From Glutamicibacter sp. JC586 (lineage in GTDB: Bacteria; Actinomycetota; Actinomycetes; Actinomycetales; Micrococcaceae): a stretch of 64,000 nt of DNA. Location: positions 124,001 to 188,000 of the forward strand of contig NZ_VHIN01000009.1 in the NCBI RefSeq assembly GCF_009805585.1, in the 5' to 3' direction. Both the position numbers and the translations under genes were made by a program. Shown here piece after piece: positions 1 to 64,000 of this stretch; position 1 is the first letter of the stretch; each line of letters opens with the position of its first letter. The notes under the pieces are model-generated. The model was given only the letters and a program-made list of their open reading frames with translations. It was not told where the DNA came from and ran no database searches.

Positions 1-279
1 ACCACAAAGTTCTTCAACAGCTTCTTTTCTTCCATAGAACGCACCGGCACGTAGGGTGTCGGATACATGGCTGGTGACTGAGTCTCCCAAGGCCTCACCC
101 TGACCGGTCACGGCCGAGAGGCCACCTTGAGCACAAGCACTATTGCCGGAGCCGAGCTGCTCCTTGGTGAACATAACCACCGGTGCACCTAAACGAACTG
201 CCTCCAGCGCGGCACATAAACCGGCCACCCCAGAGCCGATGATCACCAGCTTGCGCTGAGTCAGAACTTTGTTGCTCAT
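1..279 (-). CDS. nadB: L-aspartate oxidase, N-terminal part (cut by window edge)
   Basis: Only the first 93 residues are present; the gene runs off the left edge. The enzyme oxidises L-aspartate to iminoaspartate with FAD, the first step of de novo NAD synthesis, and hands the product to NadA. The N-terminus has the FAD-binding Rossmann motif GSGVAG at residues 15-20, followed by the SACAQGGLSAV segment typical of aspartate oxidase and succinate dehydrogenase flavoproteins. The ATG (279-277) overlaps the nadA stop codon by 4 bases (ATGA), indicating translational coupling. Position right after nadA separates it from the otherwise similar SdhA. Confidence 0.9.
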   Translation of the reverse strand, partial: MSNKVLTQRKLVIIGSGVAGLCAALEAVRLGAPVVMFTKEQLGSGNSACAQGGLSAVTGQGEALGDSVTSHVSDTLRAGAFYGRKEAVEELCG

Positions 280-1556
280 GGTTTGGCCGCCAACATTCGC
301 TCCAAGGCAATCTTGGCATCGCCTTGCTGTTCTGCCGGCACGGTGATTTGGTTTACGACCCTACCTTCGACCAATTCTTCGAGCACCCACGCAAGATAAC
401 CCGGGTGGATCCGGTACATGGTGGAGCAGGGGCAGATCACCGGGTCGAGGCAGAAGATCGTGTGCTGCGGGTATTGGGCTGCTAGGCGATTGACCATGTT
501 GATCTCGGTACCGATGGCAAAGGTCGTTGGCTCAGTGGCTGCGGCAATGGCTTTTTGGATGAAGTCGGTGGAGCCAGCCGAGTCGGCAGCGTCCACTACC
601 TCCATGGGGCATTCGGGGTGCACGATGACCTGGACACCTGGGAAGTCCTCACGTGCCTTCGCGATTTGGGCTGGAGTGAAACGCTTGTGCACCGAGCAGA
701 AACCGTGCCACAAGATGACTTTGGCATCCAGCAACGTCTGGGAATCATTGCCACCAAGTTCCTTGCGCGGGCTCCACATTGGCATCTGTTCCAATGGCAC
801 GCCCATGGCCTTAGCGGTATTGCGTCCTAGGTGCTGGTCTGGGAAGAACAGAACGCGCCGTCCGCGTTCAAAAGCCCACTCCAACACTGTGGCGGCATTC
901 GAGGAGGTGCACACTAATCCCCCGTTACGACCAACAAAGGCTTTGAGTTCTGCCGAACAGTTCATATAGGTCACCGGGATCACCGGCATCCGGCCATCAT
1001 CTTCTTCGTCAGCATAAAGCGCGGTCAGTTCTTCCCAGCATTGCTGGACGCTAGGACCATCGGCCATGTCAGCCATGGAACAGCCGGCGGCCAAATTAGG
1101 AAGGATCACCGCTTGATCATCCCGGGAAAGAATATCGGCGGTTTCAGCCATAAAGTGCACGCCACAGAACACGATGGCTTCTGCTTTGTCCTTGGTAAGG
1201 GCTGCGTTAGCGAGTTGGAAGGAATCCCCCACGAAGTCTGCGTACTTCACCACTTCATCTCGCTGATAGAAGTGTCCGAGAATAACCGCTTTCTCCCCCA
1301 ACTTTTCCTTAGCAGCCAAAATTCGGGTATCAAGTTCAGCGTCGCTTGCATTCAGGTACTGCTGAGGGATGGATCCTTGCTTCGGGTAGTTCGCAGGAAT
1401 CTTGTCTTCCTGAGAAGCGCCGGGGCCGTATCCTGTGGCAGTGTCCCAGGGATTGGATGCCAGGTCGGTGGAGCAGGTGGATTCAGGGGCGAGAAGATTC
1501 AGGCGGGTGATGTTTTGTGCGACAGATTCGTTGCTGTCGGTCTGTTGGGTAACCAT
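276..1556 (-). CDS. nadA: Quinolinate synthase NadA
   Basis: Condenses iminoaspartate with dihydroxyacetone phosphate to quinolinate using a 4Fe-4S cluster; cytoplasmic, NAD de novo pathway. The 426-residue protein shows the family signatures CGVHFMAETAD near residue 131, HGFCSVHKRF near 287 and a CPC motif at 375-377; Cys131, Cys287 and one of Cys375/377 are the likely cluster ligands, as in the longer Bacillus-type NadA. The first ~55 residues are a poorly conserved extension, so a later start is possible, though ATG 1556 fits. It lies 44 bases after the Nudix-type regulator and overlaps nadB by 4 bases, forming the operon regulator-nadA-nadB. Confidence 0.95.
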   Translation of the reverse strand: MVTQQTDSNESVAQNITRLNLLAPESTCSTDLASNPWDTATGYGPGASQEDKIPANYPKQGSIPQQYLNASDAELDTRILAAKEKLGEKAVILGHFYQRDEVVKYADFVGDSFQLANAALTKDKAEAIVFCGVHFMAETADILSRDDQAVILPNLAAGCSMADMADGPSVQQCWEELTALYADEEDDGRMPVIPVTYMNCSAELKAFVGRNGGLVCTSSNAATVLEWAFERGRRVLFFPDQHLGRNTAKAMGVPLEQMPMWSPRKELGGNDSQTLLDAKVILWHGFCSVHKRFTPAQIAKAREDFPGVQVIVHPECPMEVVDAADSAGSTDFIQKAIAAATEPTTFAIGTEINMVNRLAAQYPQHTIFCLDPVICPCSTMYRIHPGYLAWVLEELVEGRVVNQITVPAEQQGDAKIALERMLAAKP

Positions 1557-1600
1557 GGTGATAGTCCGTTTCTTGCGAAGTAAAAGTGAGTGGAAGTTTC

Positions 1601-2326
1601 TTAGCCCTGGGACGGGTCGACTTCTAGCGGGTCTGGCCCGTGCCCGACGTACCGGTAGAGTCGCGGCGGACGGTGCTGTCCGCCGGCAAGATATTCTTCG
1701 GTGGCCTCGATGGTCGCAGTGTTCTTCAGGGTGCGGCGGAAGTTTGCCGGGTCTAGTCGTCGGCCCAAGATCGCTTCATACACTCCACGCAGCGCGGCCA
1801 GTGTGAAGCGCTCGCCCAATAGGCGGTGAGCAATTTGTCCGTACTCGGTCTTGTTGCGCAGGCGCCAGAGCGCGTAATCCACGATCTTGCGGTGATCAAA
1901 GGCCAGCTGTGCCATATTCGGATCATCAATATCGAACCAAGCCACGTTCTCGTCTTGCACCGTGGCTCCAACTTGGTCAGCGTTCAGCAGTGCGAAATAG
2001 GCGATGGTCACCAACCGATGCGTGGGTGAACGGTCAATATCGCCAAAGGTATAGAGCTGTTCGAGATAGCTAGGGCGAAGACCGGTGGTATCAGCTAGGC
2101 TTCGTCCGGCAGCTTGGCCCAGCGATTCGCTTGCATCCACCGGCCCTCCGGGTAGTGCCCAGAGTCCTGCGTGGGGTTGGCGGATGCGGCGGACCAATGG
2201 CAGGCAGAGTTTATCCGGCCCTCCGTCGTGGCCCTCGCGGATGCCGAGAATGACCGTTGAGACGGCCAGTGCTGGTGGCAGGTTGCGTCGCTCGTTGACG
2301 TTGGCCCATCCCGGTACCGATGACAT
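1601..2326 (-). CDS. nrtR: Nudix-domain transcriptional repressor of NAD synthesis (NrtR/NdnR type)
   Basis: 241 residues: a Nudix-like domain (about 15-150) followed by a winged-helix domain (about 155-235, with the conserved LNAFRRTLKN-like DNA-binding stretch). The Nudix box at 60-83 keeps G-x5-E and the Arg, but the catalytic REUxEE core reads RSLADT, so the metal-binding glutamates are largely lost. That is what is known for NrtR/NdnR proteins, which bind ADP-ribose or NAD-related ligands and act as repressors rather than hydrolases. Location as first gene of the nadA-nadB operon matches NdnR of Corynebacterium. It probably represses its own operon through the palindrome 36 bases upstream of its ATG. 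Confidence 0.85.
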   Translation of the reverse strand: MSSVPGWANVNERRNLPPALAVSTVILGIREGHDGGPDKLCLPLVRRIRQPHAGLWALPGGPVDASESLGQAAGRSLADTTGLRPSYLEQLYTFGDIDRSPTHRLVTIAYFALLNADQVGATVQDENVAWFDIDDPNMAQLAFDHRKIVDYALWRLRNKTEYGQIAHRLLGERFTLAALRGVYEAILGRRLDPANFRRTLKNTATIEATEEYLAGGQHRPPRLYRYVGHGPDPLEVDPSQG

Positions 2327-2361
2327 CTTGTTCTTGCCTCGTTTTCACTGCGTCAAATTCG

Positions 2362-2382
2362 TTAGAGTCATTCTGACATTAA
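2362..2382 (-). promoter_or_regulatory. Candidate NrtR/NdnR operator of the nad operon
   Basis: A 21-base imperfect palindrome read on the minus strand as TTA-N2-GTCA-GAA-TGAC-N2-TAA: seven of nine arm pairs match around a 3-base centre. It is 36 bases upstream of the nrtR start, in the gap between the nad operon and the divergent hydrolase gene. Autoregulation by Nudix-type repressors is established for the family; assigning this site to the regulator is inference from symmetry and position. No second copy was seen upstream of pncB at 55.7 kb. Confidence 0.5.
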
Positions 2383-2430
2383 GTGTCGTTGGACGCGAAC
2401 ACCTGTCCCGAAAAATGTTAGAGATGGCCT

Positions 2431-3192
2431 ATGATCAAAGACATGACACTGGATCTCAATCTTCGAGTGGTTCGCACAAACACTGAGGTGAACGGCCCAT
2501 CCGTGCTGTTCATTCACGGCTTCGCTTCATCTGGCGAGCTGAATTGGGAGCGATCACGCTGGCTGAAATATTTCACCGATGCCGGGCGCAACGTACTACT
2601 TGTAGACCTTCCAGGACACGGAGAAAATCCACGCCGCAATGAAGGCAGCTGGGCACCGAGCCAAATCCGACAAGCACTCGCTGCGATCGTGATGGATCTT
2701 GACGAAGGTCCCGTTGATGTCATTGGATATTCGTTGGGTTCTCGTCTTGCGTGGGAATTTGCCGCATTCAACCCAGACCTAGTAGAACACCTGGTCATGG
2801 GCGGACCGGGCGTGGGCGACCCACTGGCAGCATTCGATCTGGCTCAAGGCCGAGCCAATGTGGCCAGTGGAGAAGCAATCAACGATGATTACACGGCAAC
2901 CATCATGAAAATTGCCGCGGCTGAACCAAGCAATGATCTAGAAGCACTCTTTGAATTGATCGAGGCAATTAAATCCGAGCCTTATGATCCCGCAGCCAAG
3001 GTGCCTACATCTCCCACTTTGTTGGTCGCCGGCGACCAAGATGATCTGGCTACGACCATGCCGCGGCTTCGACGCCTGCTCAAGGACGCTGGCACACCTA
3101 ATGATGTGCTGTGGCTTGCCGGACGCAATCATGCCAATGCAGTGACCAGCCGTGAGTTCAAAGAAAAAGCGCTCCAGTTCTTGCGCAGCTAA
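2431..3192 (+). CDS. Alpha/beta-hydrolase family protein
   Basis: 253-residue cytoplasmic alpha/beta hydrolase. The oxyanion-hole segment HGFASSG is near residue 30, the nucleophile elbow GYSLGS places Ser101, and Asp202 (AGDQDD) with His234 (GRNHAN) complete the triad. The small cap between residues ~130 and 190 resembles the MenH/esterase-type subgroup, but no substrate can be deduced. Two starts are possible (2431 or ATG 2443). It stands alone, divergent from the nad operon, and its promoter region contains the nad operator candidate, so it could be co-regulated. Confidence 0.8.
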   Translation: MIKDMTLDLNLRVVRTNTEVNGPSVLFIHGFASSGELNWERSRWLKYFTDAGRNVLLVDLPGHGENPRRNEGSWAPSQIRQALAAIVMDLDEGPVDVIGYSLGSRLAWEFAAFNPDLVEHLVMGGPGVGDPLAAFDLAQGRANVASGEAINDDYTATIMKIAAAEPSNDLEALFELIEAIKSEPYDPAAKVPTSPTLLVAGDQDDLATTMPRLRRLLKDAGTPNDVLWLAGRNHANAVTSREFKEKALQFLRS

Positions 3193-3368
3193 CACGATCA
3201 ACGGCCTCTTATTGAAAAACAGCGATTGCGAAGGCGCCCTGGAACCGATGTGTCTGCGTACGCTCAAATATGAATCCTGATCCGCCAACTGCAATACCTC
3301 ACGGCGAGAATCACAACCGGAAGTGGAACGCAGTCGCACGATTGTCGGGGCAGTTACGGCCCCACATC

Positions 3369-4955
3369 TCACTCACCTTGCTGTTCGGGTGCCAAACGTA
3401 GTTCCTCGGCATCCATCTTGTTCTGGATAATACGCAAGACGGTATCGTCGATATGTTCCTCGTTGCGCAGGCGCACCACAGTGGCTCGTTTATATTCCAA
3501 CATCTGTAGTCGAAGGGTCTTGTACTGCTGGTCCCTACGCAGCTCATCCTCGCCGTCACTATTTTCAGTACCGGCCTTCAGGATCCGCAGATGCGCTTCA
3601 TATTCTTCACGCAGACGCTGACTGACCATGGTGTCGGTGCCCAACGTCGCAGCGGTTTCGTCCAAAACTTCCAAGGCAACTTTTGTTGCCGTTGATTCTG
3701 CAAGGCGCCGTTCTTCTTCAATGGCGGTGTCTTGGGATAGCGCTGCCCAATCAACCACCACGGGCAAGAGCAAGCCTTGGACGATAATGGTCACGACGAC
3801 GACTCCGGCAGTTACAAAAACGATCAAATCCCGCCCCGGGAAAGGATCACCCGAAGCAATCAACAATGGCACACCCAACGCGGCTGCCAACGAGACTGCA
3901 CCTCGGAAACCGGCGACGCCACTGACGATTCGAGCCCTATGATCAATTCTTCTCAATCGTTGAGTTGGGCGTCGATCCAAAAGCCGGATGATGTAAGTCA
4001 CCGCAAACAAATGAACGATGCGCACAGCGATCAGGCTCATTGAAATGATGCCAACCAATAGCAGTCCACGGATAATCAAGCTGGAGTCTAGTAAGCGCGT
4101 TGCCGATTGCAGTTCAAGACCTACAAGCACAAAAAGGGACGCGTTCAACAAGAACGTGGACAAGCTCCAGAATCCATCAGCCTGTCTGCGCGAGGCTGCT
4201 CGGCCGGCTCGCGGGCGCGCCTGAGACATCATCAGTCCGGCAGTCACCACCGCCAATACTCCCGAGGCTTCGATGGTTTCAGCCATAAAGTAGGCCAAGA
4301 ACGGGGCCAAGATATTCAGCGCGGTCTCTTGAATGGGGTTGTCCATGCGAGCACGTAACTTCATCACAGCCCACGCCAGTATGGCACCAATGAGCATGCC
4401 ACCCACATAGGCCAGGACAACAAGCCATGAGACGTGCAGGGCGGTGATCTGTTCGGTGCCAACCGTCGCGGTGACTGCAATCCCGTAAATAACTAGCGCC
4501 GTGCCGTCATTAATAAGGCTTTCGGCTTTCAGCAGGGTCACGGTTCTGCGGGTGAGGTTGCGGGTTAGCGCACCGACCGCAGTTGCATCAGTGGGTGCTA
4601 GCGCGGCACCAAGCACCCATGCCGGTCCCCAGTCCATCCCGAAAAGATGAGCGATGACTGCCACCGAACCGGCGGTGGCCAAGACCAACAAGGTGCTGGC
4701 CAAAATGATGCCGCGTAGATTTGCCCGAATCTCTCGCAGCGATGTAGTCAGGCTCTCCCAAAACAGTAAAGCCGGTAGGAACAGGAAGAGTACAACCTCC
4801 GGTGGCAGGGAAATTTCGCGAAGCGCTGGGATAAATCCCAATAGCAGTCCGCTGACCAACAAGAGCACCGGAGGCGCGATATGCACCCTACTGGCCAGGC
4901 CGGTACAAATCACGATCGTTACTCCCAAAATAACGACAAGCTCTAACCCAAACAT
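3369..4955 (-). CDS. Na+/H+ antiporter, CPA1 (NhaP-like) family
   Basis: Inner-membrane cation/proton exchanger. The start at 4955 is chosen because AAAGGAT sits 6-7 bases upstream and the protein then begins MFGLELVVILGV, directly with the first membrane helix; an upstream in-frame ATG (5153) adds 66 residues that look non-coding. The 528-residue protein has about 12 hydrophobic helices over the first 410 residues, including the family segment LAPTDATAVGAL in the ion-binding core (known from the family), then a charged cytoplasmic tail of about 115 residues that probably regulates activity. It is monocistronic; ion specificity cannot be read from sequence. Confidence 0.85.
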   Translation of the reverse strand: MFGLELVVILGVTIVICTGLASRVHIAPPVLLLVSGLLLGFIPALREISLPPEVVLFLFLPALLFWESLTTSLREIRANLRGIILASTLLVLATAGSVAVIAHLFGMDWGPAWVLGAALAPTDATAVGALTRNLTRRTVTLLKAESLINDGTALVIYGIAVTATVGTEQITALHVSWLVVLAYVGGMLIGAILAWAVMKLRARMDNPIQETALNILAPFLAYFMAETIEASGVLAVVTAGLMMSQARPRAGRAASRRQADGFWSLSTFLLNASLFVLVGLELQSATRLLDSSLIIRGLLLVGIISMSLIAVRIVHLFAVTYIIRLLDRRPTQRLRRIDHRARIVSGVAGFRGAVSLAAALGVPLLIASGDPFPGRDLIVFVTAGVVVVTIIVQGLLLPVVVDWAALSQDTAIEEERRLAESTATKVALEVLDETAATLGTDTMVSQRLREEYEAHLRILKAGTENSDGEDELRRDQQYKTLRLQMLEYKRATVVRLRNEEHIDDTVLRIIQNKMDAEELRLAPEQQGE

Positions 4956-5484
4956 CGATTGATCCTTTACGGCTAAGGGCCCCGCTGCCCGGGCTGAGCT
5001 ATAAGCGCGAAACACGATGTCGCTCTTCCCCGCCAACGCACGCAAATTAATGTGATGCTTCAAGTGTGGCAGTGGGAGATTTCGCCGGCATTTCAAGCAG
5101 TTGTCATCTAAACTGCCATCAAGTTCTTGTCTGGACGTTGCCATCGCTACCAAAACTCTTCAGGTACAAATATTGGCAAGGGTGATCCGTCAAAAATCAC
5201 GAAAAGCTACATGGGGCCCAATCGAAACGAAACAATCTTTACCAAAGCTTCACCACCAGTTTCTGGACAAAGTGCAGTTTTTCCCTTTCAGCCATCCCCT
5301 TGAAATAAGTCCTTGTTTTCCATGTCAAAGCGATGTTAGCGTTTGTGCTTAAGATGAGTTCTTTCTTCTGACTGCTCACTGGTTCTCGTTTCGGCAGAAC
5401 CCGCAGGAACCAAGATGATTCGAATTTCATCAACTTCCAGCATTTCAATCACTTTGTACACCAGCATGAATTCGAGGGTCCGCA
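4956..5484. other. 529-base intergenic region between antiporter and lipoprotein genes
   Basis: Divergent upstream region for the antiporter (minus) and the lipoprotein (plus). It is locally richer in A+T around 5150-5350. Short open frames exist on both strands (for example 5101-5352), but they lack convincing ribosome sites, domains or actinobacterial codon bias. A ribosome-binding sequence GAGGG lies just before the lipoprotein ATG. I see no tRNA, riboswitch or repeat. Confidence 0.5.
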
Positions 5485-6195
5485 ATGAAGTCCAAACTCC
5501 CACTACTACTGGGGTTAAGTACCGTACTTCTGGCCACCTCATGTGCTGCCAGCACTGAATCGGCTACAAAGTCCGGAACAACCGCGTCGCCTGTCTCTAT
5601 TGTTAGCGAATCATCGCCGAGCCAAGAATCCAGCGCCACCGCAACCCCTGCGGCGACCTCTAAATCAGTCAGCGCAGAAGATCTCATCCCTGCGTTCTCT
5701 CGTGAGCAAACCAGCGAGGACAGGCCTGAAGATAAAGTCACAGACTCAACCCTGAAGCCTGAATCCTTCCGGCTGTTGAATCTCATGTCCTACGCATCGC
5801 AATACGTTGCAGTCAATGATTCTGATGAGCTGTGCCTACTAGCATGGGCCAAGAGCGGGGACCAAGACGGCACTGGTATCACCAATGGGCCGAACACTGA
5901 ATGCCAAGACCCGGCAGTGGTGAAGCAAAGCGGTATTCAGTTGGAAGTCACCGGCAATTCAGATCAACCAGAAGTTGTCCTCGCGATGCTTCCGCCTGAT
6001 TTGACCGAGAAGATTGTCCGCACTGAGCTCCTCAAAATTCCGGGCAACCACGAGGATCTTCGTCCCCCAGTGGAGTTCAAAGCTTCCGAAGATGGAATCG
6101 TTTCGGTTGCGATGGAAGTAGACACCGCTCGCGATCTTGGCAAGATCAGTTTCCCACGTCCTGACGGCACGAAGTTCACTTTGAATCTACAGTAG
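5485..6195 (+). CDS. Putative secreted lipoprotein
   Basis: 236 residues, start supported by GAGGG six bases upstream. The N-terminus is a lipoprotein signal peptide: basic MKSK, hydrophobic stretch, then lipobox LATS-C with lipidated Cys20. Residues 21-70 are a Ser/Thr/Ala-rich linker typical of exported actinobacterial lipoproteins. The remainder is soluble and contains a Cys pair (about 109 and 131) that could form a disulfide. No family was recognised. It is monocistronic, followed by a terminator shared with the convergent regulator gene. Confidence 0.75.
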   Translation: MKSKLPLLLGLSTVLLATSCAASTESATKSGTTASPVSIVSESSPSQESSATATPAATSKSVSAEDLIPAFSREQTSEDRPEDKVTDSTLKPESFRLLNLMSYASQYVAVNDSDELCLLAWAKSGDQDGTGITNGPNTECQDPAVVKQSGIQLEVTGNSDQPEVVLAMLPPDLTEKIVRTELLKIPGNHEDLRPPVEFKASEDGIVSVAMEVDTARDLGKISFPRPDGTKFTLNLQ

Positions 6196-6210
6196 GACGG
6201 TTTCGTCCAA

Positions 6211-6255
6211 GGAGCGACGCAGAGATCCGAAGCCATGGCAACTGCGTCGCTTCTT
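6211..6255. terminator. Hairpin terminator between convergent genes
   Basis: Perfect 10-base arms AGCGACGCAG (6213-6222) and CTGCGTCGCT (6242-6251), extendable by two pairs, between the lipoprotein stop and the convergent XRE regulator stop. The plus-strand downstream sequence is TCTTCAT, only a weak T-run. Confidence 0.6.
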
Positions 6256-6283
6256 CATGCTCACGCCACGATCGGTACTTAGG

Positions 6284-7063
6284 CTACAGCGGCGTATACA
6301 TCAGCAGCGTCAGATCGGGAGCTTCCGCTGGAGTCAGATTGTGCTGTTCGTAGGTCGTTAGCCCCTTGACCGGATGACGGAAGACTCGCTCCCCTGTCTG
6401 AAAACCGGCAACGTCGCGTTCATTCCAAATAGCCGCAAATTCTTCCGATGCCGCCGACACTCGGGCAACGATCCCGGTGTCCCCCGATGGGCTGAGCCAA
6501 CTTCTGGTTTCTGCACGGAAGCTTCCGACAAATCCGCGACTTTGCTTCTTCCAGTCTGGGAGCATCTCACGTAACTGTGCGTCGGTAAAGACCAGCCACA
6601 ACAGGTTGCGGTCCTCGGGGTCCACCGAAGCGATGCGTGGATACAACTGAGCATATTCGGCATTCCATCCAATGATGGCCCAATCTGCGGAGAGTAAAAA
6701 CGCCGGAAAGTGCATAACATCCAACAAGCGTTGCAGGGCCGGCGTCATGGCGCTAGATTCCTCCGGCGCCAGTTCTCCATGACCAGCCATAGCCAAGAGG
6801 TAACTGGTTTCCACAGCACTGAGCCTGAAAAGTCGAGCCAAGGACTGCATCACCTGACGTGACGGATTGATGTCGCGCGCCTGTTCGAGCCAGGTGTACC
6901 AAGTGGCTGATACGCCAGCCAGCGTAGCTACCTCTTCACGGCGAAGTCCACGGACGCGGCTGCGCCCAACCTCAGGCAAGCCATGCGAGGCCCTATCCGC
7001 ACGGGCCCTGCGATCTTTAAGAAAAGCCGCCAGTTCCTCACGGCGTCGCTGACCTGCGTCCAT
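6284..7063 (-). CDS. XRE-family regulator with MmyB-like ligand-binding domain
   Basis: Transcription factor of about 259 residues. Start ATG 7063 is chosen for the AGAAGG eight bases upstream; a TTG at 7069 is the alternative. Residues ~10-80 form a helix-turn-helix with the hallmark RGLRREEVATLAGVS followed by WYTWLEQAR, typical of the MmyB-type group in actinobacteria. Residues ~105-255 are the associated ligand-binding domain (PAS-like; segments WNAEYAQLYP and NLLWLVF), proposed in the family to bind fatty acids. It is transcribed away from ilvD, and the 14-base palindrome in the shared promoter region is its likely operator. Confidence 0.85.
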   Translation of the reverse strand: MDAGQRRREELAAFLKDRRARADRASHGLPEVGRSRVRGLRREEVATLAGVSATWYTWLEQARDINPSRQVMQSLARLFRLSAVETSYLLAMAGHGELAPEESSAMTPALQRLLDVMHFPAFLLSADWAIIGWNAEYAQLYPRIASVDPEDRNLLWLVFTDAQLREMLPDWKKQSRGFVGSFRAETRSWLSPSGDTGIVARVSAASEEFAAIWNERDVAGFQTGERVFRHPVKGLTTYEQHNLTPAEAPDLTLLMYTPL

Positions 7064-7085
7064 AATCAAAACCTTCTTATCATGG

Positions 7086-7099
7086 TAGTAGTACTACTA
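7086..7099. promoter_or_regulatory. 14-base perfect palindrome upstream of XRE regulator and ilvD
   Basis: TAGTAGTACTACTA is a perfect inverted repeat 23 bases upstream of the regulator ATG and 50 bases upstream of the ilvD ATG. It adjoins a -10-like TAGTAT (7098-7103) facing ilvD. Position and symmetry suggest an operator for the XRE regulator; this is inference. Confidence 0.5.
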
Positions 7100-7148
7100 G
7101 TATCAGCGCCGTCTGGGTTTGAGCACAAATTTGTGGTGTGATTTAGAA

Positions 7149-9071
7149 ATGACCACACTTCGTTCACACACCGTTACCCATGGCCGCAACATGGCCGGCG
7201 CACGCGCACTGTTCCGCGCAGCCGGCGTTAATGGCGCAGATCTTGGCCGCAAGCCAATCATCGCCGTGGCCAACAGCTTCACCGAATTTGTTCCCGGACA
7301 CACCCACCTACAGCCTGTAGGGCGCATCGTTTCCGAGGCAATCGAAGCTGCCGGCGGTATCCCACGCGAGTTCAATACCATCGCCGTAGACGATGGAATC
7401 GCTATGGGCCACGGCGGCATGCTCTATTCACTGCCATCACGCGACCTCATCGCTGACTCCGTGGAATACATGGTCAACGCTCACTGTGCTGATGCGCTGA
7501 TCTGTATCTCCAACTGTGACAAGATCACCCCGGGTATGCTCATGGCGGCCCTGCGCCTGAACATCCCTACCGTGTTTGTTTCCGGTGGCCCAATGGAATC
7601 GGGCCGTGCCACCTTGGTTGATGGCACCGTTCGCACCCTGGATTTGGTCGATGCCATCTCGGATGCCGTGAACGAAAACATCTCCGACGCTGACATGCTG
7701 CGCATTGAAGAGTCTGCTTGCCCTACCTGCGGTTCATGCTCCGGTATGTTCACCGCCAACTCGATGAACTGCCTGACCGAGGCCATGGGCCTCTCGCTTC
7801 CAGGTAACGGTTCAACCCTGGCTACCCATACCGCGCGTAAGGATCTGTACCAGAACGCCGGCAAGCTGGTAGTGGATATCGCTAACCGTTACTACGGGGA
7901 GAGCGACGAAACCGTATTGCCACGCAGCATCGCTACCGTAGAAGCTTTCGGCAACGCGATGGCACTGGATATCGCCATGGGCGGTTCCACCAACACCATC
8001 TTGCACCTGTTGGCCGCCGCCCGCGAAGCTGGCGTGGACTTCGGTTTGGATGAGATCGATGCAGTCTCCCGGCGCGTACCTTGCCTGGCCAAGGTGGCTC
8101 CTAACGCAGCTGGCGCCGGAAAGATCTACTACATGGAAGATGTTCACCGCGCCGGTGGCATCCCAGCAATCCTTGGCGAACTTCGTCGCGGTGGCTTGCT
8201 GGACGAAACCGTGCACACCGTTCACGCCAGCACTTTGGGTGCATGGCTTGATGAATGGGATATCCGTGGTGGCAAGGCTTCCGAGACTTCCTTCGCCCTG
8301 TGGCATGCAGCCCCAGGTGGCGTACGCTCCTCCACCGCTTTCTCGCAGTCAGCCCAGTGGGAAACCCTGGACACCGATGCTGAGGCTGGTTGCATCCGCT
8401 CGGTTGAAAACGCCTACTCCAAGGACGGTGGCTTGGCCGTGCTGCGCGGCAACATAGCCGTTGACGGCGCAGTGGTAAAGACCGCCGGCGTTGACCCATC
8501 AATCTGGACCTTCACCGGCCCAGCCGTAGTTTGCGAGTCCCAGGACGAAGCCGTTGAAAAGATCCTGAACAAGCAGGTTAAGGAAGGCGACGTAGTTGTC
8601 ATCCGTTACGAGGGACCGAAGGGTGGACCGGGCATGCAGGAAATGCTCTACCCAACCTCGTTCCTGAAGGGGCGCGGCCTAGGCAAAGCTTGCGCGCTGA
8701 TCACCGACGGCCGATTCTCCGGCGGTACCTCGGGCCTGTCCATCGGGCACGTATCCCCAGAGGCCGCCTCGGGTGGCATGATCGCGTTGGTTGAAGACGG
8801 AGATACCATCTCCATCGACATCCCAACTCGCGAGCTGACCTTGAACGTCTCCGAAGAGGTGCTGGCCGAACGTCGTGAGCGTTTGATCTCCACCACCGGC
8901 TACCGTCCAAAGAGCCGCGAGCGTGTGGTCTCCCCCGCGCTGCGCGCGTACGCTGCCATGGCGCTCTCGGCCGATAAGGGCGCGGTCCGCGACGTTGATC
9001 GCGTGGAGCGCGCACTGCGTGAAGCCGATGAGCGCGAGGCCGCTGCTGCACGCGCAGGAGCTCAGGCCTAG
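7149..9071 (+). CDS. ilvD: Dihydroxy-acid dehydratase
   Basis: Dehydrates 2,3-dihydroxy-isovalerate and 2,3-dihydroxy-3-methylvalerate in valine/isoleucine synthesis; an iron-sulfur lyase of the cytoplasm. Start ATG 7149 gives [21 protein letters not shown], aligning with the N-terminus of the enterobacterial enzyme; a TTG ten codons upstream is less likely. The 640-residue chain has NCDKITPGM and [18 protein letters not shown] (cluster ligands), and [17 protein letters not shown] near the C-terminus. It is the E. coli-like subtype, not the shorter form of Mycobacterium. No other ilv gene is adjacent. A strong terminator follows, so it is monocistronic. Confidence 0.95.
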
Positions 9072-9099
9072 TCTGATCACTACTCACGGTCAGTAGCAC

Positions 9100-9144
9100 A
9101 GCGAATGCCGGTTCAGTCTTTTGACTGAACCGGCATTCGCTTTA
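9100..9144. terminator. Strong intrinsic terminator after ilvD
   Basis: Perfect 18-base stem, 9101-9118 with 9123-9140, closed by a TTTT loop and extended by one A-T pair; TTTAT follows. It lies between the convergent ilvD and histidine-phosphatase genes and could work in both directions. Confidence 0.9.
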
Positions 9145-9189
9145 TCTGCTAGCGCCCAAACGATTTTCAGCACTGAGAAGCGACCAGCC

Positions 9190-9852
9190 TCAGCTACTTG
9201 TAGATTCAGCAGCAGGGCCATCAGCTCCGAGCGCTTCTACATCTGGCCCGCCCATGGCTTGCTCTTGCCAATGCAGGACATACCACTGCCCATGAAAGCG
9301 CTCAAGAACAACGATTCCCGTATTCGATACAACCGCCTGTGCAACAAATCCCGGATCGAGATTAACGGCCCGTGATCCAGCCCATGCTCGAATCATTGCC
9401 CCATGAGAAACGATCACCGCACTTTGCCCACCAGCGGCGAGAACTTCATCCACGACGCGGTCGAACTCAGCTAGTACTGCTGCCCCGGATCGACCAGTGC
9501 CCGGCATTTCAACATTTTGATCCCCATCAGCCCAGCCAATGGCAATGCTGAGGTACTTCTGGATAGAGTCCTCGTCGTTAGCCATTTCGAGATCTCCAGC
9601 GGAAATTTCCCGAAGCCCGACACGAACCTGAATTTCAAGACCACGCGCTTGAGCCAGTGGCTGTGCAGTTTGCTGCGTCCGCATCAAGGTCGAAGCATAG
9701 ATGGCATCAATCCGTTCATCTTCTAACGCTGCTGGCAACGCTTGCGCCTGTTCTTGGCCAAGAACAGTCAGCGGAGCACCCGGTTCTGCCGTGTCGAGGT
9801 AGCGCCCGATATTTGAAGCAGTTTGACCATGTCGTATGAGGATGATTCGCAT
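9190..9852 (-). CDS. Histidine phosphatase family protein
   Basis: 220-residue phosphoglycerate-mutase-like phosphatase. The catalytic signature LIRHGQT at the N-terminus supplies the phospho-accepting His8; the second conserved His is in VIVSHGAMIRAW, and the general acid/base is probably in the LREISAGDLE region. Such proteins act on sugar phosphates, nucleotides or other small phosphates; the specific substrate is not readable. Cytoplasmic, monocistronic, convergent with ilvD. Confidence 0.85.
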   Translation of the reverse strand: MRIILIRHGQTASNIGRYLDTAEPGAPLTVLGQEQAQALPAALEDERIDAIYASTLMRTQQTAQPLAQARGLEIQVRVGLREISAGDLEMANDEDSIQKYLSIAIGWADGDQNVEMPGTGRSGAAVLAEFDRVVDEVLAAGGQSAVIVSHGAMIRAWAGSRAVNLDPGFVAQAVVSNTGIVVLERFHGQWYVLHWQEQAMGGPDVEALGADGPAAESTSS

Positions 9853-10031
9853 GCGATCATTGTCGCAGACTGTTCGTATCAGCCGGACTAAGGCCAGCGA
9901 GGTCAGAAAAACTCAATATTCTGTCGTAAGAATTGGTACTTGAATCTTAAAAGTCGGTCCCATAAATTACGATCTCCTTATTCAAGGCGTCCGCCCTGAA
10001 TCATCACTCGCACTCTTACGGGGAGTACAAC

Positions 10032-10766
10032 ATGCAAGTTTTCACACTTCGCCGCGTTCGCAACGCGGTGGTGACACTGGTTGCAGCCGGGGCGCTCGCG
10101 CTTGGCACAGTTCCAGCTCAAGCCAGCGAACGACCAATCGACATCACAGATTATTCCGTTTCGTCGATCACCGTCGCCGATTCAAATTGCCGCAACTTAA
10201 CCGTCAAGGCATCCACAAAGGTCAAGGGGGATTACGAGGATGCCTCTGCCTACATCGACGTCACCCGCAATGGTGGTCTAGTTGCCGGTGTCTCATTGGA
10301 AAATCGAAAGATCGCGGACCGCGCCTTTATCTGCCCAAGTCTCTATGGGCTCGGTGCTTACAAAGTTGGTCCAGCGGACGTGTCTGCGACCTACAGTTCA
10401 TGGAACTCGTACTGGGATGACTACGATACTGAGTACACCTACTACACCGACCGCACCAGCAAGACCTTCTACGTTCGCGGAAAAGCAAAGAGTTCGGTCT
10501 CCGCAAAGCGTTCAGGCCGAAAAGTAACCCTCACCGCCAAGGCTCAGGTCTACTCGCCAGAAAAGTACCGTTACGCGCAGTACAACGCCAAGAACGCAAA
10601 GTTCCAGGTGAAGTCCGGTAGCAAGTGGAAGACACTGAAGACGGTAAACTTGAAGAAGGGAACGGCCAAGCTAACCGTGACCCAATCAAAGAAGAAGACT
10701 TACCGCCTGTCAGTTCCAACGGCCAGCTGGGCTTCTGCAACAAATAGTTACTCCGTAACTAAATAA
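10032..10766 (+). CDS. Secreted basic protein of unknown function
   Basis: 244 residues starting after a GGGGAG ribosome site. Residues 1-32 are a Sec signal peptide with an AQA-S cleavage site and no lipobox cysteine, so the protein should be released or wall-associated. The mature protein has two halves: residues ~33-150 look like a beta-sandwich with two cysteines (about 56 and 98), and the last ~95 residues are strongly basic (Lys/Tyr-rich), resembling an Ig-like beta domain. High basicity suggests contact with anionic wall polymers. No family assignment; monocistronic. Confidence 0.7.
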   Translation: MQVFTLRRVRNAVVTLVAAGALALGTVPAQASERPIDITDYSVSSITVADSNCRNLTVKASTKVKGDYEDASAYIDVTRNGGLVAGVSLENRKIADRAFICPSLYGLGAYKVGPADVSATYSSWNSYWDDYDTEYTYYTDRTSKTFYVRGKAKSSVSAKRSGRKVTLTAKAQVYSPEKYRYAQYNAKNAKFQVKSGSKWKTLKTVNLKKGTAKLTVTQSKKKTYRLSVPTASWASATNSYSVTK

Positions 10767-10811
10767 ACAACAACTGCCAGGCGAACTTGTCAGGCGGCCA
10801 GAGAACAATAA

Positions 10812-10856
10812 CTAGGGCACCGTTCAGGGATTCTTCCTTTAAACGGTGCCCTAGTC
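10812..10856 (+). terminator. Hairpin terminator after the secreted protein gene
   Basis: 14-base perfect arms, ACTAGGGCACCGTT (10812-10825) and its complement (10843-10856), with a 17-base loop containing TTCTTCCTTT. It lies 45 bases past the stop codon; the T-run after the stem is weak. Confidence 0.65.
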
Positions 10857-10952
10857 GTTGCCAGTAGTTTGTTAAATCTTCACCACCACAATCCCGTGAG
10901 AACGTTCGCTTTGGCACACCGCTTGACACCAAGTGAGATTCAGCGCACACTG

Positions 10953-10964
10953 ATCGTATACGAT
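10953..10964. promoter_or_regulatory. Candidate GntR (FadR-type) operator of the homoprotocatechuate operon
   Basis: ATCGTATACGAT is a perfect 12-base palindrome 43 bases upstream of the first gene. It has the GTATAC core common in operators of FCD-type GntR repressors. Similar half-sites (GTACGAC, TGTATGAC) follow within 25 bases, so binding may be cooperative. A TTGACA at 10923-10928 may be the -35 element. The regulator encoded at 12498 is the obvious binder. Confidence 0.6.
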
Positions 10965-11007
10965 TTGATGTACGACATAATGTATGACGAAAGTAGGACG
11001 ATCAACG

Positions 11008-12510
11008 GTGAGCACTACTGTTCCAGTAACCCAAGAGACCTTCGCCCAGGCCGGCAAAGTTCTGGCTGTACACCTTAGCTACTCATCCCGCGCTGAACAG
11101 CGCGGACGTACCCCAAAATTCCCTAGCTACTTCATGAAGGCATCGAGTTCATTGGCCGTCACCAATGGCACCGTTGAACGCCCCGCCGGCACCGAGCTCC
11201 TTGCCTTCGAAGGTGAAATTGCCTTGATCATCGGCACCACCGCTCGCCGCATCAGCGTTGACGAGGCCTGGGGCTATGTCGGATCGGTGACCGCATCAAA
11301 TGACCTAGGCGTGCACGATATGAAGTACGCAGATAAGGGTTCCAACATCCGTTCCAAGTCCGGCGACGGCTACACTCCTCTAGGCCCTAGCCTGTTGGAC
11401 GCCGCAAGCATTGATCCAGCCAAACTACGAGTGCAGACCTGGGTCAACGGCACCCTCGCGCAGGACGCAACCACCGCAGAATTACTCTTCTCATTCGCCA
11501 CGATCATCGCCGATCTATCTCAGCAAATGACCCTGCAGCCAGGTGACATCATCCTCACCGGTACTCCCGCTGGCTCCACCGTGTTCTTCCCCGGCGACGT
11601 CGTTGAAGTTGAAGTCACCGACCTGATCACCGGCACCTCCACCGGCAAACTAAAAACCACCGCAGTCGAAGGCACCGCCGCCTTCGGATCCTTCGGCAAC
11701 CAGCCCAAGGTCAACGAGAAGGATAAGGAAGACGCCTACGGCGATCGCGCTTCAGCTGGACTTCCTCCGGTAATCACCGGCAAGGACGTACTGACCGACA
11801 AGGTGCGCGAACAACTCGCCTCGGTCGCCACCGCCACCCTATCCGCCACCCTGCGCAAGCGCGGATTAAATAACGTGAACATCGAAGTCCCCGGCGCCAC
11901 CAAGGGAATGCAGCGAGTCATCGGCACCGCCCGCACCTTGCGCTACATCCCCAACCGTGAAGATCTGTTCAAGGCTCACGGAGCTGGCTACAACACCCAG
12001 AAGCAGTCCATCGACTCCCTTGGCAGCGGCGAAATCCTCGTGATGGAAGCCCGTGGAGAAACCGGCTCGGCCACCCTCGGTGACATCTTGGCGCTCCGCT
12101 CCCAGCAGCTAGGTGCAGCCGGCATCATCTCAGATGGTGGCGTCCGTGACCTGGACGCCGTGTCCAACCTGGACATCCCTGTTTTCTACAACGGCGCTCA
12201 CCCGGCAGTGCTTGGACGTAAGCACGTGGCATGGGATAAGGACATCACCGTTGCTTGTGGTGGCGTCTCGGTTCAGCCAGGAGATGTGATCGTTGCCGAC
12301 TCCGATGGCATTGTGGTCATCCCGCCAGCACTGGTTGAAGAAGTTGCCGCCGAGGCAGTAGTTACCGAGTCAAATGACGAATTCATCTTTGCCATGGTCA
12401 AGCGTGGCTACGGCATCGAGGGTCTGTTCCCAATGAACGCTGAATGGAAAGCCAAGTACAACACTTGGAAAGATGCTGGAAGCCCGGAGTTGGATTCATG
12501 GTCACTGTAA
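11008..12510 (+). CDS. Fusion of fumarylacetoacetate-hydrolase domain and RraA-type aldolase domain
   Basis: Probably a bifunctional enzyme of the lower homoprotocatechuate pathway. GTG 11008 is preferred (AGGA nine bases upstream); an ATG at 10984 would add eight residues. Residues ~1-225 form an FAH/HpaG domain with the metal-binding FEGEIALIIG segment and GDIILTGTPAG, expected to isomerise or decarboxylate 5-carboxymethyl-2-hydroxymuconate derivatives. Residues ~265-470 form an RraA/HMG-aldolase domain with the GxLGDI...GAAGIISDGGVRD motif, whose Arg-Asp pair is the active-site and metal site in class II pyruvate aldolases. The second domain could replace HpaI in the final cleavage to pyruvate and succinic semialdehyde. 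It is first in the operon and shares 13 bases with the GntR gene. Confidence 0.8.
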   Translation: MSTTVPVTQETFAQAGKVLAVHLSYSSRAEQRGRTPKFPSYFMKASSSLAVTNGTVERPAGTELLAFEGEIALIIGTTARRISVDEAWGYVGSVTASNDLGVHDMKYADKGSNIRSKSGDGYTPLGPSLLDAASIDPAKLRVQTWVNGTLAQDATTAELLFSFATIIADLSQQMTLQPGDIILTGTPAGSTVFFPGDVVEVEVTDLITGTSTGKLKTTAVEGTAAFGSFGNQPKVNEKDKEDAYGDRASAGLPPVITGKDVLTDKVREQLASVATATLSATLRKRGLNNVNIEVPGATKGMQRVIGTARTLRYIPNREDLFKAHGAGYNTQKQSIDSLGSGEILVMEARGETGSATLGDILALRSQQLGAAGIISDGGVRDLDAVSNLDIPVFYNGAHPAVLGRKHVAWDKDITVACGGVSVQPGDVIVADSDGIVVIPPALVEEVAAEAVVTESNDEFIFAMVKRGYGIEGLFPMNAEWKAKYNTWKDAGSPELDSWSL

Positions 12511-13169
12511 TGAGCGCTTCAAAGTCTGAGGTCGCCTATCAACTGGTCTCAGAACGCATCAACACTGGCGCTTACTCCCCCGGATATCGTCTGGTGCTCG
12601 GCACCATTGCCGAAGAACTGGGCTGTTCGGTAGTGCCGGTGCGTGAAGCAATCCGCCGGCTGGAAGCCGAAGGTCTTGTTCACTTCACCCGCAATGTTGG
12701 GGCTACCGTAGCCCAAGTGGATTCCACCCTGTATCTGCACACCATGCAGACGCTGATGATCATTGAGCCAGCTGCCACCGCTTTAGCAGCGCACGCCATG
12801 GACGCCGCATGGTTGTCCAAAGCGCGAGCGTTGAACGAAAAAATGCGTCAGTGCTTGGAAGATTTTGACCCGGTGGCCTTCACCAGAATGAATACCGAAT
12901 TCCATCAGTTGCTTTACGGACAATGTCCCAACCCGCACATTTTAGACCTAGTGCAACGCGGATGGCGCCGGCTGGCAGCAATGCGGGCCAGCAGTTTCAC
13001 CCACATCCCGTATCGTGCCCGCGAATCGGTCAAGGAACATGACGGGTTGCTGGATCTAATTGAATCCCATGCCACCCCGGCACAGATTGAAGCGGCCTGT
13101 CGTGAACACCGAGCCCACACCCTCAACAGCTATCTGAAGGCCGCTGGTATGGAACCCAGCGTCATCTAA
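12498..13169 (+). CDS. GntR-family regulator (FCD type) of the homoprotocatechuate operon
   Basis: 224 residues. ATG 12498 has GGAG eight bases upstream and overlaps the preceding gene by 13 bases; ATG 12510 is the alternative. Residues ~10-75 are a winged helix with the conserved VPVREAIRRLEAEGLV. The C-terminal all-helical FCD domain (about 85-215) retains the metal-ligand pattern, with Asp/His in the TEFHQLLYG region and later HDGLLD and REHRAH histidines, and probably senses a pathway intermediate. Being inside the operon with a typical GntR palindrome at the operon promoter, it is most likely an autoregulated local repressor. Confidence 0.85.
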   Translation: MVTVMSASKSEVAYQLVSERINTGAYSPGYRLVLGTIAEELGCSVVPVREAIRRLEAEGLVHFTRNVGATVAQVDSTLYLHTMQTLMIIEPAATALAAHAMDAAWLSKARALNEKMRQCLEDFDPVAFTRMNTEFHQLLYGQCPNPHILDLVQRGWRRLAAMRASSFTHIPYRARESVKEHDGLLDLIESHATPAQIEAACREHRAHTLNSYLKAAGMEPSVI

Positions 13170-13236
13170 GACAGAAAATTCTTCCCTCCCCACGGCAACG
13201 ATGCCGGAACCACCACCAAAAACGAAAGAAATTCTC

Positions 13237-14730
13237 ATGAGCGAGCACTTCGTACCAGAAAACCTTCCAACCCATCTGCAGCACTACATCGACGGAACCT
13301 TTGTTGATTCCATTTCTTCAGCAACTTTTGACGTTCAAGAACCGGTAACTAACCAGAATTACGCCACCGCCGCCTCGGCCCAGCCAGAGGATGTTGATCT
13401 GGCGGTCGCCGCAGCTAACAAGGCGTTCAAAGAAGGTCCTTGGTCCAAGATGCTGCCACGTGAGCGTTCGCGTGTATTGCACAAGATCGCTGACATCGTT
13501 GAATCTCGTGATGACGAGCTGGCCCTGCTTGAGTCCTACGACTCGGGTCTGCCAATCACCCAGGCTAAGGGTCAGGCACGTCGAGCAGCCGAGAACTTCC
13601 GTTTCTTTGCAGACCTCATTGTCGCTCAGGTAGATAACTCCTTCCGCGTCCCAGGTCGCCAGATGAACTACGTGAACCGCAAACCAATTGGCGTCGCCGC
13701 ATTGATCACCCCATGGAACGTACCGTTCATGCAGGAATCATGGAAGCTGGCTCCGGCCATCGCCACCGGTAACTCCGTGGTTCTCAAGCCTGCCAGCTAC
13801 ACCCCACTTTCGGCAGGACTATGGCCAGCAATCTTCAAAGAAGCTGGCCTTCCAGAAGGCGTCTTCAACCTGATTTTCGGCTCCGGTTCAGTTGCCGGCG
13901 ACTACCTGGTCAAGCACCCTGATGTGCCACTGGTGTCCTTCACCGGCGACTCGTCCACCGGCGCCACCATCTCCACTGCAGCAGCCCCATTCTTCAAGGG
14001 CCTGTCCTTGGAACTGGGCGGAAAGTCTCCTGCCGTAGTCTTCGCCGATGCTGATCTAGAAGCCGCCCTGGACGCCACCGTCTTTGGTGTCTTCTCACTG
14101 AACGGTGAGCGTTGCACCGCTGGTTCCCGCGTGCTCGTACAGCGCGATATCTATGATGACTTCGTAGCCAAGTTTGCAGAACGCGCGAAGAACATCCGGG
14201 TGGGACTGCCAAGCGATCCAAAGACTGAAGTCGGCTCGCTGGTTCACCCGAAGCACTTCGAAAAGGTGATGAGCTATATCGAAATCGGCAAGGGTGAGGG
14301 CCGGTTGCTGGCAGGTGGCGGACGCGCTGAAGGCTTCGAAGAGGGCAACTACGTTGCACCGACAGTCTTCGCGGATGTAGCACCGGATGCGCAAATCTTC
14401 CAGGACGAAATCTTTGGTCCAGTTGTGGCTATCACCCCGTTTGATACCGACGAGGAAGCACTGGAATTGGCCAACAACACCAAGTATGGTCTGGCTGCCT
14501 ACGTATGGACCTCCAATCTGAAGCGTGCACATAACTTTGCCCACCAGATTGACTCCGGCATGGTTTGGCTGAACTCGAACAATGTCCGTGATTTGCGCAC
14601 GCCATTCGGTGGCGTGAAGGCTTCGGGTCTAGGCCGCGAAGGTGGTTACCGTTCGGTGGACTTCTACACCACCCAGCAGTCCATCCAGATCACACTCAAC
14701 GAAGCACACTCCCCTAAGTTCGGCGTTTAG
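13237..14730 (+). CDS. hpaE: 5-carboxymethyl-2-hydroxymuconate semialdehyde dehydrogenase (aldehyde dehydrogenase family)
   Basis: NAD-dependent aldehyde dehydrogenase oxidising the ring-cleavage product of homoprotocatechuate. ATG 13237 matches the usual N-terminus; an upstream ATG at 13201 adds twelve unlikely residues. The 497-residue chain has the full family signature: ITPWNVPF, FTGDSSTG (NAD-binding turn), LELGGKSP (general base Glu), and NGERCTAGSR (catalytic Cys). Substrate is inferred from the downstream dioxygenase and upstream FAH gene; sequence alone would also allow other semialdehydes. It lies 67 bases after the regulator gene and 32 bases before hpaD. Confidence 0.85.
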   Translation: MSEHFVPENLPTHLQHYIDGTFVDSISSATFDVQEPVTNQNYATAASAQPEDVDLAVAAANKAFKEGPWSKMLPRERSRVLHKIADIVESRDDELALLESYDSGLPITQAKGQARRAAENFRFFADLIVAQVDNSFRVPGRQMNYVNRKPIGVAALITPWNVPFMQESWKLAPAIATGNSVVLKPASYTPLSAGLWPAIFKEAGLPEGVFNLIFGSGSVAGDYLVKHPDVPLVSFTGDSSTGATISTAAAPFFKGLSLELGGKSPAVVFADADLEAALDATVFGVFSLNGERCTAGSRVLVQRDIYDDFVAKFAERAKNIRVGLPSDPKTEVGSLVHPKHFEKVMSYIEIGKGEGRLLAGGGRAEGFEEGNYVAPTVFADVAPDAQIFQDEIFGPVVAITPFDTDEEALELANNTKYGLAAYVWTSNLKRAHNFAHQIDSGMVWLNSNNVRDLRTPFGGVKASGLGREGGYRSVDFYTTQQSIQITLNEAHSPKFGV

Positions 14731-14762
14731 CCACCATTAGCTTGATTGCAAAGGAGCACATC

Positions 14763-15872
14763 ATGAGCAAAGAAATTTCAAACCCAATTCCCACCCCATC
14801 GGTTCCAGCGCCAGATATCCTGCGTTGCGCCTACGCAGAATTGGTCGTTACCGATCTTGAGCGTTCCCGTAATTTCTACGTGGACGTGCTGGGCCTGCAT
14901 GTTTCATACGAAGATAAAAACCAGATCTTCCTGCGTTCCTTCGAAGAATTCATCCACCACAACCTGGTACTGACTAAGGGTCCAGTAGCAGCACTGAAAG
15001 CCATGGCATTCCGCGTTCGATCCACCGAAGAAGTAGATAAGGCCGAGGCCTACTACAAGGAGTTGGGCTGCCGCACCGAGCGCCGCAAGGAAGGCTTCGT
15101 TCGAGGCATTGGCGACGCTGTTCGTGTTGAGGATCCGCTGGGCTTCCCTTATGAGTTCTTCTTCGAGACCACCCATGTTGAGCGCCTGCACATGCGTTAT
15201 GACCTGTACTCGGCCGGCGAATTGGTGCGCTTGGACCACTTCAATCAGGTCACCCCGGATGTACCGCGTGGACGCAAGTACCTCGAAGATTTGGGCTTCA
15301 CAGTTACCGAGGATATTCAGGACGATGAAGGCACTACCTACGCTGCTTGGATGCAGCGCAAGGGTACCGTTCATGACACCGCGCTGACCGGTGGCAACGG
15401 ACCACGCCTGCACCACGTTGCCTTCTCCACCCACGAGAAGCACAACATCATCCAGATCTGCGACAAGATGGGTGCGCTGCGTATCTCCGATCGCATCGAA
15501 CGCGGCCCGGGCCGTCACGGTGTGTCCAACGCGTTCTACCTGTACATCTTGGATCCAGATGATCACCGCATCGAGATCTACACCCAGGATTACTACACCG
15601 GCGATCCAGATAATCCGACCATCACCTGGAACGTGCACGATAACCAGCGCCGCGACTGGTGGGGCAACCCAGTAGTCCCATCCTGGTACACCGAGGCTTC
15701 CAAGGTCCTAGACCTTGATGGCAACGTGAAGGAAATCGTCGAGCGTACCGATGATTCCGAACTTGAGGTCACCATCGGTGCCGACGGTTTCTCCTTCACC
15801 CGCGATGGTGATGACACCGGTTCGTACCATGGTCAGGCTTCCAAGGGCTTCAAGCTGGGTAACCAGGTCTAA
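14763..15872 (+). CDS. hpaD: 3,4-dihydroxyphenylacetate (homoprotocatechuate) 2,3-dioxygenase
   Basis: Extradiol dioxygenase that cleaves homoprotocatechuate to 5-carboxymethyl-2-hydroxymuconate semialdehyde. ATG 14763 has AAAGGAG seven bases upstream. The 369-residue protein is a two-module vicinal-oxygen-chelate enzyme; His159 (VRLDHFNQ), the second His in RLHHVAF, and the Glu in HRIEIYTQDYYT are the metal triad. The sequence closely resembles the Fe enzyme of Brevibacterium fuscum and the Mn enzyme MndD of Arthrobacter globiformis, so the metal cannot be told from sequence. Last gene of the operon; a strong terminator follows. The hydroxylase that would make the substrate is not in this window. 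Confidence 0.95.
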   Translation: MSKEISNPIPTPSVPAPDILRCAYAELVVTDLERSRNFYVDVLGLHVSYEDKNQIFLRSFEEFIHHNLVLTKGPVAALKAMAFRVRSTEEVDKAEAYYKELGCRTERRKEGFVRGIGDAVRVEDPLGFPYEFFFETTHVERLHMRYDLYSAGELVRLDHFNQVTPDVPRGRKYLEDLGFTVTEDIQDDEGTTYAAWMQRKGTVHDTALTGGNGPRLHHVAFSTHEKHNIIQICDKMGALRISDRIERGPGRHGVSNAFYLYILDPDDHRIEIYTQDYYTGDPDNPTITWNVHDNQRRDWWGNPVVPSWYTEASKVLDLDGNVKEIVERTDDSELEVTIGADGFSFTRDGDDTGSYHGQASKGFKLGNQV

Positions 15873-15884
15873 GCTGCTGGGCTA

Positions 15885-15933
15885 AATAATCCCGGGTTTC
15901 TCGCGTATTGCGCGGGAAACCCGGGGTTATTTG
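15885..15933 (+). terminator. Intrinsic terminator of the homoprotocatechuate operon
   Basis: Stem of about 21 pairs, 15885-15905 with 15911-15931, one wobble pair, five-base loop, followed by TTGTTGT. Thirteen bases after the hpaD stop. Confidence 0.9.
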
Positions 15934-16154
15934 TTGTGAATCCTATTTTGTTGCCGGTTGCTAGAGCGTCTCTTCGGGCGGGCCTCTTCTTTAGATCCGA
16001 CTTCGCTGTTTCAAAAACCAGTCGGCCTATCGATGCATCGACACACGTAAGCACGCATGCTCGTCATTTCTATAACTAGCTGACCACCGAACCATCCGGG
16101 CTCGGTCGATGCTTCCACTTACATTGCGGCGACACACCGCTTACTACTGCTGGC

Positions 16155-16865
16155 CTACTGGCTGTCCTTAAGCAATGCCACGTCGGAAACCAGTTCAATA
16201 TGCTCCTGCATTGCAACTGCAGCCGCCTCACCATCCCCATCACTAATCGCTTCAGCGATCTTGCGGTGAGACTCCAAGGAGCGTTCTGGCCGGCCTGGTT
16301 GCCCCAGGGATTCCAGTCGAGTTTCCAGCACCATTTCAGAAATAAATGTCATCAGTTTCTGCAATACCGAAGACTTGGCGGCACCGGTGATTGCTTCATG
16401 AAAGAGCTCGTCCCCTTTCTCGCCGCGCCCGCCGTTTTTAATCTCTTGAGACATCACAGTCAGTGCCTGATTGATCTTTTTCAGGTCTGCATCGGTGCGC
16501 CGTTGCGCGGCCAACGAAGCAAGTTTTACTTCCAAGGTGCTTCGCGCTTCAACAATTTCTGGGAGCCTATTTTCGTGCTCACGAAGTTCACGCAACACCG
16601 TGGCGACGCTGGGGCGGTAGACCAATACAGCCCCGGTTCCGTGTTTAACATCAATGACACCCAGAACTTCCAAAGCCACTAGTGCCTGAGCCAATGTAGC
16701 TCTCGAAACCCCTAGCTGATCTGCTAATTCGCGCTCTGCAGGCAAGTGATCCCCGGGACCCAATTGCTCCTGTTCCACAAAAGCTAAGATCTGCTGCATG
16801 AGCTGCTCATAGAGCCTTGGGCGTTGCACCTTGGCAAAACCAGCCGGCTTCTTGATTTCAGCCAC
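16155..16865 (-). CDS. GntR-family regulator (FadR/MatR-like), divergent from the matC operon
   Basis: 236 residues. The winged helix at ~15-80 contains HLPAERELADQLGVSRATLAQALVALEVLGVI, the classical FadR/LldR-type GntR motif. The C-terminal FCD domain (about 95-225) keeps the DELFHEAITG and ESHRKIAEAI segments that carry metal ligands and usually sense small carboxylates. It is divergently transcribed from the matC-type transporter operon with a 152-base gap, the usual layout for a local repressor. In Rhizobium the malonate regulator MatR is also GntR-type; equivalence here is inference. Confidence 0.85.
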   Translation of the reverse strand: MAEIKKPAGFAKVQRPRLYEQLMQQILAFVEQEQLGPGDHLPAERELADQLGVSRATLAQALVALEVLGVIDVKHGTGAVLVYRPSVATVLRELREHENRLPEIVEARSTLEVKLASLAAQRRTDADLKKINQALTVMSQEIKNGGRGEKGDELFHEAITGAAKSSVLQKLMTFISEMVLETRLESLGQPGRPERSLESHRKIAEAISDGDGEAAAVAMQEHIELVSDVALLKDSQ

Positions 16866-16913
16866 GTTCCCTCCCTCTGCTGTGTTCTAGGACAAACTTA
16901 CACCGAAATTTAG

Positions 16914-16971
16914 CTTGACAAGACACTCGGAGTCTAGGAGGCTAGGCCAGTGAGCCAGTGACTCCCGTCAC
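16914..16971 (+). promoter_or_regulatory. Candidate promoter/operator region of the matC operon
   Basis: TTGACA at 16915-16920 resembles a -35 box and is embedded in CTTGACAAG (16914-16922), a short inverted repeat with half-sites like those bound by GntR proteins. A second short inverted repeat, GTGAC-N4-GTCAC, lies at 16958-16971. No convincing -10 was identified, so this is a weak call. Confidence 0.3.
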
Positions 16972-17017
16972 ACAAAACAAACTCGCTTTGCGGCCTACTG
17001 CGAAAAGGATCAACCAC

Positions 17018-18379
17018 ATGTCTGTCGCGTTAGTTTCAATCTTGATCTTGGCGGTGATGTTCATCATTGCCACAATTTTCCCCATTAACATGGGTGCCTT
17101 GGCCTTTGTCGGAGCATTCCTGCTGGGCACCGTCTTCCTTGGAATGGACACCAAAGAAATACTCGCCAGTTTCCCCGGCGGCCTGTTCCTCACCCTAGCG
17201 GGCGTCACCTACCTCTTTGCCATTGCCCAAAATAACGGCACCATCGACATACTGGTGGATAAAGCCGTCAAACTGGTGGACAGCCGAATCTCACTGATCC
17301 CCTGGGTCATGTTTGTCATCACCGCGGCCATCACCGCCATTGGTGCCCTCGGCCCAGCAGCGGTAGCGATCATCGCACCGATCGCACTGAACTTCGCGCA
17401 GCGCTACAAGATCAACCCACTAATGATGGGCATGCTCGTGGTTCACGGTGCACAAGCCGGCGGCTTCTCCCCAATCGCGGTCTATGGCGTGATCGTCAAC
17501 GGACTGATCGAAAAGGCTGGTTTCGATTTCAGCTCCACCGCGCTGTTCCTGACCAGCTTCATCTTCAACTTGGTCATTGCCATCGTTCTGTTCATCGTCT
17601 TGGGCGGACGGCAACTCGTCGGCCAGCGCGCCGGTGCTATCGCTGAACATGTTGCCAAAGCTCGCCTGGAAGTTTCCGCCGGCGCCCATGCAGCAGACGT
17701 TGACTTCAAGAGCAGTGGCTCGGGCACCTACGGGCCACGCGATCCAGCCGGCGACGGTGCAGCACCCCATGAACCAGGTCAGCGTTTCGGTCAGGTCATG
17801 ACCATCATTGGTTTGATTGCCTTGGCAGTAGTCGCCCTGGGCTTCAAGGTGGACGTTGGATTTGTCTCCATCACCATCGCGGTGTTCCTTGCCCTGGTAA
17901 ACCCAAAGGCGCAGAAGGGTGCCGTAAACAAGATCAGCTGGGCCACGGTGCTATTGATTTGCGGCATGCTCACCTTTGTTGGCGTGCTCGAAGAAGCTGG
18001 CACCATCGAATACGTTTCCAACAGCGTTGCTGGTCTGGGTGCACCACTACTGGCCGGCCTGTTGATCTGTTACATCGGCGCCGTCGTTTCCGCTTTTGCT
18101 TCCTCCACCGCTATTTTGGCCGCACTGATTCCGCTGGCCATTCCGTTCCTGAATACCGGATCCATCAGCGCTACCGGCCTAATCTGCGCACTGGCCATCG
18201 CCTCGACCGTAGTTGATGTCTCGCCTTTCTCCACCAATGGAGCACTGGTGCTGGCCAATGCCCCCGAAGGTACCGACAAGGACCGCTTCTACAAGCAGGT
18301 CTTGGGCTACGGAGGAATCGTTGTACTGGTTGGTCCGGTGCTGGCCTGGGCACTACTGGTGTTGCCCGGCTGGCTCTAA
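17018..18379 (+). CDS. matC: MatC-type dicarboxylate (malonate) carrier
   Basis: Integral membrane transporter of 453 residues. ATG 17018 has AAAGGA nine bases upstream; an in-frame GTG at 16958 is unlikely. The N-terminal ~150 residues match the MatC_N domain pattern: INMGALAFVGAFLLG, GGLFLTLAGVTYLFAIAQNNGTID, and GALGPAAVAIIAP, which are characteristic of the rhizobial malonate carrier. There are about 11-12 hydrophobic helices and a hydrophilic central loop (residues ~210-255, Gly/His-rich). Gene order with a GntR regulator upstream mimics the mat operon, so malonate or a close analogue is the likely substrate; other C4-dicarboxylates remain possible. Confidence 0.75.
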   Translation: MSVALVSILILAVMFIIATIFPINMGALAFVGAFLLGTVFLGMDTKEILASFPGGLFLTLAGVTYLFAIAQNNGTIDILVDKAVKLVDSRISLIPWVMFVITAAITAIGALGPAAVAIIAPIALNFAQRYKINPLMMGMLVVHGAQAGGFSPIAVYGVIVNGLIEKAGFDFSSTALFLTSFIFNLVIAIVLFIVLGGRQLVGQRAGAIAEHVAKARLEVSAGAHAADVDFKSSGSGTYGPRDPAGDGAAPHEPGQRFGQVMTIIGLIALAVVALGFKVDVGFVSITIAVFLALVNPKAQKGAVNKISWATVLLICGMLTFVGVLEEAGTIEYVSNSVAGLGAPLLAGLLICYIGAVVSAFASSTAILAALIPLAIPFLNTGSISATGLICALAIASTVVDVSPFSTNGALVLANAPEGTDKDRFYKQVLGYGGIVVLVGPVLAWALLVLPGWL

Positions 18380-18422
18380 GCGGCACCCTGAACACCATTC
18401 GAAAAATCTTTAGGAGGCTGAT

Positions 18423-19667
18423 ATGAGTTCAACAAAAGAAAAACACTCGACTGCTACCAACATGGACGGCGCAGGGCCGAGCACGATCGGACCCCTAAGC
18501 GGCTACGTCATCCTTGACCTCACCCGTGCCTTGGCTGGTCCGCACGCCGGAATGATGATGGGTGATCTTGGTGCCAAGGTCATCAAAATTGAAAGCGTTG
18601 ACGTTGGGGATGACACCCGAGGCTGGGGCCCACCCTTCGTGGGCCCTGAAGAGAATCCCCAGGCCACCTACTTCCTGTCCTGCAACCGCAATAAGCTCTC
18701 ACTTTCGCTAAATCTGAAAGATCAAGAGCACAAGGCCAAACTTGTAGAGCTGATCAAGAATAGCGATGTTCTGATGGAAAACTTCCGAGCTGGTGTTTTG
18801 GATCGTCTGGGCTTCAGCGTGCAAGTCCTGCACGAGTTGAACCCGCGCCTGGTAATCATGTCGATCACCGGTTTTGGTCACGACGGTCCAGAAGCCCATC
18901 GCAGCGGCTACGACCAGATCTTGCAGGGCGAAGCCGGCCTGATGTCCATAACTGGGTCGGGTCCCGAGGATCCGCAAAAGGTCGGCGTTCCCATCGCTGA
19001 TCTGCTCTCGGGAATGTACGGCGCCTATGGAGTGCTCGCAGCCTTGTTGGAGCGCGAAAAAACCGGGCTCGGACAGGTGGTGCGCACTTCCCTGCTGGCC
19101 TCCATTATTGGTGTGCATGCCTTCCAAGGAACCCGTGCCACCGTGGCCGGCCAGAACCCGCAAGCCATCGGAAACCACCACCCATCCATCGCACCCTATG
19201 GTTTGTACGCATGCAAGGACTCCAAGATACAGATCAGTATCGGCAGCCAGAAACTGTGGCAGAATTTTGCCACCACCTTCAACCTGCCCGCAGATGATCC
19301 GCGTTTTGTTGATAATCAGTCCCGTGTGGCCAACCGCCCCGCGCTCAACCTACTCATCGAGCAGGGATTCGCACAGTACAACGCTGAAGATCTCTTAAGG
19401 ATCCTCGATGACGCCGGCATCCCTTCGGGCAAGGTGCGCAGCATTGAAGAAGTATATGAATGGGAACAGGTGAAATCTCAAGGACTCATCGTTGAGGTGG
19501 AGCATGAAGTTCTAGGCAAGATCAATTTGCCCGGCCCACCCTTGCGCTTCTTCGATCCGGCCACCAACAAGGAGACCACACGCACCGCGCATGCTGCCCC
19601 GCCGGTATTGAACTCGGACGCAGATGAAATTGAGCAATGGCTGCTCTCACGCAAGGAGGGTAGGTAG
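18423..19667 (+). CDS. Class III (CaiB/BaiF-type) CoA-transferase
   Basis: 414 residues beginning after a strong TAGGAGG ribosome site. The N-terminal signature ILDLTRALAGPHAGMMMGDLGAKVIKIE is diagnostic of family III CoA-transferases, and the catalytic Asp193 lies in GVPIADLLSGMYG (equivalent to Asp169 of formyl-CoA transferase). These cytoplasmic enzymes move CoA between carboxylates. Sitting between a MatC-type carrier and a carboxyltransferase-like protein, it is best placed to convert an imported dicarboxylate such as malonate to its CoA thioester, using acetyl-CoA or succinyl-CoA as donor. The substrate is inference; its stop codon directly abuts the next ATG. Confidence 0.85.
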   Translation: MSSTKEKHSTATNMDGAGPSTIGPLSGYVILDLTRALAGPHAGMMMGDLGAKVIKIESVDVGDDTRGWGPPFVGPEENPQATYFLSCNRNKLSLSLNLKDQEHKAKLVELIKNSDVLMENFRAGVLDRLGFSVQVLHELNPRLVIMSITGFGHDGPEAHRSGYDQILQGEAGLMSITGSGPEDPQKVGVPIADLLSGMYGAYGVLAALLEREKTGLGQVVRTSLLASIIGVHAFQGTRATVAGQNPQAIGNHHPSIAPYGLYACKDSKIQISIGSQKLWQNFATTFNLPADDPRFVDNQSRVANRPALNLLIEQGFAQYNAEDLLRILDDAGIPSGKVRSIEEVYEWEQVKSQGLIVEVEHEVLGKINLPGPPLRFFDPATNKETTRTAHAAPPVLNSDADEIEQWLLSRKEGR

Positions 19668-21176
19668 ATGAACACTTCGACAATGCGTATCGATGCTGCC
19701 ACGCTACTGGATATCGTGTTGGATGCTGGCTCCTTTGAGTCATGGGACCAGACCCCGATCCAACCACCACTAAGCGATGAGTACGCCGCGGACCTGCACG
19801 CAGCGACGGCTAAAAGCGGAACCGACGAGGCGGTTATCACCGGTAAAGGTCGGATCCACGGCCGCGAGGTTGCGGTAATCGTCTCCGAGTTTAGATTTCT
19901 GGCTGGTTCCATCGGTCAGGCAGCAGTGCAGCGCATCGTAGCTGCGATTCAGCGAGCCACCGCGCTCAAGCTTCCGTTGCTGGCAGGTCCCGCCTCGGGT
20001 GGTACGCGCATGCAGGAAGGCACGCTGGCCTTCTTGGGAATGGTGGCCATTACCGATGCGGTCCGCCGCCATAAGGAAGCCGGGCTGCCCTATCTGGTGT
20101 ATCTGCGCCACCCGACCACTGGCGGTGTGATGGCCTCATGGGGTTCGCTCGGGCACATTACCGTGGCCGAGCCCGGTGCACTACTAGGCTTCTTGGGCCC
20201 ACGAGTGTATGAAGCTCTGTATGACCAGAAGTTCCCGGATGGGGTGCAAGTTTCGGAGAATCTGTTCCGTAAGGGACTGATCGATGCGGTGGTCCCAGCC
20301 GATGAGCTCTCGAACTTGGTGAATCGGGCCCTATCAATTCTTCAACCGTCCCCCACCAAAAATAGCTTCCCTGCCCCTATGGGCCAGTCCTATTCACGGG
20401 GTAACAAGGATGTCTGGGATTCGGTTCTTGCTAGCCGTAACCCGCGTCGCCCAGACACGAGAATGTTGTTGGCGACCGCCGACGAAGCGTTGCCACTAAA
20501 CGGTACCGGTCAGGGCGAAAAAGATCCCGGCCTGATACTGGCCTTGGCCCGTTTTGGCGATCAGGCCTGCGTGGTGATTGGGCAACAACGTCCTCGACAC
20601 CCAGAAACTGCCAGCTTGGGTCCAGCCTCATTGCGGGAGGCTCGTCGAGGCATGCAGTTGGCTCAGGAGCTGAAGCTACCGTTGGTGACCATCATCGATA
20701 CCACCGGTGCCGAATTATCCGTGCAGTCAGAAGAAGGTGGGCTAGCCGGAGAAATCGCGCGGTCCCTCAATGAGCTCATCGGTTTGCGAACCGCTTCGGT
20801 GTCGGTGCTTCTGGGGCAGGGAACCGGAGGTGCCGCGCTAGCGTTGCTTCCCGCGGACCGGACGCTGGCTGCGGAAAATTCTTGGTTATCCCCCTTGCCA
20901 CCCGAAGGCGCCAGCGCCATCATTCACCGCAGCACCGATAAAGCTCCCGAGATGGCGCGGCAGCAGAAAATCGGTGTGCCGGCGTTGTGTGAAGCAGGTT
21001 TGGTGGACCACGTGGTGGAAGAACAGGTGGATGCTTCGAAGCAGCCGCGTGAATTCTGTCAACAGCTTGGCTTAGCCATTGCTGCAGAAATTTCCTTGGC
21101 CCGGGCCATCCCGGATGCACACCGTTTGGCCCGCCGACAGCTGAAATTCCAGCGCATCGGCGAAGCTGAAGCCTAG
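19668..21176 (+). CDS. Fused AccD/AccA-like carboxyltransferase (AccD3 type), possible biotin-free malonyl-CoA decarboxylase
   Basis: 502 residues made of two crotonase-fold halves. Residues ~1-230 resemble the AccD (beta) subunit, with SGGTRMQEG (110-118) and PTTGGVMASWGSLGH (149-163), but lack the Cys4 zinc ribbon of true AccD. Residues ~285-490 resemble AccA (alpha), with TIIDTTGAELSVQSEEGG and SPEGASAIIH-like segments. Mycobacterium tuberculosis AccD3 has the same build and no settled role. No biotin carboxylase or biotin-carrier gene is nearby, unlike for a working carboxylase. With matC and the CoA-transferase, the simplest reading is decarboxylation of malonyl-CoA to acetyl-CoA; a housekeeping carboxyltransferase is the alternative. 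Start codon abuts the previous stop. Confidence 0.75.
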   Translation: MNTSTMRIDAATLLDIVLDAGSFESWDQTPIQPPLSDEYAADLHAATAKSGTDEAVITGKGRIHGREVAVIVSEFRFLAGSIGQAAVQRIVAAIQRATALKLPLLAGPASGGTRMQEGTLAFLGMVAITDAVRRHKEAGLPYLVYLRHPTTGGVMASWGSLGHITVAEPGALLGFLGPRVYEALYDQKFPDGVQVSENLFRKGLIDAVVPADELSNLVNRALSILQPSPTKNSFPAPMGQSYSRGNKDVWDSVLASRNPRRPDTRMLLATADEALPLNGTGQGEKDPGLILALARFGDQACVVIGQQRPRHPETASLGPASLREARRGMQLAQELKLPLVTIIDTTGAELSVQSEEGGLAGEIARSLNELIGLRTASVSVLLGQGTGGAALALLPADRTLAAENSWLSPLPPEGASAIIHRSTDKAPEMARQQKIGVPALCEAGLVDHVVEEQVDASKQPREFCQQLGLAIAAEISLARAIPDAHRLARRQLKFQRIGEAEA

Positions 21177-21188
21177 GCCCACGTACAA

Positions 21189-21245
21189 CACAGCGGTTCG
21201 AGCCCTTGACAGTTCTTGTCTTGGGGCTCGAACCGCTGTGCTTTG
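21189..21245 (+). terminator. Intrinsic terminator of the matC operon
   Basis: Perfect 17-base arms (21189-21205 and 21224-21240) with an 18-base loop, followed by CTTTG. It ends only about 30 bases before the ABC-F start codon. Confidence 0.85.
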
Positions 21246-21275
21246 TGCAGCTTTCAGCACACTAAACTTAATTCC

Positions 21276-22916
21276 ATGACTGCAACGCTCGTGGCCAAAG
21301 ACCTCTCTGGTGGCCACGCCCACCGAACCCTGTTTTCTTCGCTGAGCTTTACCGCTAGCTCCTCAGATGTGTACGGGGTGGTGGGCGCCAACGGCGCCGG
21401 CAAATCAACGTTGCTGTCATTGTTGGCCAAGGCAGCTACACCACAGGCCGGATCGGTGAGCACCGCCCCAGACTCAGCATTCATCGGCTGGCTACCTCAG
21501 GAACATGAACGCATCCCGGGTGAAACCATCACCGATTATTTGGCCCGCCGCACCGGATGTGCCCAGGCCACCGCTCGCATGGAAGAAACCACAGAGGAAC
21601 TAGGTAGCGGCAAGCCCGGCGCCGACGATGCCTACGCCACGGCCTTTGACCATTGGATGGCCTCCGGGGCGATGGACCTTGAAGACCGCATTCCCGAAGT
21701 GCTGGCCAAATTGGGCTTCACTCTGGCCTTAGACACCGAGATGTCTTCACTCTCCGGTGGACAAGTGGCACGCGTAGCCTTGGCTGCCTTGTTGCTTTCC
21801 CGCTTTGACATCGTATTGCTCGATGAACCGACCAATGATCTGGACCTTGCGGGACTCGAACTGCTCGAAGAGTTCATCAATTCCTTGCGCTCCCCAGTCA
21901 TTCTGGTGTCCCACGACCGAGAGTTTCTGGCTCGTTGCACCACCGGCATTATTGAGCTAGATCTGGCCCAGAATAAAGTGGCGGTCTATGAAGGCGGCTA
22001 CGACTCGTATCTGGCCGAAAGGGCTATCAACCGTAGCCACGCTCGCGAGGCCTACGAACAATTCGAGAATCAAAAAGCAGACCTGGTTTCCCGCGCCCGC
22101 ACGCAACGCGAGTGGTCATCCCAAGGCGTACGCAATGCCATGCGTAAAGCACCGGATAACGACAAGATCCGCCGTCGAGCCAATAGCGAATCTTCGGAAA
22201 AGCAGGCCGCTAAGGTCCGACAAATGGAATCTCGGATCTCTCGTTTAGAAGAAGTGGAAGAACCTCGCAAGGAGTGGGTTCTGCAATTCTCCATTGCGGC
22301 TGCCCCGCGTGGCTCCTCGGTGATGTGCACACTCAATGAAGCTCAACGACAACTTGGCCAGTACAGCGTTGGACCGGTCTCGGTCCAGGTGAATTCCGAT
22401 GACCGTATCGGAATTACCGGTCCAAACGGCGCCGGTAAATCCACATTGCTGAACATGCTGCTTGGCAAGATTGCTCCGGATCAAGGAAGCGCGTCGCTAG
22501 GTAGCTCTGTGAGCATTGGCGAAATCGATCAGGCCCGCACCCAGTTACCGGCAGATCTGAGCCTCGGGGCAGCATTTGAACAAGCTGTTCCCGAATTCTC
22601 TTCGGCCGAGGTGCGCACCCTCTTGGCAAAATTTGGGCTTAAAGCCGACCAGTCAAATGCTTTGGTCCGCTCGCTGTCCCCCGGTGAACGTACTCGGGCT
22701 TCAATGGCTTTACTTCAAGCCCGCGGAGTCAATCTTCTGGTGCTTGATGAGCCAACTAACCACTTGGACGTGCCAGCTATCGAGCAACTCGAAGAAGCAC
22801 TTGAAGTCTACGAAGGCGCCCTACTGCTGGTCACGCACGACCGTAGGCTGCTAGAAAATGTCCGCCTGACCACGCGCTGGGAAATCACCGACGGCGAACT
22901 CACTGTCCAGTATTAA
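21276..22916 (+). CDS. ABC-F family ATPase (ribosome-associated)
   Basis: 547 residues with two nucleotide-binding domains in tandem and no membrane segments. Domain 1 has Walker A GANGAGKST, signature LSGGQVAR and Walker B LLDEPTND; domain 2 has GPNGAGKST, LSPGERTR and LVLDEPTNH. The interdomain linker (about residues 235-325) is charged and helical. ABC-F proteins bind the ribosomal E site; some protect against macrolide, lincosamide or pleuromutilin drugs, others are translation factors, and sequence reading cannot decide. ATG 21276 has no Shine-Dalgarno but a TAAACT element ends seven bases upstream, suggesting a leaderless transcript. Monocistronic. Confidence 0.85.
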   Translation: MTATLVAKDLSGGHAHRTLFSSLSFTASSSDVYGVVGANGAGKSTLLSLLAKAATPQAGSVSTAPDSAFIGWLPQEHERIPGETITDYLARRTGCAQATARMEETTEELGSGKPGADDAYATAFDHWMASGAMDLEDRIPEVLAKLGFTLALDTEMSSLSGGQVARVALAALLLSRFDIVLLDEPTNDLDLAGLELLEEFINSLRSPVILVSHDREFLARCTTGIIELDLAQNKVAVYEGGYDSYLAERAINRSHAREAYEQFENQKADLVSRARTQREWSSQGVRNAMRKAPDNDKIRRRANSESSEKQAAKVRQMESRISRLEEVEEPRKEWVLQFSIAAAPRGSSVMCTLNEAQRQLGQYSVGPVSVQVNSDDRIGITGPNGAGKSTLLNMLLGKIAPDQGSASLGSSVSIGEIDQARTQLPADLSLGAAFEQAVPEFSSAEVRTLLAKFGLKADQSNALVRSLSPGERTRASMALLQARGVNLLVLDEPTNHLDVPAIEQLEEALEVYEGALLLVTHDRRLLENVRLTTRWEITDGELTVQY

Positions 22917-23012
22917 CACTGGCTAGGTAGCAGGACTTTTATAGTTCGTTCACAGTCTCGTGCCGTAGTCTTGAACGCATAGGAGCCGAGACTTTCAGTT
23001 CTTTCGACTGAG

Positions 23013-24143
23013 ATGTCGCCCCGCTACCACAGCCTAGGAAACGACTTGAGTAGCAGTTCCATTCTTCAGCCCTCCGCACCATCAAACCGGCCCGGAGACC
23101 CCAAAAGCTTTTTCCACGTTAAGAAACTCGTCCAAGATGCAGGCCTATCTGGACGACGTCGCGCACACTACCTAGGACTTGGCTCTGTACTGGTGATCTT
23201 GCTTGGTTCAGCGATTGCTGGATCCATTCTTTTGGGCCACAGTTGGTATCAGCTATTGATTGCTGCAGCCTTGGGAATTTTATTGACTCAGTTCGCATTC
23301 CTGGCACATGAGGCGGCGCACCGTCAGATCCTGTCTTCGGGCAAGACCAATGACAAGCTTGGTCGTTTTTTGGCCAACGTGGTTGTGGGCATCAGCTACC
23401 AGTGGTGGATGAATAAGCACAACAAGCACCATGCCACACCCAATACCATTGGCAAGGACCCGGACATTGAATGGGACACCATTTCCTTCCAGCCCGCTGA
23501 TGCCAAACGACAGCGCGGTTTCCTGAAATGGATCACGGAACGTCAGGGCTATCTGTTCTTCCCTCTGCTGACCATGGAAGGATTAAATCTTCATATTCAG
23601 TCGATCCGTTACTTGTTCACTGCAGAGCGCACGAAGCGTCGTAAGCGTGAAATTGCCGCCATTGCCTTGCGCGTAGGAATTTACCTTGCGCTGATTTTTG
23701 CCTTATTACCCCTCGGCATGGCCTTCGCTTTCATTGGAGTTCAGCTAGCAGTCTTCGGTATCTACATGGGCGCTTCCTTCGCCCCGAACCACAAGGGCAT
23801 GCCCATGGTTCCCGGCGATGCGCGTATCGATTTCTTCTCACGCCAAGTTCTAACCAGCCGCAATATTATGGCTCGCTCCTCCTGGGGCAACCGGATACTC
23901 TCCCACCTCTTTGGTGGTTTGAATTACCAAGTGGAACACCATTTGTTCCCCTCGATGCCCCGTGCCAATCTGGCAGCGGTTTCCGACATCGTGCGTCAGT
24001 ACTGCGCAGAACATCAGATTCCCTACACCGTAGCCGGCATTCGAGAATCCTATGCTCAGGTGATTACCTACCTGAACAAGGTCGGCCTCTCGGCACGAGA
24101 TCCGTTTGATTGCCCCATGGTTTCTGGATACCGCATGAGCTAA
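23013..24143 (+). CDS. Membrane fatty acid desaturase
   Basis: 376-residue acyl-lipid/acyl-CoA desaturase with four membrane helices. The three histidine clusters that hold the di-iron centre are present: HEAAH (99-103), HNKHH (136-140) and QVEHH (306-310); the Gln-first third box is typical of front-end (delta-5/6-like) desaturases and their bacterial relatives. There is no fused cytochrome b5 domain, so an external electron donor is needed. It would introduce double bonds into membrane lipids, likely in cold adaptation. The upstream region has a 7-base inverted repeat, AGTCTCG (22954-22960) and CGAGACT (22987-22993), of unknown meaning. Monocistronic with a terminator after it. Confidence 0.9.
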   Translation: MSPRYHSLGNDLSSSSILQPSAPSNRPGDPKSFFHVKKLVQDAGLSGRRRAHYLGLGSVLVILLGSAIAGSILLGHSWYQLLIAAALGILLTQFAFLAHEAAHRQILSSGKTNDKLGRFLANVVVGISYQWWMNKHNKHHATPNTIGKDPDIEWDTISFQPADAKRQRGFLKWITERQGYLFFPLLTMEGLNLHIQSIRYLFTAERTKRRKREIAAIALRVGIYLALIFALLPLGMAFAFIGVQLAVFGIYMGASFAPNHKGMPMVPGDARIDFFSRQVLTSRNIMARSSWGNRILSHLFGGLNYQVEHHLFPSMPRANLAAVSDIVRQYCAEHQIPYTVAGIRESYAQVITYLNKVGLSARDPFDCPMVSGYRMS

Positions 24144-24173
24144 GAACCACAGATCATTTCGCCATGACGCGAA

Positions 24174-24210
24174 AAGGGACACTGACCAAATGGTCAGTGT
24201 CCCTTCGCTT
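24174..24210. terminator. Bidirectional terminator between desaturase and MFS genes
   Basis: Perfect 15-base arms 24174-24188 and 24191-24205 (AAGGGACACTGACCA and complement), with outer bases allowing a four-base loop, then TCGCTTTACTTT on the plus strand and CGCGTCATGG on the minus strand. It sits between convergent genes. Confidence 0.85.
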
Positions 24211-24221
24211 TACTTTGACGT

Positions 24222-25778
24222 TTAAGGTTGCGCGTCGGCCGGTTGGCTGGGCTCTTTTGGACCCACCACATCGATGGCACCGGTCACCGTACGTGGGGGT
24301 TCATTGGAAACCGGTACGTACTCTTGACGCGTTGAAACACGCTTCTCCGTACGGCTTTGACGCAGGTCGATAATGGCAACTAGCAAGGTGGCAACTACCA
24401 GCAACGAGATCGCTACGAAGGATAATTCCATAGCCACAGAGTAACCGGCGACGTGGTTCAAACCGTAGAACACTGCGGTAATGACCGCGATTCCCACGGC
24501 TGTGCCCACGCGCTGAGAGGTCTGCATTAAACCGCCGGCGCTACCCGAATTGGCCACCGGAACTTCCATGAGGGTCAGAGCTTGGTTTGGGGAAATGATG
24601 AAGCCTTGCGCAATGCCGATAAAGGCCAGCGAGAGCAACATCCACCACACATTGAGGTTGTTGTGCTCTTCAAAGAACACCACAGCAATCGTTGCTAGGA
24701 GCCCGAAGAGCGCGCTAAGCGTTCCGCCGATTAGTAGTTTGCGTCCCAGAGTTGTGGCGTAACGGCCGGCGATATGCGAGCTGAAGGCCGATAGCAGTGC
24801 TGCTGGTAGACAGATCAGACCGGCCTGAAGTGCACTAAATCCTTGGGACGCTTGAACATAGATCGCCACTAGCACCCAGACGCTGGAGACGCCCATGAAG
24901 TACAGCCCGGCGATCAAAGTTCCGTTGGTGAAACTTCGAATTTTGAACAGCGCGAGTTCCACCATGGGTTCGCGACCACGTTCTTTGTAGTTCTTTTCCC
25001 ACACTACCCACAACACCAGCAATACCACCGCCGCAATCAATAGCCACCATAACAGCGGATTTTCGCGGCCTTGGACGAAGGGCAAGAGCAGCGCGAAGAT
25101 GCTCATCGCCAGCAACACCCCGCCCACTGGATCTAGATCTAGGCGTCCAGCGGGTTTGGTGAACAGCGGTTTAGGAAGCCAAATGAGCGCCAAGATGATC
25201 GCGCCGATACCAACGGGAACGTTGATCAAGAAGGTTGAGCGCCAACCGGCATCGGCTCCCAGCCAGTTGATTAGTAACCCGCCAAGCACCGGCCCCACAG
25301 CTACCGAGAAACCAACTACGGTCCCGAGCAAACCATAGGCCCGGCCCCTAGCTGCACCGCGGAAGTGTTGCTGGATCATCCCCATGACTTGAGGGTTCAA
25401 CAGTCCGGAACCAACGCCCATGATAAATCGAGCAATGTTGAGCATCATGGGGTCGGTAGCACATCCTGCCAAAACGCTGGCCACGGTAAAAATGACCAAG
25501 CCCGTCACGAAGACAATACCTCGACCCAACAAATCACCGGCTCGCCCTGCCGCCACCAGTACCACGCCGAAGGTCAGAGCATACCCAGCCAGTACCCACT
25601 GCATGTCCGCTTCACTGGCATGCAATGTGGAACCGATGGAAGGTAGCACCACGTTGACGATGCTCACCGAGACCAGGGACATAAAAATGGCTGCAAGCAG
25701 GACACCAAGCAACCGCCACCGGGCGCCAGAGGAGAGTTCGTCGGTTTCAGGTGGCGCTTGCCTAGGACTGTTCGGCAT
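24222..25778 (-). CDS. MFS drug-efflux transporter, DHA2 (14-TM) family
   Basis: About 518 residues. ATG 25778 is preferred, with an in-frame GTG at 25796 as alternative. The protein has 14 hydrophobic helices; motif A-like GRAGDLLGRG follows helix 2 and the motif-C type segment GPVLGGLLINWLGADAGWRSTFLINVPVG is typical of the EmrB/QacA (DHA2) group of proton-coupled multidrug exporters. A hydrophilic tail of ~50 residues follows. It lies 101 bases downstream of a TetR-type regulator on the same strand, with a 20-base palindrome in between, so it is probably repressed by that protein and induced by its toxic substrate. Confidence 0.85.
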   Translation of the reverse strand: MPNSPRQAPPETDELSSGARWRLLGVLLAAIFMSLVSVSIVNVVLPSIGSTLHASEADMQWVLAGYALTFGVVLVAAGRAGDLLGRGIVFVTGLVIFTVASVLAGCATDPMMLNIARFIMGVGSGLLNPQVMGMIQQHFRGAARGRAYGLLGTVVGFSVAVGPVLGGLLINWLGADAGWRSTFLINVPVGIGAIILALIWLPKPLFTKPAGRLDLDPVGGVLLAMSIFALLLPFVQGRENPLLWWLLIAAVVLLVLWVVWEKNYKERGREPMVELALFKIRSFTNGTLIAGLYFMGVSSVWVLVAIYVQASQGFSALQAGLICLPAALLSAFSSHIAGRYATTLGRKLLIGGTLSALFGLLATIAVVFFEEHNNLNVWWMLLSLAFIGIAQGFIISPNQALTLMEVPVANSGSAGGLMQTSQRVGTAVGIAVITAVFYGLNHVAGYSVAMELSFVAISLLVVATLLVAIIDLRQSRTEKRVSTRQEYVPVSNEPPRTVTGAIDVVGPKEPSQPADAQP

Positions 25779-25803
25779 TGACACTACTTTCAGCACAAGT
25801 TCA

Positions 25804-25823
25804 GGCCCCAGGATCCTGTGGCC
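25804..25823. promoter_or_regulatory. 20-base imperfect palindrome upstream of the MFS gene (candidate TetR operator)
   Basis: GGCCCCAGGATCCTGTGGCC: nine of ten base pairs are symmetric, with a perfect CAGGATCCTG core. It lies 26 bases upstream of the MFS start codon, between it and the TetR-type gene. Inferred to be the regulator's binding site. Confidence 0.45.
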
Positions 25824-25879
25824 TTAGTCCCTACAGCGTAACTTGGTCCGCAATTATTCCGTGACCAGAAGTTTTATGC

Positions 25880-26629
25880 TTAGTCAGTGGCGGATTGTCG
25901 ATTTTTCGCGAGGTAATGCTCAACGGCGAGAAGGCGAGTCTCAATTAGTTCTTCGAAGAGTTCATCGCTGTCCGGTGCTGGTAGTTCTAAGGCCTGACGC
26001 GAAAGTGGGGCTGCAATTTCTGGATAAGCGTCAAGTCGTTCGGCCGAAACCAAGTGGCTCACGAATTCTAGGTTGCCAGGTTCGAGTCGGTCATAGACGT
26101 AGTCGACGTTCAGGACAAATCCCAGAACATCACGTTCCAGTGCACGAACCATGCTCACGGATTGCTTGAGGGTCAACCCGATATCCACATAAAACCGAAG
26201 TATGCGTTCAATCAATTCGGTTCGCCGTGGACCAGGTACAGCGTCCACTTTCTCGTCCCAGTTCATTTGGGATGCTCGCGGATAGGCGCGCAGTGCATTG
26301 CGCGTAGCAACATATGCATCGCGCACGCCCTGCTGCCAGTGGGTGGCATCAAATTCAACTAACGGGCTGATGGCAAGGAAACGTTGTACTGCCAGATTAA
26401 CCACTTCTTGGCGGTCCGCTACGTAGTTATATAGGGCACGAGGCGTGACACCCAATTCGGATGCAAGTCGGTGCATGGTCAAGGCGCCGTAGCCTTCGAT
26501 ACCAGCGATTTCTAGTGCCTTTTCGGCCAATAATTCTTTACTCAGAGATGTGAACGCAGAATCCTTGCGGGGACGTCCACGCCCACGCTTCGCCGCCGTT
26601 GCGGGCGAAGTTTCCTTATTTTCGGCCAT
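25880..26629 (-). CDS. TetR/AcrR-family transcriptional regulator
   Basis: 249 residues. After a basic AT-hook-like GRGRPRK stretch (16-22), residues ~28-80 form the TetR helix-turn-helix (GYGALTMHRLASELGVTPRALYNYVADRQEVVNLA). The C-terminal helical domain would bind the inducer; its length and the region around WDEKVDAVPGPRRTELIERIL fit the TetR ligand domain, but no subfamily was recognised. Located directly upstream of the DHA2 exporter on the same strand, it most likely represses that gene from the palindrome at 25804-25823. Confidence 0.85.
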   Translation of the reverse strand: MAENKETSPATAAKRGRGRPRKDSAFTSLSKELLAEKALEIAGIEGYGALTMHRLASELGVTPRALYNYVADRQEVVNLAVQRFLAISPLVEFDATHWQQGVRDAYVATRNALRAYPRASQMNWDEKVDAVPGPRRTELIERILRFYVDIGLTLKQSVSMVRALERDVLGFVLNVDYVYDRLEPGNLEFVSHLVSAERLDAYPEIAAPLSRQALELPAPDSDELFEELIETRLLAVEHYLAKNRQSATD

Positions 26630-26683
26630 CTCAAGAGGATATACGTAGTTTCTGAGTAAATCCGTTTAGCACGCCCATGATGC

Positions 26684-27673
26684 TTAGAACAGGGCCAGCA
26701 ACTTGCGAGCACGATCGTGCCACATGTCAGCGGCCACGGCCAGGTGCCCGGCTGCAAATGAGAGTCCTCCGGCCAGCCATGGCCATATAAGTGTTGCGCC
26801 GTAGGCATCTGGCAGCGAGGCCACGTAACCGGCCACAATCACCAGCAGCCCGGCGACGACGAGAGCAATGTGGGCGATTCTCCAACGGAACGGAAGCAAG
26901 ATGCCTAGCACTACCAAAACAGCACAAGGAGCAATAATCATCCAGCCCGAACCAGCAAAATCGTTCAGGCCAGCGACTGCTGCAAAAATGATCGCGGCTG
27001 CCAGTAGAATCGCCGCGGTAATCATCCAGCCCGGATCGGGGCGGGCCATGGATCCTCGCATCATCAGCAGGGGCGTGAACACCTGCGCCCACAACAAAAT
27101 CGTGACCGGGATGAAATACAGGGCCAAAGCCGAACCACCGCTAAGGCACACCACGCTCATCAGCACTGCGCCAAGCACTCGAAGAACCATCGATGTCGCG
27201 CCATGCGTCCACAGTGGCAACAAGCTAAAAACAGCCGGAACAAAGGCCAGCCAGATCAGCTGAGAACCAACGAGAGTTTCAAGGTCCGAAAGCCAACCAC
27301 CCCAGTGGCCAAGTACGCTGAGCGCTGCTTGCTGCCCTACCTCAGCATCTTGGGGTGGCGAGAAGAGCACCACCACAATTGTGAGTAACGACAGCGCAAA
27401 AATCGGCCAGGCCAAGATTCGAGTCAGGAAGTAGTTACCGCTGCTCACTTCGAGCTCTTCAGGTTCGGTGCGCTCGAACTTCAAAGCTCTCATCGCCGGA
27501 TCCCCCAACAAATTCATCAGCTCGCGCTTGCGACGCCCGCCACCGGGCAAACTTCTAATCTCTTCACGCGTTTGTTCAAGAACTTGCTTTCGTTCATTCT
27601 CAGAGAGGAAATCCAAGGCACGACGAAGTTGCTCCAAATAGTTGCGGGCAGCGCGTGGCAGATTCTGGCTCAT
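26684..27673 (-). CDS. Multi-spanning membrane protein with N-terminal HAAS-like domain
   Basis: 329 residues from ATG 27673. The cytoplasmic N-terminus (about 1-75: YLEQLRRALDFLSENERKQVLEQTREEIRSLP) resembles the HAAS/DUF1700 helical domain that in other bacteria accompanies PadR-type regulators. It is followed by about eight predicted helices between residues ~85 and 320 without charged transport motifs. Function unknown; no PadR gene is adjacent. A TAGAGT element ends seven bases before the ATG, with no useful spacing for a ribosome site, so the mRNA may be leaderless. It is followed on the same strand by the TetR gene 54 bases later. Confidence 0.65.
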   Translation of the reverse strand: MSQNLPRAARNYLEQLRRALDFLSENERKQVLEQTREEIRSLPGGGRRKRELMNLLGDPAMRALKFERTEPEELEVSSGNYFLTRILAWPIFALSLLTIVVVLFSPPQDAEVGQQAALSVLGHWGGWLSDLETLVGSQLIWLAFVPAVFSLLPLWTHGATSMVLRVLGAVLMSVVCLSGGSALALYFIPVTILLWAQVFTPLLMMRGSMARPDPGWMITAAILLAAAIIFAAVAGLNDFAGSGWMIIAPCAVLVVLGILLPFRWRIAHIALVVAGLLVIVAGYVASLPDAYGATLIWPWLAGGLSFAAGHLAVAADMWHDRARKLLALF

Positions 27674-27715
27674 ACCTTTTACTCTACGTGGCTTCAGCAC
27701 AGCTAGAACGTAACA

Positions 27716-27747
27716 ATGCGGGACAACGCCAGTGGCGTGCCCCGCAT
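27716..27747 (-). terminator. Hairpin downstream of malG
   Basis: Arms ATGCGGG (27716-27722) and CCCGCAT (27741-27747) enclose a second stem ACGCC/GGCGT. It begins 31 bases after the malG stop on the minus strand; the trailing T-run is short, so termination may be partial. Confidence 0.5.
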
Positions 27748-27777
27748 CATCAATTTTCCCTAGTTCTTATTTTCTGC

Positions 27778-28698
27778 TTACTTTCCAGCGCCCGCCGTCA
27801 GGCCACCGACGATGTATTTCTGCAAGAACAGGAACAAGGCCATCACCGGCAAGGCAGCGAGTACGGCGCCAGCGGCAAAGACAGACCAGTTAGAGGTGAA
27901 CTCTTCAGAAACATAGGAGTACAGGCCCACAGCCAAGGTCTGGTTTTCCGGAGAAACCAGCACTACCGAAGCCAGGACAAAGTCACTGGTGCTGGAGATA
28001 AAGGACAGCAGTCCCACCACGGCCAGGATTGGAGCAACTAAGCGAAGGATCATGGTGAAGAAGATCCGCGCGTGACCGGCACCGTCAATCTTTGCTGCTT
28101 CATCGATCTCCACCGGGATGGTGTTGAAGAAGCCATACATCAGATAGGTGTTGACCCCCAAAGCACCGCCGAGGTAGACCATGATCAATGCAATCTGATT
28201 ATCAATGCCCAGCGCTGGGAATACATCACCAAGCGAGGTGAGCAGGATGAAGATCGCGACCACAGCCAGAAGCTGCGGGAAGATCTGCACGACGAGCAAG
28301 CTGACCAAGCCAACGCGACGACCGGTGAAGCGCATGCGCGAGAAACTGTATGCGGCCAGCGCCCCGAGGAAGACCGACGCGGCAGCTGTGGTCAAGCCGA
28401 TGATCAGGGTGTTGGCAAACCAAGCTGCGTAGGGACGTTGTTCATTGTGGAACAGATCGATGTAGCTCTGGAAACCAATGGTGGAAAAGAAACCGTTGGA
28501 GGAAAGCAGAGTTCCGTTCGGGTTCAGTGAGGCAGAGAGTACATATAGCAGCGGGAAGGCCGCGTAGATGCACAGTGCCACACCAATTAGATGTCGCCAT
28601 CCGGTGGTAGCAAACCATTTTCCAAAGGTACGACGCCCAGGCTGCGCAGGAGTACGGACGTTGAGTTTTGGTGTTGTTGAAGTGGTGTCGGCGCTCAT
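27778..28698 (-). CDS. malG: Maltose/maltodextrin ABC transporter permease MalG
   Basis: 306-residue inner-membrane permease of the CUT1 sugar-importer family, six helices. The EAA loop that docks the ATPase is visible as EIDEAAKIDGAGHARIFFTMILRLVAPIL near residues 185-215, and the N-terminal cytoplasmic stretch is short. It forms the translocation channel with MalF. ATG 28698 overlaps the malF stop codon by one base. The cluster has no ATPase gene, so a shared MsiK-like ATPase elsewhere in the genome is expected, as in other actinobacteria. Confidence 0.9.
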   Translation of the reverse strand: MSADTTSTTPKLNVRTPAQPGRRTFGKWFATTGWRHLIGVALCIYAAFPLLYVLSASLNPNGTLLSSNGFFSTIGFQSYIDLFHNEQRPYAAWFANTLIIGLTTAAASVFLGALAAYSFSRMRFTGRRVGLVSLLVVQIFPQLLAVVAIFILLTSLGDVFPALGIDNQIALIMVYLGGALGVNTYLMYGFFNTIPVEIDEAAKIDGAGHARIFFTMILRLVAPILAVVGLLSFISSTSDFVLASVVLVSPENQTLAVGLYSYVSEEFTSNWSVFAAGAVLAALPVMALFLFLQKYIVGGLTAGAGK

Positions 28699-30287
28699 TA
28701 GTTCAGCTCCTCCAGTGCCTTGGTCTGCTTAAAACTGATGATGGAAATGATCGCTACGATCACGAAGATGATGATGGAGAACGCACTGGCCAGCCCGTAG
28801 TCACGTTGTGAGCCGACAAAAGCTACCTTGTACACCATCGAGATCAGGATGTCGGTTGAACCCACGTTCAACCCAGCGTCTTCTAATCGTGGACCGCCTT
28901 CGGTGAGCATGTAGATCACGTTGAAGTTGTTGAAGTTGAAGGCGAAGGAGCTGATCAACAGCGGAGCGACAGAAACGAGCAGCAGCGGCAACTTGATCAG
29001 TCGGAAGATCTGGAAAGGTTTCGCTCCGTCAATGGTGGCAGCTTCCGAAAGCTCTTGCGGGATTGACTGCAATGCGCCGGTGCACACCAAGAACATATAA
29101 GGGAACCCCAGCCAGAGGTTGACCCACAGCACCGAGAACTTGGCCAGCCACGGATCGGTGAGCCATGGGATTCCTGCTCCCCCAAAGAGCACCTGGTTCA
29201 CGAAGCCAAAGTCCTTGTTCAGCATGCCGGCCCACACCAGGCCGCCTAAGAAGGCAGGGAAGGCGTAAGGCAGGATCGAGATGACGCGATAAATCTTGCG
29301 CCCCTTCATTCGCATGTCATTGAACACGATAGCCAAGAAGAGCCCGAGGAAGAAGGTCGATGCCACTGACAAGAACGCAAAGGCAAAGGTCCAGACCGAG
29401 ACGGAGAACAGTGCTCCACGGATTGACGAGTCGGTGAACGCGCGGGTGAAGTTATCAAAGCCGACGTTGATTGACCAGCCCGGCATCAACTGCGTCCCGT
29501 CTTGCGCGGTGAACGCTCCAACCCCGGTGTCGGTGTAGACGGTACCGGTTTTCTGATCGGTCATCGTATCGGCATCACGGTCGTAGCTCAGCGAGGAGGT
29601 GTACTGATAGGCGGTGCGTCCATCGCTAGTGCGCAACGTTCCTTCGGCTGGATCATCGCTGATTGCGACCTTCAGTGAGGTCACTTCCCCCTGACGGCTG
29701 AGCAAGTCAGCAAATTTGAGCTGGGTGTAGTTTGCCAAGGTGGCCGGGTCAACGGGTGCCAACGCGTCATCAACGTCGCCGAGCATCTGTTGGCCGTCTT
29801 TTTCAACCACCATGGCCAGACCGTCTTCACCGGTGTAGAGAGTGACCGGGTAGCCAGGGGAACCGGCAACACGTTCCTGGTTGGACTGCAACAGCGCTGA
29901 GACCGCGTCGGCTTTGTCCGAATTATGTCCCGAGCCATAGTTGGTGAAAGCAATGTAGCCGGTGTAACCGATGACAAAAACTTGGAAGATCAACAAGAAA
30001 ATCGTGCCCGGCAACAGGTACTTCGCCGGCAACCAGCCCTTCTTGAAATACACCACGTTGATCACCACGGTGATCACTGCGATGACGGTGGCAATTAACC
30101 ACGCTTCACGGCCGATAGCAGTAAAAATTGCAAAAACTGCCGTCGCGTCGATTAGGGCAACCATGATGATCTTGATCAGGATAGAACCGAGGCTGGTGCC
30201 TGATGCATTGGCAAATCGCTTCGCAGCTGGTGAGAGCTTGCGCTTGGGATCCTGTGTGCTGTTCGGTGGTGCCGGAGGGGCTGTCAT
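28698..30287 (-). CDS. malF: Maltose/maltodextrin ABC transporter permease MalF
   Basis: 529 residues; ATG 30287 has GGAAG six bases upstream and is preferred over ATG 30293. Three N-terminal helices (about 25-120) are followed by a large external domain of about 150 residues, matching the periplasmic P2-type loop of E. coli MalF that contacts the binding protein, and then the conserved permease core with the EAA loop ELSEAATIDGAKPFQIFRLIKLPLL near residues 420-445. The loop makes maltose/maltodextrin more likely than other CUT1 sugars. It pairs with MalG. Confidence 0.9.
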   Translation of the reverse strand: MTAPPAPPNSTQDPKRKLSPAAKRFANASGTSLGSILIKIIMVALIDATAVFAIFTAIGREAWLIATVIAVITVVINVVYFKKGWLPAKYLLPGTIFLLIFQVFVIGYTGYIAFTNYGSGHNSDKADAVSALLQSNQERVAGSPGYPVTLYTGEDGLAMVVEKDGQQMLGDVDDALAPVDPATLANYTQLKFADLLSRQGEVTSLKVAISDDPAEGTLRTSDGRTAYQYTSSLSYDRDADTMTDQKTGTVYTDTGVGAFTAQDGTQLMPGWSINVGFDNFTRAFTDSSIRGALFSVSVWTFAFAFLSVASTFFLGLFLAIVFNDMRMKGRKIYRVISILPYAFPAFLGGLVWAGMLNKDFGFVNQVLFGGAGIPWLTDPWLAKFSVLWVNLWLGFPYMFLVCTGALQSIPQELSEAATIDGAKPFQIFRLIKLPLLLVSVAPLLISSFAFNFNNFNVIYMLTEGGPRLEDAGLNVGSTDILISMVYKVAFVGSQRDYGLASAFSIIIFVIVAIISIISFKQTKALEELN

Positions 30288-30346
30288 AGTCATCTTCCAG
30301 ATGTCCCTGTCATATAAAGCTCTGTGAGTGCTGGCCTGAGGTCAAT

Positions 30347-30382
30347 GCTGGAGCCGGCGGCGAAGGCCAATCCGGCTCCAGC
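30347..30382 (-). other. Intercistronic hairpin between malE and malF
   Basis: Perfect 11-base arms GCTGGAGCCGG (30347-30357) and its complement (30372-30382) within the 122-base malE-malF gap, with no T-run. In E. coli the equivalent gap has structured repeats that make malE mRNA outlast malFG; a similar role is inferred here. Confidence 0.55.
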
Positions 30383-30409
30383 GTTAGAGGTGATGTGTAG
30401 GCAGGCGAC

Positions 30410-31675
30410 CTACTTGCTGATGGCCTTTTCAATATCCTTGGTCATCTTTTCCCAACGCTGGGTTGGATCGGCCTTGCCGGTAATGATTTCAGCTTCGGCA
30501 ACGCCCCAGTATTCCCACACTGCAGCCATTTCAGGAATGTTCGGCATTGGCACACCGGTGGCACCCACTTCACCGAAGGATGCGATGGTCTCATCGGACT
30601 TAGCAGCTTCGAAGGCAGCCTTGTTGGCCGGCGGGCGATTGCCTACTTCATACAACTCGGTCTGTACTTCTTCGGTACCGATGTAGTTGGTCAAGAACTC
30701 AGTAGCTGCCAACAGGTTTTCGGTCTTGGATGAGACGAAGAAACCCTGAACTGCAACGAACGGCTGTGCTTCTTCACCGCCTGCGGTAGGGATTGGGTCG
30801 ATGGCCAAGTTGATCTTTGCTTTTTCGGCCGCTTCCACGTTCCATGGACCGGTCAACAGGAATGGTGAGTCGCCGGATGCGAACTTTTCCTTGGCAATAT
30901 CGGCATCAATGCTGGTCTTGAGGGTTCCAGCTTTGCCTTGCTCCGCCAGCCACTTAGCGAATTCAACGCCGCCTTCGTTGCCGATCTGTAGATCCTTCGG
31001 ATCATAGGCGCCCGCCTCATCGGTTCCGAACACTGGCGCTCCAAAAGAACTCTGGAATGGGTAGGCGTGGAACGGATCGCCTACATCGGTGACCTGGACC
31101 AAGAAGGGGAACTTGGTGCCCGCTTTTTTGCCGGCGGCAATCATGTCGTCGAAGGTTTCTGGAGCCTCTTTGACAAGGTCTGCGTTACGCAAAAGCGCCA
31201 GGTTTTCGGTGGCGTAAGGAACCCCGTAGGTCTTGCCTTCGTAGCTCATGGCGTTAACGGATACATCTTGGAAGTCCGAGGCTTTATCCCCGAGCTCAAC
31301 TGGCTGAACAACACCGTTGTTCACCATGTTGCCCAACCAGTCGTGGGCGCCGATGGTGATATCAGGTCCCTTGCCGGTAGGAACTTGGCGCAGGAAGTCT
31401 TCCTGGATCTTTGAGAAGTCTTTGACGACCAGTTTCACCTTCACGCCAGACTGCTTTTCGAAGTCTGCAGCTGCTTCCTTGAGTACTGGCTGGCGGTTGG
31501 CATCAACCCAAACGGTCAGCGATCCACCGGAGGCAGCTGCTGGAGAAGATTCAGCAGCGGCTGGGCTAGAAGATGGCTGGGAGGTTGAACCGGATCCGCC
31601 GCAGGCAGTGAGTGAAAGAGCTGCGATTGCAGTCAAAGCTCCGCCAACTAGCCAAGGGTGTTTTTTCACCTTCAT
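30410..31675 (-). CDS. malE: Maltose/maltodextrin-binding lipoprotein MalE
   Basis: 421-residue extracytoplasmic solute-binding protein. Signal peptide with lipobox LTA-C places the lipid anchor on Cys25; a Ser/Pro/Ala linker follows. The mature part has the family-1 binding-protein signatures, including LTVWVDANRQPVLKEAAADFEKQSG at the start, GPDITIGAHDWLGNMV, YGVPYATENLALLRN and FLLTGPWNVEAAEKA, close to E. coli MalE in order. It delivers maltose or maltodextrins to MalFG. First gene of the malEFG operon; a LacI-type operator lies 99 bases upstream of its ATG. Confidence 0.92.
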   Translation of the reverse strand: MKVKKHPWLVGGALTAIAALSLTACGGSGSTSQPSSSPAAAESSPAAASGGSLTVWVDANRQPVLKEAAADFEKQSGVKVKLVVKDFSKIQEDFLRQVPTGKGPDITIGAHDWLGNMVNNGVVQPVELGDKASDFQDVSVNAMSYEGKTYGVPYATENLALLRNADLVKEAPETFDDMIAAGKKAGTKFPFLVQVTDVGDPFHAYPFQSSFGAPVFGTDEAGAYDPKDLQIGNEGGVEFAKWLAEQGKAGTLKTSIDADIAKEKFASGDSPFLLTGPWNVEAAEKAKINLAIDPIPTAGGEEAQPFVAVQGFFVSSKTENLLAATEFLTNYIGTEEVQTELYEVGNRPPANKAAFEAAKSDETIASFGEVGATGVPMPNIPEMAAVWEYWGVAEAEIITGKADPTQRWEKMTKDIEKAISK

Positions 31676-31773
31676 GGGATGTCCTTTCGTGACAACTTTG
31701 TCCGATGGGCCGGATCGGTTACGGAATTTCGTAGCACCGCCGGTGAAATCTAAAAATGCGAGTGTGCTTCACT

Positions 31774-31787
31774 TGTAAGCGTTTCCA
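31774..31787 (-). promoter_or_regulatory. LacI-type (MalR) operator upstream of malE
   Basis: TGTAAGCGTTTCCA fits the LacI/CcpA-type consensus TGNAANCGNTTNCA. On the minus strand it overlaps CTTACA, a possible -35 box, with a T-rich TTTTTAGAT about 18 bases on that could be the -10. Matches the site at 31897-31910 in 12 of 14 positions. Confidence 0.75.
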
Positions 31788-31896
31788 GAGTGGCACACAT
31801 CACGAGACTTAGCAAGTAAACATCTAAAAAACTTGCGCATGGGCGAAACAAGGAAGATCCAACCATCTCGTGAGGCCGACGATCAGCAGTTCGGAT

Positions 31897-31933
31897 TGCA
31901 AGCGTTTACATTCATCCGAACATCCATTATCGT
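31897..31933 (+). promoter_or_regulatory. LacI-type (MalR) operator and promoter of the alpha-glucosidase gene
   Basis: Operator TGCAAGCGTTTACA (31897-31910) overlaps a -35-like TTTACA (31905-31910); after a 17-base spacer comes TATCGT (31928-31933) as -10. The start ATG at 31941 is seven bases later, so transcript and reading frame probably begin together. A bound repressor would cover the -35 box. Confidence 0.75.
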
Positions 31934-31940
31934 TACCGTC

Positions 31941-33629
31941 ATGACTCAAACTCGCTCCGACGTTGAAGCTCTCACCCAGTCCAAAGACGCACAGTGGTGG
32001 CGCTCCTCGGTGATTTATCAGATTTATCCTCGCTCATTCGCCGACTCTAATTCCGATGGCATGGGCGATTTGAATGGCATTACGCAACGACTTGAGAGCA
32101 TCGCGGACCTATCCGTTGACGCTATTTGGTTGTCACCATTTTTCTCGTCACCGCAAAAGGACGCCGGATACGACGTTTCCAACTATTGCGATGTAGACCC
32201 CTTGTTCGGCACCCTCGAAGACTATGACGCTATGGTGGCCAAGGCGCACTCACTAGGTTTACGGGTAATTGTCGATCTGGTACCTAATCACTGTTCCGAT
32301 CAGCACCCGTGGTTCCAAGAAGCCCTCGCCGCAGCACCGGGCTCCCCCGAGCGAGATCGTTTTATCTTCAAGGACACTCCAGCATCAGGGCACCCAAATA
32401 ACTGGGAATCGGTTTTTGGTGGACCAATGTGGAGCACAACAACCAACCCAGATGGAAGCGTGGGTCAGTCGTACCTACACATTTTTGATTCTTCTCAGCC
32501 CGATTTCAACTGGGAAAACGAGGAAGTGCGGGCAATGTTCCGCGACGTGCTTCGTTTTTGGCTTGATCGTGGCACCGACGGATTCCGTGTGGACGTGGCC
32601 CACGGCCTGATCAAGGCCGAAGGGCTTCCAGATTTCACCCCGGATCCTACTGCGGCATCCATGGGCGGCACCGAAGAACTCGCCCCTTGGTGGGGCCAAG
32701 ATGGTGTCCACGAAATCTACCGCGACTGGCGCACTGTGCTCAATGAATACGATGGTGAGCGCGTACTGTGCGCGGAAGCTTGGGTTAACCCACTCTCGCT
32801 CATGGCAAAGTGGGTTCGCTCTGACGAGATGCATCAGGCATTCAATTTCCCCTACCTTTCCTGCGATTACGATGCGCAGCAGATCCGGGCAACCATCGAC
32901 GAGTCACTGGCAGAGTTCAGCGCGGTCGGTGCACCGAGCACCTGGGTGCTTTCGAATCATGACGTGGTTCGCCATGCCACTCGTTTGGCACTGACCGAAG
33001 ATAATCCTCAGGGTGACGGCATCGGTCCGAACACTCCGAATTTGCCTGATCCTGCCGTAGGTTTGCGTCGCGCGCGCTCGGCAACTGCTCTCATGTTGGC
33101 CCTTCCAGGCGGCTCCTATCTGTACCAAGGCGAAGAGCTTGGCCTTCCAGAGGCGGTGGATCTGCCCGATGAATCACGTCAAGATCCGACCTGGTTCCGC
33201 ACCAATAAAGAGCGCTACGGTCGCGATGGTTGCCGCGTTCCTTTGCCCTGGGAAGCTGAGGGTGCCTCCTATGGGTTTAGCGAGAATGGCGAAAGCTGGT
33301 TGCCACAACCACAACAGTGGGCCGCTTACGCACGCGATGTTCAGCGCGAGGATGCTGATTCCACGTTGAACCTCTATAAGGCGCTGCTTGAACAGCGTCA
33401 TACCCATAATTTGGGAACCGGCGAGCTTGTTTGGGTTCCCCAGGAGCACCAGGATTTGCTGGCATTTACCAACGGCAAAATTCTTGTAGTGGCCAACTTC
33501 GGCCAGAGTCCTTTGGCGCTTCCCGAGCTAGCAACAGGCGCAGAAGAACTGGTACGTAGCCAGCCTTCTACCGATGCTCAGTCCGGGAATATTCCAGCGG
33601 AAACCACCATCTGGTTCCAGTTGCCTTAG
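31941..33629 (+). CDS. Alpha-glucosidase / oligo-1,6-glucosidase, glycoside hydrolase family 13
   Basis: 562-residue cytoplasmic GH13 enzyme releasing glucose from imported malto- or isomalto-oligosaccharides. It opens with the typical WWRSSVIYQIYPRSFADSNSDG segment. Catalytic residues: Asp218 in GFRVDVAHG (nucleophile), Glu279 in LCAEAW (acid/base) and the Asp in LSNHDVVRH; region I is DLVPNH (112-117). The C-terminal beta domain is intact. Start ATG 31941 is chosen from homology and promoter geometry; the upstream in-frame ATG (31833) would run through the operator. Linkage or trehalose specificity cannot be settled by eye. Divergent from malEFG and co-regulated by matching operators. Confidence 0.9.
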   Translation: MTQTRSDVEALTQSKDAQWWRSSVIYQIYPRSFADSNSDGMGDLNGITQRLESIADLSVDAIWLSPFFSSPQKDAGYDVSNYCDVDPLFGTLEDYDAMVAKAHSLGLRVIVDLVPNHCSDQHPWFQEALAAAPGSPERDRFIFKDTPASGHPNNWESVFGGPMWSTTTNPDGSVGQSYLHIFDSSQPDFNWENEEVRAMFRDVLRFWLDRGTDGFRVDVAHGLIKAEGLPDFTPDPTAASMGGTEELAPWWGQDGVHEIYRDWRTVLNEYDGERVLCAEAWVNPLSLMAKWVRSDEMHQAFNFPYLSCDYDAQQIRATIDESLAEFSAVGAPSTWVLSNHDVVRHATRLALTEDNPQGDGIGPNTPNLPDPAVGLRRARSATALMLALPGGSYLYQGEELGLPEAVDLPDESRQDPTWFRTNKERYGRDGCRVPLPWEAEGASYGFSENGESWLPQPQQWAAYARDVQREDADSTLNLYKALLEQRHTHNLGTGELVWVPQEHQDLLAFTNGKILVVANFGQSPLALPELATGAEELVRSQPSTDAQSGNIPAETTIWFQLP

Positions 33630-33679
33630 TAAGGTCATACGGTGCCAGAACATACTAGAGCACCGGGTATTGTTGTTTC

Positions 33680-33726
33680 GTGGCCGCGGCGTGAAGAAAA
33701 TACTTCTTCACTTGATCCGCGGCCAC
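33680..33726 (+). other. Long stem-loop between alpha-glucosidase and LacI regulator genes
   Basis: Outer arms GTGGCCGCGG / CCGCGGCCAC (33680-33689, 33717-33726) and inner arms GTGAAGAA / TTCTTCAC (33691-33698, 33704-33711) stack into 18 pairs with a five-base loop. It ends 22 bases before the regulator's GTG and is followed by AAATACTTAGG, not a T-run, so it may be an mRNA-processing or attenuation structure, or a weak terminator. Confidence 0.55.
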
Positions 33727-33748
33727 AAATACTTAGGAAGGACACATC

Positions 33749-34762
33749 GTGGCGGGGATCAAAGATGTCGCTGAAGCGGCTGGAGTCTCAATCGCGACTG
33801 TCTCTCGCGCCCTGTCCGGACGAGGCTCAGTCTCATCGTCGGCGCAAGAGGCAGTACAGCAAGCGGCCGCAGAACTTGGGTACGTCGTCTCGTCCTCAGC
33901 ATCCGGCCTTGCTTCGGGCCGCACACGAAATATCGGTGTGCTGGTTCCGGTGATCAACCACTGGTTCTACGCCAGCGTATTAGAAGGCATCTCCAGTTCG
34001 CTGATGAATGAAGGTTATGACACCACGCTTTACCAGCTGACCAAGGACCGCGCTCAACGAGAAAAAATCTTCTCGGACTTCCTACTGCGCCAGCGTGTTG
34101 ACGCCGTCATTGCGGTGAACGTTGAATTGGATTCCGAGGAAGTTCACGCACTGCATGCGCTGGATAAGCCATTGGTTGGTGTCGGTGGCCCTCTTCCTGG
34201 TGTGCCTACGCTCCACGTTGATGATGAAGGTATTTCTTCATTGGCTACCGAGCATCTGCTTTCCTTGGGCCATGAACGGATCGGCTTCATCGGCGGCAAT
34301 GAAGAAACGGATGTCGACTTTAGGGTTCCTAGCCATCGGCTGACTGGATACGAACGTGCCCTCACCGAAGCAGGTATCGCGGTCGATGATTCCCTGTGCG
34401 TCGGCGCTGACTTCACCATGCCTCAGGCCTATCAGGTAGCCAAGCAACTGTTGGGCAATCCGAAGGGCCGGCCCACCGCAGTGTTGGCCGCGAGCGACGA
34501 GATGGCCATTGGCGCCATCCTCGCTGCCCGGGATCTTGGGATGCAAGTCCCCCAAGAACTCTCAGTGATCGGCGTGGACAACCACGATCTTTCCGAAATG
34601 TTTGGACTGACAACCATCGAGCAGCGTCCGCATGAACAAGGAAATCTGGCTGTCGCTATGCTGCTTCGCGCCATTCGTGGCCAGGAGCCAGCCGCCGCAA
34701 ACGAACTCGAGCACAAGTTGGTAGTTCGCTCCTCAACGACCCGCCCGTCATCATCTTCATAG
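33749..34762 (+). CDS. malR: LacI-family transcriptional repressor of the maltose genes
   Basis: 337 residues, GTG start eight bases after AGGAAGGA. Residues 1-55 are the LacI helix-turn-helix and hinge (MAGIKDVAEAAGVSIATVSRALSG...), and residues ~60-330 the periplasmic-binding-protein-like sensor domain. The hinge and recognition helix are of the type that binds palindromes centred on CG, matching the two operators at 31774 and 31897. Maltose or a derivative is the expected inducer. It follows the alpha-glucosidase by 119 bases, separated by a long stem-loop, and is followed by a strong terminator. Confidence 0.88.
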   Translation: MAGIKDVAEAAGVSIATVSRALSGRGSVSSSAQEAVQQAAAELGYVVSSSASGLASGRTRNIGVLVPVINHWFYASVLEGISSSLMNEGYDTTLYQLTKDRAQREKIFSDFLLRQRVDAVIAVNVELDSEEVHALHALDKPLVGVGGPLPGVPTLHVDDEGISSLATEHLLSLGHERIGFIGGNEETDVDFRVPSHRLTGYERALTEAGIAVDDSLCVGADFTMPQAYQVAKQLLGNPKGRPTAVLAASDEMAIGAILAARDLGMQVPQELSVIGVDNHDLSEMFGLTTIEQRPHEQGNLAVAMLLRAIRGQEPAAANELEHKLVVRSSTTRPSSSS

Positions 34763-34782
34763 AACCGTAGGTGCAGTCAAAG

Positions 34783-34841
34783 AGAACTGCCTGCGTTGCC
34801 GATGGACTTTCTTCCATCCGCCGCGCAGGCAGTTCTTTTTG
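34783..34841. terminator. Intrinsic terminator after the maltose repressor gene
   Basis: 13-base perfect arms (34783-34795 and 34824-34836) with a nested GATGG/CCATC hairpin in the loop and a TTTTTG run directly after. Twenty bases past the repressor stop. Confidence 0.9.
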
Positions 34842-34863
34842 TTTCTTTTGTGTTGGCTAGCCT

Positions 34864-36204
34864 CTAACGAGCGTCTTCGAGATCAGCCGACGTGCCTTCG
34901 ATTTCCTCAACATGCAGGTTACGTCCGCGAGTCTCTCCGGCCCACAAGACCGCGCCGACTGAGATGACGGTCAGCACCATGATGTAAATGGCAATGGAGA
35001 TTGACGACTTGGTTGATTCAAGCAGGATCTGAGCGACCGTAGCTGCAAATGCTCCGCCGAGAATGGCACCCAGTGCATAGCCGATGGAGATGCCTGAGTA
35101 ACGCACGTGCGCTGGGAACATTTCGGCGTACATGGCCGACTGAGGACCATAGGACAGTCCCAGTCCCACTGTCAGGACAAAAATGGCGATCGTGTACAAA
35201 ACAATGTTGCCGGTATCAACCAGCATAAACATCGGAATCATCCAAATGAATACGATGACGTAACCGATAACAAAGGTTGCCCGACGGCCAATCACATCCG
35301 AAAGCCAGCCGCCGACGAGCGTGAAGATCAGCCAACCAACCGAACCGATGGTCGTTGCCAACAGCACAGGGGCCACCGGCATTTTCAGCGCCGTGGTCGT
35401 ATAGGAGATGAAGAATGCAATGACTAGGTAGCCGGCCGCATTGTTGGAGATGAAGATCAGCGCAGCCTGGATGACCTGCTTAGTATTCTTGGCCATAAGT
35501 TCACGCAACGGAGTATGCTCCGCCGCCTTACGCTGCGCCAGCTGCTTGAAGACTGGGGACTCTTCCACCGCACGACGGATCAAGTAGCCGACCAATACCA
35601 GGCCTACCGAAAGCAAGAACGGAATGCGCCAACCCCAGGCAGCAAAGGCCTCTGGGGACATGGAAATGCGAAGTACATAAAGCAGCCCGGTAGCCAGAAT
35701 CATTCCGATAGGCACACCGATCTGTGGGTAGGCGCCGAAGTATCCACGACGATTTTTTGGTGCGTGCTCAACGGCCATCAATGCAGCGCCGCCCCATTCA
35801 CCGCCGGCGGAGAATCCCTGAATAACGCGGAGTAGAACCAAAAGAATTGGAGCTGCGATGCCAATCGATGCATAGGTTGGTAGCAAACCGATCAATGCCG
35901 TGGCGACCCCCATAAGGATCAAGGTGAGAACCAAGATACGTTTGCGACCATACCGGTCCCCCAAATGGCCAGCGATCACCGCACCCAGTGGGCGGAAGAA
36001 GAAGGAGATGCCGATCATTGCGAAGGAAAGGATCTGCGCAAGCCCCGGATTCGATTGACCTAGGGGCGCCAAGAACAGTGGCGTCAAAAGGGTTGCGGTG
36101 AGCTGAGCGAAGATGAAGAAGTCGTACCACTCAATGGTGGTTCCCACGAGAGTTCCGGCGAGGACCCGGCGCTCTTCCTGGGTGCGAGTGACTGTAGATG
36201 ACAT
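34864..36204 (-). CDS. MFS transporter, metabolite:H+ symporter (MHS) family
   Basis: 446 residues, 12 helices. The family fingerprints are present: GTTIEWYDFFIF in helix 1, GAVIAGHLGDRYGRKRILVLTL after helix 2, RVIQGFSAGGEWGGAALMAVEHAPKNRRGYFGAYPQIGVPIG, and the central loop between helices 6 and 7. This is the group of shikimate, alpha-ketoglutarate, citrate and proline/betaine symporters; the exact carboxylate is not deducible. It is divergent from an IclR regulator, with a 20-base palindrome 22 bases upstream of its ATG, so uptake of an aromatic or hydroxy-acid compound is plausible. Confidence 0.85.
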   Translation of the reverse strand: MSSTVTRTQEERRVLAGTLVGTTIEWYDFFIFAQLTATLLTPLFLAPLGQSNPGLAQILSFAMIGISFFFRPLGAVIAGHLGDRYGRKRILVLTLILMGVATALIGLLPTYASIGIAAPILLVLLRVIQGFSAGGEWGGAALMAVEHAPKNRRGYFGAYPQIGVPIGMILATGLLYVLRISMSPEAFAAWGWRIPFLLSVGLVLVGYLIRRAVEESPVFKQLAQRKAAEHTPLRELMAKNTKQVIQAALIFISNNAAGYLVIAFFISYTTTALKMPVAPVLLATTIGSVGWLIFTLVGGWLSDVIGRRATFVIGYVIVFIWMIPMFMLVDTGNIVLYTIAIFVLTVGLGLSYGPQSAMYAEMFPAHVRYSGISIGYALGAILGGAFAATVAQILLESTKSSISIAIYIMVLTVISVGAVLWAGETRGRNLHVEEIEGTSADLEDAR

Positions 36205-36225
36205 GAGATGCCCTTTGCAGGTTAT

Positions 36226-36245
36226 TACCGACCGTTCGGACGGTA
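36226..36245. promoter_or_regulatory. 20-base palindrome between MHS transporter and IclR regulator
   Basis: TACCGACCGTTCGGACGGTA: nine of ten positions symmetric. It lies 22 bases upstream of the transporter ATG and 223 bases upstream of the IclR gene. A binding site for the IclR protein is the simplest inference, though the form would also suit a TetR-type regulator. A TATAC sequence overlaps its transporter-distal edge. Confidence 0.5.
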
Positions 36246-36467
36246 TATTGTGTTCACCATCATAATCTGAGAGTGAAGCAGATCACAAGAATTGTAGGAT
36301 CTCCGCCCAAATTACGAACACCGATCTCCGATCGTGTCCGAAAAGAATTCGGTGTTCTAATAGAGAACGACTAAAATTTCAAACAAGAGCACCCATTCAG
36401 TAGTCGCAAGGCTCACAGCGAAGGCGCAAGCAGGCATTAAAAATGCCCCTTGCCAGATTGAAGTTTC

Positions 36468-37163
36468 ATGCCTACCTCCCAGACGCTTTCCCGAGGAATC
36501 CGCGTCCTAGAAATCGTCGCCAGTTCTCCGATCCCACTGTCCATCGCGGAGATCGCACAAAAGCTGGAGGTGCATCGTTCCATCGCCTACCGAATAATCC
36601 GAACGCTGGAGCAGCATCATCTGCTCAACCGTGACGACGCTGGACATATTCGCTCAGCCTCGGGGCTTGCAGTACTGGCACGCTCGGTCCAGCACGACCT
36701 TCAAGCCGTTTCTACTTCTGAACTCACCGCGTTGGCCAACGAACTTTCGATGACTACCTTCGTGGCGGTGTGGGAATACGACTTGTGCACCACCTTGCAG
36801 TCAGTAGCTCCGCTGAACTCACAACGTGCCATCGTCCACCGCCCAGGTACCGTTCACGGGATGGATGTTGGGGCTGCTGGCATTGCCATTCAATCGCAGT
36901 ACACCCCAGAAGAATGGAGCGCATTAGATAGCTCCGTCAACTATCGAGAAGCTGCAATTCAGGCGCGTCTGGACGGATTCGCCACCAGCGAGAATGAAGT
37001 CATTCAAGGTGTCATGTCCATTGCGGTCCCAATTATTCGCCCCGGCCAGACTCCGGCCGCATTAGCCGTAGTTTTTGCTAGCAGCACCGTAGAGAGTTAC
37101 ACACCGATCATCGAAGAATTGAAGTTCGCAGCCCAGCGCATCAGCGACAAACTTATGGCCTAA
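36468..37163 (+). CDS. IclR-family transcriptional regulator
   Basis: 231 residues. N-terminal winged helix (about 5-65) with LSRGIRVLEIVASSPIPLSIAEIAQKLEVHRSIAYRIIRTLEQHHLL, and a C-terminal IclR effector domain (about 80-228) with segments HRPGTVHGMDVGAAGIAI and SIAVPIIRPGQTPAALAVVFAS. IclR proteins bind small organic acids and regulate adjacent catabolic or transport genes. It is divergent from the MHS transporter, its likely target; no catabolic enzymes are adjacent, so the rest of the regulon must be elsewhere. Confidence 0.85.
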   Translation: MPTSQTLSRGIRVLEIVASSPIPLSIAEIAQKLEVHRSIAYRIIRTLEQHHLLNRDDAGHIRSASGLAVLARSVQHDLQAVSTSELTALANELSMTTFVAVWEYDLCTTLQSVAPLNSQRAIVHRPGTVHGMDVGAAGIAIQSQYTPEEWSALDSSVNYREAAIQARLDGFATSENEVIQGVMSIAVPIIRPGQTPAALAVVFASSTVESYTPIIEELKFAAQRISDKLMA

Positions 37164-37184
37164 GGTACTGCAAGGCAAGTGAAA

Positions 37185-37226
37185 CGACCCCGTGGTAGAT
37201 CCAGTCAAGGATTTACCGCGGGGTCG
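37185..37226. terminator. Hairpin between convergent IclR and MFS genes
   Basis: 18-base arms (37185-37202 and 37209-37226) with two G-T wobbles and a six-base loop. No clear T-run on the plus strand; GGTCGTTTCAC on the minus strand is a little better. Confidence 0.6.
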
Positions 37227-37251
37227 ATGCGTGAAACTACGCTCTTGAGAA

Positions 37252-38526
37252 CTAGCGCACCCGAGACAACGAAGGTGCCTTGGCAACAATGATCTTCATC
37301 AGCAAGGCAGCGATCAGAATGACAGCGGCGCCACCGGTCGAAACCCAAAACGCTCCGAGGTATCCCAGCGACTGCGCAAAAACGCCAGCCAACCCGTTAC
37401 CAATTGCAGTACCTACGACGATACCTGCCGAGAGCATGGTCATCACGGTTGAAAGGCGCGCAGCTGGCGCTACTTCCCCGCCCAAGGTCATCACAGTGAC
37501 AATGACCGGTCCGACCGCAAATCCGGCGACGAACAATGCAACAATCATCCATGGTGTGGACGACGCGATATGAAGGCCAAAACTCAGGATCGTAAGCATG
37601 GCACCACACAGAATCCAACGGTTGATCTGTCGGAAGTACTGCGGCCAGGCGGCCACCGAGACAGCTGCAATCGCACTGGACAACCCCATGGCGCCGTATA
37701 GCAAGCCACCCTCGTTGGAGTTTCCTTGCTCTCCGGCGAAGGCCAAAGTACCCGCAGCAGATGAACCAAATACGGTGCCCAAGGCAATCATGCCCAAGAC
37801 CAAGGCACTAATTGCAGCAACCTGGGCGCGAGTAATCGATACCTTCACCGAGCTCTTGGCACTGGCCACCGGTTTGACCGCAGCGCCTGTGCGGTGTGTG
37901 GCAAATACTGGGACGAGAACCAAGGTTAATATCGCAGCTAAAAACAACGGCAGCACCGGATTCACCAATGAAGCCAGTAATCCAACTGCTACCGGGCCAA
38001 AGACAAAGCCCAGCTCATCAAACATGGACTCGAGGCTGAGGGCCGCAGAAAGCACTTTAGGATTTTTCTGTTGTGCTCGCGTCATGGCGATCCACCGGAC
38101 ACGGGACATTGGGCCAACCTGAGGCCCCGTGGCACCGGTAACCAGACACATGAGGATCAGCAACGGCAACGACATTTCTGGCCCGGTGTTGCCCAGTAGA
38201 GTCAGCAAAACGAGCAAGACACTGTGAATAAGAGAAACGGTCACCAATACAGGGCGCTGACCATGACGGTCAGCGAGGTAACCAATGCTGGGTCCACCCA
38301 CGGCAGAGCCGACTCCCACCATGGCGGCTGCGAGCCCGCCCAATGCATAAGAACCAGTACTAGCCGTCACCAAGGTCATCGACCCAATGGTCAACATGGC
38401 CAGTGGTAGGCGAGCAAAAAATGTTAGAGGCAGGAAAGGTGCTCCCACCAATGGAACGAGCGCAGAGTAACCGGATTTCATCGCTGAATCCTCACGGTCT
38501 TCTCCGGACAACGCATACTGAGTCAT
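37252..38526 (-). CDS. MFS transporter (12-TM), substrate unknown
   Basis: 424 residues from ATG 38526, which has TGGAG six bases upstream; an in-frame start 84 bases upstream is unlikely. Twelve hydrophobic helices, with motif-A-like GYLADRHGQRPVL after helix 2 and a short central loop (HRTGAAVKPVASAKSSVK). Helix sequences rich in Gly/Ala/Ser resemble sugar- or drug-efflux MFS proteins such as the YdhP/SetA-type groups, but no specific family is claimed. It is monocistronic between the IclR gene and sbcC. Confidence 0.75.
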   Translation of the reverse strand: MTQYALSGEDREDSAMKSGYSALVPLVGAPFLPLTFFARLPLAMLTIGSMTLVTASTGSYALGGLAAAMVGVGSAVGGPSIGYLADRHGQRPVLVTVSLIHSVLLVLLTLLGNTGPEMSLPLLILMCLVTGATGPQVGPMSRVRWIAMTRAQQKNPKVLSAALSLESMFDELGFVFGPVAVGLLASLVNPVLPLFLAAILTLVLVPVFATHRTGAAVKPVASAKSSVKVSITRAQVAAISALVLGMIALGTVFGSSAAGTLAFAGEQGNSNEGGLLYGAMGLSSAIAAVSVAAWPQYFRQINRWILCGAMLTILSFGLHIASSTPWMIVALFVAGFAVGPVIVTVMTLGGEVAPAARLSTVMTMLSAGIVVGTAIGNGLAGVFAQSLGYLGAFWVSTGGAAVILIAALLMKIIVAKAPSLSRVR

Positions 38527-38640
38527 TAAAACTCCATGACGAAGCGTACGTCGTCCCACACCCCCCGACGTACAAAATTTCCCAGACATGCCAAATGGCA
38601 CTAATCTCAAGATATCTAGCGCGGAGAAACAAGTCCAGTC

Positions 38641-41600
38641 CTAGAGACTAAGGGTAAGCAACCCCTCACGCTGAATCGTTGAACCATGCTGAGTCTTGAG
38701 CACGGAGACCCTGTTGGTAATCCTCTGCTTCATCTCGGCCACGTGCGATACCAACCCAATAGTTCGGCCACCAGCGCGCAGATTTTCCAAGGCTTGCATG
38801 ACTTCTTCGAGGGTTTCGGCGTCAAGAGAACCAAAACCTTCGTCAACAAAAAGTGTCTGCATATCCACGGCACCCGAATGATGTGAAATAACATCGGCCA
38901 ATCCTAGGGCCAATGCCAATGAGGCCATGAAAGTTTCTCCCCCGGACAGTGTCTGGGTCTCACGGTATTTCCCAGTCCACGAATCCAGAACTCTTAGGCC
39001 CAGACCAGATTTTGAGTTACCTTGTTTGGAGTCATCATGGTGCAGCGAATACCGGCCACCACTCATGGCGTCCAGGCGTTCAGTTGCCGCAATGGCCACT
39101 TCTTCAAGTCGGGCGGCCAGAACGTAGGTGCTCAAGGTCATTTTGTAGAGGTTCTCTCCCCCACCTCGAATGACTTCGGCAAGACCACGCAATCTGCGGT
39201 AGGACTCAATGACCGGTCCGGCATCAGCTCGTAATTGCTGTAGTTGGCTTACTGATTGTTCGTGACGTTCCAGTCGAGTCTGTGCCAGTACTACTCGTTC
39301 GCGCGCAAGTTCAAACTGTTCATCAGCTTCCCTTGCAAACTCAGCGGCCTCAAGAATTTGCGCTTCGTCAGGTGCCTGGATGTCCTGGGCTTCTAGCTCG
39401 ATTGCCTTGCGACAATCCTCGGATCTTTCTAGCGTCGAAATCGCACTAGCCAAATCTGCGTCGGTACGCTGAAGCTGACGCAATTGTTCGCGTTCAGTTG
39501 GCTCAAGCAGTGCCGCCTCAAAGTCGGCCAAGGTCGCAAAACCTGCGTTGGTTCGTTCTTCATGCCATGTGGCCTGCGCCTTGGTCATGGTTTGTGCAGA
39601 TTCTAGAAGCGTATGTAAAGACTGAACGGCTTTGGACAGGCCATTTGAGCGCAAAGTCAGTTCCGAAACCAGCGCGGGGAGATTTTCTTTTCCTTGACGT
39701 AGCTCACTCAGCTTCAGATCCAGTTCTTTGAGCTGGCCGGCCAACGACTGAGCGTTCTGCACTGCTGTAGCGTGTTCCAAGGTCGCTTGAGCAACGCGTG
39801 CGGTGAGCTGCTCGATGCGTTGGCGCAGGCTTTCTAACTTCGTCACCCGCGTGGCCACTTCGGTTTGTCGCTTGATAGCAAGTTGCAGCTCGTTATGAGC
39901 CTGATCAAGATTGCGGCGCAGTTGCTCGATCGTAGTGTCACCGATAGCTTGCTGGGCGGTCTCCAGTTTTGCCACAAGCATGTCGCGACTTTGAGCCGCT
40001 TTTTGGCCTTGTGCCCGCGCACTGGCTACTAGGGCTTCGAATTCCACGATTTGCCCATCATCAATCAAGGCGGCCCCAGCGTCGGCTTTGGCTGGCGCTG
40101 GATGCTCTGCGGATCCACAGACGAGGCAAGGTTGCCCGTCTTCTAGGGCAGCAGCCAACCGTAAAGCGCTCTGGTTCAGTTGCTCTGTGCGCAGAGCTAA
40201 CAAACCCTTTTCCGCTTCAACAATCTTGAGTTCTTGTAAGCTGGACTTTTCGCGCGCGGCCAAGACTTTTTTCGCTAAGTCATCACGTACCGTTGCCTGT
40301 TCAATTTGGGCTGAAATCGATTGCTCCAGGTCCTTGGCCTGTTGCAGATTTTCTCCGGCAGCAACTTGATTCAGGTCTTCGGCTTCTAGCTTTTCACGCT
40401 CGGATTTCAGCTGCGCGACTTCTGTTTCGGCTTCGAGGCGAGTCTGTTCAAATGTTGAAACTAATTGTTCAGCCTTGGCTACTTCTCCTGCCAGTACGCC
40501 ACGTTTGTGTTCTTCTTCGACTGCCGATTTGGCCACGGCAAGTTCTTCCGCCACCTCCGAGGCATGGGTGCGAAGGTCGTCCAAGCCCTGTGCATCAGAA
40601 CCGATCTCTAAATAAAGAGAAGTCTTCAACCAGGCTTGATGTTGTTCCCAAGCGTTGGTGTTCTCATGCTTGGTCACCTGTGCGTACTTAGCCTGTACCC
40701 AATACGCCTGCACGGCTGTTGCCTTGGCATCATTTTCTAGGCGGGTAGCGGCAGCTGACGCAGCATCGTGTTGCTGAGCATATCGAGTCTGTGTGGCCCG
40801 CAATTCACTAAGCCGTGCAAATATTCTTTGTTGCTCTTCGAGGTTCTTGGCGTTCTGCGCGGTTCGCGTTTTTTCAGTACGCAACTTGTTGGCTTGCGCT
40901 TCGGCTTGAGAATGCACATGGCTGATGCGACGGTGAAAATCAGCAAACTGCTCATCGATGCTTAGTTCTGCGTGCTCATCATTTTCCTCAGGGGTCGCAG
41001 TTCTTTCCCGACCGGCGAGGAAAGCGGTCGCTTCAGAGACAATGCCCTCTTCACTTGCGCTCAGGCGCGCTTCAATACTCTCGGTATTTTTGCGTTCTGC
41101 GGCTAAGCGCGCGGCAAATTCCTCTTCGATTTTGGCGTAATCGCTCGTATCGAAGAGATTGGCCAGAAGGTCCTCGCGGTCTTTGGCCTTGGCGCGCAAG
41201 AAGTCTGCAAACCCGCCTTGAGGCAGCATCACAACTTTAGTGAATTGGTCGCGGTCCAACCCCAGCAAGCTGCCCAGAACATGCCCAACTTCATCGTTAC
41301 GTGTCGAGAGTTCTTTCCATCCGGTGCTGGTGAACTCGCGCAGTAGGCTCGTCGCTTTTTGCTCCGTCGTCTTGTTCTTGCCACGCTTTGAAGGGCGCAG
41401 CCACGCTGGCGACCTGGTGACTTCGAATCGGCGGTCACCGATAGTCAGCTCACAGACAATTTCGGGGGCCAAATCGGAAGGTGCATGGTCTGAACGGATT
41501 TGCCGGCTCCCAGAGCGGCTTCCTGGTAACGATCCGTAGAGTGCATAGCAGATGGCATCGAGAATACTTGATTTGCCAGCACCGGTGGGACCATCCAAGA

Positions 41601-41694
41601 GGAACAGTCCCCCGTCAGCCAATTCATCAAAATTGATCGCTTCACTGCCGGCAAAAGGACCGAATGCTTGGATCTGTAGTTTATGAATTCTCAC
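38641..41694 (-). CDS. sbcC: Exonuclease SbcCD subunit C (Rad50-like ATPase)
   Basis: 1017-residue SMC-like ATPase that with SbcD opens DNA hairpins and processes double-strand ends. The N-terminal Walker A is DGPTGAGKSSILDAICYALYG (about 34-54); two long coiled coils (about 200-480 and 560-830) flank a zinc hook, CLVCG, near residue 520; the C-terminus carries the ABC signature LSGGETFMASLALALGLADV and Walker B LFVDEGFGSLD. The start is GTG 41694, which overlaps the sbcD stop by 4 bases (GTGA), so the two subunits are translationally coupled. Length is typical for actinobacterial SbcC. Confidence 0.95.
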   Translation of the reverse strand: MRIHKLQIQAFGPFAGSEAINFDELADGGLFLLDGPTGAGKSSILDAICYALYGSLPGSRSGSRQIRSDHAPSDLAPEIVCELTIGDRRFEVTRSPAWLRPSKRGKNKTTEQKATSLLREFTSTGWKELSTRNDEVGHVLGSLLGLDRDQFTKVVMLPQGGFADFLRAKAKDREDLLANLFDTSDYAKIEEEFAARLAAERKNTESIEARLSASEEGIVSEATAFLAGRERTATPEENDEHAELSIDEQFADFHRRISHVHSQAEAQANKLRTEKTRTAQNAKNLEEQQRIFARLSELRATQTRYAQQHDAASAAATRLENDAKATAVQAYWVQAKYAQVTKHENTNAWEQHQAWLKTSLYLEIGSDAQGLDDLRTHASEVAEELAVAKSAVEEEHKRGVLAGEVAKAEQLVSTFEQTRLEAETEVAQLKSEREKLEAEDLNQVAAGENLQQAKDLEQSISAQIEQATVRDDLAKKVLAAREKSSLQELKIVEAEKGLLALRTEQLNQSALRLAAALEDGQPCLVCGSAEHPAPAKADAGAALIDDGQIVEFEALVASARAQGQKAAQSRDMLVAKLETAQQAIGDTTIEQLRRNLDQAHNELQLAIKRQTEVATRVTKLESLRQRIEQLTARVAQATLEHATAVQNAQSLAGQLKELDLKLSELRQGKENLPALVSELTLRSNGLSKAVQSLHTLLESAQTMTKAQATWHEERTNAGFATLADFEAALLEPTEREQLRQLQRTDADLASAISTLERSEDCRKAIELEAQDIQAPDEAQILEAAEFAREADEQFELARERVVLAQTRLERHEQSVSQLQQLRADAGPVIESYRRLRGLAEVIRGGGENLYKMTLSTYVLAARLEEVAIAATERLDAMSGGRYSLHHDDSKQGNSKSGLGLRVLDSWTGKYRETQTLSGGETFMASLALALGLADVISHHSGAVDMQTLFVDEGFGSLDAETLEEVMQALENLRAGGRTIGLVSHVAEMKQRITNRVSVLKTQHGSTIQREGLLTLSL

Positions 41695-42857
41695 TGGCTC
41701 ACCTTCGACTCTCGCGTGGAACGGATCACCGAACTAATAACTTCACGTTCCGGCTCATCAGCGCAACGCTCACGTACATGCTCCATGAAGTCGCTCACTA
41801 CTTCTTCGGTACTCGCGGCCTTGGCCATCCGTTGGGCATAACTGGATGGTTTTTCTTTTTCGTCGACACCCTCTGGGGCAAAGTTCAGGACCACGGTGTC
41901 GGGGAATCGTGCGCGGATGGCGGTCATGGCATCTGCTGGTCGCTGCGCGTCAGTTAGTGTCACCTGGCACCAGGCGGTGGTCGCAAACTCTAATTCGGGG
42001 TCAACAAGCAAGTCCGCCAGTTTACCTTTGAGCACCGCTAGCTGTTTGGGAACGGTCAGTAAGATTTCTTGGACCGAGGCAATTCCTTGGGCGTTGGTGT
42101 CGATAATCCATACACCCTTGCGTTGCTTAACCTCGGAGAATGAGTAGGCCAATGGTGAGCCAGAGTAGCGGATATAGTCACTGACTTTTTGCCGGCCGTG
42201 CAAATGTCCCAGGGCCGCGTAGTGGAAGGTCTCAAAGAGGTCAGCTGGAACCACGTCCAGATTTCCGGTGCTCAATTCACGTTCCGAGTCGCTGGCAAAT
42301 CCGCCCGCGGCAAAAAGGTGAGCCATGACAATTGATACGGTCGGCTTTTCGGAGCCTGCCAAGGCTCTCAACTTCTCATCGATTGCTTCAACCGCGGCCC
42401 GGACCACCGCTTCGTGGCTGGCCTTGGGCGCACCCAATCGTTCCATCACCATACGAGGTTCCAAATAAGGAATCCCATAGATGGCCACCGTGTGGTCTTC
42501 TGCTTCGCGGACTACTGGATTCAGCATCCGGTCAACGTCTGCAATGATGTGCACCCCAGCACTGTCTAACAGGTCAGCGCCAAACCCGAGTCGAGACGCC
42601 GAGTCATGGTTCCCGCTTGTGATCACCACGGTGGCACCGGTGGCGCGCAGTTCACGTAGAACCCAGTTACACAATTGGACTGCGTCCACATGTGGCAGGG
42701 CGCGGTCGTAAATATCGCCGGAAATCAGCACCACTTCAATCTGCTGGTTAATCGTGATGTTGATGATTTCTTGCAGCACGGTTCGTTGCGCTTCAAGCAG
42801 GGACGCACCGTGGAAGGTACGGCCAAGATGCCAGTCTGAGGTGTGAAGCAATCGCAT
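41691..42857 (-). CDS. sbcD: Exonuclease SbcCD subunit D (Mre11-like nuclease)
   Basis: 388 residues from ATG 42857, preceded by TTGGAAAC; starts further upstream (42896, 42869) give extra non-conserved residues. Metal-dependent phosphodiesterase motifs occur in order: HTSDWHLG at the N-terminus, SGDIYDRA, TSGNHDS, MAHLFAAGG and ALGHLHGRQ. It provides the nuclease active site (two Mn ions) for the SbcCD complex. First gene of the sbcDC operon, divergent from the ADP-ribosylglycohydrolase-like gene only 51 bases away. Confidence 0.95.
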   Translation of the reverse strand: MRLLHTSDWHLGRTFHGASLLEAQRTVLQEIINITINQQIEVVLISGDIYDRALPHVDAVQLCNWVLRELRATGATVVITSGNHDSASRLGFGADLLDSAGVHIIADVDRMLNPVVREAEDHTVAIYGIPYLEPRMVMERLGAPKASHEAVVRAAVEAIDEKLRALAGSEKPTVSIVMAHLFAAGGFASDSERELSTGNLDVVPADLFETFHYAALGHLHGRQKVSDYIRYSGSPLAYSFSEVKQRKGVWIIDTNAQGIASVQEILLTVPKQLAVLKGKLADLLVDPELEFATTAWCQVTLTDAQRPADAMTAIRARFPDTVVLNFAPEGVDEKEKPSSYAQRMAKAASTEEVVSDFMEHVRERCADEPEREVISSVIRSTRESKVSQ

Positions 42858-42908
42858 GTTTCCAACCATATGCAATAACACGGACAACTTGGACATTAGA
42901 ATGGAGCT

Positions 42909-43847
42909 GTGAATGAAACCGGTGAATCTGCAGTCCTGCCAGAGAACTACTCAGACAAGGTGTTTGCGATCCTGCTCGGCCTAGCCGACGGCGCAACCCA
43001 CGCCCGTGATGACATTGATCCCGGCGCGACCGAAATCCTGCCGCTCTACTTGGCCGATGGCCTACTAGAGGCGTTGGAATGGGCTCGTGACGGTGTCGCT
43101 AGTGACGAAGCCGCCTGCATGTGGCTGGCTGCGCTTCGTAGCTACAAAAAACTGACCGGATCCTTCCCGGCCGGTGCCCCTGAGCCATTGGGCCGCTGGA
43201 TTGATCAGGAATTCCCTAAGGTCGAGATTTTCGAAAAGATCGCCGACGGCGACCGGCAGAACATTGCTGGCCTGAACGGTAACGACATGGGCCAGCCGGG
43301 CCGACCTTCGACTGAGGGCGCCGACTCAACCGGTGTGCTGCCTCGCGCGGCCATTACCGCTCTGCTCGCTCGCGTGCCAGTGGGCACCACCGAATCCTTG
43401 GCTCGTTCGGCAGCGTATTTGACCCACGATGCCCAGGCGGCAAAAACCGCTGTGGCTGCAGCTAAGATTCTTCGCACCGCTATCGAGCGAAGCGAAGCCT
43501 CCGTGGGCGAATGGGAGTCACTGCTCGAAGGTCTTGAAGGGCCTTCCGCTGATGCCCTTCGTGAGGTGGTCGCCAAGATCAGCGAGAACATTGCGCTCTC
43601 CCCAGTTGCGGCCTATGACGCGTACTTCGGTGAGAATGCTATGGAAGCAACGGACGAATCTGATGTTTCCGCTGCTCCAGAAGTAGTCGTGGCAGATCCC
43701 GAAGAACGCGATCCAGAAGTGGATGCCTACGCGGTGGCACTTCTCGCGGCGATTTACGGCACCGAAGCTGTTGGTGAACGTCCTGCTAGCGCACTAGATG
43801 ACATCATCTCTGAGTTACATGATCGTTGGATGGCTCTGGTCGACTAG
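42909..43847 (+). CDS. Degenerate ADP-ribosylglycohydrolase-like protein (probable pseudoenzyme)
   Basis: 312 residues, GTG start. The order of segments follows the ADP-ribosylglycohydrolase (DraG/ARH) fold: LGLADG near residue 23, then ATEILPLYLADGLLEALEW where active enzymes have TDDT followed by a helix, CMWLAALRSYKKLTG (compare the usual RWL motif), a central LPRAAITALL...ARSAAYLTHDAQAAKTAVAAAKILRTAI resembling the SNG/TH-D region, and a C-terminal VDAYAVALLAAIYGTEAVGE resembling the helix after GGDSDT. The metal-binding TDDT and GDSDT aspartates are missing, so catalysis is unlikely; it may bind ADP-ribose or ADP-ribosylated proteins. The fold assignment is by eye. TAGAAT ends six bases before the GTG, consistent with a leaderless mRNA. 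Confidence 0.55.
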   Translation: MNETGESAVLPENYSDKVFAILLGLADGATHARDDIDPGATEILPLYLADGLLEALEWARDGVASDEAACMWLAALRSYKKLTGSFPAGAPEPLGRWIDQEFPKVEIFEKIADGDRQNIAGLNGNDMGQPGRPSTEGADSTGVLPRAAITALLARVPVGTTESLARSAAYLTHDAQAAKTAVAAAKILRTAIERSEASVGEWESLLEGLEGPSADALREVVAKISENIALSPVAAYDAYFGENAMEATDESDVSAAPEVVVADPEERDPEVDAYAVALLAAIYGTEAVGERPASALDDIISELHDRWMALVD

Positions 43848-43869
43848 AGCTCTAGAACATCAAGTTGCA

Positions 43870-43902
43870 CGTAAGGCCGGCTCGTATTGAGCCGGCCTTA
43901 CG
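43870..43902. terminator. Hairpin between convergent genes at 43.9 kb
   Basis: Perfect 14-base arms 43870-43883 and 43889-43902 with a five-base loop, 22 bases past the upstream stop. T-runs are weak on both sides. Confidence 0.7.
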
Positions 43903-43942
43903 CATCTTGTAACGCAATCTGAAATGACGCAGTTATAAACGA

Positions 43943-44950
43943 CTAAACATTCAGCCCAAAGCCACCGACCATTTGCATAAATTCGCCCTCAGAAATGATG
44001 GAAACTTTCTGACCGTTTTCGCGCAGGCGCAGTACGTGCTTAGCTTTGTTGGTCAATCTGCCATTGGCTAGATCTTCAGGAACAAACCCATCGCCGACCA
44101 CCAAAGCGGTGGTGGCACGGGTGACCCGAGAGGCTGTTTGTGCACCGTTTTCCGCCGCCAATTCCTTGGCTTTGGGACGAGGCAACGCCAAATTTCCGGT
44201 AAACACCATGATCTGCCCAAACAGTGGATGGCTTGGATCGGCATCCATGTTTGGTGTCGGGTTGGGGCCTTCTTGGGGCCAATTGTTGAAAGCGTCCTGG
44301 GGTGGCAGCGGATGACCAGAAGCTAGCCAACCTTGGGCATCGCGCGTTGCCCGCGAGTATTCATCGCCTGGTTGCCAGGCGGAAGTCAGACCCAATCGGA
44401 CACTGTGGTGGTCGGCGACTTCAAGCAAATTCTCAAGACCGGCGCGTTCTGCCATGTCGATCATCGCCCACGCGCAGGCTTCGGCGTCGGCCAGCGCTTC
44501 GTGGTGATTTTCGATCGGGTGTCCGGCTTCTTCGGCGACAAACGGCAATGAATAGCTTGGCAGGTCATAAGCCTTGCGGGAGAGCTTTACGGTGCACAGG
44601 TGAGCGATTTCGGGTACCGGGATCTGACTTGCTTCAGATGCTGCACGAATGACGCCGGAGTCAAAAGACGAGTTGTGGGCTACTAAGACATCGGGCCCGA
44701 TGAAATCCAGCAACTCTGGGAGCAGCTCAGAGACGCGTGGTGCATCCTCAACCATGTCTGGGGTGATGTGATGGATCGACACGTTGCGCGGGTCGAAGTG
44801 GTCAAAACCTGCCGGTGGCTTCATTAGCCACTGTTTGGTTTCTGCTATTTGCCCGGAACGGACTTTGACCAGGCCCACCGAACAGGCGGAGCCGATAAAA
44901 CCGTTTGCTGTCTCAAAATCTACTGCTGTGAAGTCCAATGCCACGCCCAA
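43943..44950 (-). CDS. DnaQ-like 3'-5' exonuclease with C-terminal BRCT domain
   Basis: 335 residues. Residues ~5-175 are a DEDDh exonuclease: DFET (first two acidic residues, about 11-13), VAHNSSFD (second Asp) and HHEALADAEACA (His and last Asp). A linker with HPLFGQ leads to a BRCT domain (about 240-330: FTGNLALPRPKAKELAAENGAQTASRVTRATTALVVGD), like that of NAD-dependent ligase. Such proteins are proofreading- or repair-type exonucleases in actinobacteria; the BRCT part probably recruits the enzyme to nicked or damaged DNA. Monocistronic, convergent with the preceding gene. Confidence 0.85.
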   Translation of the reverse strand: MGVALDFTAVDFETANGFIGSACSVGLVKVRSGQIAETKQWLMKPPAGFDHFDPRNVSIHHITPDMVEDAPRVSELLPELLDFIGPDVLVAHNSSFDSGVIRAASEASQIPVPEIAHLCTVKLSRKAYDLPSYSLPFVAEEAGHPIENHHEALADAEACAWAMIDMAERAGLENLLEVADHHSVRLGLTSAWQPGDEYSRATRDAQGWLASGHPLPPQDAFNNWPQEGPNPTPNMDADPSHPLFGQIMVFTGNLALPRPKAKELAAENGAQTASRVTRATTALVVGDGFVPEDLANGRLTNKAKHVLRLRENGQKVSIISEGEFMQMVGGFGLNV

Positions 44951-45162
44951 TAGCTTACTCGCTTAATCGCGGGCACCGGCATGGGTGTGACGCGCGCGCC
45001 GTGCCCGGCGGGGTTTTCGCAGGGCGATACCGTGGTGGCAATTCACTGCAGTTCCGGAATTGACCTGTGGATATCAATTGATTGCCCGCCCGCGCGGCGC
45101 AATCCAGAGGCAGGGCATCTCACATTCGAAACCGGCAACCTCGCTTTTGGTGTGACCGGAAG

Positions 45163-45660
45163 TCAGCTGCAGAACAATTCCTCGTAGTACGAGCTGAGCG
45201 CCGGATAGTAATCGGGCTCGAAGACTACGCCTGCCACGTTGGTTCCATCCACCGCGGCGGCCAGCCGATCAAGGTAGAACTCCCAGCCCGGCCCGATGGA
45301 CCCGGCCTGCTGCGGGTCAAGCCCCGGCATCTGGAAGACCAGCCAGCTGCCCTGGCCCGATGCCTCTACCTTCAGCTCCAGCTGCCAAGCCGAATCGCCG
45401 GTTCCAGTGCGCACCTGCAGCTGTCGCGTGCGCGGATCGCACTGCAAGATCTCCACGCGTTCGGTGGGCGCTTCTTCTTCGGCCAGCAGCACTACCTCGA
45501 CTGCGCCGCTTTTTGGATCCCCGTGCCAGGATCCGAACCAGAGCGCCAAGTATTCGGAATCGGCCAGATAGCGCCAGATCCTGCCCGGGGATTCAGTGAA
45601 CACGCGGCGCAATTCCAGCGCGCCGTGCGCGGTGCGGTTTCCGGTGGGCATAACGCTCAT
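45163..45660 (-). CDS. SRPBCC (AHSA1/START-like) family protein
   Basis: 165 residues; ATG 45660 has AGGAG seven bases upstream. The pattern ELRRVFTESPGRIWRYLADSEYLALWFG at the N-terminus and PGWEFYLDRLAAAVDG near the C-terminus is typical of AHSA1-like SRPBCC domains, which form a hydrophobic ligand cavity. Function unknown; related proteins act as stress or co-chaperone-like factors or lipid binders. Codon usage and GC content are higher than in flanking genes, as in the three genes upstream of it. A terminator separates it from the ABC operon, so it is probably transcribed independently. Confidence 0.75.
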   Translation of the reverse strand: MSVMPTGNRTAHGALELRRVFTESPGRIWRYLADSEYLALWFGSWHGDPKSGAVEVVLLAEEEAPTERVEILQCDPRTRQLQVRTGTGDSAWQLELKVEASGQGSWLVFQMPGLDPQQAGSIGPGWEFYLDRLAAAVDGTNVAGVVFEPDYYPALSSYYEELFCS

Positions 45661-45740
45661 GGCTGTACTCCTGGGTTGCTCCACTGCCACCGCGGCACTG
45701 GCTATTCCAATGCCTTCGCCGGCAGTGATTGAAGAATAGC

Positions 45741-45784
45741 AAAAAGCGCTGGCTTCCCTCCCAAATGGAAAAGAAACCAGCGCT
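45741..45784 (-). terminator. Intrinsic terminator of the YtrA-type ABC operon
   Basis: On the minus strand AGCGCTGG (45777-45784) and CCAGCGCT (45745-45752) form the core stem, extended imperfectly by GTTTCTTTTCC/GGAAGCC, followed by TTTTTGC. It lies 35 bases past the permease stop. Confidence 0.85.
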
Positions 45785-45818
45785 CATTTCATGATCTTGG
45801 ATCCGGCCAGCAGACGGG

Positions 45819-46514
45819 CTACGCTGTGGCCTTGCGCAAGGTGAGATAGGAGCCGCCAGCCATCAGCAGGGCGACAATGCCGCCCCACAAGGTCACCCCA
45901 GCGGCGGTCCAGGTCAGTGCCCAGCTCCAGAACTCGTCCCAAAAGTTGGTGAAGGTGAACAGGGCGATGATCCCCAGCACCAGCACACCCAAGCAGATGA
46001 AGAATGCCACCATGCCAGTGGTGCGCCACCTCATGTAGATGGTCGCTGCCAGGAATCCGATCATGAACAGCAGCACCATCAGCACGAAGTAGAACAGGAT
46101 CTGGACCAGCCAGTTGTTATCCGCAATCCATTGCAGCGCAAAGAACTGTCCGCCCATGCCCCAACCATCGGTAGCAACTTCCAGCAGTCCCATCAGGTAG
46201 TAGAACACCGAGAGCGCCAGCGCGCATACGGAGAACAGTGCCACGGTGCCCAGATAGAAGGTACGCCGCGAAATGCTCATGGCCATGGAGAACGGGAAGG
46301 TCAACGTCAGCGACTGGATTCCCAGGGCTAGGAAGTACCACATGGGCGCTTGGGCGCCGCCGCCGTACATTGCCCCGTCTCCGCCGTTGCGCCGGACCAG
46401 CCACCAGATGGCCAGGGTGAAGAGGAATGATGCACCCAGGATGATCAGCGGAATTCCGATGAAGGTGCCCTTGTTGATCAGTTGCATGCGGGCAACTTTG
46501 ATGACGCGGTTCAT
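45819..46514 (-). CDS. ABC-type exporter, membrane subunit
   Basis: 231 residues with six predicted helices: a helix near 18-38, then a loop containing RRNGGDGAMYGGGAQAP, a pair around 60-100, one near 105-125, and three between 145 and 225. The arrangement is that of ABC-2-like permeases found next to YtrA-type regulators. ATG 46514 overlaps the ATPase stop codon by 4 bases, so the two are a transporter pair. Substrate unknown; such systems in Gram-positives export or sense cell-envelope antibiotics, acetoin-related compounds or lipids. Confidence 0.75.
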   Translation of the reverse strand: MNRVIKVARMQLINKGTFIGIPLIILGASFLFTLAIWWLVRRNGGDGAMYGGGAQAPMWYFLALGIQSLTLTFPFSMAMSISRRTFYLGTVALFSVCALALSVFYYLMGLLEVATDGWGMGGQFFALQWIADNNWLVQILFYFVLMVLLFMIGFLAATIYMRWRTTGMVAFFICLGVLVLGIIALFTFTNFWDEFWSWALTWTAAGVTLWGGIVALLMAGGSYLTLRKATA

Positions 46515-47428
46515 TTTCTTGCCTCCGTCCGTTCTTCTGTCCTTTGTGCCGTGCTGCCGCTCAATGCGCTGCGCACCACCAATTGCTGCAGCGACACGGG
46601 GCTCAGGTCCAGGCCCATGAGCTTCGCCTGCTCGCGCTGGTCCGCATCCAGATTGGCCTTGATCGTGACGCTGGCCAGGGCGCCGAGCGCATCGCGATGC
46701 AATACCTGCGCGGTGCCGATGAATTCCTGGACCTTGGCGGTATCACCAGTGACAGTGACCGCCGTGCCGCGCAGCTCTTCGGCATCCGAGTCGATGACGA
46801 TTTGCCCCTTGTCGATCACGATGACGTGTTCGAGAAGGTTGGCGACTTCGTCGATCAGGTGGCTGGAGAGCACGATGGTGCGTGGGTATTCAGCGAAGTC
46901 TTCGACAAGGCGGTCGTAGAAGATCTGCCGTGCTACCGCATCGAGGCCGAGGTACGGCTCATCGAAGAAGGTGATGTCGGCCCGCGAGGCCATGCCGATG
47001 ATGACGCCAACCGCGGACAGCTGCCCTCGGGAGAGCTTCTTGATCCTCCGCTTGATCGGCAGCGCGAACGCTTCGACGAGCTCCTGGGCCAGATCATCGT
47101 CCCAGTTCTCGAAGAACAGGGCTGCGGATTCGAATGCCTGGTGGACCTTGAAGTCATCGGGATATTTCTGTGATTCGCGGATGAAGCAGATGCGCGAAAG
47201 CGTCGGATCATGTTCGAACGGGGCGTGGCCGAAAATTTCGGCGGTGCCCTGGTCTGCATAGTTCTGCCCGGTCAGGATGGACATCAGCGTGGTCTTGCCG
47301 GCTCCGTTGCGTCCAAGCAGCCCGTAGATCCGATCCGGCTCCAGATCCAGGGTGACGTTGTCGAGCGCTTTCACGTCCTTGTAGGTCTTGCTCAGTTCGC
47401 GTGTGGCGATTGCTGTCGTGCGTGGCAT
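46511..47428 (-). CDS. ABC-type exporter, ATP-binding subunit
   Basis: 305 residues from ATG 47428, which has GGGAGGA five bases upstream. Walker A is GLLGRNGAGKTTLM, the signature region is KKLSRGQLSAVGVIIGMASRADI, Walker B is ITFFDEPYLGLD, and the switch His is in VLSSHLIDEV. The C-terminal ~75 residues follow the regulatory extension common in YtrB-type exporters. It overlaps the regulator's stop by four bases, and pairs with the downstream permease. GC content and codon use are higher than the surrounding genome. Confidence 0.85.
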   Translation of the reverse strand: MPRTTAIATRELSKTYKDVKALDNVTLDLEPDRIYGLLGRNGAGKTTLMSILTGQNYADQGTAEIFGHAPFEHDPTLSRICFIRESQKYPDDFKVHQAFESAALFFENWDDDLAQELVEAFALPIKRRIKKLSRGQLSAVGVIIGMASRADITFFDEPYLGLDAVARQIFYDRLVEDFAEYPRTIVLSSHLIDEVANLLEHVIVIDKGQIVIDSDAEELRGTAVTVTGDTAKVQEFIGTAQVLHRDALGALASVTIKANLDADQREQAKLMGLDLSPVSLQQLVVRSALSGSTAQRTEERTEARK

Positions 47429-47457
47429 GTCGTTCCTCCCTGTGCTGTAGAGATGTT

Positions 47458-47817
47458 TCAAGATTCCGAGCCGGTCCTGATCATGGCGACCAGCTCATCC
47501 ACGCCAATGCCCAGCTTGGAAGCTTCTGCGGTCAATGGCGCTATGAATTGCTGCTGGAATTTCTCGCGGCGTTGCGCTCGCAGCCGCTGCGGTGCTCCTT
47601 TGGTGACGAACATGCCGATTCCCCGTTTCTTGTAGAGCAGTCCATCTTCCACGAGCCGGTTGATCCCCTTGGCTGCGGTGGCCGGATTGATCCGGTAGAA
47701 CGCTGCGAATTCATTGGTTGATGGAACTTGCGCTTCTTCCGCCAGAACACCAGAGATGATGTCGTTCTCAATCAGCTCAGCAATTTGCATGAAGATCGGT
47801 TTTGAATCATCAATCAT
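47458..47817 (-). CDS. GntR-family repressor, YtrA subfamily
   Basis: 119 residues from ATG 47817 (GGAG five bases upstream). The whole protein is a winged helix (about 1-75: PIFMQIAELIENDIISGVLAEEAQVPSTNEFAAFYRINPATAAKGINRLVEDGLLYKKRGIGMFV) plus a short dimerisation helix pair, the reduced YtrA form without a ligand domain. Repressors of this kind control the ABC genes they accompany and respond to membrane-active antibiotics or starvation signals. It is first in the operon, and the inverted repeat at 47847-47882 is its likely operator. Confidence 0.88.
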   Translation of the reverse strand: MIDDSKPIFMQIAELIENDIISGVLAEEAQVPSTNEFAAFYRINPATAAKGINRLVEDGLLYKKRGIGMFVTKGAPQRLRAQRREKFQQQFIAPLTAEASKLGIGVDELVAMIRTGSES

Positions 47818-47846
47818 GCTGGCTCCCTCCGTGTTCATTCCCACCA

Positions 47847-47882
47847 GGTTAGTTAGTGAGTTAGTTACTCATGTAACTAACC
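47847..47882. promoter_or_regulatory. YtrA-type operator
   Basis: Perfect nine-base inverted repeat GGTTAGTTA (47847-47855) and TAACTAACC (47874-47882) with an 18-base centre that itself contains the direct copy GAGTTAGTTACTC. It ends 30 bases upstream of the repressor ATG. Long inverted repeats with TAGT/ACTA steps are typical of YtrA operators. Confidence 0.75.
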
Positions 47883-48144
47883 ATAGAACCATGACCCCGA
47901 TTTGGCAAGCACGTGCGCTCTCGCCCGTTCTGGGCATTCTCATAAAAAACGCATAAGCGGGACAAAAATAAGCTGAAAATCCGCAGAATTCCGCGCCCAA
48001 TTTCTCTAAGATCTCATTTTCAGCTGACGTTGAGAGTGCCTCTTGACGTGCCCCTTAGCAGTTTCATGAGACCACCCTACGAATCGCACAGAAAGAGACT
48101 CAACACTTTTAACACCCCCCCTTTCGAAAACATTAAGGAAATTC
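47883..48144 (+). other. Intergenic region upstream of the DUF4956-VTC-CotH cluster
   Basis: A lower-GC stretch with no convincing open frame, tRNA or repeat. It should hold the divergent promoters of the YtrA-type operon and the DUF4956 gene. TTGACG near 48042 could be a -35 box but no matching -10 is clear. AAGGAAATTC just before 48145 supplies the ribosome site. Confidence 0.5.
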
Positions 48145-48762
48145 ATGAACGTCTTGCTCTTTGCCGCTGCCGATATCATTGCGATGCTGATCCTCACCTT
48201 CGGCCTCTACCTGCGCCGTCACCGACGCCGAGATCTGGCCGTGTCCTACATCGGAATCAACATCGGTGTTTTCGCCGTAGCAACAGCTCTGGCCGGAAGC
48301 ACAGTCAGTGCTGGTTTGGGCATGGGCCTGTTCGGCGTCTTGTCGATCATCCGACTACGCTCAACCGAGCTGGAACAGCATGAAATCGCCTACTACTTCT
48401 CGGCACTGGCCATTGGTTTGATCACGGGCATGGGTCCATCACCAATCTGGTTGCCATTGGCTCTGGTTGCTCTGATCCTCGTCGCCATGACCATTGCAGA
48501 CCACTCCAAGGTCCTGCCAACCTATCGTCATCAGGAAGTCGTCATTGACCGCGCGATCGCCAATGACGATGAGCTCTTTGCCCACCTAAGCATGCTCTTC
48601 GGCGGCGCCACCATTCACCAGGCCGTGGTTCAGCAGCTGGACTTGGTCAATGACAAGACCATCGTGAAGGTTCGCTATGCGCAGGCACCCAGCGGGTTTC
48701 ACAACCCAGCACACACCCGAACCGTAGATAATCACGAAGTCATTGCGGAGCAGTCACGATGA
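48145..48762 (+). CDS. DUF4956 family membrane protein
   Basis: 205 residues. Four hydrophobic helices occupy about residues 1-125, with the conserved GLGMGLFGVLSIIRLRS segment, followed by a cytoplasmic domain of about 75 residues (IDRAIANDDELFAHLSMLFGG onward). Function is unknown for the family. It overlaps the next gene by four bases (ATGA), and the third gene follows closely, so these three act together. In other bacteria DUF4956 proteins are repeatedly found with VTC-domain and CotH proteins, which supports a shared pathway. Confidence 0.85.
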   Translation: MNVLLFAAADIIAMLILTFGLYLRRHRRRDLAVSYIGINIGVFAVATALAGSTVSAGLGMGLFGVLSIIRLRSTELEQHEIAYYFSALAIGLITGMGPSPIWLPLALVALILVAMTIADHSKVLPTYRHQEVVIDRAIANDDELFAHLSMLFGGATIHQAVVQQLDLVNDKTIVKVRYAQAPSGFHNPAHTRTVDNHEVIAEQSR

Positions 48763-49532
48763 ATTTCACCGACAATCTAGAAACCATTAGCCTCGATGAG
48801 CTCAATGAAGCTGCCGCGCTACAGAGACGCACCGACCGCAAGTACATCTTGACCCAAGCACAAGCCGAGCAGGTTCTTCCTCAGTTGGCCCAGCAGGCTC
48901 TGGTCCTTTCCATAGACGGGCGCCGTTCCTCGGATTACACATCGGTCTACTTTGACACTCCCGATCTGGCTAGCTTTCACCTAGCAGCCCATCCACGTCG
49001 TCGCAGGTTCAAGGTCCGCACCCGAAGCTACATGGATACGCAGCAGTGCTACCTGGAAGTGAAAACCGAAGGCGCACGGGCTCAAACCGTCAAGGAACGA
49101 ATTGAGCATCCGTTCAATGCTCGTGCTGCACTCAGCGAGCAATCGCTGATCTACATTCAAGAAACTTTGAACCACGAGCTTGGAACCTGTCCTATTCACA
49201 CCGATGCTCTGGTCCCAGTCATCGATTCTTCTTACACCCGCACTACCTTGTATTTGCCACAAACGAATAGCCGGGTGACGGTGGATGAAAACTTGGTCTG
49301 GACAGATCCAAAAACTGGATTCCGACTTGAATGCAACGAGATCATCGTGGAAACCAAATCGGCAATGAACGCCGGTCCAGCTGACAAGTTACTCTGGCGC
49401 CACCAGATTCGCCCATCACGCATTTCAAAGTTTGCCACCGGCATGAGTTTGCTTCACCAACACCTGCCAGCCAATCGCTGGCATAAGACCACAAAACATA
49501 AAATTTCCACCGCAGTTTCGCTGCATCCCTAG
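48759..49532 (+). CDS. VTC-domain protein (polyphosphate polymerase-like)
   Basis: 257 residues of triphosphate-tunnel-metalloenzyme fold. Landmark residues match VTC-type polymerases: RRTDRKYIL at the start, RRRRFKVRTRSY in the basic strand, YLEVKTE (the EXEXK-like strand), NSRVTVDENLVW, and CNEIIVETKS near the end, with Lys/Arg/Glu at the positions that line the phosphate tunnel in yeast Vtc4. Vtc4 makes polyphosphate from ATP; activity of bacterial stand-alone copies is little characterised. It has no membrane segment and is coupled to the DUF4956 protein, so polymer synthesis at the membrane is plausible. It ends seven bases before the CotH gene. Confidence 0.85.
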   Translation: MNFTDNLETISLDELNEAAALQRRTDRKYILTQAQAEQVLPQLAQQALVLSIDGRRSSDYTSVYFDTPDLASFHLAAHPRRRRFKVRTRSYMDTQQCYLEVKTEGARAQTVKERIEHPFNARAALSEQSLIYIQETLNHELGTCPIHTDALVPVIDSSYTRTTLYLPQTNSRVTVDENLVWTDPKTGFRLECNEIIVETKSAMNAGPADKLLWRHQIRPSRISKFATGMSLLHQHLPANRWHKTTKHKISTAVSLHP

Positions 49533-49539
49533 GAGTATC

Positions 49540-51351
49540 ATGAACGACTCACCCAAACATCGGGCAGCCTATCCGGGCCGTTTCTCCGTCAAATCACCCC
49601 GCGTCCTGACTGCCGTTGCGTCCTTGTCCATCGGAGCTCTGGCTCTGGCAGGGTGCACGAACGCCGCCTCAGCGCAAAGTAGCATCGTCAACACCGAAGT
49701 CAGCACCGAAACCTCAACGTTCTTCAATTCAGATGAAGTCCATGAAATTAGTGTGACCGCGGATCCTGGTGACATTACCGCGGCGTTGAAGGCTTACGCT
49801 GCTGATGGCACCAAGGACTGGATCTCAGCCGACGTCACCATTGACGGAAATACGTTTAAGAATGTTGGTTTGAAGCTCAAGGGCAATTCCACTCTGCGTG
49901 GTGCAGATGAATCGTCGGATGCTGCGACGTTGCCGTGGATCATCCGCCTGGACAAGTTTGAAGCCAATCAAAGCTACTCGGGCCGCACGGAGTTTGTCGT
50001 TCGTACCAACAACACGGAGTCTTCACTCAACGAAGCTGTGGCACTTGACCTGCTTGGTGAAGCTGGCCTCGCCACGGAACATGCTGCGGAAACCAAATTT
50101 TCGCTCAACGGTTCAGATGCCGAGTTGCGTCTTGTCATCGATAACCCATCGGATGAACTGTACAGCGACGAAACCTTTGACGGCGACGGCATCACTTACA
50201 AGGCTGATGCCAGCGGTGACTACTCGTACCGCGGAGACTCAGGCAGTGACTATGAATCCGCATTTGAAGTTAAAGCTGGCGAAGATGACCTGACTCCCGT
50301 CGCTACTTTCCTGCATTTCGTGAATAACTCCTCGGATGAAGACTTCTCAGCAAAACTCTTCGATTACTTGGACACAGATCAATTCGCTACCTACCTTGCA
50401 ATGCAAGATTTGGTTTCAAATTCCGATGACATTGACGGACCGGGTAACAACTCATACCTGCGTTACGACAGTGCCACGAAGAAGATGACCGTCGTGGCCT
50501 GGGACCAGAATCTCTCCTTCGGCGGCATGGGCGGAGGAATGGGAGGCGGCAAAGGTGGTGGCATGGGCGGGAACATGGGCGGCGGTCCTGGCAAGATGGA
50601 CCCAGACTCTTTGCTGACCAGCATGCTCCCGGACGGCCTATCGTTGGATGATGCCAAGAAGCAGATCGAAGCGGGCACAGTTCCCGATGGGATGGAACTT
50701 CCCGACCAGATGAAACTCAGCGATGGCACCAAGCTCATTGATGTTGTCAAGGATCTCGTTGACGGAAACATGCCAGACGGCCTGACCTTCGCCGGCGGAG
50801 GCCAGCGCCCCGAGATGAATGGCCAGGGCGGCGCTCCGGGTGGAAACATGACGCCACCGGATCAAAACTCGACAGATAGTTCCAAGTCCACCGATAGCTC
50901 GGCTGATTCCAAGACGACTGATTCCACCGACACGAAGTCCACGGATTCCACGACTACCGATGAGAATACCAAGGGCGACAACGCCGCAGGCGCTCAGCGC
51001 GGTGGTGGCGGGATGGGTGGCAAGTCTAACGCGTTGGTCACCCGATTCCTGGAAGATGAGAATTTCAAGGCCCAGTACGAGTCCGCTAAGTCAGATCTTC
51101 AACAAAAGCTCTTCGACTCGGGTACTGCCGAAGAAATTCTGACCAAGTGGACCGATCTACTGACCAGCGATGCAAGTGATCTGATTGAGTCGGACACTGT
51201 GAGCAGCGAAGCTGATTCGATTCGATCGCATTTCACTTCGGAGTCTTCTGATTCTTCATCGTCCACTACTCAGCAGCCATCCACTGCTCCGAAGACCAAG
51301 GATGAAGAAGCGACACCAAGCGCTTCGGCATCGGCATCAACCGATTCCTAA
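49540..51351 (+). CDS. Secreted CotH-family kinase-like lipoprotein
   Basis: 603 residues. The N-terminus is an exported lipoprotein signal (lipobox ALAG-C, Cys39). The CotH domain (about 55-330) contains VGLKLKGNSTLRGADE, PWIIRLDKF, FVVRTNNTESSLNEAVALDLL and DIDGPGNNSYLRYDSATKKMTVVAWDQNLSFGG, which carry the kinase-fold active-site residues known from CotH. A Gly/Met-rich repeat (about 327-351), a Ser/Thr/Asp-rich segment (about 442-477) and a Ser/Thr-rich tail (565-603) interrupt or follow it; these could be phosphoacceptors. Distal residues ~480-560 complete the domain. Probably an extracellular Ser/Thr kinase acting with VTC and DUF4956 proteins; the substrate is unknown. Confidence 0.85.
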   Translation: MNDSPKHRAAYPGRFSVKSPRVLTAVASLSIGALALAGCTNAASAQSSIVNTEVSTETSTFFNSDEVHEISVTADPGDITAALKAYAADGTKDWISADVTIDGNTFKNVGLKLKGNSTLRGADESSDAATLPWIIRLDKFEANQSYSGRTEFVVRTNNTESSLNEAVALDLLGEAGLATEHAAETKFSLNGSDAELRLVIDNPSDELYSDETFDGDGITYKADASGDYSYRGDSGSDYESAFEVKAGEDDLTPVATFLHFVNNSSDEDFSAKLFDYLDTDQFATYLAMQDLVSNSDDIDGPGNNSYLRYDSATKKMTVVAWDQNLSFGGMGGGMGGGKGGGMGGNMGGGPGKMDPDSLLTSMLPDGLSLDDAKKQIEAGTVPDGMELPDQMKLSDGTKLIDVVKDLVDGNMPDGLTFAGGGQRPEMNGQGGAPGGNMTPPDQNSTDSSKSTDSSADSKTTDSTDTKSTDSTTTDENTKGDNAAGAQRGGGGMGGKSNALVTRFLEDENFKAQYESAKSDLQQKLFDSGTAEEILTKWTDLLTSDASDLIESDTVSSEADSIRSHFTSESSDSSSSTTQQPSTAPKTKDEEATPSASASASTDS

Positions 51352-51366
51352 TTCTCGGTCATACTC

Positions 51367-51413
51367 AAAGGTTCGGGCCCGCATTCCCAAGGAATACGGG
51401 CCCGAACCTTTTA
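51367..51413. terminator. Terminator after the CotH gene
   Basis: Perfect 15-base arms 51367-51381 and 51397-51411 with TTTT after the stem on the plus strand and A-rich sequence before it. Shared with the convergent rdgB gene. Confidence 0.9.
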
Positions 51414-51423
51414 ACTACTATAC

Positions 51424-52059
51424 CTAGTCTTGCTTTAGCGCGTTGCCGACCACTTCGACAATGACCGGAAGCAACGCAGCGAAAGCCCGGGCGCGATGCG
51501 AAATCGCGTTCTTTTCCTCGGGCGTATGTTCCGCCATCGACTTGCCGGCACCGACCGGTTCAAAGATCGGGTCGTAGCCGAAACCATGCTCGCCAGCACG
51601 TTCGCTGCGAAGCACGCCCTCGACTTTGCCCAGTTCAACATGCTCCTGACCTTCAGGGGTGGCCAACGCGGCAGCACACACAAACTGAGCCTGGCGGTGC
51701 TCGGCTGCAATGTCCCCTAACTGCGCCAACAACAGATCAATGTTCGCTTCGTCATTACCGTGGACCCCGGACCACCGCGCAGAGAAAATTCCCGGCGCCC
51801 CGCCAAGCACATCCACGCTCAGACCAGAGTCGTCGGCGAGTGCGATGAGTCCGGTCGAAGCCGAAATCTCGCGGGCTTTCTTTAACGCGTTACCTTGGAA
51901 AGTTACTTGATCTTCCACCGGATCTTTGGCACCTGCAGTGGCAGCGTCAATGACCTGAGTATCAACATCAAGTCCGGGAACTGTCCCGCGCAGTAGTTCG
52001 CGTAGTTCCCGCAGTTTTCCTTGATTATGCGAGGCTAAAACTAAAACTGGTTCGCTCAT
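51424..52059 (-). CDS. rdgB: Non-canonical purine NTP pyrophosphatase (RdgB/HAM1)
   Basis: 211 residues. Hydrolyses ITP, dITP and XTP to monophosphates, protecting DNA and RNA. The conserved N-terminal [14 protein letters not shown], the [21 protein letters not shown] signature (about 75-95), and SHRARAF near the C-terminus are typical. Its start overlaps the rph stop by four bases; pairing of rph and rdgB is widely conserved in actinobacteria. Confidence 0.95.
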
Positions 52060-52790
52060 TTGGCGTTCTTCAGAGTTTCGCGCTGAATCTGAGCGAGTTC
52101 ATTGGTTCCACCCAGTGCTAGATCCAGCAAGGCGTCAAGTTCTTCGCGCTTGAACGGCGCACCTTCAGCGGTGCCTTGAACCTCAACAAAGTCGCCGGAA
52201 CCGGTGACAACAACATTCATGTCGGTTTCTGCGCGGACATCTTCTTCGTAGGGAAGATCTAGCATTGGGGTTCCATCGATGATGCCAACAGAGATGGCGG
52301 CCACCGAGTCGGTCAGTACCTGGGCATTGGCCTTGACGATGCCTTCGGAGCGGGCCCACGAGAGCGCTTCAGCCAGTGCAACATAAGCACCGGTGATCGC
52401 AGCGGTGCGGGTTCCGCCATCGGCCTGCAGGACATCGCAGTCAAGCACGATGGTGTTTTCGCCCAGTGCCTTGGTGTCGACTACCGCACGCAGGGAGCGA
52501 CCGATCAGGCGGGAGATCTCGTGGGTACGTCCAGAGAGCTTGCCCTTGACCGATTCACGGGAGTTACGGGTGTTGGTTGCGCGTGGCAGCATTGCGTATT
52601 CTGCGGTGACCCAGCCGGTACCTTGACCCTTAAGCCAGCGTGGCACACCCTCGGTGAACGATGCGGTGCATAGTACTCGGGTATTGCCGAATTCAATCAG
52701 CGCCGAACCTTCGGCCTGAGCGGACCAGCCGCGGGTAATGGTGATATCTCGAAGTTGCGCGGCTCCTCGGCCGTCAGCACGTAAAGTCAT
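52056..52790 (-). CDS. rph: Ribonuclease PH
   Basis: 244-residue phosphorolytic 3'-exoribonuclease that trims tRNA precursors. Conserved sequence includes the N-terminal [19 protein letters not shown], the active-site arginine region [52 protein letters not shown], and the phosphate-site residues. Full length for the family. It is coupled to rdgB by a four-base overlap and is separated from the upstream metallohydrolase by a hairpin. Confidence 0.95.
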
Positions 52791-52876
52791 ATCTCCATCC
52801 TAACCACGCTGGGGCGCCGTTCTTGAGCCGGCGTCCAAAGAGTTGCGGTGAAATACACCTCGCCAGGCAGAACACA

Positions 52877-52917
52877 AGAGCACCGCGAGAAAAGAAACTC
52901 CCATCGCTCGGTGCTCT
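52877..52917 (-). terminator. Hairpin between metallohydrolase and rph genes
   Basis: Nine-base arms AGAGCACCG (52877-52885) and CGGTGCTCT (52909-52917) around a 23-base loop; imperfect extension beyond. The minus-strand T-run after it is weak, so read-through into rph is possible. Confidence 0.5.
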
Positions 52918-52933
52918 GAACTCAGTTGTGTCG

Positions 52934-53875
52934 TTACTTTTTGCGTTTGAGCAACGGGAACTTGCGAGTTTTTTCGTACTTGATCGTTGGCAACGTTCCG
53001 GTCGGCGTTGTCAGGTAGTCGGTACCGCGCTCCCCTTTAAACAGGGTCGGGTCTTTCTCCTCTTTCAAACTGCCCGAGTACACACCGTAGGTCACACCAG
53101 AAACTGCCACGGCGATACCGCCGTCGTAGGTCTCCTTGGCTTCTTCAACAACTTTGTTAATGTCGGTCCACACCGGGATGTGCGTAAGTAACATACGCTC
53201 TGCTCCGGCTGCCGTAGCCATTTCTCCGGCACGTTTGCCAGTGAGGTGCACACCATCAATGGCATCGTCGCGGCCCTCTTCAAAGGCAGCTTCGCACAGG
53301 AACATATCAGCGTCTTTGGCCGCTTCAACCAGTGAGTCGCAGGTGTCGGTATCACCGGAATAGGTCAGCACACTGGTGAGCATTTGACCATCCGGGCCAG
53401 GCTCGGTCGCTTCCACCCGCAGGGCGTAGGCTTCTTCAATTGGGTGACGTACCGGGACCGGTGTGATCGTAAACGGGCCGATATTAACTGGCTTGTAAGG
53501 GGTCCAGACCTGGAAGTCATAATCCTTAGCCATGGTGTCACCTTCGGGCAACGAGTACGCTGTCTCAATTCGTTCGGCGGTGGCCTTGGGCCCGTGAACC
53601 AGCATGCGGTCTCGACCCCAGCCGTTGGGATCCCAACGGATTGCCACGTGCATACCGCACAAATCCATGCAGTGGTCCGGATGTAGATGGGAAATCATGA
53701 TCCCATCGATATCTTTGATATCTGTGTAGCGTTGCAAAACGCCTAAAGCCCCGGACCCCAAATCCAAAAGGATCTTCCAGTCACGGGTGCCATCAAAGGC
53801 AGACACGAGGTAGCAGGACGCAGGCGAACCCGGTCCCGGGAACGACCCGGTGCATCCAATGATGGTCAGCTTCAT
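52934..53875 (-). CDS. MBL-fold metallo-hydrolase
   Basis: 313 residues of metallo-beta-lactamase fold. The zinc motif is [11 protein letters not shown] (His63, His65, Asp67, His68); further ligands are Asp in [11 protein letters not shown] and His in LLTHIPVW. Actinobacterial members next to murI and rph are often annotated as ribonuclease Z-like or cyclic-nucleotide phosphodiesterase-like, but this has a long insertion and a C-terminal basic tail ([12 protein letters not shown]), so the substrate is uncertain. It overlaps the murI stop by four bases. Confidence 0.8.
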
Positions 53876-54795
53876 TCGTTTCTCGCTTTCGACGCGGCAA
53901 TCATCTGCGGAGTGATCCGCGCAATGGCGCCGGTCGGGTAATGGGCGGCTACGTGGTCCACGTGGCGCACCTGCAACACCTCAGGTCCGAGGAAACGGCG
54001 AGCCAGTACACCAAAACTATCAGCGTTGCCTGTGGCAAGGAACTCATGACTCGCCGGGTTGCCGTCTTCACGAACCAGCGAATGACGGGTCAACGCGCGG
54101 AATGCGTCCTTAGCGGTTTCTTCGGCGCTAGAAACTAAAGTGACGCCATCGCCCATGACATAGGAGATCACACCGGTGAGCAGCGGATAGTGAGTACAGC
54201 CCAAAATCAGCGTATCTACCTCGGCGGCTTGCAATGGTGCCAGATACTCTTGAGCGATCTCCAACAGTTCTGGGCCGGCGGTAATACCTGACTCCACGAA
54301 CTCAACAAATCGAGGACAGGCCACCGAGGTCACCTGGAGGTCCGGGGCCGCAGCAAATGCATCTTCATAGGCACGGGAGCCGACCGTAGCCTGAGTACCG
54401 ATGATGCCGATCTTGCCATTTTTGGTTCCGGCCACTGCGCGGCGCACCGCTGGCTGAATGACTTCAACCACCGGAATTCCATAACGTGCGGTGTAGCGTT
54501 CGCGAGCATCACGCAGGACAGCCGATGACGCTGAGTTACAAGCGATCACCAAAAGTTTTACACCGGCATCAACCAACTCGTCCATGACGCCCAGCGCGTT
54601 GGCGCGTACTTGCGCAATCGGCAATGGTCCATAGGGTGAGTTCGCGGTATCTCCGACATAGATAAGCGACTCACCTGGAAGCTGGTCGATAATCGCGCGA
54701 GCTACGGTCAGCCCACCAACACCCGAGTCAAAAATCCCGATGGGGGTATCAGAGTCGGGAGCCGAAACCTGACCAGTAGCAAAATATGAGTTCAT
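53872..54795 (-). CDS. murI: Glutamate racemase
   Basis: 307 residues. Interconverts L- and D-glutamate for peptidoglycan. The two catalytic cysteines are Cys86 (ACNSAS) and Cys200 (GCTHYP); the N-terminal [17 protein letters not shown] is the substrate-binding signature. About 20 extra residues precede it. Lies three bases after the DUF2017 gene and overlaps the metallohydrolase gene, a conserved actinobacterial arrangement. Confidence 0.95.
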
Positions 54796-54798
54796 CGA

Positions 54799-55377
54799 TT
54801 AAAGCTCCGCATCCATCAGTGCGCTCATCAAAGTATCTTGGATCCACGAGACCAAGTTATAAACCAAGGCCAAGTATTCATCGGGGGTCTGCACCTCGGC
54901 CGCATCAAGAACTTCGGCGACCCTGGCCGCATCATCTTCGTTACGGATTTCCAGACGTTCAGAGAGGACAAGACGAACATCATTCAGCGCCTGAGCGAAC
55001 CGTTGCGCACTGGGCTTTTGCAGGACAATCTTGTCGTTTTCCATCAAGAAGGCTGCTTCGCGCAAAGCGCCGATCTTTTGGGTGATCAGATCCGATTCGG
55101 TTAACCGTCGATGCTCGGCAGCAACCACAGCATCATCGCTGGCGTCTGGGAGCAGACGAGCCAGGGCCGGATCGGATACCTCGGGCAGATCCATTGACTC
55201 TGGACGCATCCCGGTCAACGCGTATAAAGGATCAATGTCTTCGGGAAGTTGATGTACCTCGGCTCGTTCTTCGAGCATCACGATGACATCGTTAAACAGT
55301 TCACGCAAGATTTTTCGTTCGGGCGAATGCAAGGTGCCGCTAATGCCGTGGGCACCGTATTTGAAGGCCTTGGCCAC
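54799..55377 (-). CDS. DUF2017 family protein
   Basis: 192 residues, mostly helical, acidic, with no membrane segment or cofactor motif. The N-terminal MAKAFKYGAHGISGTLHSPERKILRELFNDV and the C-terminal TPDEYLALVYNLVSWIQDTLMSAL are characteristic of the actinobacterial DUF2017 family. Function is unknown, but it is nearly always encoded just after clpS, two bases away here, suggesting a role linked to the ClpS/ClpP protease system. Confidence 0.85.
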   Translation of the reverse strand: MAKAFKYGAHGISGTLHSPERKILRELFNDVIVMLEERAEVHQLPEDIDPLYALTGMRPESMDLPEVSDPALARLLPDASDDAVVAAEHRRLTESDLITQKIGALREAAFLMENDKIVLQKPSAQRFAQALNDVRLVLSERLEIRNEDDAARVAEVLDAAEVQTPDEYLALVYNLVSWIQDTLMSALMDAEL

Positions 55378-55379
55378 GC

Positions 55380-55673
55380 TTATGCCCCCTGAGTCATGGT
55401 CGCATTCAGACCATAGCCATGCATTGCCTGCACATCCGATTCGATGGCCTCCCGGCTGCCGCTACGTACCGTGCAGAAACCGTCATGGTGCACCTGCAAC
55501 ATGAGCTGCTCAGCCTTTTCCTTAGAGAAGCCAAAGTAGGAACGGAACACATATGACACGTAGTTCATCAAGTTCACCGGGTCATTCCACACAATCAAGC
55601 GCCATGGCTTTTCATTAGTCGTGGCGGTGTCAATTTCAGGAAGTACATCGGGCATAGCGGTCATAAGTTCCAT
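55380..55673 (-). CDS. clpS: ATP-dependent Clp protease adaptor ClpS
   Basis: 97 residues. Recognises N-degron substrates and delivers them to the ClpC/ClpA unfoldase. After a flexible N-terminus, the core WRLIVWNDPVNLMNYVSYVF forms the substrate-binding pocket (the NDPVN motif and the Met/His contacts), with VHHDGFCTVRSGSREAIE following. Start ATG 55673. First gene of the clpS-DUF2017-murI-metallohydrolase cluster; the gap to the divergent pncB is 132 bases. Confidence 0.95.
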   Translation of the reverse strand: MELMTAMPDVLPEIDTATTNEKPWRLIVWNDPVNLMNYVSYVFRSYFGFSKEKAEQLMLQVHHDGFCTVRSGSREAIESDVQAMHGYGLNATMTQGA

Positions 55674-55805
55674 TTTACGCGCCGATCGCCAACGCCACGC
55701 AGGACACGGTAAATATCACCTTGAGCGTGAGCCGTTATACAGTAAAACCGGTCGCTACTACTACCCGCGGCCCCGTTGACCCTTTTCGATCCTCAGGAGC
55801 GTCCC

Positions 55806-57104
55806 ATGCGCACCAGCCTCTTCACCGACCACTACGAGCTGACCATGCTTCAGGCAGCGCTCGAGTCCGGTGCGGCCCACCGCCCATCCGTGTTTGAAGC
55901 ATTCGCACGGCGCCTGCCCGAGGGTCGACGCTATGGCGTAGTCAGTGGTACCGGACGACTGCTCGAAGGTCTGGCCAATTTCCACTTTGACGATGAGCAA
56001 CTGCGTTACCTCAGCGATCACAAAGTAGTGAACGCCGCCACCATCAAATATCTGGAGAACTACCGCTTTTCAGGCAACATTTCCGGCTATGCCGAAGGCG
56101 AGCTGTACTTCCCTAACTCTCCGCTACTGACCGTCGAATCGACCTTCGCCGAGGCTTGTGTCATTGAGACCTACTTGCTCTCGATCATGAACCATGATTC
56201 CGCCATCGCCTCGGCTGCCTCGCGAATGATCGCTGCCGCCGGCGAGCGCCCTTGCATCGAAATGGGTTCACGACGCACCCATGAAGAATCGGCCGTGGCG
56301 GCCGCCCGTGCAGCGATGATTGCCGGTTTCACCTCAACCTCAAATTTGGAGGCAGGGGCACGCTATGGGCTAAAGACCGTGGGCACCTCGGCACACTCTT
56401 TTACTTTGCTTCATGATTCAGAGCGTGCTGCCTTTGAAGCTCAGGTCGCTTCCTTGGGTAAGGACACCATCTTGCTGGTGGATACCTATGATGTGGAAAA
56501 CGGTGTGCGTACCGCTGTTGAGGTGGCTGGACCGGAACTGGGCGGTGTACGTCTGGATTCCGGTGACCTAGTTCAGCAGGCTGGCTGGGTTCGCAAGCTA
56601 CTTGATGATCTGGGCAACTGGAACACCAAGATCACCGTGACCTCGGATCTCGACGAGTACGCCATTGCTGCCTTGGCGAGCGCACCGGTTGATTCCTACG
56701 GGGTTGGTACTGCCCTGGTGACCGGTTCGGGACACCCGACCGCATCTATGGTCTACAAGTTAGTTGCGCGCCAGGACGATGCGGGTAGCTGGATTCCGGT
56801 GGCCAAGGCCGCAGCAAATAAGGCCAGCGTCGGAGGTCGCAAGCATGCGGTTCGCCAGCTCAATGAAAGAGAGCGCGCCATAGCTGAGGTTGTCTCCACG
56901 ACTGCTCACACCATCGGTGGCCCAGAACGAGAACTAGTGGTTCCATTGGTGGTCAATGGTGAAATTGATCAGTCCTACATTGGAGCGTCCGGGGTCGAGC
57001 TGGCCACCAAGCGCCATCACGCCTCGATTCAGGAGCTACCTGGTGTTGCGCGCAAGTTGCAGCGTGGCGAGCCAGTGATTCCAACCGTTATGGTTCAGTC
57101 CTAA
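55806..57104 (+). CDS. pncB: Nicotinate phosphoribosyltransferase
   Basis: 432 residues from ATG 55806 (CAGGAG six bases upstream). Converts nicotinate and PRPP to nicotinate mononucleotide, the committed step of NAD salvage. Recognisable segments are LFTDHYELTMLQAAL, FEAFARRLPEGRRYGVVSG, SRRTHEESAVAAARAAMIAGFTSTSNLEAGARYGL, and the LDSGDL phosphoribosyl site. It is the actinobacterial/class II-type enzyme. It is followed 22 bases later by pncA, so the pair converts nicotinamide to NAMN. Confidence 0.95.
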   Translation: MRTSLFTDHYELTMLQAALESGAAHRPSVFEAFARRLPEGRRYGVVSGTGRLLEGLANFHFDDEQLRYLSDHKVVNAATIKYLENYRFSGNISGYAEGELYFPNSPLLTVESTFAEACVIETYLLSIMNHDSAIASAASRMIAAAGERPCIEMGSRRTHEESAVAAARAAMIAGFTSTSNLEAGARYGLKTVGTSAHSFTLLHDSERAAFEAQVASLGKDTILLVDTYDVENGVRTAVEVAGPELGGVRLDSGDLVQQAGWVRKLLDDLGNWNTKITVTSDLDEYAIAALASAPVDSYGVGTALVTGSGHPTASMVYKLVARQDDAGSWIPVAKAAANKASVGGRKHAVRQLNERERAIAEVVSTTAHTIGGPERELVVPLVVNGEIDQSYIGASGVELATKRHHASIQELPGVARKLQRGEPVIPTVMVQS

Positions 57105-57126
57105 ATTATCGCCTGAGGAGCCAGTC

Positions 57127-57720
57127 ATGAGCCGAGCACTTTTGATCATTGATCTACAGCCTGATTTTTGTGAGGGCGGTGCTCTGGCCGTGGCTGGCGG
57201 TAACGCGGTGGCCGAGGCGATTGTCCAGTGGGTTACTTCGCGGAGAGGTAACTACTCGGCCGTGATCACGACCCAAGATTGGCATATAGCACCTGGAGAT
57301 CATTTCTCAGATCACCCAGATTTTATTGATTCGTGGCCGGTTCATTGTGTGGCCGGCACACACGGCGCGACCTTACACCCGCTGATTGCTGAGCTTGAGT
57401 GCGACGCGCACTTCGCCAAGGGGCGTTTCGCCGCGGCATACTCTGGTTTTGAGGCTCGCGAGCTGAACACCACTGCAGATCTAGGCGATGAATCAGGTTT
57501 GTTGCTGGCCTCGTGGCTGCGCTCGCACCACATTGATTCCGTGGATGTAGTTGGTCTCGCCGCAGATCATTGCGTTCGTGCCACCGCTTTGGACGCTGTC
57601 TCCGAGGGTTTTGGCACCACCGTGATAACAGAGCTCACCGCAGCGGTCAGCATAGAGAATGTGCCAGCACTTCATGACGAATTACGCGCTGCCGGCGTTA
57701 GCCTCGTGAGCTGCAACTAA
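57127..57720 (+). CDS. pncA: Nicotinamidase
   Basis: 197 residues, start supported by TGAGGAG. Deamidates nicotinamide to nicotinate. Catalytic triad Asp9 (LIIDLQPDFC), Lys98 (AKGRF) and Cys149 (AADHCVRAT); metal ligands Asp51, His53 and His59 in TTQDWHIAPGDHF. Homologous amidases in mycobacteria also activate pyrazinamide. Co-transcribed with pncB. Confidence 0.95.
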   Translation: MSRALLIIDLQPDFCEGGALAVAGGNAVAEAIVQWVTSRRGNYSAVITTQDWHIAPGDHFSDHPDFIDSWPVHCVAGTHGATLHPLIAELECDAHFAKGRFAAAYSGFEARELNTTADLGDESGLLLASWLRSHHIDSVDVVGLAADHCVRATALDAVSEGFGTTVITELTAAVSIENVPALHDELRAAGVSLVSCN

Positions 57721-57804
57721 TCCACAGCTCCAATCATCATTGACCGACTGTGGCTCGCCTGACATGCTAGGTGCACGATTTGCTGGTTGATGAATGGACT
57801 GGAT

Positions 57805-58389
57805 ATGAGAAAGCTCGTTTACTACGTTGCCGTCACCCTAGATGGCTTCATCGCTTCCCCAGACTCCTCGGACCCCAGTGACTCCGAGTTCTTCCCCATC
57901 ACCGAAGACCTCATCAAATTTATTGTTGAGCACTACCCAGAAACATTGCCGGCACCGGCTCGTGCAGCCATGGGAATTACTGCCCCAGGTGAACATTTTG
58001 ACACCGTTCTAGAAGGTCGTAATTCTTACGAAATAGGCGTCGTCGCTGGCCTGCGCGATGCCTACCCGCATCTTCGACATCTTGTCTTCTCGAAGTCTCT
58101 GGGCAGTGTTGGCGATGATATTGAAGTCGTTACTGATCATGGTCTACAACGTGTACGCGAGCTAAAAGCCGAGCAGGGTAAAGACTTGTGGCTCGTGGGA
58201 GGTGGCACGCTGGCCCACAGCCTGCTACCGGAGATCGACAGACTTGTGCTGAAACTGAACCCTTCGATCATCGGAGCTGGCATTCCACTATTTAATGGCC
58301 CCTTTGCATTCCACGAATTCCGCCCTACCCACGAGGTCCGCCTCGATGCGGGAGTGAGGGTTCTAACCTACGACCGGATAAATCACTAA
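57805..58389 (+). CDS. Dihydrofolate-reductase-fold (RibD C-terminal-like) protein
   Basis: 195 residues from ATG 57805, a typical start (MRKLVYYVAVTLDGFIA); an ATG at 57790 is possible. The fold signatures are VAVTLDGFIA at the N-terminus, VFSKSL, and LWLVGGGTLAHSLLPEIDRLVLKLNPSIIGAGIPLF, as in RibD C-terminal/YwjB-type NADPH reductases of unknown substrate. It lacks a deaminase domain, so is not the riboflavin enzyme. It overlaps by four bases, tail to tail, with the DUF998 gene. Confidence 0.8.
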   Translation: MRKLVYYVAVTLDGFIASPDSSDPSDSEFFPITEDLIKFIVEHYPETLPAPARAAMGITAPGEHFDTVLEGRNSYEIGVVAGLRDAYPHLRHLVFSKSLGSVGDDIEVVTDHGLQRVRELKAEQGKDLWLVGGGTLAHSLLPEIDRLVLKLNPSIIGAGIPLFNGPFAFHEFRPTHEVRLDAGVRVLTYDRINH

Positions 58390-59012
58390 CGTGCCACTTG
58401 TTTATCGTGCCGAGCGATTTCCCAACAAAGCAAGGTGAATCCCAGTGTTTGGATCCTTTGCACCGCGCCGGGCAACAGTTTTTCAGAAGACAAGCTTGCG
58501 ATTCCGGCAACTTGCGCCGCGATAACCGCTGGGCCGGCGAATTTGCGTAGTGATCCTTTCTGGAAACGATGTGCTTGCCAGTCGTGAAGGCACACCCCCG
58601 TTGCTGCCACACCTGCCACGGTGGTGGTCAGGTAATGAGAGTAGTGACTCAGCGTCCTGTGACCGGGGTACCCTTGGGCTTCTGGCCGTAAGTGATCATG
58701 TGAAATCGGGTAATCCAATGGACTCAGTGCATCAGCGATGGTGGCAATACCAAAAATCTTCAGACACGTTCTAAGCAAGACCGGGGCATGGGCCGGCGCT
58801 GTTGCACCGGCTGCCACAAACAAGCTGCCAGCGATCAAGTCACTGGCTTGAAAAATCCGACGGTGTTCCCGGTCTTTCGCTGCTAATTCTGAGAGCAACG
58901 TAAACCGCGGATCTAATTTCCAACCGAGCAATGCTTCGCTGAGGATCCCCGAAGAATAGATCAATGCAGCCCCATCGATCAGTCGTGAATAGAGTCTTCT
59001 TCGCGTGCTCAT
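58386..59012 (-). CDS. DUF998 family membrane protein
   Basis: 208 residues with about six hydrophobic segments. The N-terminal LLSELAAKDREHRRIFQASDLIAGSLFVAAGATAP stretch matches the DUF998 pattern (h-x2-F-x3-D-x3-G), with a luminal/external loop containing DALSPLDYPISHDH. No enzymatic residues are evident. Its start overlaps the DMT gene by four bases, which itself overlaps the lysyltransferase-like gene, so the three are a coupled operon; a role in lipid modification or transport is inferred from that. Confidence 0.65.
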   Translation of the reverse strand: MSTRRRLYSRLIDGAALIYSSGILSEALLGWKLDPRFTLLSELAAKDREHRRIFQASDLIAGSLFVAAGATAPAHAPVLLRTCLKIFGIATIADALSPLDYPISHDHLRPEAQGYPGHRTLSHYSHYLTTTVAGVAATGVCLHDWQAHRFQKGSLRKFAGPAVIAAQVAGIASLSSEKLLPGAVQRIQTLGFTLLCWEIARHDKQVAR

Positions 59013-59851
59013 TGGCCTACCTGCTTTGAATCAGAATCGACAGGGTATTTCTCAGAGGAATCAGGCACAGCTCCTGGTTGTCCGGCCAGCCACAGCACTG
59101 CCCCGATGGCTAGAGCCAGCGCAACGAACTTGGCTACTTCCCATCCAGGCCGGGCAGCATCCCCAAATACCAGCATCCCAAACAGCCCCGGGATAATCAC
59201 TTCAACTGCTGTGAACACCGCCGTTACCGCCGAAACAGCGCCAGTTTCCAGCGCACGGGTGTACCCAATCATCGCTAGCGCACCGCTGAGTACTACTACC
59301 CAGATCATCGGTGAAGCAATCAACATCCACCAGTGGACAGGTAGCTGAAGTCCTCGTCCTGCCAAGGCCGCCACGCTGGCGGCCAGACCCGCAAGCACGG
59401 AGAGCACCATGGGAGAAAACCACCGATGCCCCACCAGAACTCCCCCACCGATGATGACCAACGCGCCAATGAGCACCAGCTCCAATGAAGCCGGCGTCGC
59501 AGATGGCCGCTGCGCCCCGGTGGATAGGGCCAGGAGCACCAATCCTGCGACCATGAGCCCCATTGCGGCCCACGTGGCCGAGCGCATCGGTGTGGAAAAT
59601 GCCTTGCGGGCCAAGAAAATCGTCACGAGCAGCGAACTAGCAACTATCGCTTGAACCGTAAAGAGCGTGAGGTGTTGTAGGGCCACCAAGGAACAGATCC
59701 ACGCCACCGCGTCGAGTCCCAAACCAATCAGGTAGAGCGGATGGATGTAGATCTTGGTTCCGGTGGCTTTGCGCGCCGCCAGCGCTTCAAGCACCGAAGC
59801 GGTTCCATAGCCCACACTGGCAAGCACTGCCGCGAGGAGGTAGGGAAACAT
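59009..59851 (-). CDS. DMT-superfamily (EamA-like) membrane protein
   Basis: 280 residues, nine to ten predicted helices with two related halves, the drug/metabolite transporter layout. Segments such as GYGTASVLEALAARKATG and GALAMIGYTRALETGAVSAVTAVFTAVEVIIPGL resemble actinobacterial DMT proteins. Its ATG overlaps the upstream lysyltransferase gene's stop by one base and its own stop overlaps DUF998. Because MprF proteins need a lipid flippase, this protein may flip aminoacylated phospholipid; that is inference. Confidence 0.75.
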   Translation of the reverse strand: MFPYLLAAVLASVGYGTASVLEALAARKATGTKIYIHPLYLIGLGLDAVAWICSLVALQHLTLFTVQAIVASSLLVTIFLARKAFSTPMRSATWAAMGLMVAGLVLLALSTGAQRPSATPASLELVLIGALVIIGGGVLVGHRWFSPMVLSVLAGLAASVAALAGRGLQLPVHWWMLIASPMIWVVVLSGALAMIGYTRALETGAVSAVTAVFTAVEVIIPGLFGMLVFGDAARPGWEVAKFVALALAIGAVLWLAGQPGAVPDSSEKYPVDSDSKQVGQ

Positions 59852-61569
59852 TAGCGTTGCCCAGCTTCGCTACGCGAACCGCGTACCGGCAAAGTCGGCA
59901 GGTTAGGAAGCTCTGTGATTCCCTCAGCTTGAGCCATTTGTAAGGCTTGGGCCAGCCAGAGGTCCATTGACCCCACGGCCGAATAGCGGGGTTGCCACTC
60001 GGGATCATATTTGGCATTGAACTTCCACAAGGAGGCCACCTGAGCATGTTTTGAGGCCTGTTTGGCGACGATTTTTTCAAATCTTGATGCTTGGCTGTCT
60101 TCTTCTACTGCTTCGCGCAGCACCGCAAAGTTCAAACCCAGACCACGTTGCCCGTCACGGACCATCTTGGCAATCATTTCGATGATGAGTAGATCCATCA
60201 GGCCACCGGGAACATCCTCGGCGGTACTACGACGCATAACATCCAAGGACCACCCATTAACAGCTGCTGCCGGTGTCCATTGAATAAATCCCTGGGCAAC
60301 ATCGTTTGCATCGATGGCGATAGAGAGCAGCAGTCCTTGATCCGCTGGATCAAAAAGCCTGGATAACGTCATAGAGAAGCCACGTTCGACTTCCCCGTGC
60401 CGGCTTTCTGTAGTGATCTGCTCAAGTCGTTGTCGCATCACATCACTCAGAAGCAGCGGATCAACATGTTCGACCCGGTATCCGGCACGAAGTAGACGGG
60501 CGTGTCCTTGACGCAACGACTTTGACTTCTTGCCGGCCAACGAGAATCGCTGAGCATCCACGATGGCTTCATCGCCAAGATAGACGGTACGCAACCCCGA
60601 ATTTTTATAAATTTCAAGCCAGTCGGCTCCCGCGCCCAACACGCTCACCGCAAGTCCTCGACGCTCGGCCCAGAGCATGAATTCTTCCCAGATTTCTTCA
60701 CGCTGTTCAACTGGACCAATAGGGTCTGGGGAGACTAGACAGCCTGAGCCGCGAACGCCATAGGCCACCACGGAGTCTTTGAGAAAGAACCATTCCTTGT
60801 CATCGCGCAGTCCAAAATAGTCCAAGGTTCCGCCACCATGGCGTTGAATGATTTTTCGAGCACGCTCACGATTTTCTAGATGCTCCCCTGCTCCCACAGT
60901 GCGCGAGTGAGTCGCCTCGTACCAATAAGACCCCGCCCACCACAGCAGACCAAAGAGGTACGCCGCAAGGACATCTATGCGCGGATGATTGCCGCGTTCA
61001 TGCAGTTCGCCGCTAAGCGAGCCGAACATCATCGACAGTCCATCGCCCAAGCTCAAAGACTCGGCACGAAGATGATGGATCAAATGGCCGATGACAATCG
61101 AAGTTGCCACAACCGTTACACCCAAAGCTACCCACAGCGCCCGTCGAATCTGCACTTTGCTCGGCATAACTGGAAATGCCGGCCTATTCAGCCCCAGCCA
61201 AATGGATGCAGCAACGCTGAGCACTGCCACCGGCCAGTCGATAGATTTTCCTGAGTGAAAAAGTGCGATCAGCAGCAACCATATGATCGATCCGCCCCAA
61301 GCCAACCGATTGCCCGACCGCAGATACTTCGCTAGCACAAAAAGGCCAAAGGCCCCGAAAATGATATAGATGCGCGACAGCTGGTACAAAAACGGTGGGA
61401 ACGTGGCCAACGGTCCGGAAAACAGCGCCGGCACCAACCCTGCCAGATGAACAAACAGTGGAGCTAAGAGACTAACCAAGCCAAGGGCTATGGCCAGATA
61501 GGACGCAACCGCCCGGACGCGATCCCTACGATGCACCCGAGCGGCTGGCAAAAGGTCAATACTGGGCAT
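59851..61569 (-). CDS. Lysyltransferase-like protein (MprF/LysX-type, DUF2156)
   Basis: 572 residues. The N-terminal ~190 residues contain about six helices; the rest is a cytoplasmic DUF2156 (GNAT-like) catalytic domain as in phosphatidylglycerol lysyltransferases, with ERARKIIQRHGGGTLDYFGLRDDKEWFF, VAYGVRGSGCLVSPDPIGPVE, RFSLAGKKSKSLRQGHARL and YSAVGSMDLWLAQALQMAQA. MprF transfers lysine or alanine from tRNA to membrane phosphatidylglycerol, reducing negative charge and conferring resistance to cationic peptides. The membrane part is shorter than the 14-helix MprF flippase, so a separate flippase would be needed; the two downstream membrane proteins are candidates. Confidence 0.8.
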   Translation of the reverse strand: MPSIDLLPAARVHRRDRVRAVASYLAIALGLVSLLAPLFVHLAGLVPALFSGPLATFPPFLYQLSRIYIIFGAFGLFVLAKYLRSGNRLAWGGSIIWLLLIALFHSGKSIDWPVAVLSVAASIWLGLNRPAFPVMPSKVQIRRALWVALGVTVVATSIVIGHLIHHLRAESLSLGDGLSMMFGSLSGELHERGNHPRIDVLAAYLFGLLWWAGSYWYEATHSRTVGAGEHLENRERARKIIQRHGGGTLDYFGLRDDKEWFFLKDSVVAYGVRGSGCLVSPDPIGPVEQREEIWEEFMLWAERRGLAVSVLGAGADWLEIYKNSGLRTVYLGDEAIVDAQRFSLAGKKSKSLRQGHARLLRAGYRVEHVDPLLLSDVMRQRLEQITTESRHGEVERGFSMTLSRLFDPADQGLLLSIAIDANDVAQGFIQWTPAAAVNGWSLDVMRRSTAEDVPGGLMDLLIIEMIAKMVRDGQRGLGLNFAVLREAVEEDSQASRFEKIVAKQASKHAQVASLWKFNAKYDPEWQPRYSAVGSMDLWLAQALQMAQAEGITELPNLPTLPVRGSRSEAGQR

Positions 61570-61603
61570 GCCTGAATTATGGCACTTACCTCAGCATTTC
61601 CAA

Positions 61604-63370
61604 CTATTTGCGTCCGACAAACCAATCTTGCAATTTGTCGATCCGAGCTTGTAGCTGGTCCGCGGTGGCTTGTGGCACAGCCGGTCCGCCACACACACTA
61701 CGCAGCTTATTGTGAATCTGTCCGTGCGGTGTTCCGGTTCGCGCTGCCCAGGCAGAAACGTTTTTGGACAGCTTGGTCCGCAACTCCATCATTCGCCGGT
61801 GATCCGAGACCGGTTCAGGCTTTGAGACGCCCTTGTTGATTTGCTTGTTCTGCTGCTTGCGCAACAGTTCGGAGACCTGATCGGTGTCCAGTAGGCCCGG
61901 AATTCCAAGGAAGCCAAGTTCCTCATCGCTACCGATGTCGGCGCCGGTACCAAATTCACCACCGTCAAAGAGCACACGATCAAAGGACGCTTGTGAGTTC
62001 AGCGCCTCAAACTTGCTGCGAACGAGATCGTCGCTAGCCTTGTCTTCCTTATTGGCCGCTTCAAGCAGCGAGTCGTCTAGGCCATCTTCGTCCTTGGAGC
62101 CTTCACGGTCCAAGGCATGGTCGCGCTCAACTTCCATCTCGTTGGCCAGGGCCATCAAAATGGGCACCGAAGGAAGGAAGACGCTGGCAACTTCTCCGCG
62201 TTTACGGCTACGCACGAAGCGTCCGACGGCCTGCGCGAAGAACAATGGGGTTGAGGTACTTGTGGCATATACGCCAACGCACAGACGCGGCACGTCCACG
62301 CCTTCAGATACCATGCGCACCGCGACCATCCACCGTGAATCAGATTCCGAGAAGTCGTCAATTTTCTGCGAGGCTTTGGGATCATCAGAAAGAATGGTGG
62401 TGACCTTTTCACCACAAATCGCTTCCAACTGAGCGGCATAGCCACGCGCGTCTTCATGATCGGTCGCGATGATCAAGCCGCCAGCATCCTTCACGGTACG
62501 GCGAACTTCTGACAAGCGTCGATCAGCGGCTTGTAACACCGAAGGGATCCAGTCGCCGTGCGGGTCTAGCGCGGTGCGCCAGGCATGGGCGGTGATGTCT
62601 TTGGTGAATCCTTCACCAAGGTTTGCTTCCATCTCTTCGCCGGCCGCGGTGCGCCAACGCATATTGCCCGAGTAAGCCATGAAGAGCACGGGACGAACCA
62701 CATGGTCGGCCAGCGCGTTACCGTAGCCGTAGGTGTAGTCGGCTTTGGAACGTCGAATCCCGTCGCCTTCATCTACGTACTGAACGAAGGGAATCGGAGC
62801 AGCGTCGGAACGGAACGGAGTACCGGTCAACGCCAGACGGCGTGCGGCAGGTTCAAAGGCTTCGCGAATGCCATCGCCCCAAGAAAGGGCATCACCTGCG
62901 TGGTGAACCTCATCCATGATGACCAGGGTCCGACCGCCCTCGGTCTTGGCACGGTGTACCGCTGGCTTCAGCGATACTTGGGCATAGGTGACAACCACAC
63001 CCATGTAGTGCGAGCCGTGGCGCCCGTCAGAGTTCTTGTAGTTCGGATCCAAGGCAATGCCCACGCGTGCTGCCGCATCCGCCCACTGCTTTTTCAGGTG
63101 GTCGGTCGGTGCGACAACGATCATGCGGTTGATCTTGCCCGAGTCAATCAAAACCTTAGCAAGTCGCAGTGCGAAGGTGGTTTTACCTGCACCAGGGGTT
63201 GCCACTGCCATGAAGTCTTTGGGTTCAGTCTCAAAGTACTGGGCTAGGGCTTCTGCCTGCCACGCACGAAGCTTGGGGCCGGTGCCCCAGGCAGTACGTT
63301 CCGGATACGCTAAAGGGAGTTTGTCTTCCAGTGGAAGCTTGTCACCAAAGTCAAAAAGTGTCTCGGTCAT
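61604..63370 (-). CDS. DEAD/DEAH-box helicase (SF2)
   Basis: 588 residues. Helicase core: Q-like segment RAWQAEALAQYF, Walker A ATPGAGKTTFALRLAK, motif II MDEVHHAGD, motif III LALTGTPFRSD, motif IV-V RMVSEGVDVPRLCVGVYATS, and motif VI QAVGRFVRSRKRGE. The last ~170 residues, acidic then helical, are actinobacteria-specific. It resembles the stand-alone SSL2/Type III Res-like helicases of this phylum, not a restriction subunit, because no methyltransferase gene is near. The upstream DUF3039 gene is a common neighbour. Role in DNA repair or RNA metabolism unknown. Confidence 0.88.
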   Translation of the reverse strand: MTETLFDFGDKLPLEDKLPLAYPERTAWGTGPKLRAWQAEALAQYFETEPKDFMAVATPGAGKTTFALRLAKVLIDSGKINRMIVVAPTDHLKKQWADAAARVGIALDPNYKNSDGRHGSHYMGVVVTYAQVSLKPAVHRAKTEGGRTLVIMDEVHHAGDALSWGDGIREAFEPAARRLALTGTPFRSDAAPIPFVQYVDEGDGIRRSKADYTYGYGNALADHVVRPVLFMAYSGNMRWRTAAGEEMEANLGEGFTKDITAHAWRTALDPHGDWIPSVLQAADRRLSEVRRTVKDAGGLIIATDHEDARGYAAQLEAICGEKVTTILSDDPKASQKIDDFSESDSRWMVAVRMVSEGVDVPRLCVGVYATSTSTPLFFAQAVGRFVRSRKRGEVASVFLPSVPILMALANEMEVERDHALDREGSKDEDGLDDSLLEAANKEDKASDDLVRSKFEALNSQASFDRVLFDGGEFGTGADIGSDEELGFLGIPGLLDTDQVSELLRKQQNKQINKGVSKPEPVSDHRRMMELRTKLSKNVSAWAARTGTPHGQIHNKLRSVCGGPAVPQATADQLQARIDKLQDWFVGRK

Positions 63371-63425
63371 ATACCTTTTCCCGGCCGCGTGCTGTGTGTG
63401 AAGTAGTGCTAATAAATCTTGGGCA

Positions 63426-63677
63426 CTACCCCATCAAGGATTCGTAAACTTCCTTGCACTCAGGGCATACCGGGAATTTCTTGGGGTCTCGGCCCGGAGT
63501 CCAGACCTTGCCACACAACGCGATCACTGGTTCACCGGACAGCGCCGATTCCATGATCTTTTCCTTCTGGACGTAGTGCGCAAAACGCTCATGATCCCCG
63601 GCCTCGACACTCTGGGTTGTCTCGGTACGTTCGATCGTTGCTGTGCCGCCACGGGTTTCTTCAGACTGTTCCACCAT
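63426..63677 (-). CDS. DUF3039 family zinc-ribbon-like protein
   Basis: 83 residues from ATG 63677. The core is HERFAHYVQKEKIMESALSGEPVIALCGKVWTPGRDPKKFPVCPECKEVYESL, in which Cys-x16-18-Cys-x2-Cys probably binds zinc. Family function is unknown. Longer in-frame starts are rejected because TAGACT, a -10-like element, ends seven bases before this ATG, the pattern of a leaderless mRNA. It precedes the helicase by 55 bases on the same strand and may be co-transcribed. Confidence 0.8.
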   Translation of the reverse strand: MVEQSEETRGGTATIERTETTQSVEAGDHERFAHYVQKEKIMESALSGEPVIALCGKVWTPGRDPKKFPVCPECKEVYESLMG

Positions 63678-63827
63678 GCCATCAAGTCTAATACGTTTTG
63701 AACTCACAATGGGTCGATCAACCATGGGAGCTTGTCCACACACCCGAGCCAAAACTCGCGGTAACCGGCTGTCACCTGCCCGATCTACACCCACAGCACG
63801 AGGCATAATTCACCGGGTTTTAACATC

Positions 63828-63882
63828 AAAAACGACACGGGATCATCAACCAAAAAGCTTGACGGTGATGTTCCCGTGTCGT
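63828..63882 (-). terminator. Intrinsic terminator after the right-edge gene
   Basis: Ten-base arms 63832-63841 and 63873-63882, extended by an imperfect ATC/GAT pairing, followed on the minus strand by TTTTTG. It lies 15 bases past the stop of the partial membrane gene. Confidence 0.85.
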
Positions 63883-63897
63883 GTGGAGGCGATGCTG

Positions 63898-64000
63898 CTA
63901 TTTGTTCACCATAACCGCTTGCATCAGTTCCGGTGCACGCTTTTCGTACCACTTGCCACCAAGAATAATTCCAAGGATCAGCAATCCGATGCCTTCAACT
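63898..64000 (-). CDS. C-terminal end of a membrane protein (cut by window edge)
   Basis: The last 33 residues of a protein that continues beyond the right edge. They read as a hydrophobic helix (EGIGLLILGIILGGKW) followed by a short basic tail (YEKRAPELMQAVMVNK). Likely a transporter or other polytopic membrane protein, but not enough remains to name a family. Confidence 0.6.
   Translation of the reverse strand, partial: VEGIGLLILGIILGGKWYEKRAPELMQAVMVNK

What the first reader, a model, noticed from the sequence alone, without database searches (positions are those of the whole stretch)
16155..21245. Possible variant malonate operon: MatC carrier, class III CoA-transferase and biotin-free AccD3-like decarboxylase
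A GntR (FadR/MatR-like) gene faces an operon of a MatC-type carrier, a CaiB-type CoA-transferase and an AccD/AccA fusion with no zinc ribbon and no biotin carboxylase or carrier gene nearby. In Rhizobium the mat operon pairs MatC and MatR with MatB (ligase) and MatA (decarboxylase). Here the last two jobs could be done by CoA transfer and a carboxyltransferase-fold decarboxylase. That would also give a role for the orphan AccD3 family. Family identities are from motif reading; the pathway is inference.
Basis: partly seen in the sequence, partly recalled or inferred. Interest (0 to 1): 0.8.

Follow-up and report, generated by a model that had tools for sequence, protein, structure and literature searches.

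The report
Malonate operon with substituted enzymes
A soil actinobacterium carries a small operon that looks built to take up and break down malonate with a CoA-transferase and a carboxylase-like enzyme in place of the usual ligase and decarboxylase, and this would give a likely job to AccD3, a protein family whose function is unknown.

Summary
The four genes are real and at the stated places; the MatC start should move to 17018. The genome is Glutamicibacter-like. The class III CoA-transferase (CaiB) and the AccD-AccA fusion (AccDA) form a conserved pair: in 61 of 142 AccDA loci from elsewhere CaiB is the next gene on the same strand, upstream in 60, median gap 1 bp (52 of the 61 are from the 80 closest relatives). 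Elsewhere the partner of AccDA is the malonyl-CoA ligase MatB, with MatC. AccDA genes beside a biotin carboxylase branch outside this clade and keep a zinc ribbon (8 of 8, against 0 of 63 CaiB-linked). Mycobacterial AccD3-type proteins belong to the clade. No MatB, MCD or MdcA was found in this genome at the limits used. Best reading: malonate is imported, activated by CoA transfer and decarboxylated as malonyl-CoA by a protein that replaces MCD and probably needs no biotin. Malonate is well supported by context. Biotin independence is inferred: the C-terminal half still looks AccA-like, and a site-retention test gave no support. A 2019 paper already calls related carboxyltransferases MatA (malonyl-CoA decarboxylase), so that idea is not wholly new. 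The CoA-transferase version and its link to AccD3 were not found in my literature searches.

The parts
16155..16865 (-). GntR-family regulator with FCD ligand domain, divergent from the operon; probable repressor of it
   Evidence: Pfam GntR and FCD; of 33 named loci with MatC, 30 have a homologue divergent and adjacent to it
16915..16951 (+). Leader: TTGACA at 16915-16920 and operator-like site GGAGGCTAGGCCAGT at 16937-16951
   Evidence: 25 of 35 GntR-MatC intergenic regions hold the site ACTGGCTNNGCCAGT with at most 3 mismatches in 13 bases; the other 10 have 4, no better than shuffles. Consensus chosen by eye from the same set
17018..18379 (+). MatC-type dicarboxylate carrier, 453 aa (start corrected from 16958)
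   Evidence: PF07158 MatC_N 2.7e-61; start by comparison with relatives
18423..19667 (+). Class III (CaiB/Frc) CoA-transferase, proposed malonate CoA-transferase; Asp193 at least 97% conserved among 63 linked proteins, window included
   Evidence: PF02515 1.7e-111; best NCBIfam model succinate-glutarate CoA-transferase, 310 bits, under its cut-off of 750
19668..21176 (+). AccD-AccA fusion without zinc ribbon (AccD3 clade), proposed malonyl-CoA decarboxylase
   Evidence: AlphaFold model pLDDT 90.5
21183..21248 (+). Strong terminator-like hairpin after AccDA, without a clear T-run
   Evidence: z -8.5, 0 of 200 shuffles as stable

Best explanation
It is a malonate-catabolic operon. MatC imports malonate. 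The class III CoA-transferase moves CoA from a donor, probably acetyl-CoA or succinyl-CoA, onto malonate, giving malonyl-CoA. AccDA decarboxylates malonyl-CoA to acetyl-CoA and CO2 at its carboxyltransferase-fold site, probably without a biotin partner. If acetyl-CoA is the donor it is regenerated, so net malonate becomes acetate and CO2 without spending ATP on activation. The FCD-GntR protein represses the operon and responds to malonate or malonyl-CoA. Shown here: families, operon structure, conserved pairing, alternation with MatB, the usual genes not found. Inferred: all chemistry, the CoA donor, biotin independence, the inducer.
For: (1) CaiB is the next gene on the same strand in 61 of 142 AccDA loci (window not counted), upstream in 60, median gap 1 bp; 52 of the 61 are among the 80 closest named loci, 9 among the other 62. 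CaiB and MatC both lie within four genes in 35 of 143. (2) In genomes G334, G246 and G128 (one genus, g9, which I take to be Streptomyces) the order is MatC-MatB-AccDA; the G334 ligase matches the solved malonyl-CoA ligase 3NYQ with 981 bits. MatB over its cut-off abuts an AccDA-type gene in at least 8 of the 36 genomes that have it (places against the capped list). L079, inside the AccD3 clade, has a MatC fragment and a MatB-family ligase beside AccDA. (3) 6 of 15 MatC_N places in 396 genomes lie within 3 kb of AccDA, and these are the six best-scoring. (4) In G171, same genus g9, an MCD gene (PF05292 2.5e-70) lies beside a ligase of the MatB cluster, the place AccDA takes in congeners; MCD occurs in 4 of 396 genomes and was not found in this one. 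(5) No MatB in this genome at E<=1e-120; its nearest ligase (35% identity) is best described by a fatty-acid ligase model and scores 358 against the malonyl-CoA synthase cut-off of 558. No MdcA. (6) AccDA genes beside a biotin carboxylase (8 of 8) have a two-CxxC zinc ribbon and fall outside the clade; CaiB-linked ones do not (0 of 63). (7) AccA motifs A[YF][PC]GxxAEERGQ and SPEGC are changed in the CaiB-linked group (G351 to S/T 64 of 64, C415 to A 64 of 64, R357 to G 61 of 64). (8) Published: AccD3 of M. tuberculosis bound none of the partners tested (PMC4347857, passages); MdcD-MdcE decarboxylates malonyl-CoA (PMC5534430, passages).
Against: No biochemistry. The C-terminal half stays AccA-like and is not more eroded than the N-terminal half (35 of 62 against 36 of 55 sites kept, p = 0.35), whereas PMC5534430 says MdcE is much less conserved against AccA; that fits a kept biotin site. 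The genome has biotin carboxylase and carrier domains that could serve AccDA in trans. 66 of 143 AccDA loci have none of the marker neighbours, the mycobacterial AccD3-type ones among them (next to an EchA6-like gene); among the 62 loci outside the named set 39 have none. CaiB-AccDA also occurs in aromatic-degradation operons (L075, L235) and, in Brevibacterium, inside a stretch that reads as histidine genes (motif reading), so the substrate could be a substituted malonate.
Confidence: 0.58

Rival explanations
1. Same malonate pathway, but AccDA is a biotin-dependent carboxyltransferase run in reverse: it passes the carboxyl of malonyl-CoA to a housekeeping biotin carrier, and the biotin carboxylase then releases bicarbonate, perhaps making ATP.
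For: The AccA-like half keeps a glycine-rich G[EQ]GxGG loop and a PEGA motif; biotin carboxylase and carrier domains exist in the genome.
Against: A biotin carboxylase was seen near AccDA only in the 8 zinc-ribbon loci (of 143). Of this genome's four biotin carboxylases one lies beside another carboxyltransferase on C20, one in a LamB/KipI/KipA-like operon (motif reading), one in a 1186-residue frame of pyruvate-carboxylase size (inference). AccD3 bound none of the partners tested (PMC4347857). Zinc ribbon lost.
Confidence: 0.22
2. The pair acts on a substituted malonate (methylmalonate, hydroxymalonate or a ring-cleavage product) rather than malonate.
For: Pair found in aromatic-degradation settings (L075; Rhodococcus plasmid L235) and beside HyuA/HyuB.
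Against: Alternation with MatB and co-occurrence with MatC, both named for malonate. The HyuAB-amidase loci can be read as releasing malonate (barbiturate-like path), which is inference only.
Confidence: 0.12
3. AccDA is an ordinary acetyl-CoA carboxylase carboxyltransferase making malonyl-CoA, beside unrelated genes.
For: Best PDB relatives by sequence and fold are AccD, AccA and other biotin-dependent carboxyltransferases.
Against: No zinc ribbon, no biotin carboxylase neighbour, about one-base spacing with a CoA-transferase across families, separate clade; the genome has two other carboxyltransferases; M. smegmatis lacking AccD3 makes normal fatty and mycolic acids (PMC5311964, passages).
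Confidence: 0.06

Closest known systems
Rhizobium trifolii mat operon (MatR, MatC, MatB, MatA), partly recalled
   Same: GntR regulator, MatC carrier, activation of malonate to malonyl-CoA, then decarboxylation
   Different: CaiB replaces the ligase MatB; a carboxyltransferase-fold protein replaces MCD-fold MatA
MatC-MatB-AccDA operon of genus g9 (taken to be Streptomyces); a relative is probably what PMC6491548 calls MatA
   Same: MatC, malonyl-CoA-forming enzyme and an AccD-AccA fusion without zinc ribbon
   Different: Uses ATP-dependent MatB; its AccDA is about 32-33% identical and lies outside the AccD3 clade
Biotin-independent malonate decarboxylase MdcACDE
   Same: CoA-transferase-type exchange plus carboxyltransferase-fold decarboxylase; GntR regulator in both operons looked at
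   Different: Mdc works on an acyl carrier protein with a special prosthetic group; no MdcC in the operon and no MdcA in the genome; the transferase is of another class
Formyl-CoA transferase / oxalyl-CoA decarboxylase (Frc-Oxc), recalled
   Same: Class III CoA-transferase paired with a decarboxylase that regenerates the CoA donor
   Different: Oxalyl-CoA decarboxylase is a ThDP enzyme (recalled), not a carboxyltransferase fold
Mycobacterium tuberculosis AccD3
   Same: Mycobacterial homologues beside an EchA6-like gene fall in the same clade
   Different: Those are not linked to MatC or CaiB; the tuberculosis protein itself was not put in the tree, and the name AccD3 for the mycobacterial rows rests on homology and the EchA6 neighbour (recalled)

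Membership tests
mat operon (MatRCBA) | MatC carrier | tested here: met
   PF07158 2.7e-61
mat operon (MatRCBA) | MatB malonyl-CoA synthetase | tested here: not met
   not in the operon; none in the genome at E<=1e-120; nearest ligase below the malonyl-CoA synthase cut-off
mat operon (MatRCBA) | MCD-type MatA | tested here: not met
   no PF05292 match in the genome at E<=1e-10
Biotin-independent malonate decarboxylase (Mdc) | MdcA subunit | tested here: not met
   PF16957, no match in the genome at E<=0.001
Biotin-independent malonate decarboxylase (Mdc) | MdcD/MdcE-level sequence match of the decarboxylase | tested here: not met
   TIGR03133 45 bits (cut-off 278), TIGR03134 26 bits (cut-off 237)
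Acetyl-CoA carboxylase carboxyltransferase (AccD/AccA) | AccD- and AccA-like halves | tested here: met
Acetyl-CoA carboxylase carboxyltransferase (AccD/AccA) | zinc ribbon | tested here: not met
   present in 8 of 8 biotin-carboxylase-linked homologues and E. coli
Acetyl-CoA carboxylase carboxyltransferase (AccD/AccA) | equivalog score | tested here: not met
   accD 182 of 317 bits, accA 120 of 319 bits
Acetyl-CoA carboxylase carboxyltransferase (AccD/AccA) | works with biotin carrier | not testable with these tools
   needs assay
Class III CoA-transferase | CoA_transf_3 family with conserved Asp | tested here: met
   Asp193 at least 97% conserved in 63 linked proteins; that it is the catalytic Asp is recalled
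Class III CoA-transferase | membership of a named substrate group (oxalate, glutarate, mesaconate, carnitine) | tested here: not met
   all seven NCBIfam matches below cut-off
AccD3 clade | groups with mycobacterial AccD3-type proteins | tested here: met
   61-row clade, SH-aLRT 100, quick method, no bootstrap; the M. tuberculosis protein itself not included

The most novel reading that the evidence does not exclude
The whole AccD3 clade, mycobacterial AccD3 included, is a family of biotin-independent malonyl-CoA decarboxylases on the carboxyltransferase fold, evolved apart from MCD and from Mdc. In Micrococcales it is coupled to a new class III malonate CoA-transferase, so that malonate is activated without ATP.
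Probability: 0.42. Interest if true: 0.75.

Novelty: new variant of a known kind. Interest (0 to 1): 0.62.

Why it matters
AccD3 is widespread in mycobacteria and its function awaits study (PMC5311964, passages); PMC4347857 (passages) doubts that it is a carboxylase subunit at all. Placing it with malonate genes turns that into a direct enzyme test. It would also show that both enzyme steps of the malonyl-CoA route were replaced by unrelated proteins, and it warns that genes named acetyl-CoA carboxylase in actinobacteria may run the opposite reaction.

Tried and rejected
Site-retention test: I asked whether the biotin side (AccA half) lost more ACC-invariant sites than the CoA side. It did not (36/55 against 35/62, p = 0.35; mycobacterial AccD3-type rows 37/55 against 32/62, p = 0.09; the reference is only 8 biotin-carboxylase-linked proteins plus E. 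coli), so I do not use it as evidence for biotin independence.

Oxalate as substrate: the transferase falls below the oxalate models' cut-offs and a carboxyltransferase fold has no known route for oxalyl-CoA (recalled). Judged unlikely, not excluded.

Barbiturate link (amidase-HyuA-HyuB next to CaiB-AccDA in L037, L039, L040, L041; HyuA-HyuB in L169): suggestive only; the one paper found (listing) is a shrimp metabolomics study.

Second MatC of the genome (L220): next to PrpF, not part of this system.

Structure search with Foldseek 'pdb' never ran; only the VIA-align second look did. No Mdc chain was among its 50 rows, which excludes nothing.

Literature: searches listed no paper that I could see joining a class III CoA-transferase with this carboxyltransferase for malonate; I opened only four papers, the listings were read by title and abstract start, one search listed 20 of 42, and the library holds open-licence papers only.
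Full report
What is there. The window holds a divergent GntR/FCD gene (16155-16865, minus) and three plus-strand genes: MatC, a class III CoA-transferase (18423-19667) and an AccD-AccA fusion (19668-21176). Pfam and NCBIfam confirm the families. The MatC start at GTG 16958 is too early: relatives begin at MSxAxVS, which gives ATG 17018. The CaiB stop and the AccDA start touch, and a strong hairpin at 21183-21248 (-48.3 kcal/mol, z -8.5) follows, without a clear T-run. The genome is Glutamicibacter-like: the nearest named AccDA is 80% identical, in G. nicotianae.

The pair is conserved. I compared 143 AccDA loci: the window, 60 from a 396-genome sample of the phylum (243 of 396 had some match), the 80 best named loci, and L226 and L227. 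Within four genes of AccDA lie CaiB and MatC in 35, CaiB without MatC in 29, MatB and MatC in 4, MatC alone in 1, a biotin carboxylase in 8, and none of these in 66 (after dropping the labels told under Tried and rejected). Of the 142 loci other than the window, CaiB is the next gene on the same strand in 61, upstream in 60, with a median gap of 1 bp. 52 of those 61 are in the 80 named loci, which are close relatives and not independent; 9 are in the other 62. In those 62 the counts within four genes are CaiB 11, biotin carboxylase 8, MatB 4, none 39 (read, with the L052 and L085 labels dropped).

The malonate link does not rest on the name MatC alone. In G334, G246 and G128, genomes of one genus (g9) that I take to be Streptomyces, the order is MatC-MatB-AccDA. 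The G334 ligase matches the solved malonyl-CoA ligase 3NYQ with 981 bits and passes the NF005858 cut-off. Over the 396 genomes, 36 have this ligase above cut-off, and in at least 8 it abuts an AccDA-type gene (G023, G028, G107, G128, G161, G182, G246, G334; coordinates; the list is capped). Of 15 MatC_N places in 12 of 396 genomes, the six best-scoring lie within 3 kb of AccDA; the other nine do not lie near a listed one. G171, also g9, shows the alternative: an MCD gene beside a ligase of the MatB cluster. MCD is found in 4 of 396 genomes. In the window's genome MatB, MCD and MdcA were not found at the limits used; its nearest ligase looks like a fatty-acid ligase. None of the 11 sampled genomes of its order, itself included, has MatB at the limit used; five have AccDA and four of those have CaiB beside it.

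The regulator gives a weaker, independent hint. Of 33 named loci with MatC, 30 have the GntR gene divergent and adjacent. In 35 GntR-MatC intergenic regions I looked for ACTGGCTNNGCCAGT: it is exact in L077 and L192 (L192 is a named Mycobacterium, L077 is placed with it by the tree), has two mismatches in L071 and L226 (the MatB-type operons; 0 of 200 mononucleotide shuffles as good in each), three in the window (about 1 in 100 shuffles as good), at most three in 25 of 35, and four in the other 10, which is no better than shuffles. I chose the consensus from these sequences by eye, so these numbers are not probabilities. TTGACA precedes it in each of the 11 regions checked; the two MatB-type regions have TTGAC only.

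Other settings of the pair. Amidase-HyuA-HyuB-CaiB-AccDA (L037, L039, L040, L041; HyuA-HyuB in L169), an amino-acid-kinase-family gene beside AccDA (L038, L169), an amidase/M20-hydrolase/AsnC set (L121, L186 and plasmid L233, whose CaiB gene is missing from the gene table but present in the DNA), a TctA transporter (L034), a GntP permease (L073) and aromatic-degradation genes (L075, L235). A finishing module for a small dicarboxylate released by several pathways fits these; malonate is the simplest choice (inference).

What was known. PMC4347857 (passages): AccD3 of M. tuberculosis bound none of the partners used, which raises doubt that it is a carboxylase subunit. PMC5311964 (passages): loss of AccD3 in M. 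smegmatis left lipids normal, and that species has a further AccD3 homologue. PMC5534430 (passages): MdcD-MdcE decarboxylates malonyl-CoA in vitro, more slowly than human MCD. PMC6491548 (passages and section 5) already places some carboxyltransferase homologues as malonyl-CoA decarboxylases and calls SACE_3856 an orthologue of MatA of S. coelicolor and Rhizobium. That its S. coelicolor MatA is the AccDA next to MatB is my inference. It cites the Rhizobium enzyme, which is of the MCD family (recalled), so the label is not experimental support for the carboxyltransferase fold.

Verdict. The decarboxylase role is likely, and biotin independence is plausible but open. I rate it a new variant of the mat system, with a directly testable function for AccD3-type proteins.

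Noticed in passing
10984-12510: Fusion of a fumarylacetoacetate-hydrolase domain with an RraA-like domain, in an aromatic meta-cleavage-type cluster 10984-15872 (second FCD-GntR gene, aldehyde dehydrogenase, glyoxalase-fold protein) directly upstream of the malonate operon.
   Followed up: partly
L220 (G000:C20:462000-478000): A second MatC of the genome abuts a PrpF gene; MatC beside a gene of the same cluster recurs in L221, L223 and L225 (PrpF tested in L220 only), so MatC_N proteins have another context, probably another substrate.
   Followed up: partly
L107:5153-9991: A biotin carboxylase/carrier fusion lies in a LamB/YcsF-KipI-KipA-like operon with its own GntR gene (names from motif reading), with no carboxyltransferase gene beside it.
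   Followed up: no
L149-L158, L160 (Brevibacterium) and L161 (Sediminivirga): The CaiB-AccDA pair sits inside a conserved stretch of genes that in L149 reads as histidine biosynthesis genes (hisG-like upstream, hisF- and hisI-like downstream; motif reading); no MatC was found there.
   Followed up: no
L181, L183, L197 (named Mycobacterium), L082, L083: AccD3-type genes lie next to an EchA6-like enoyl-CoA hydratase gene, not next to malonate genes; the genomes of L082 and L083 (G038, G392) carry MatB elsewhere.
   Followed up: partly
PMC6491548, section 5: The paper treats a carboxyltransferase-fold protein and Rhizobium MatA as orthologues; by family (MCD, PF05292, recalled for Rhizobium, against PF01039) they would be unrelated.
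   Followed up: partly
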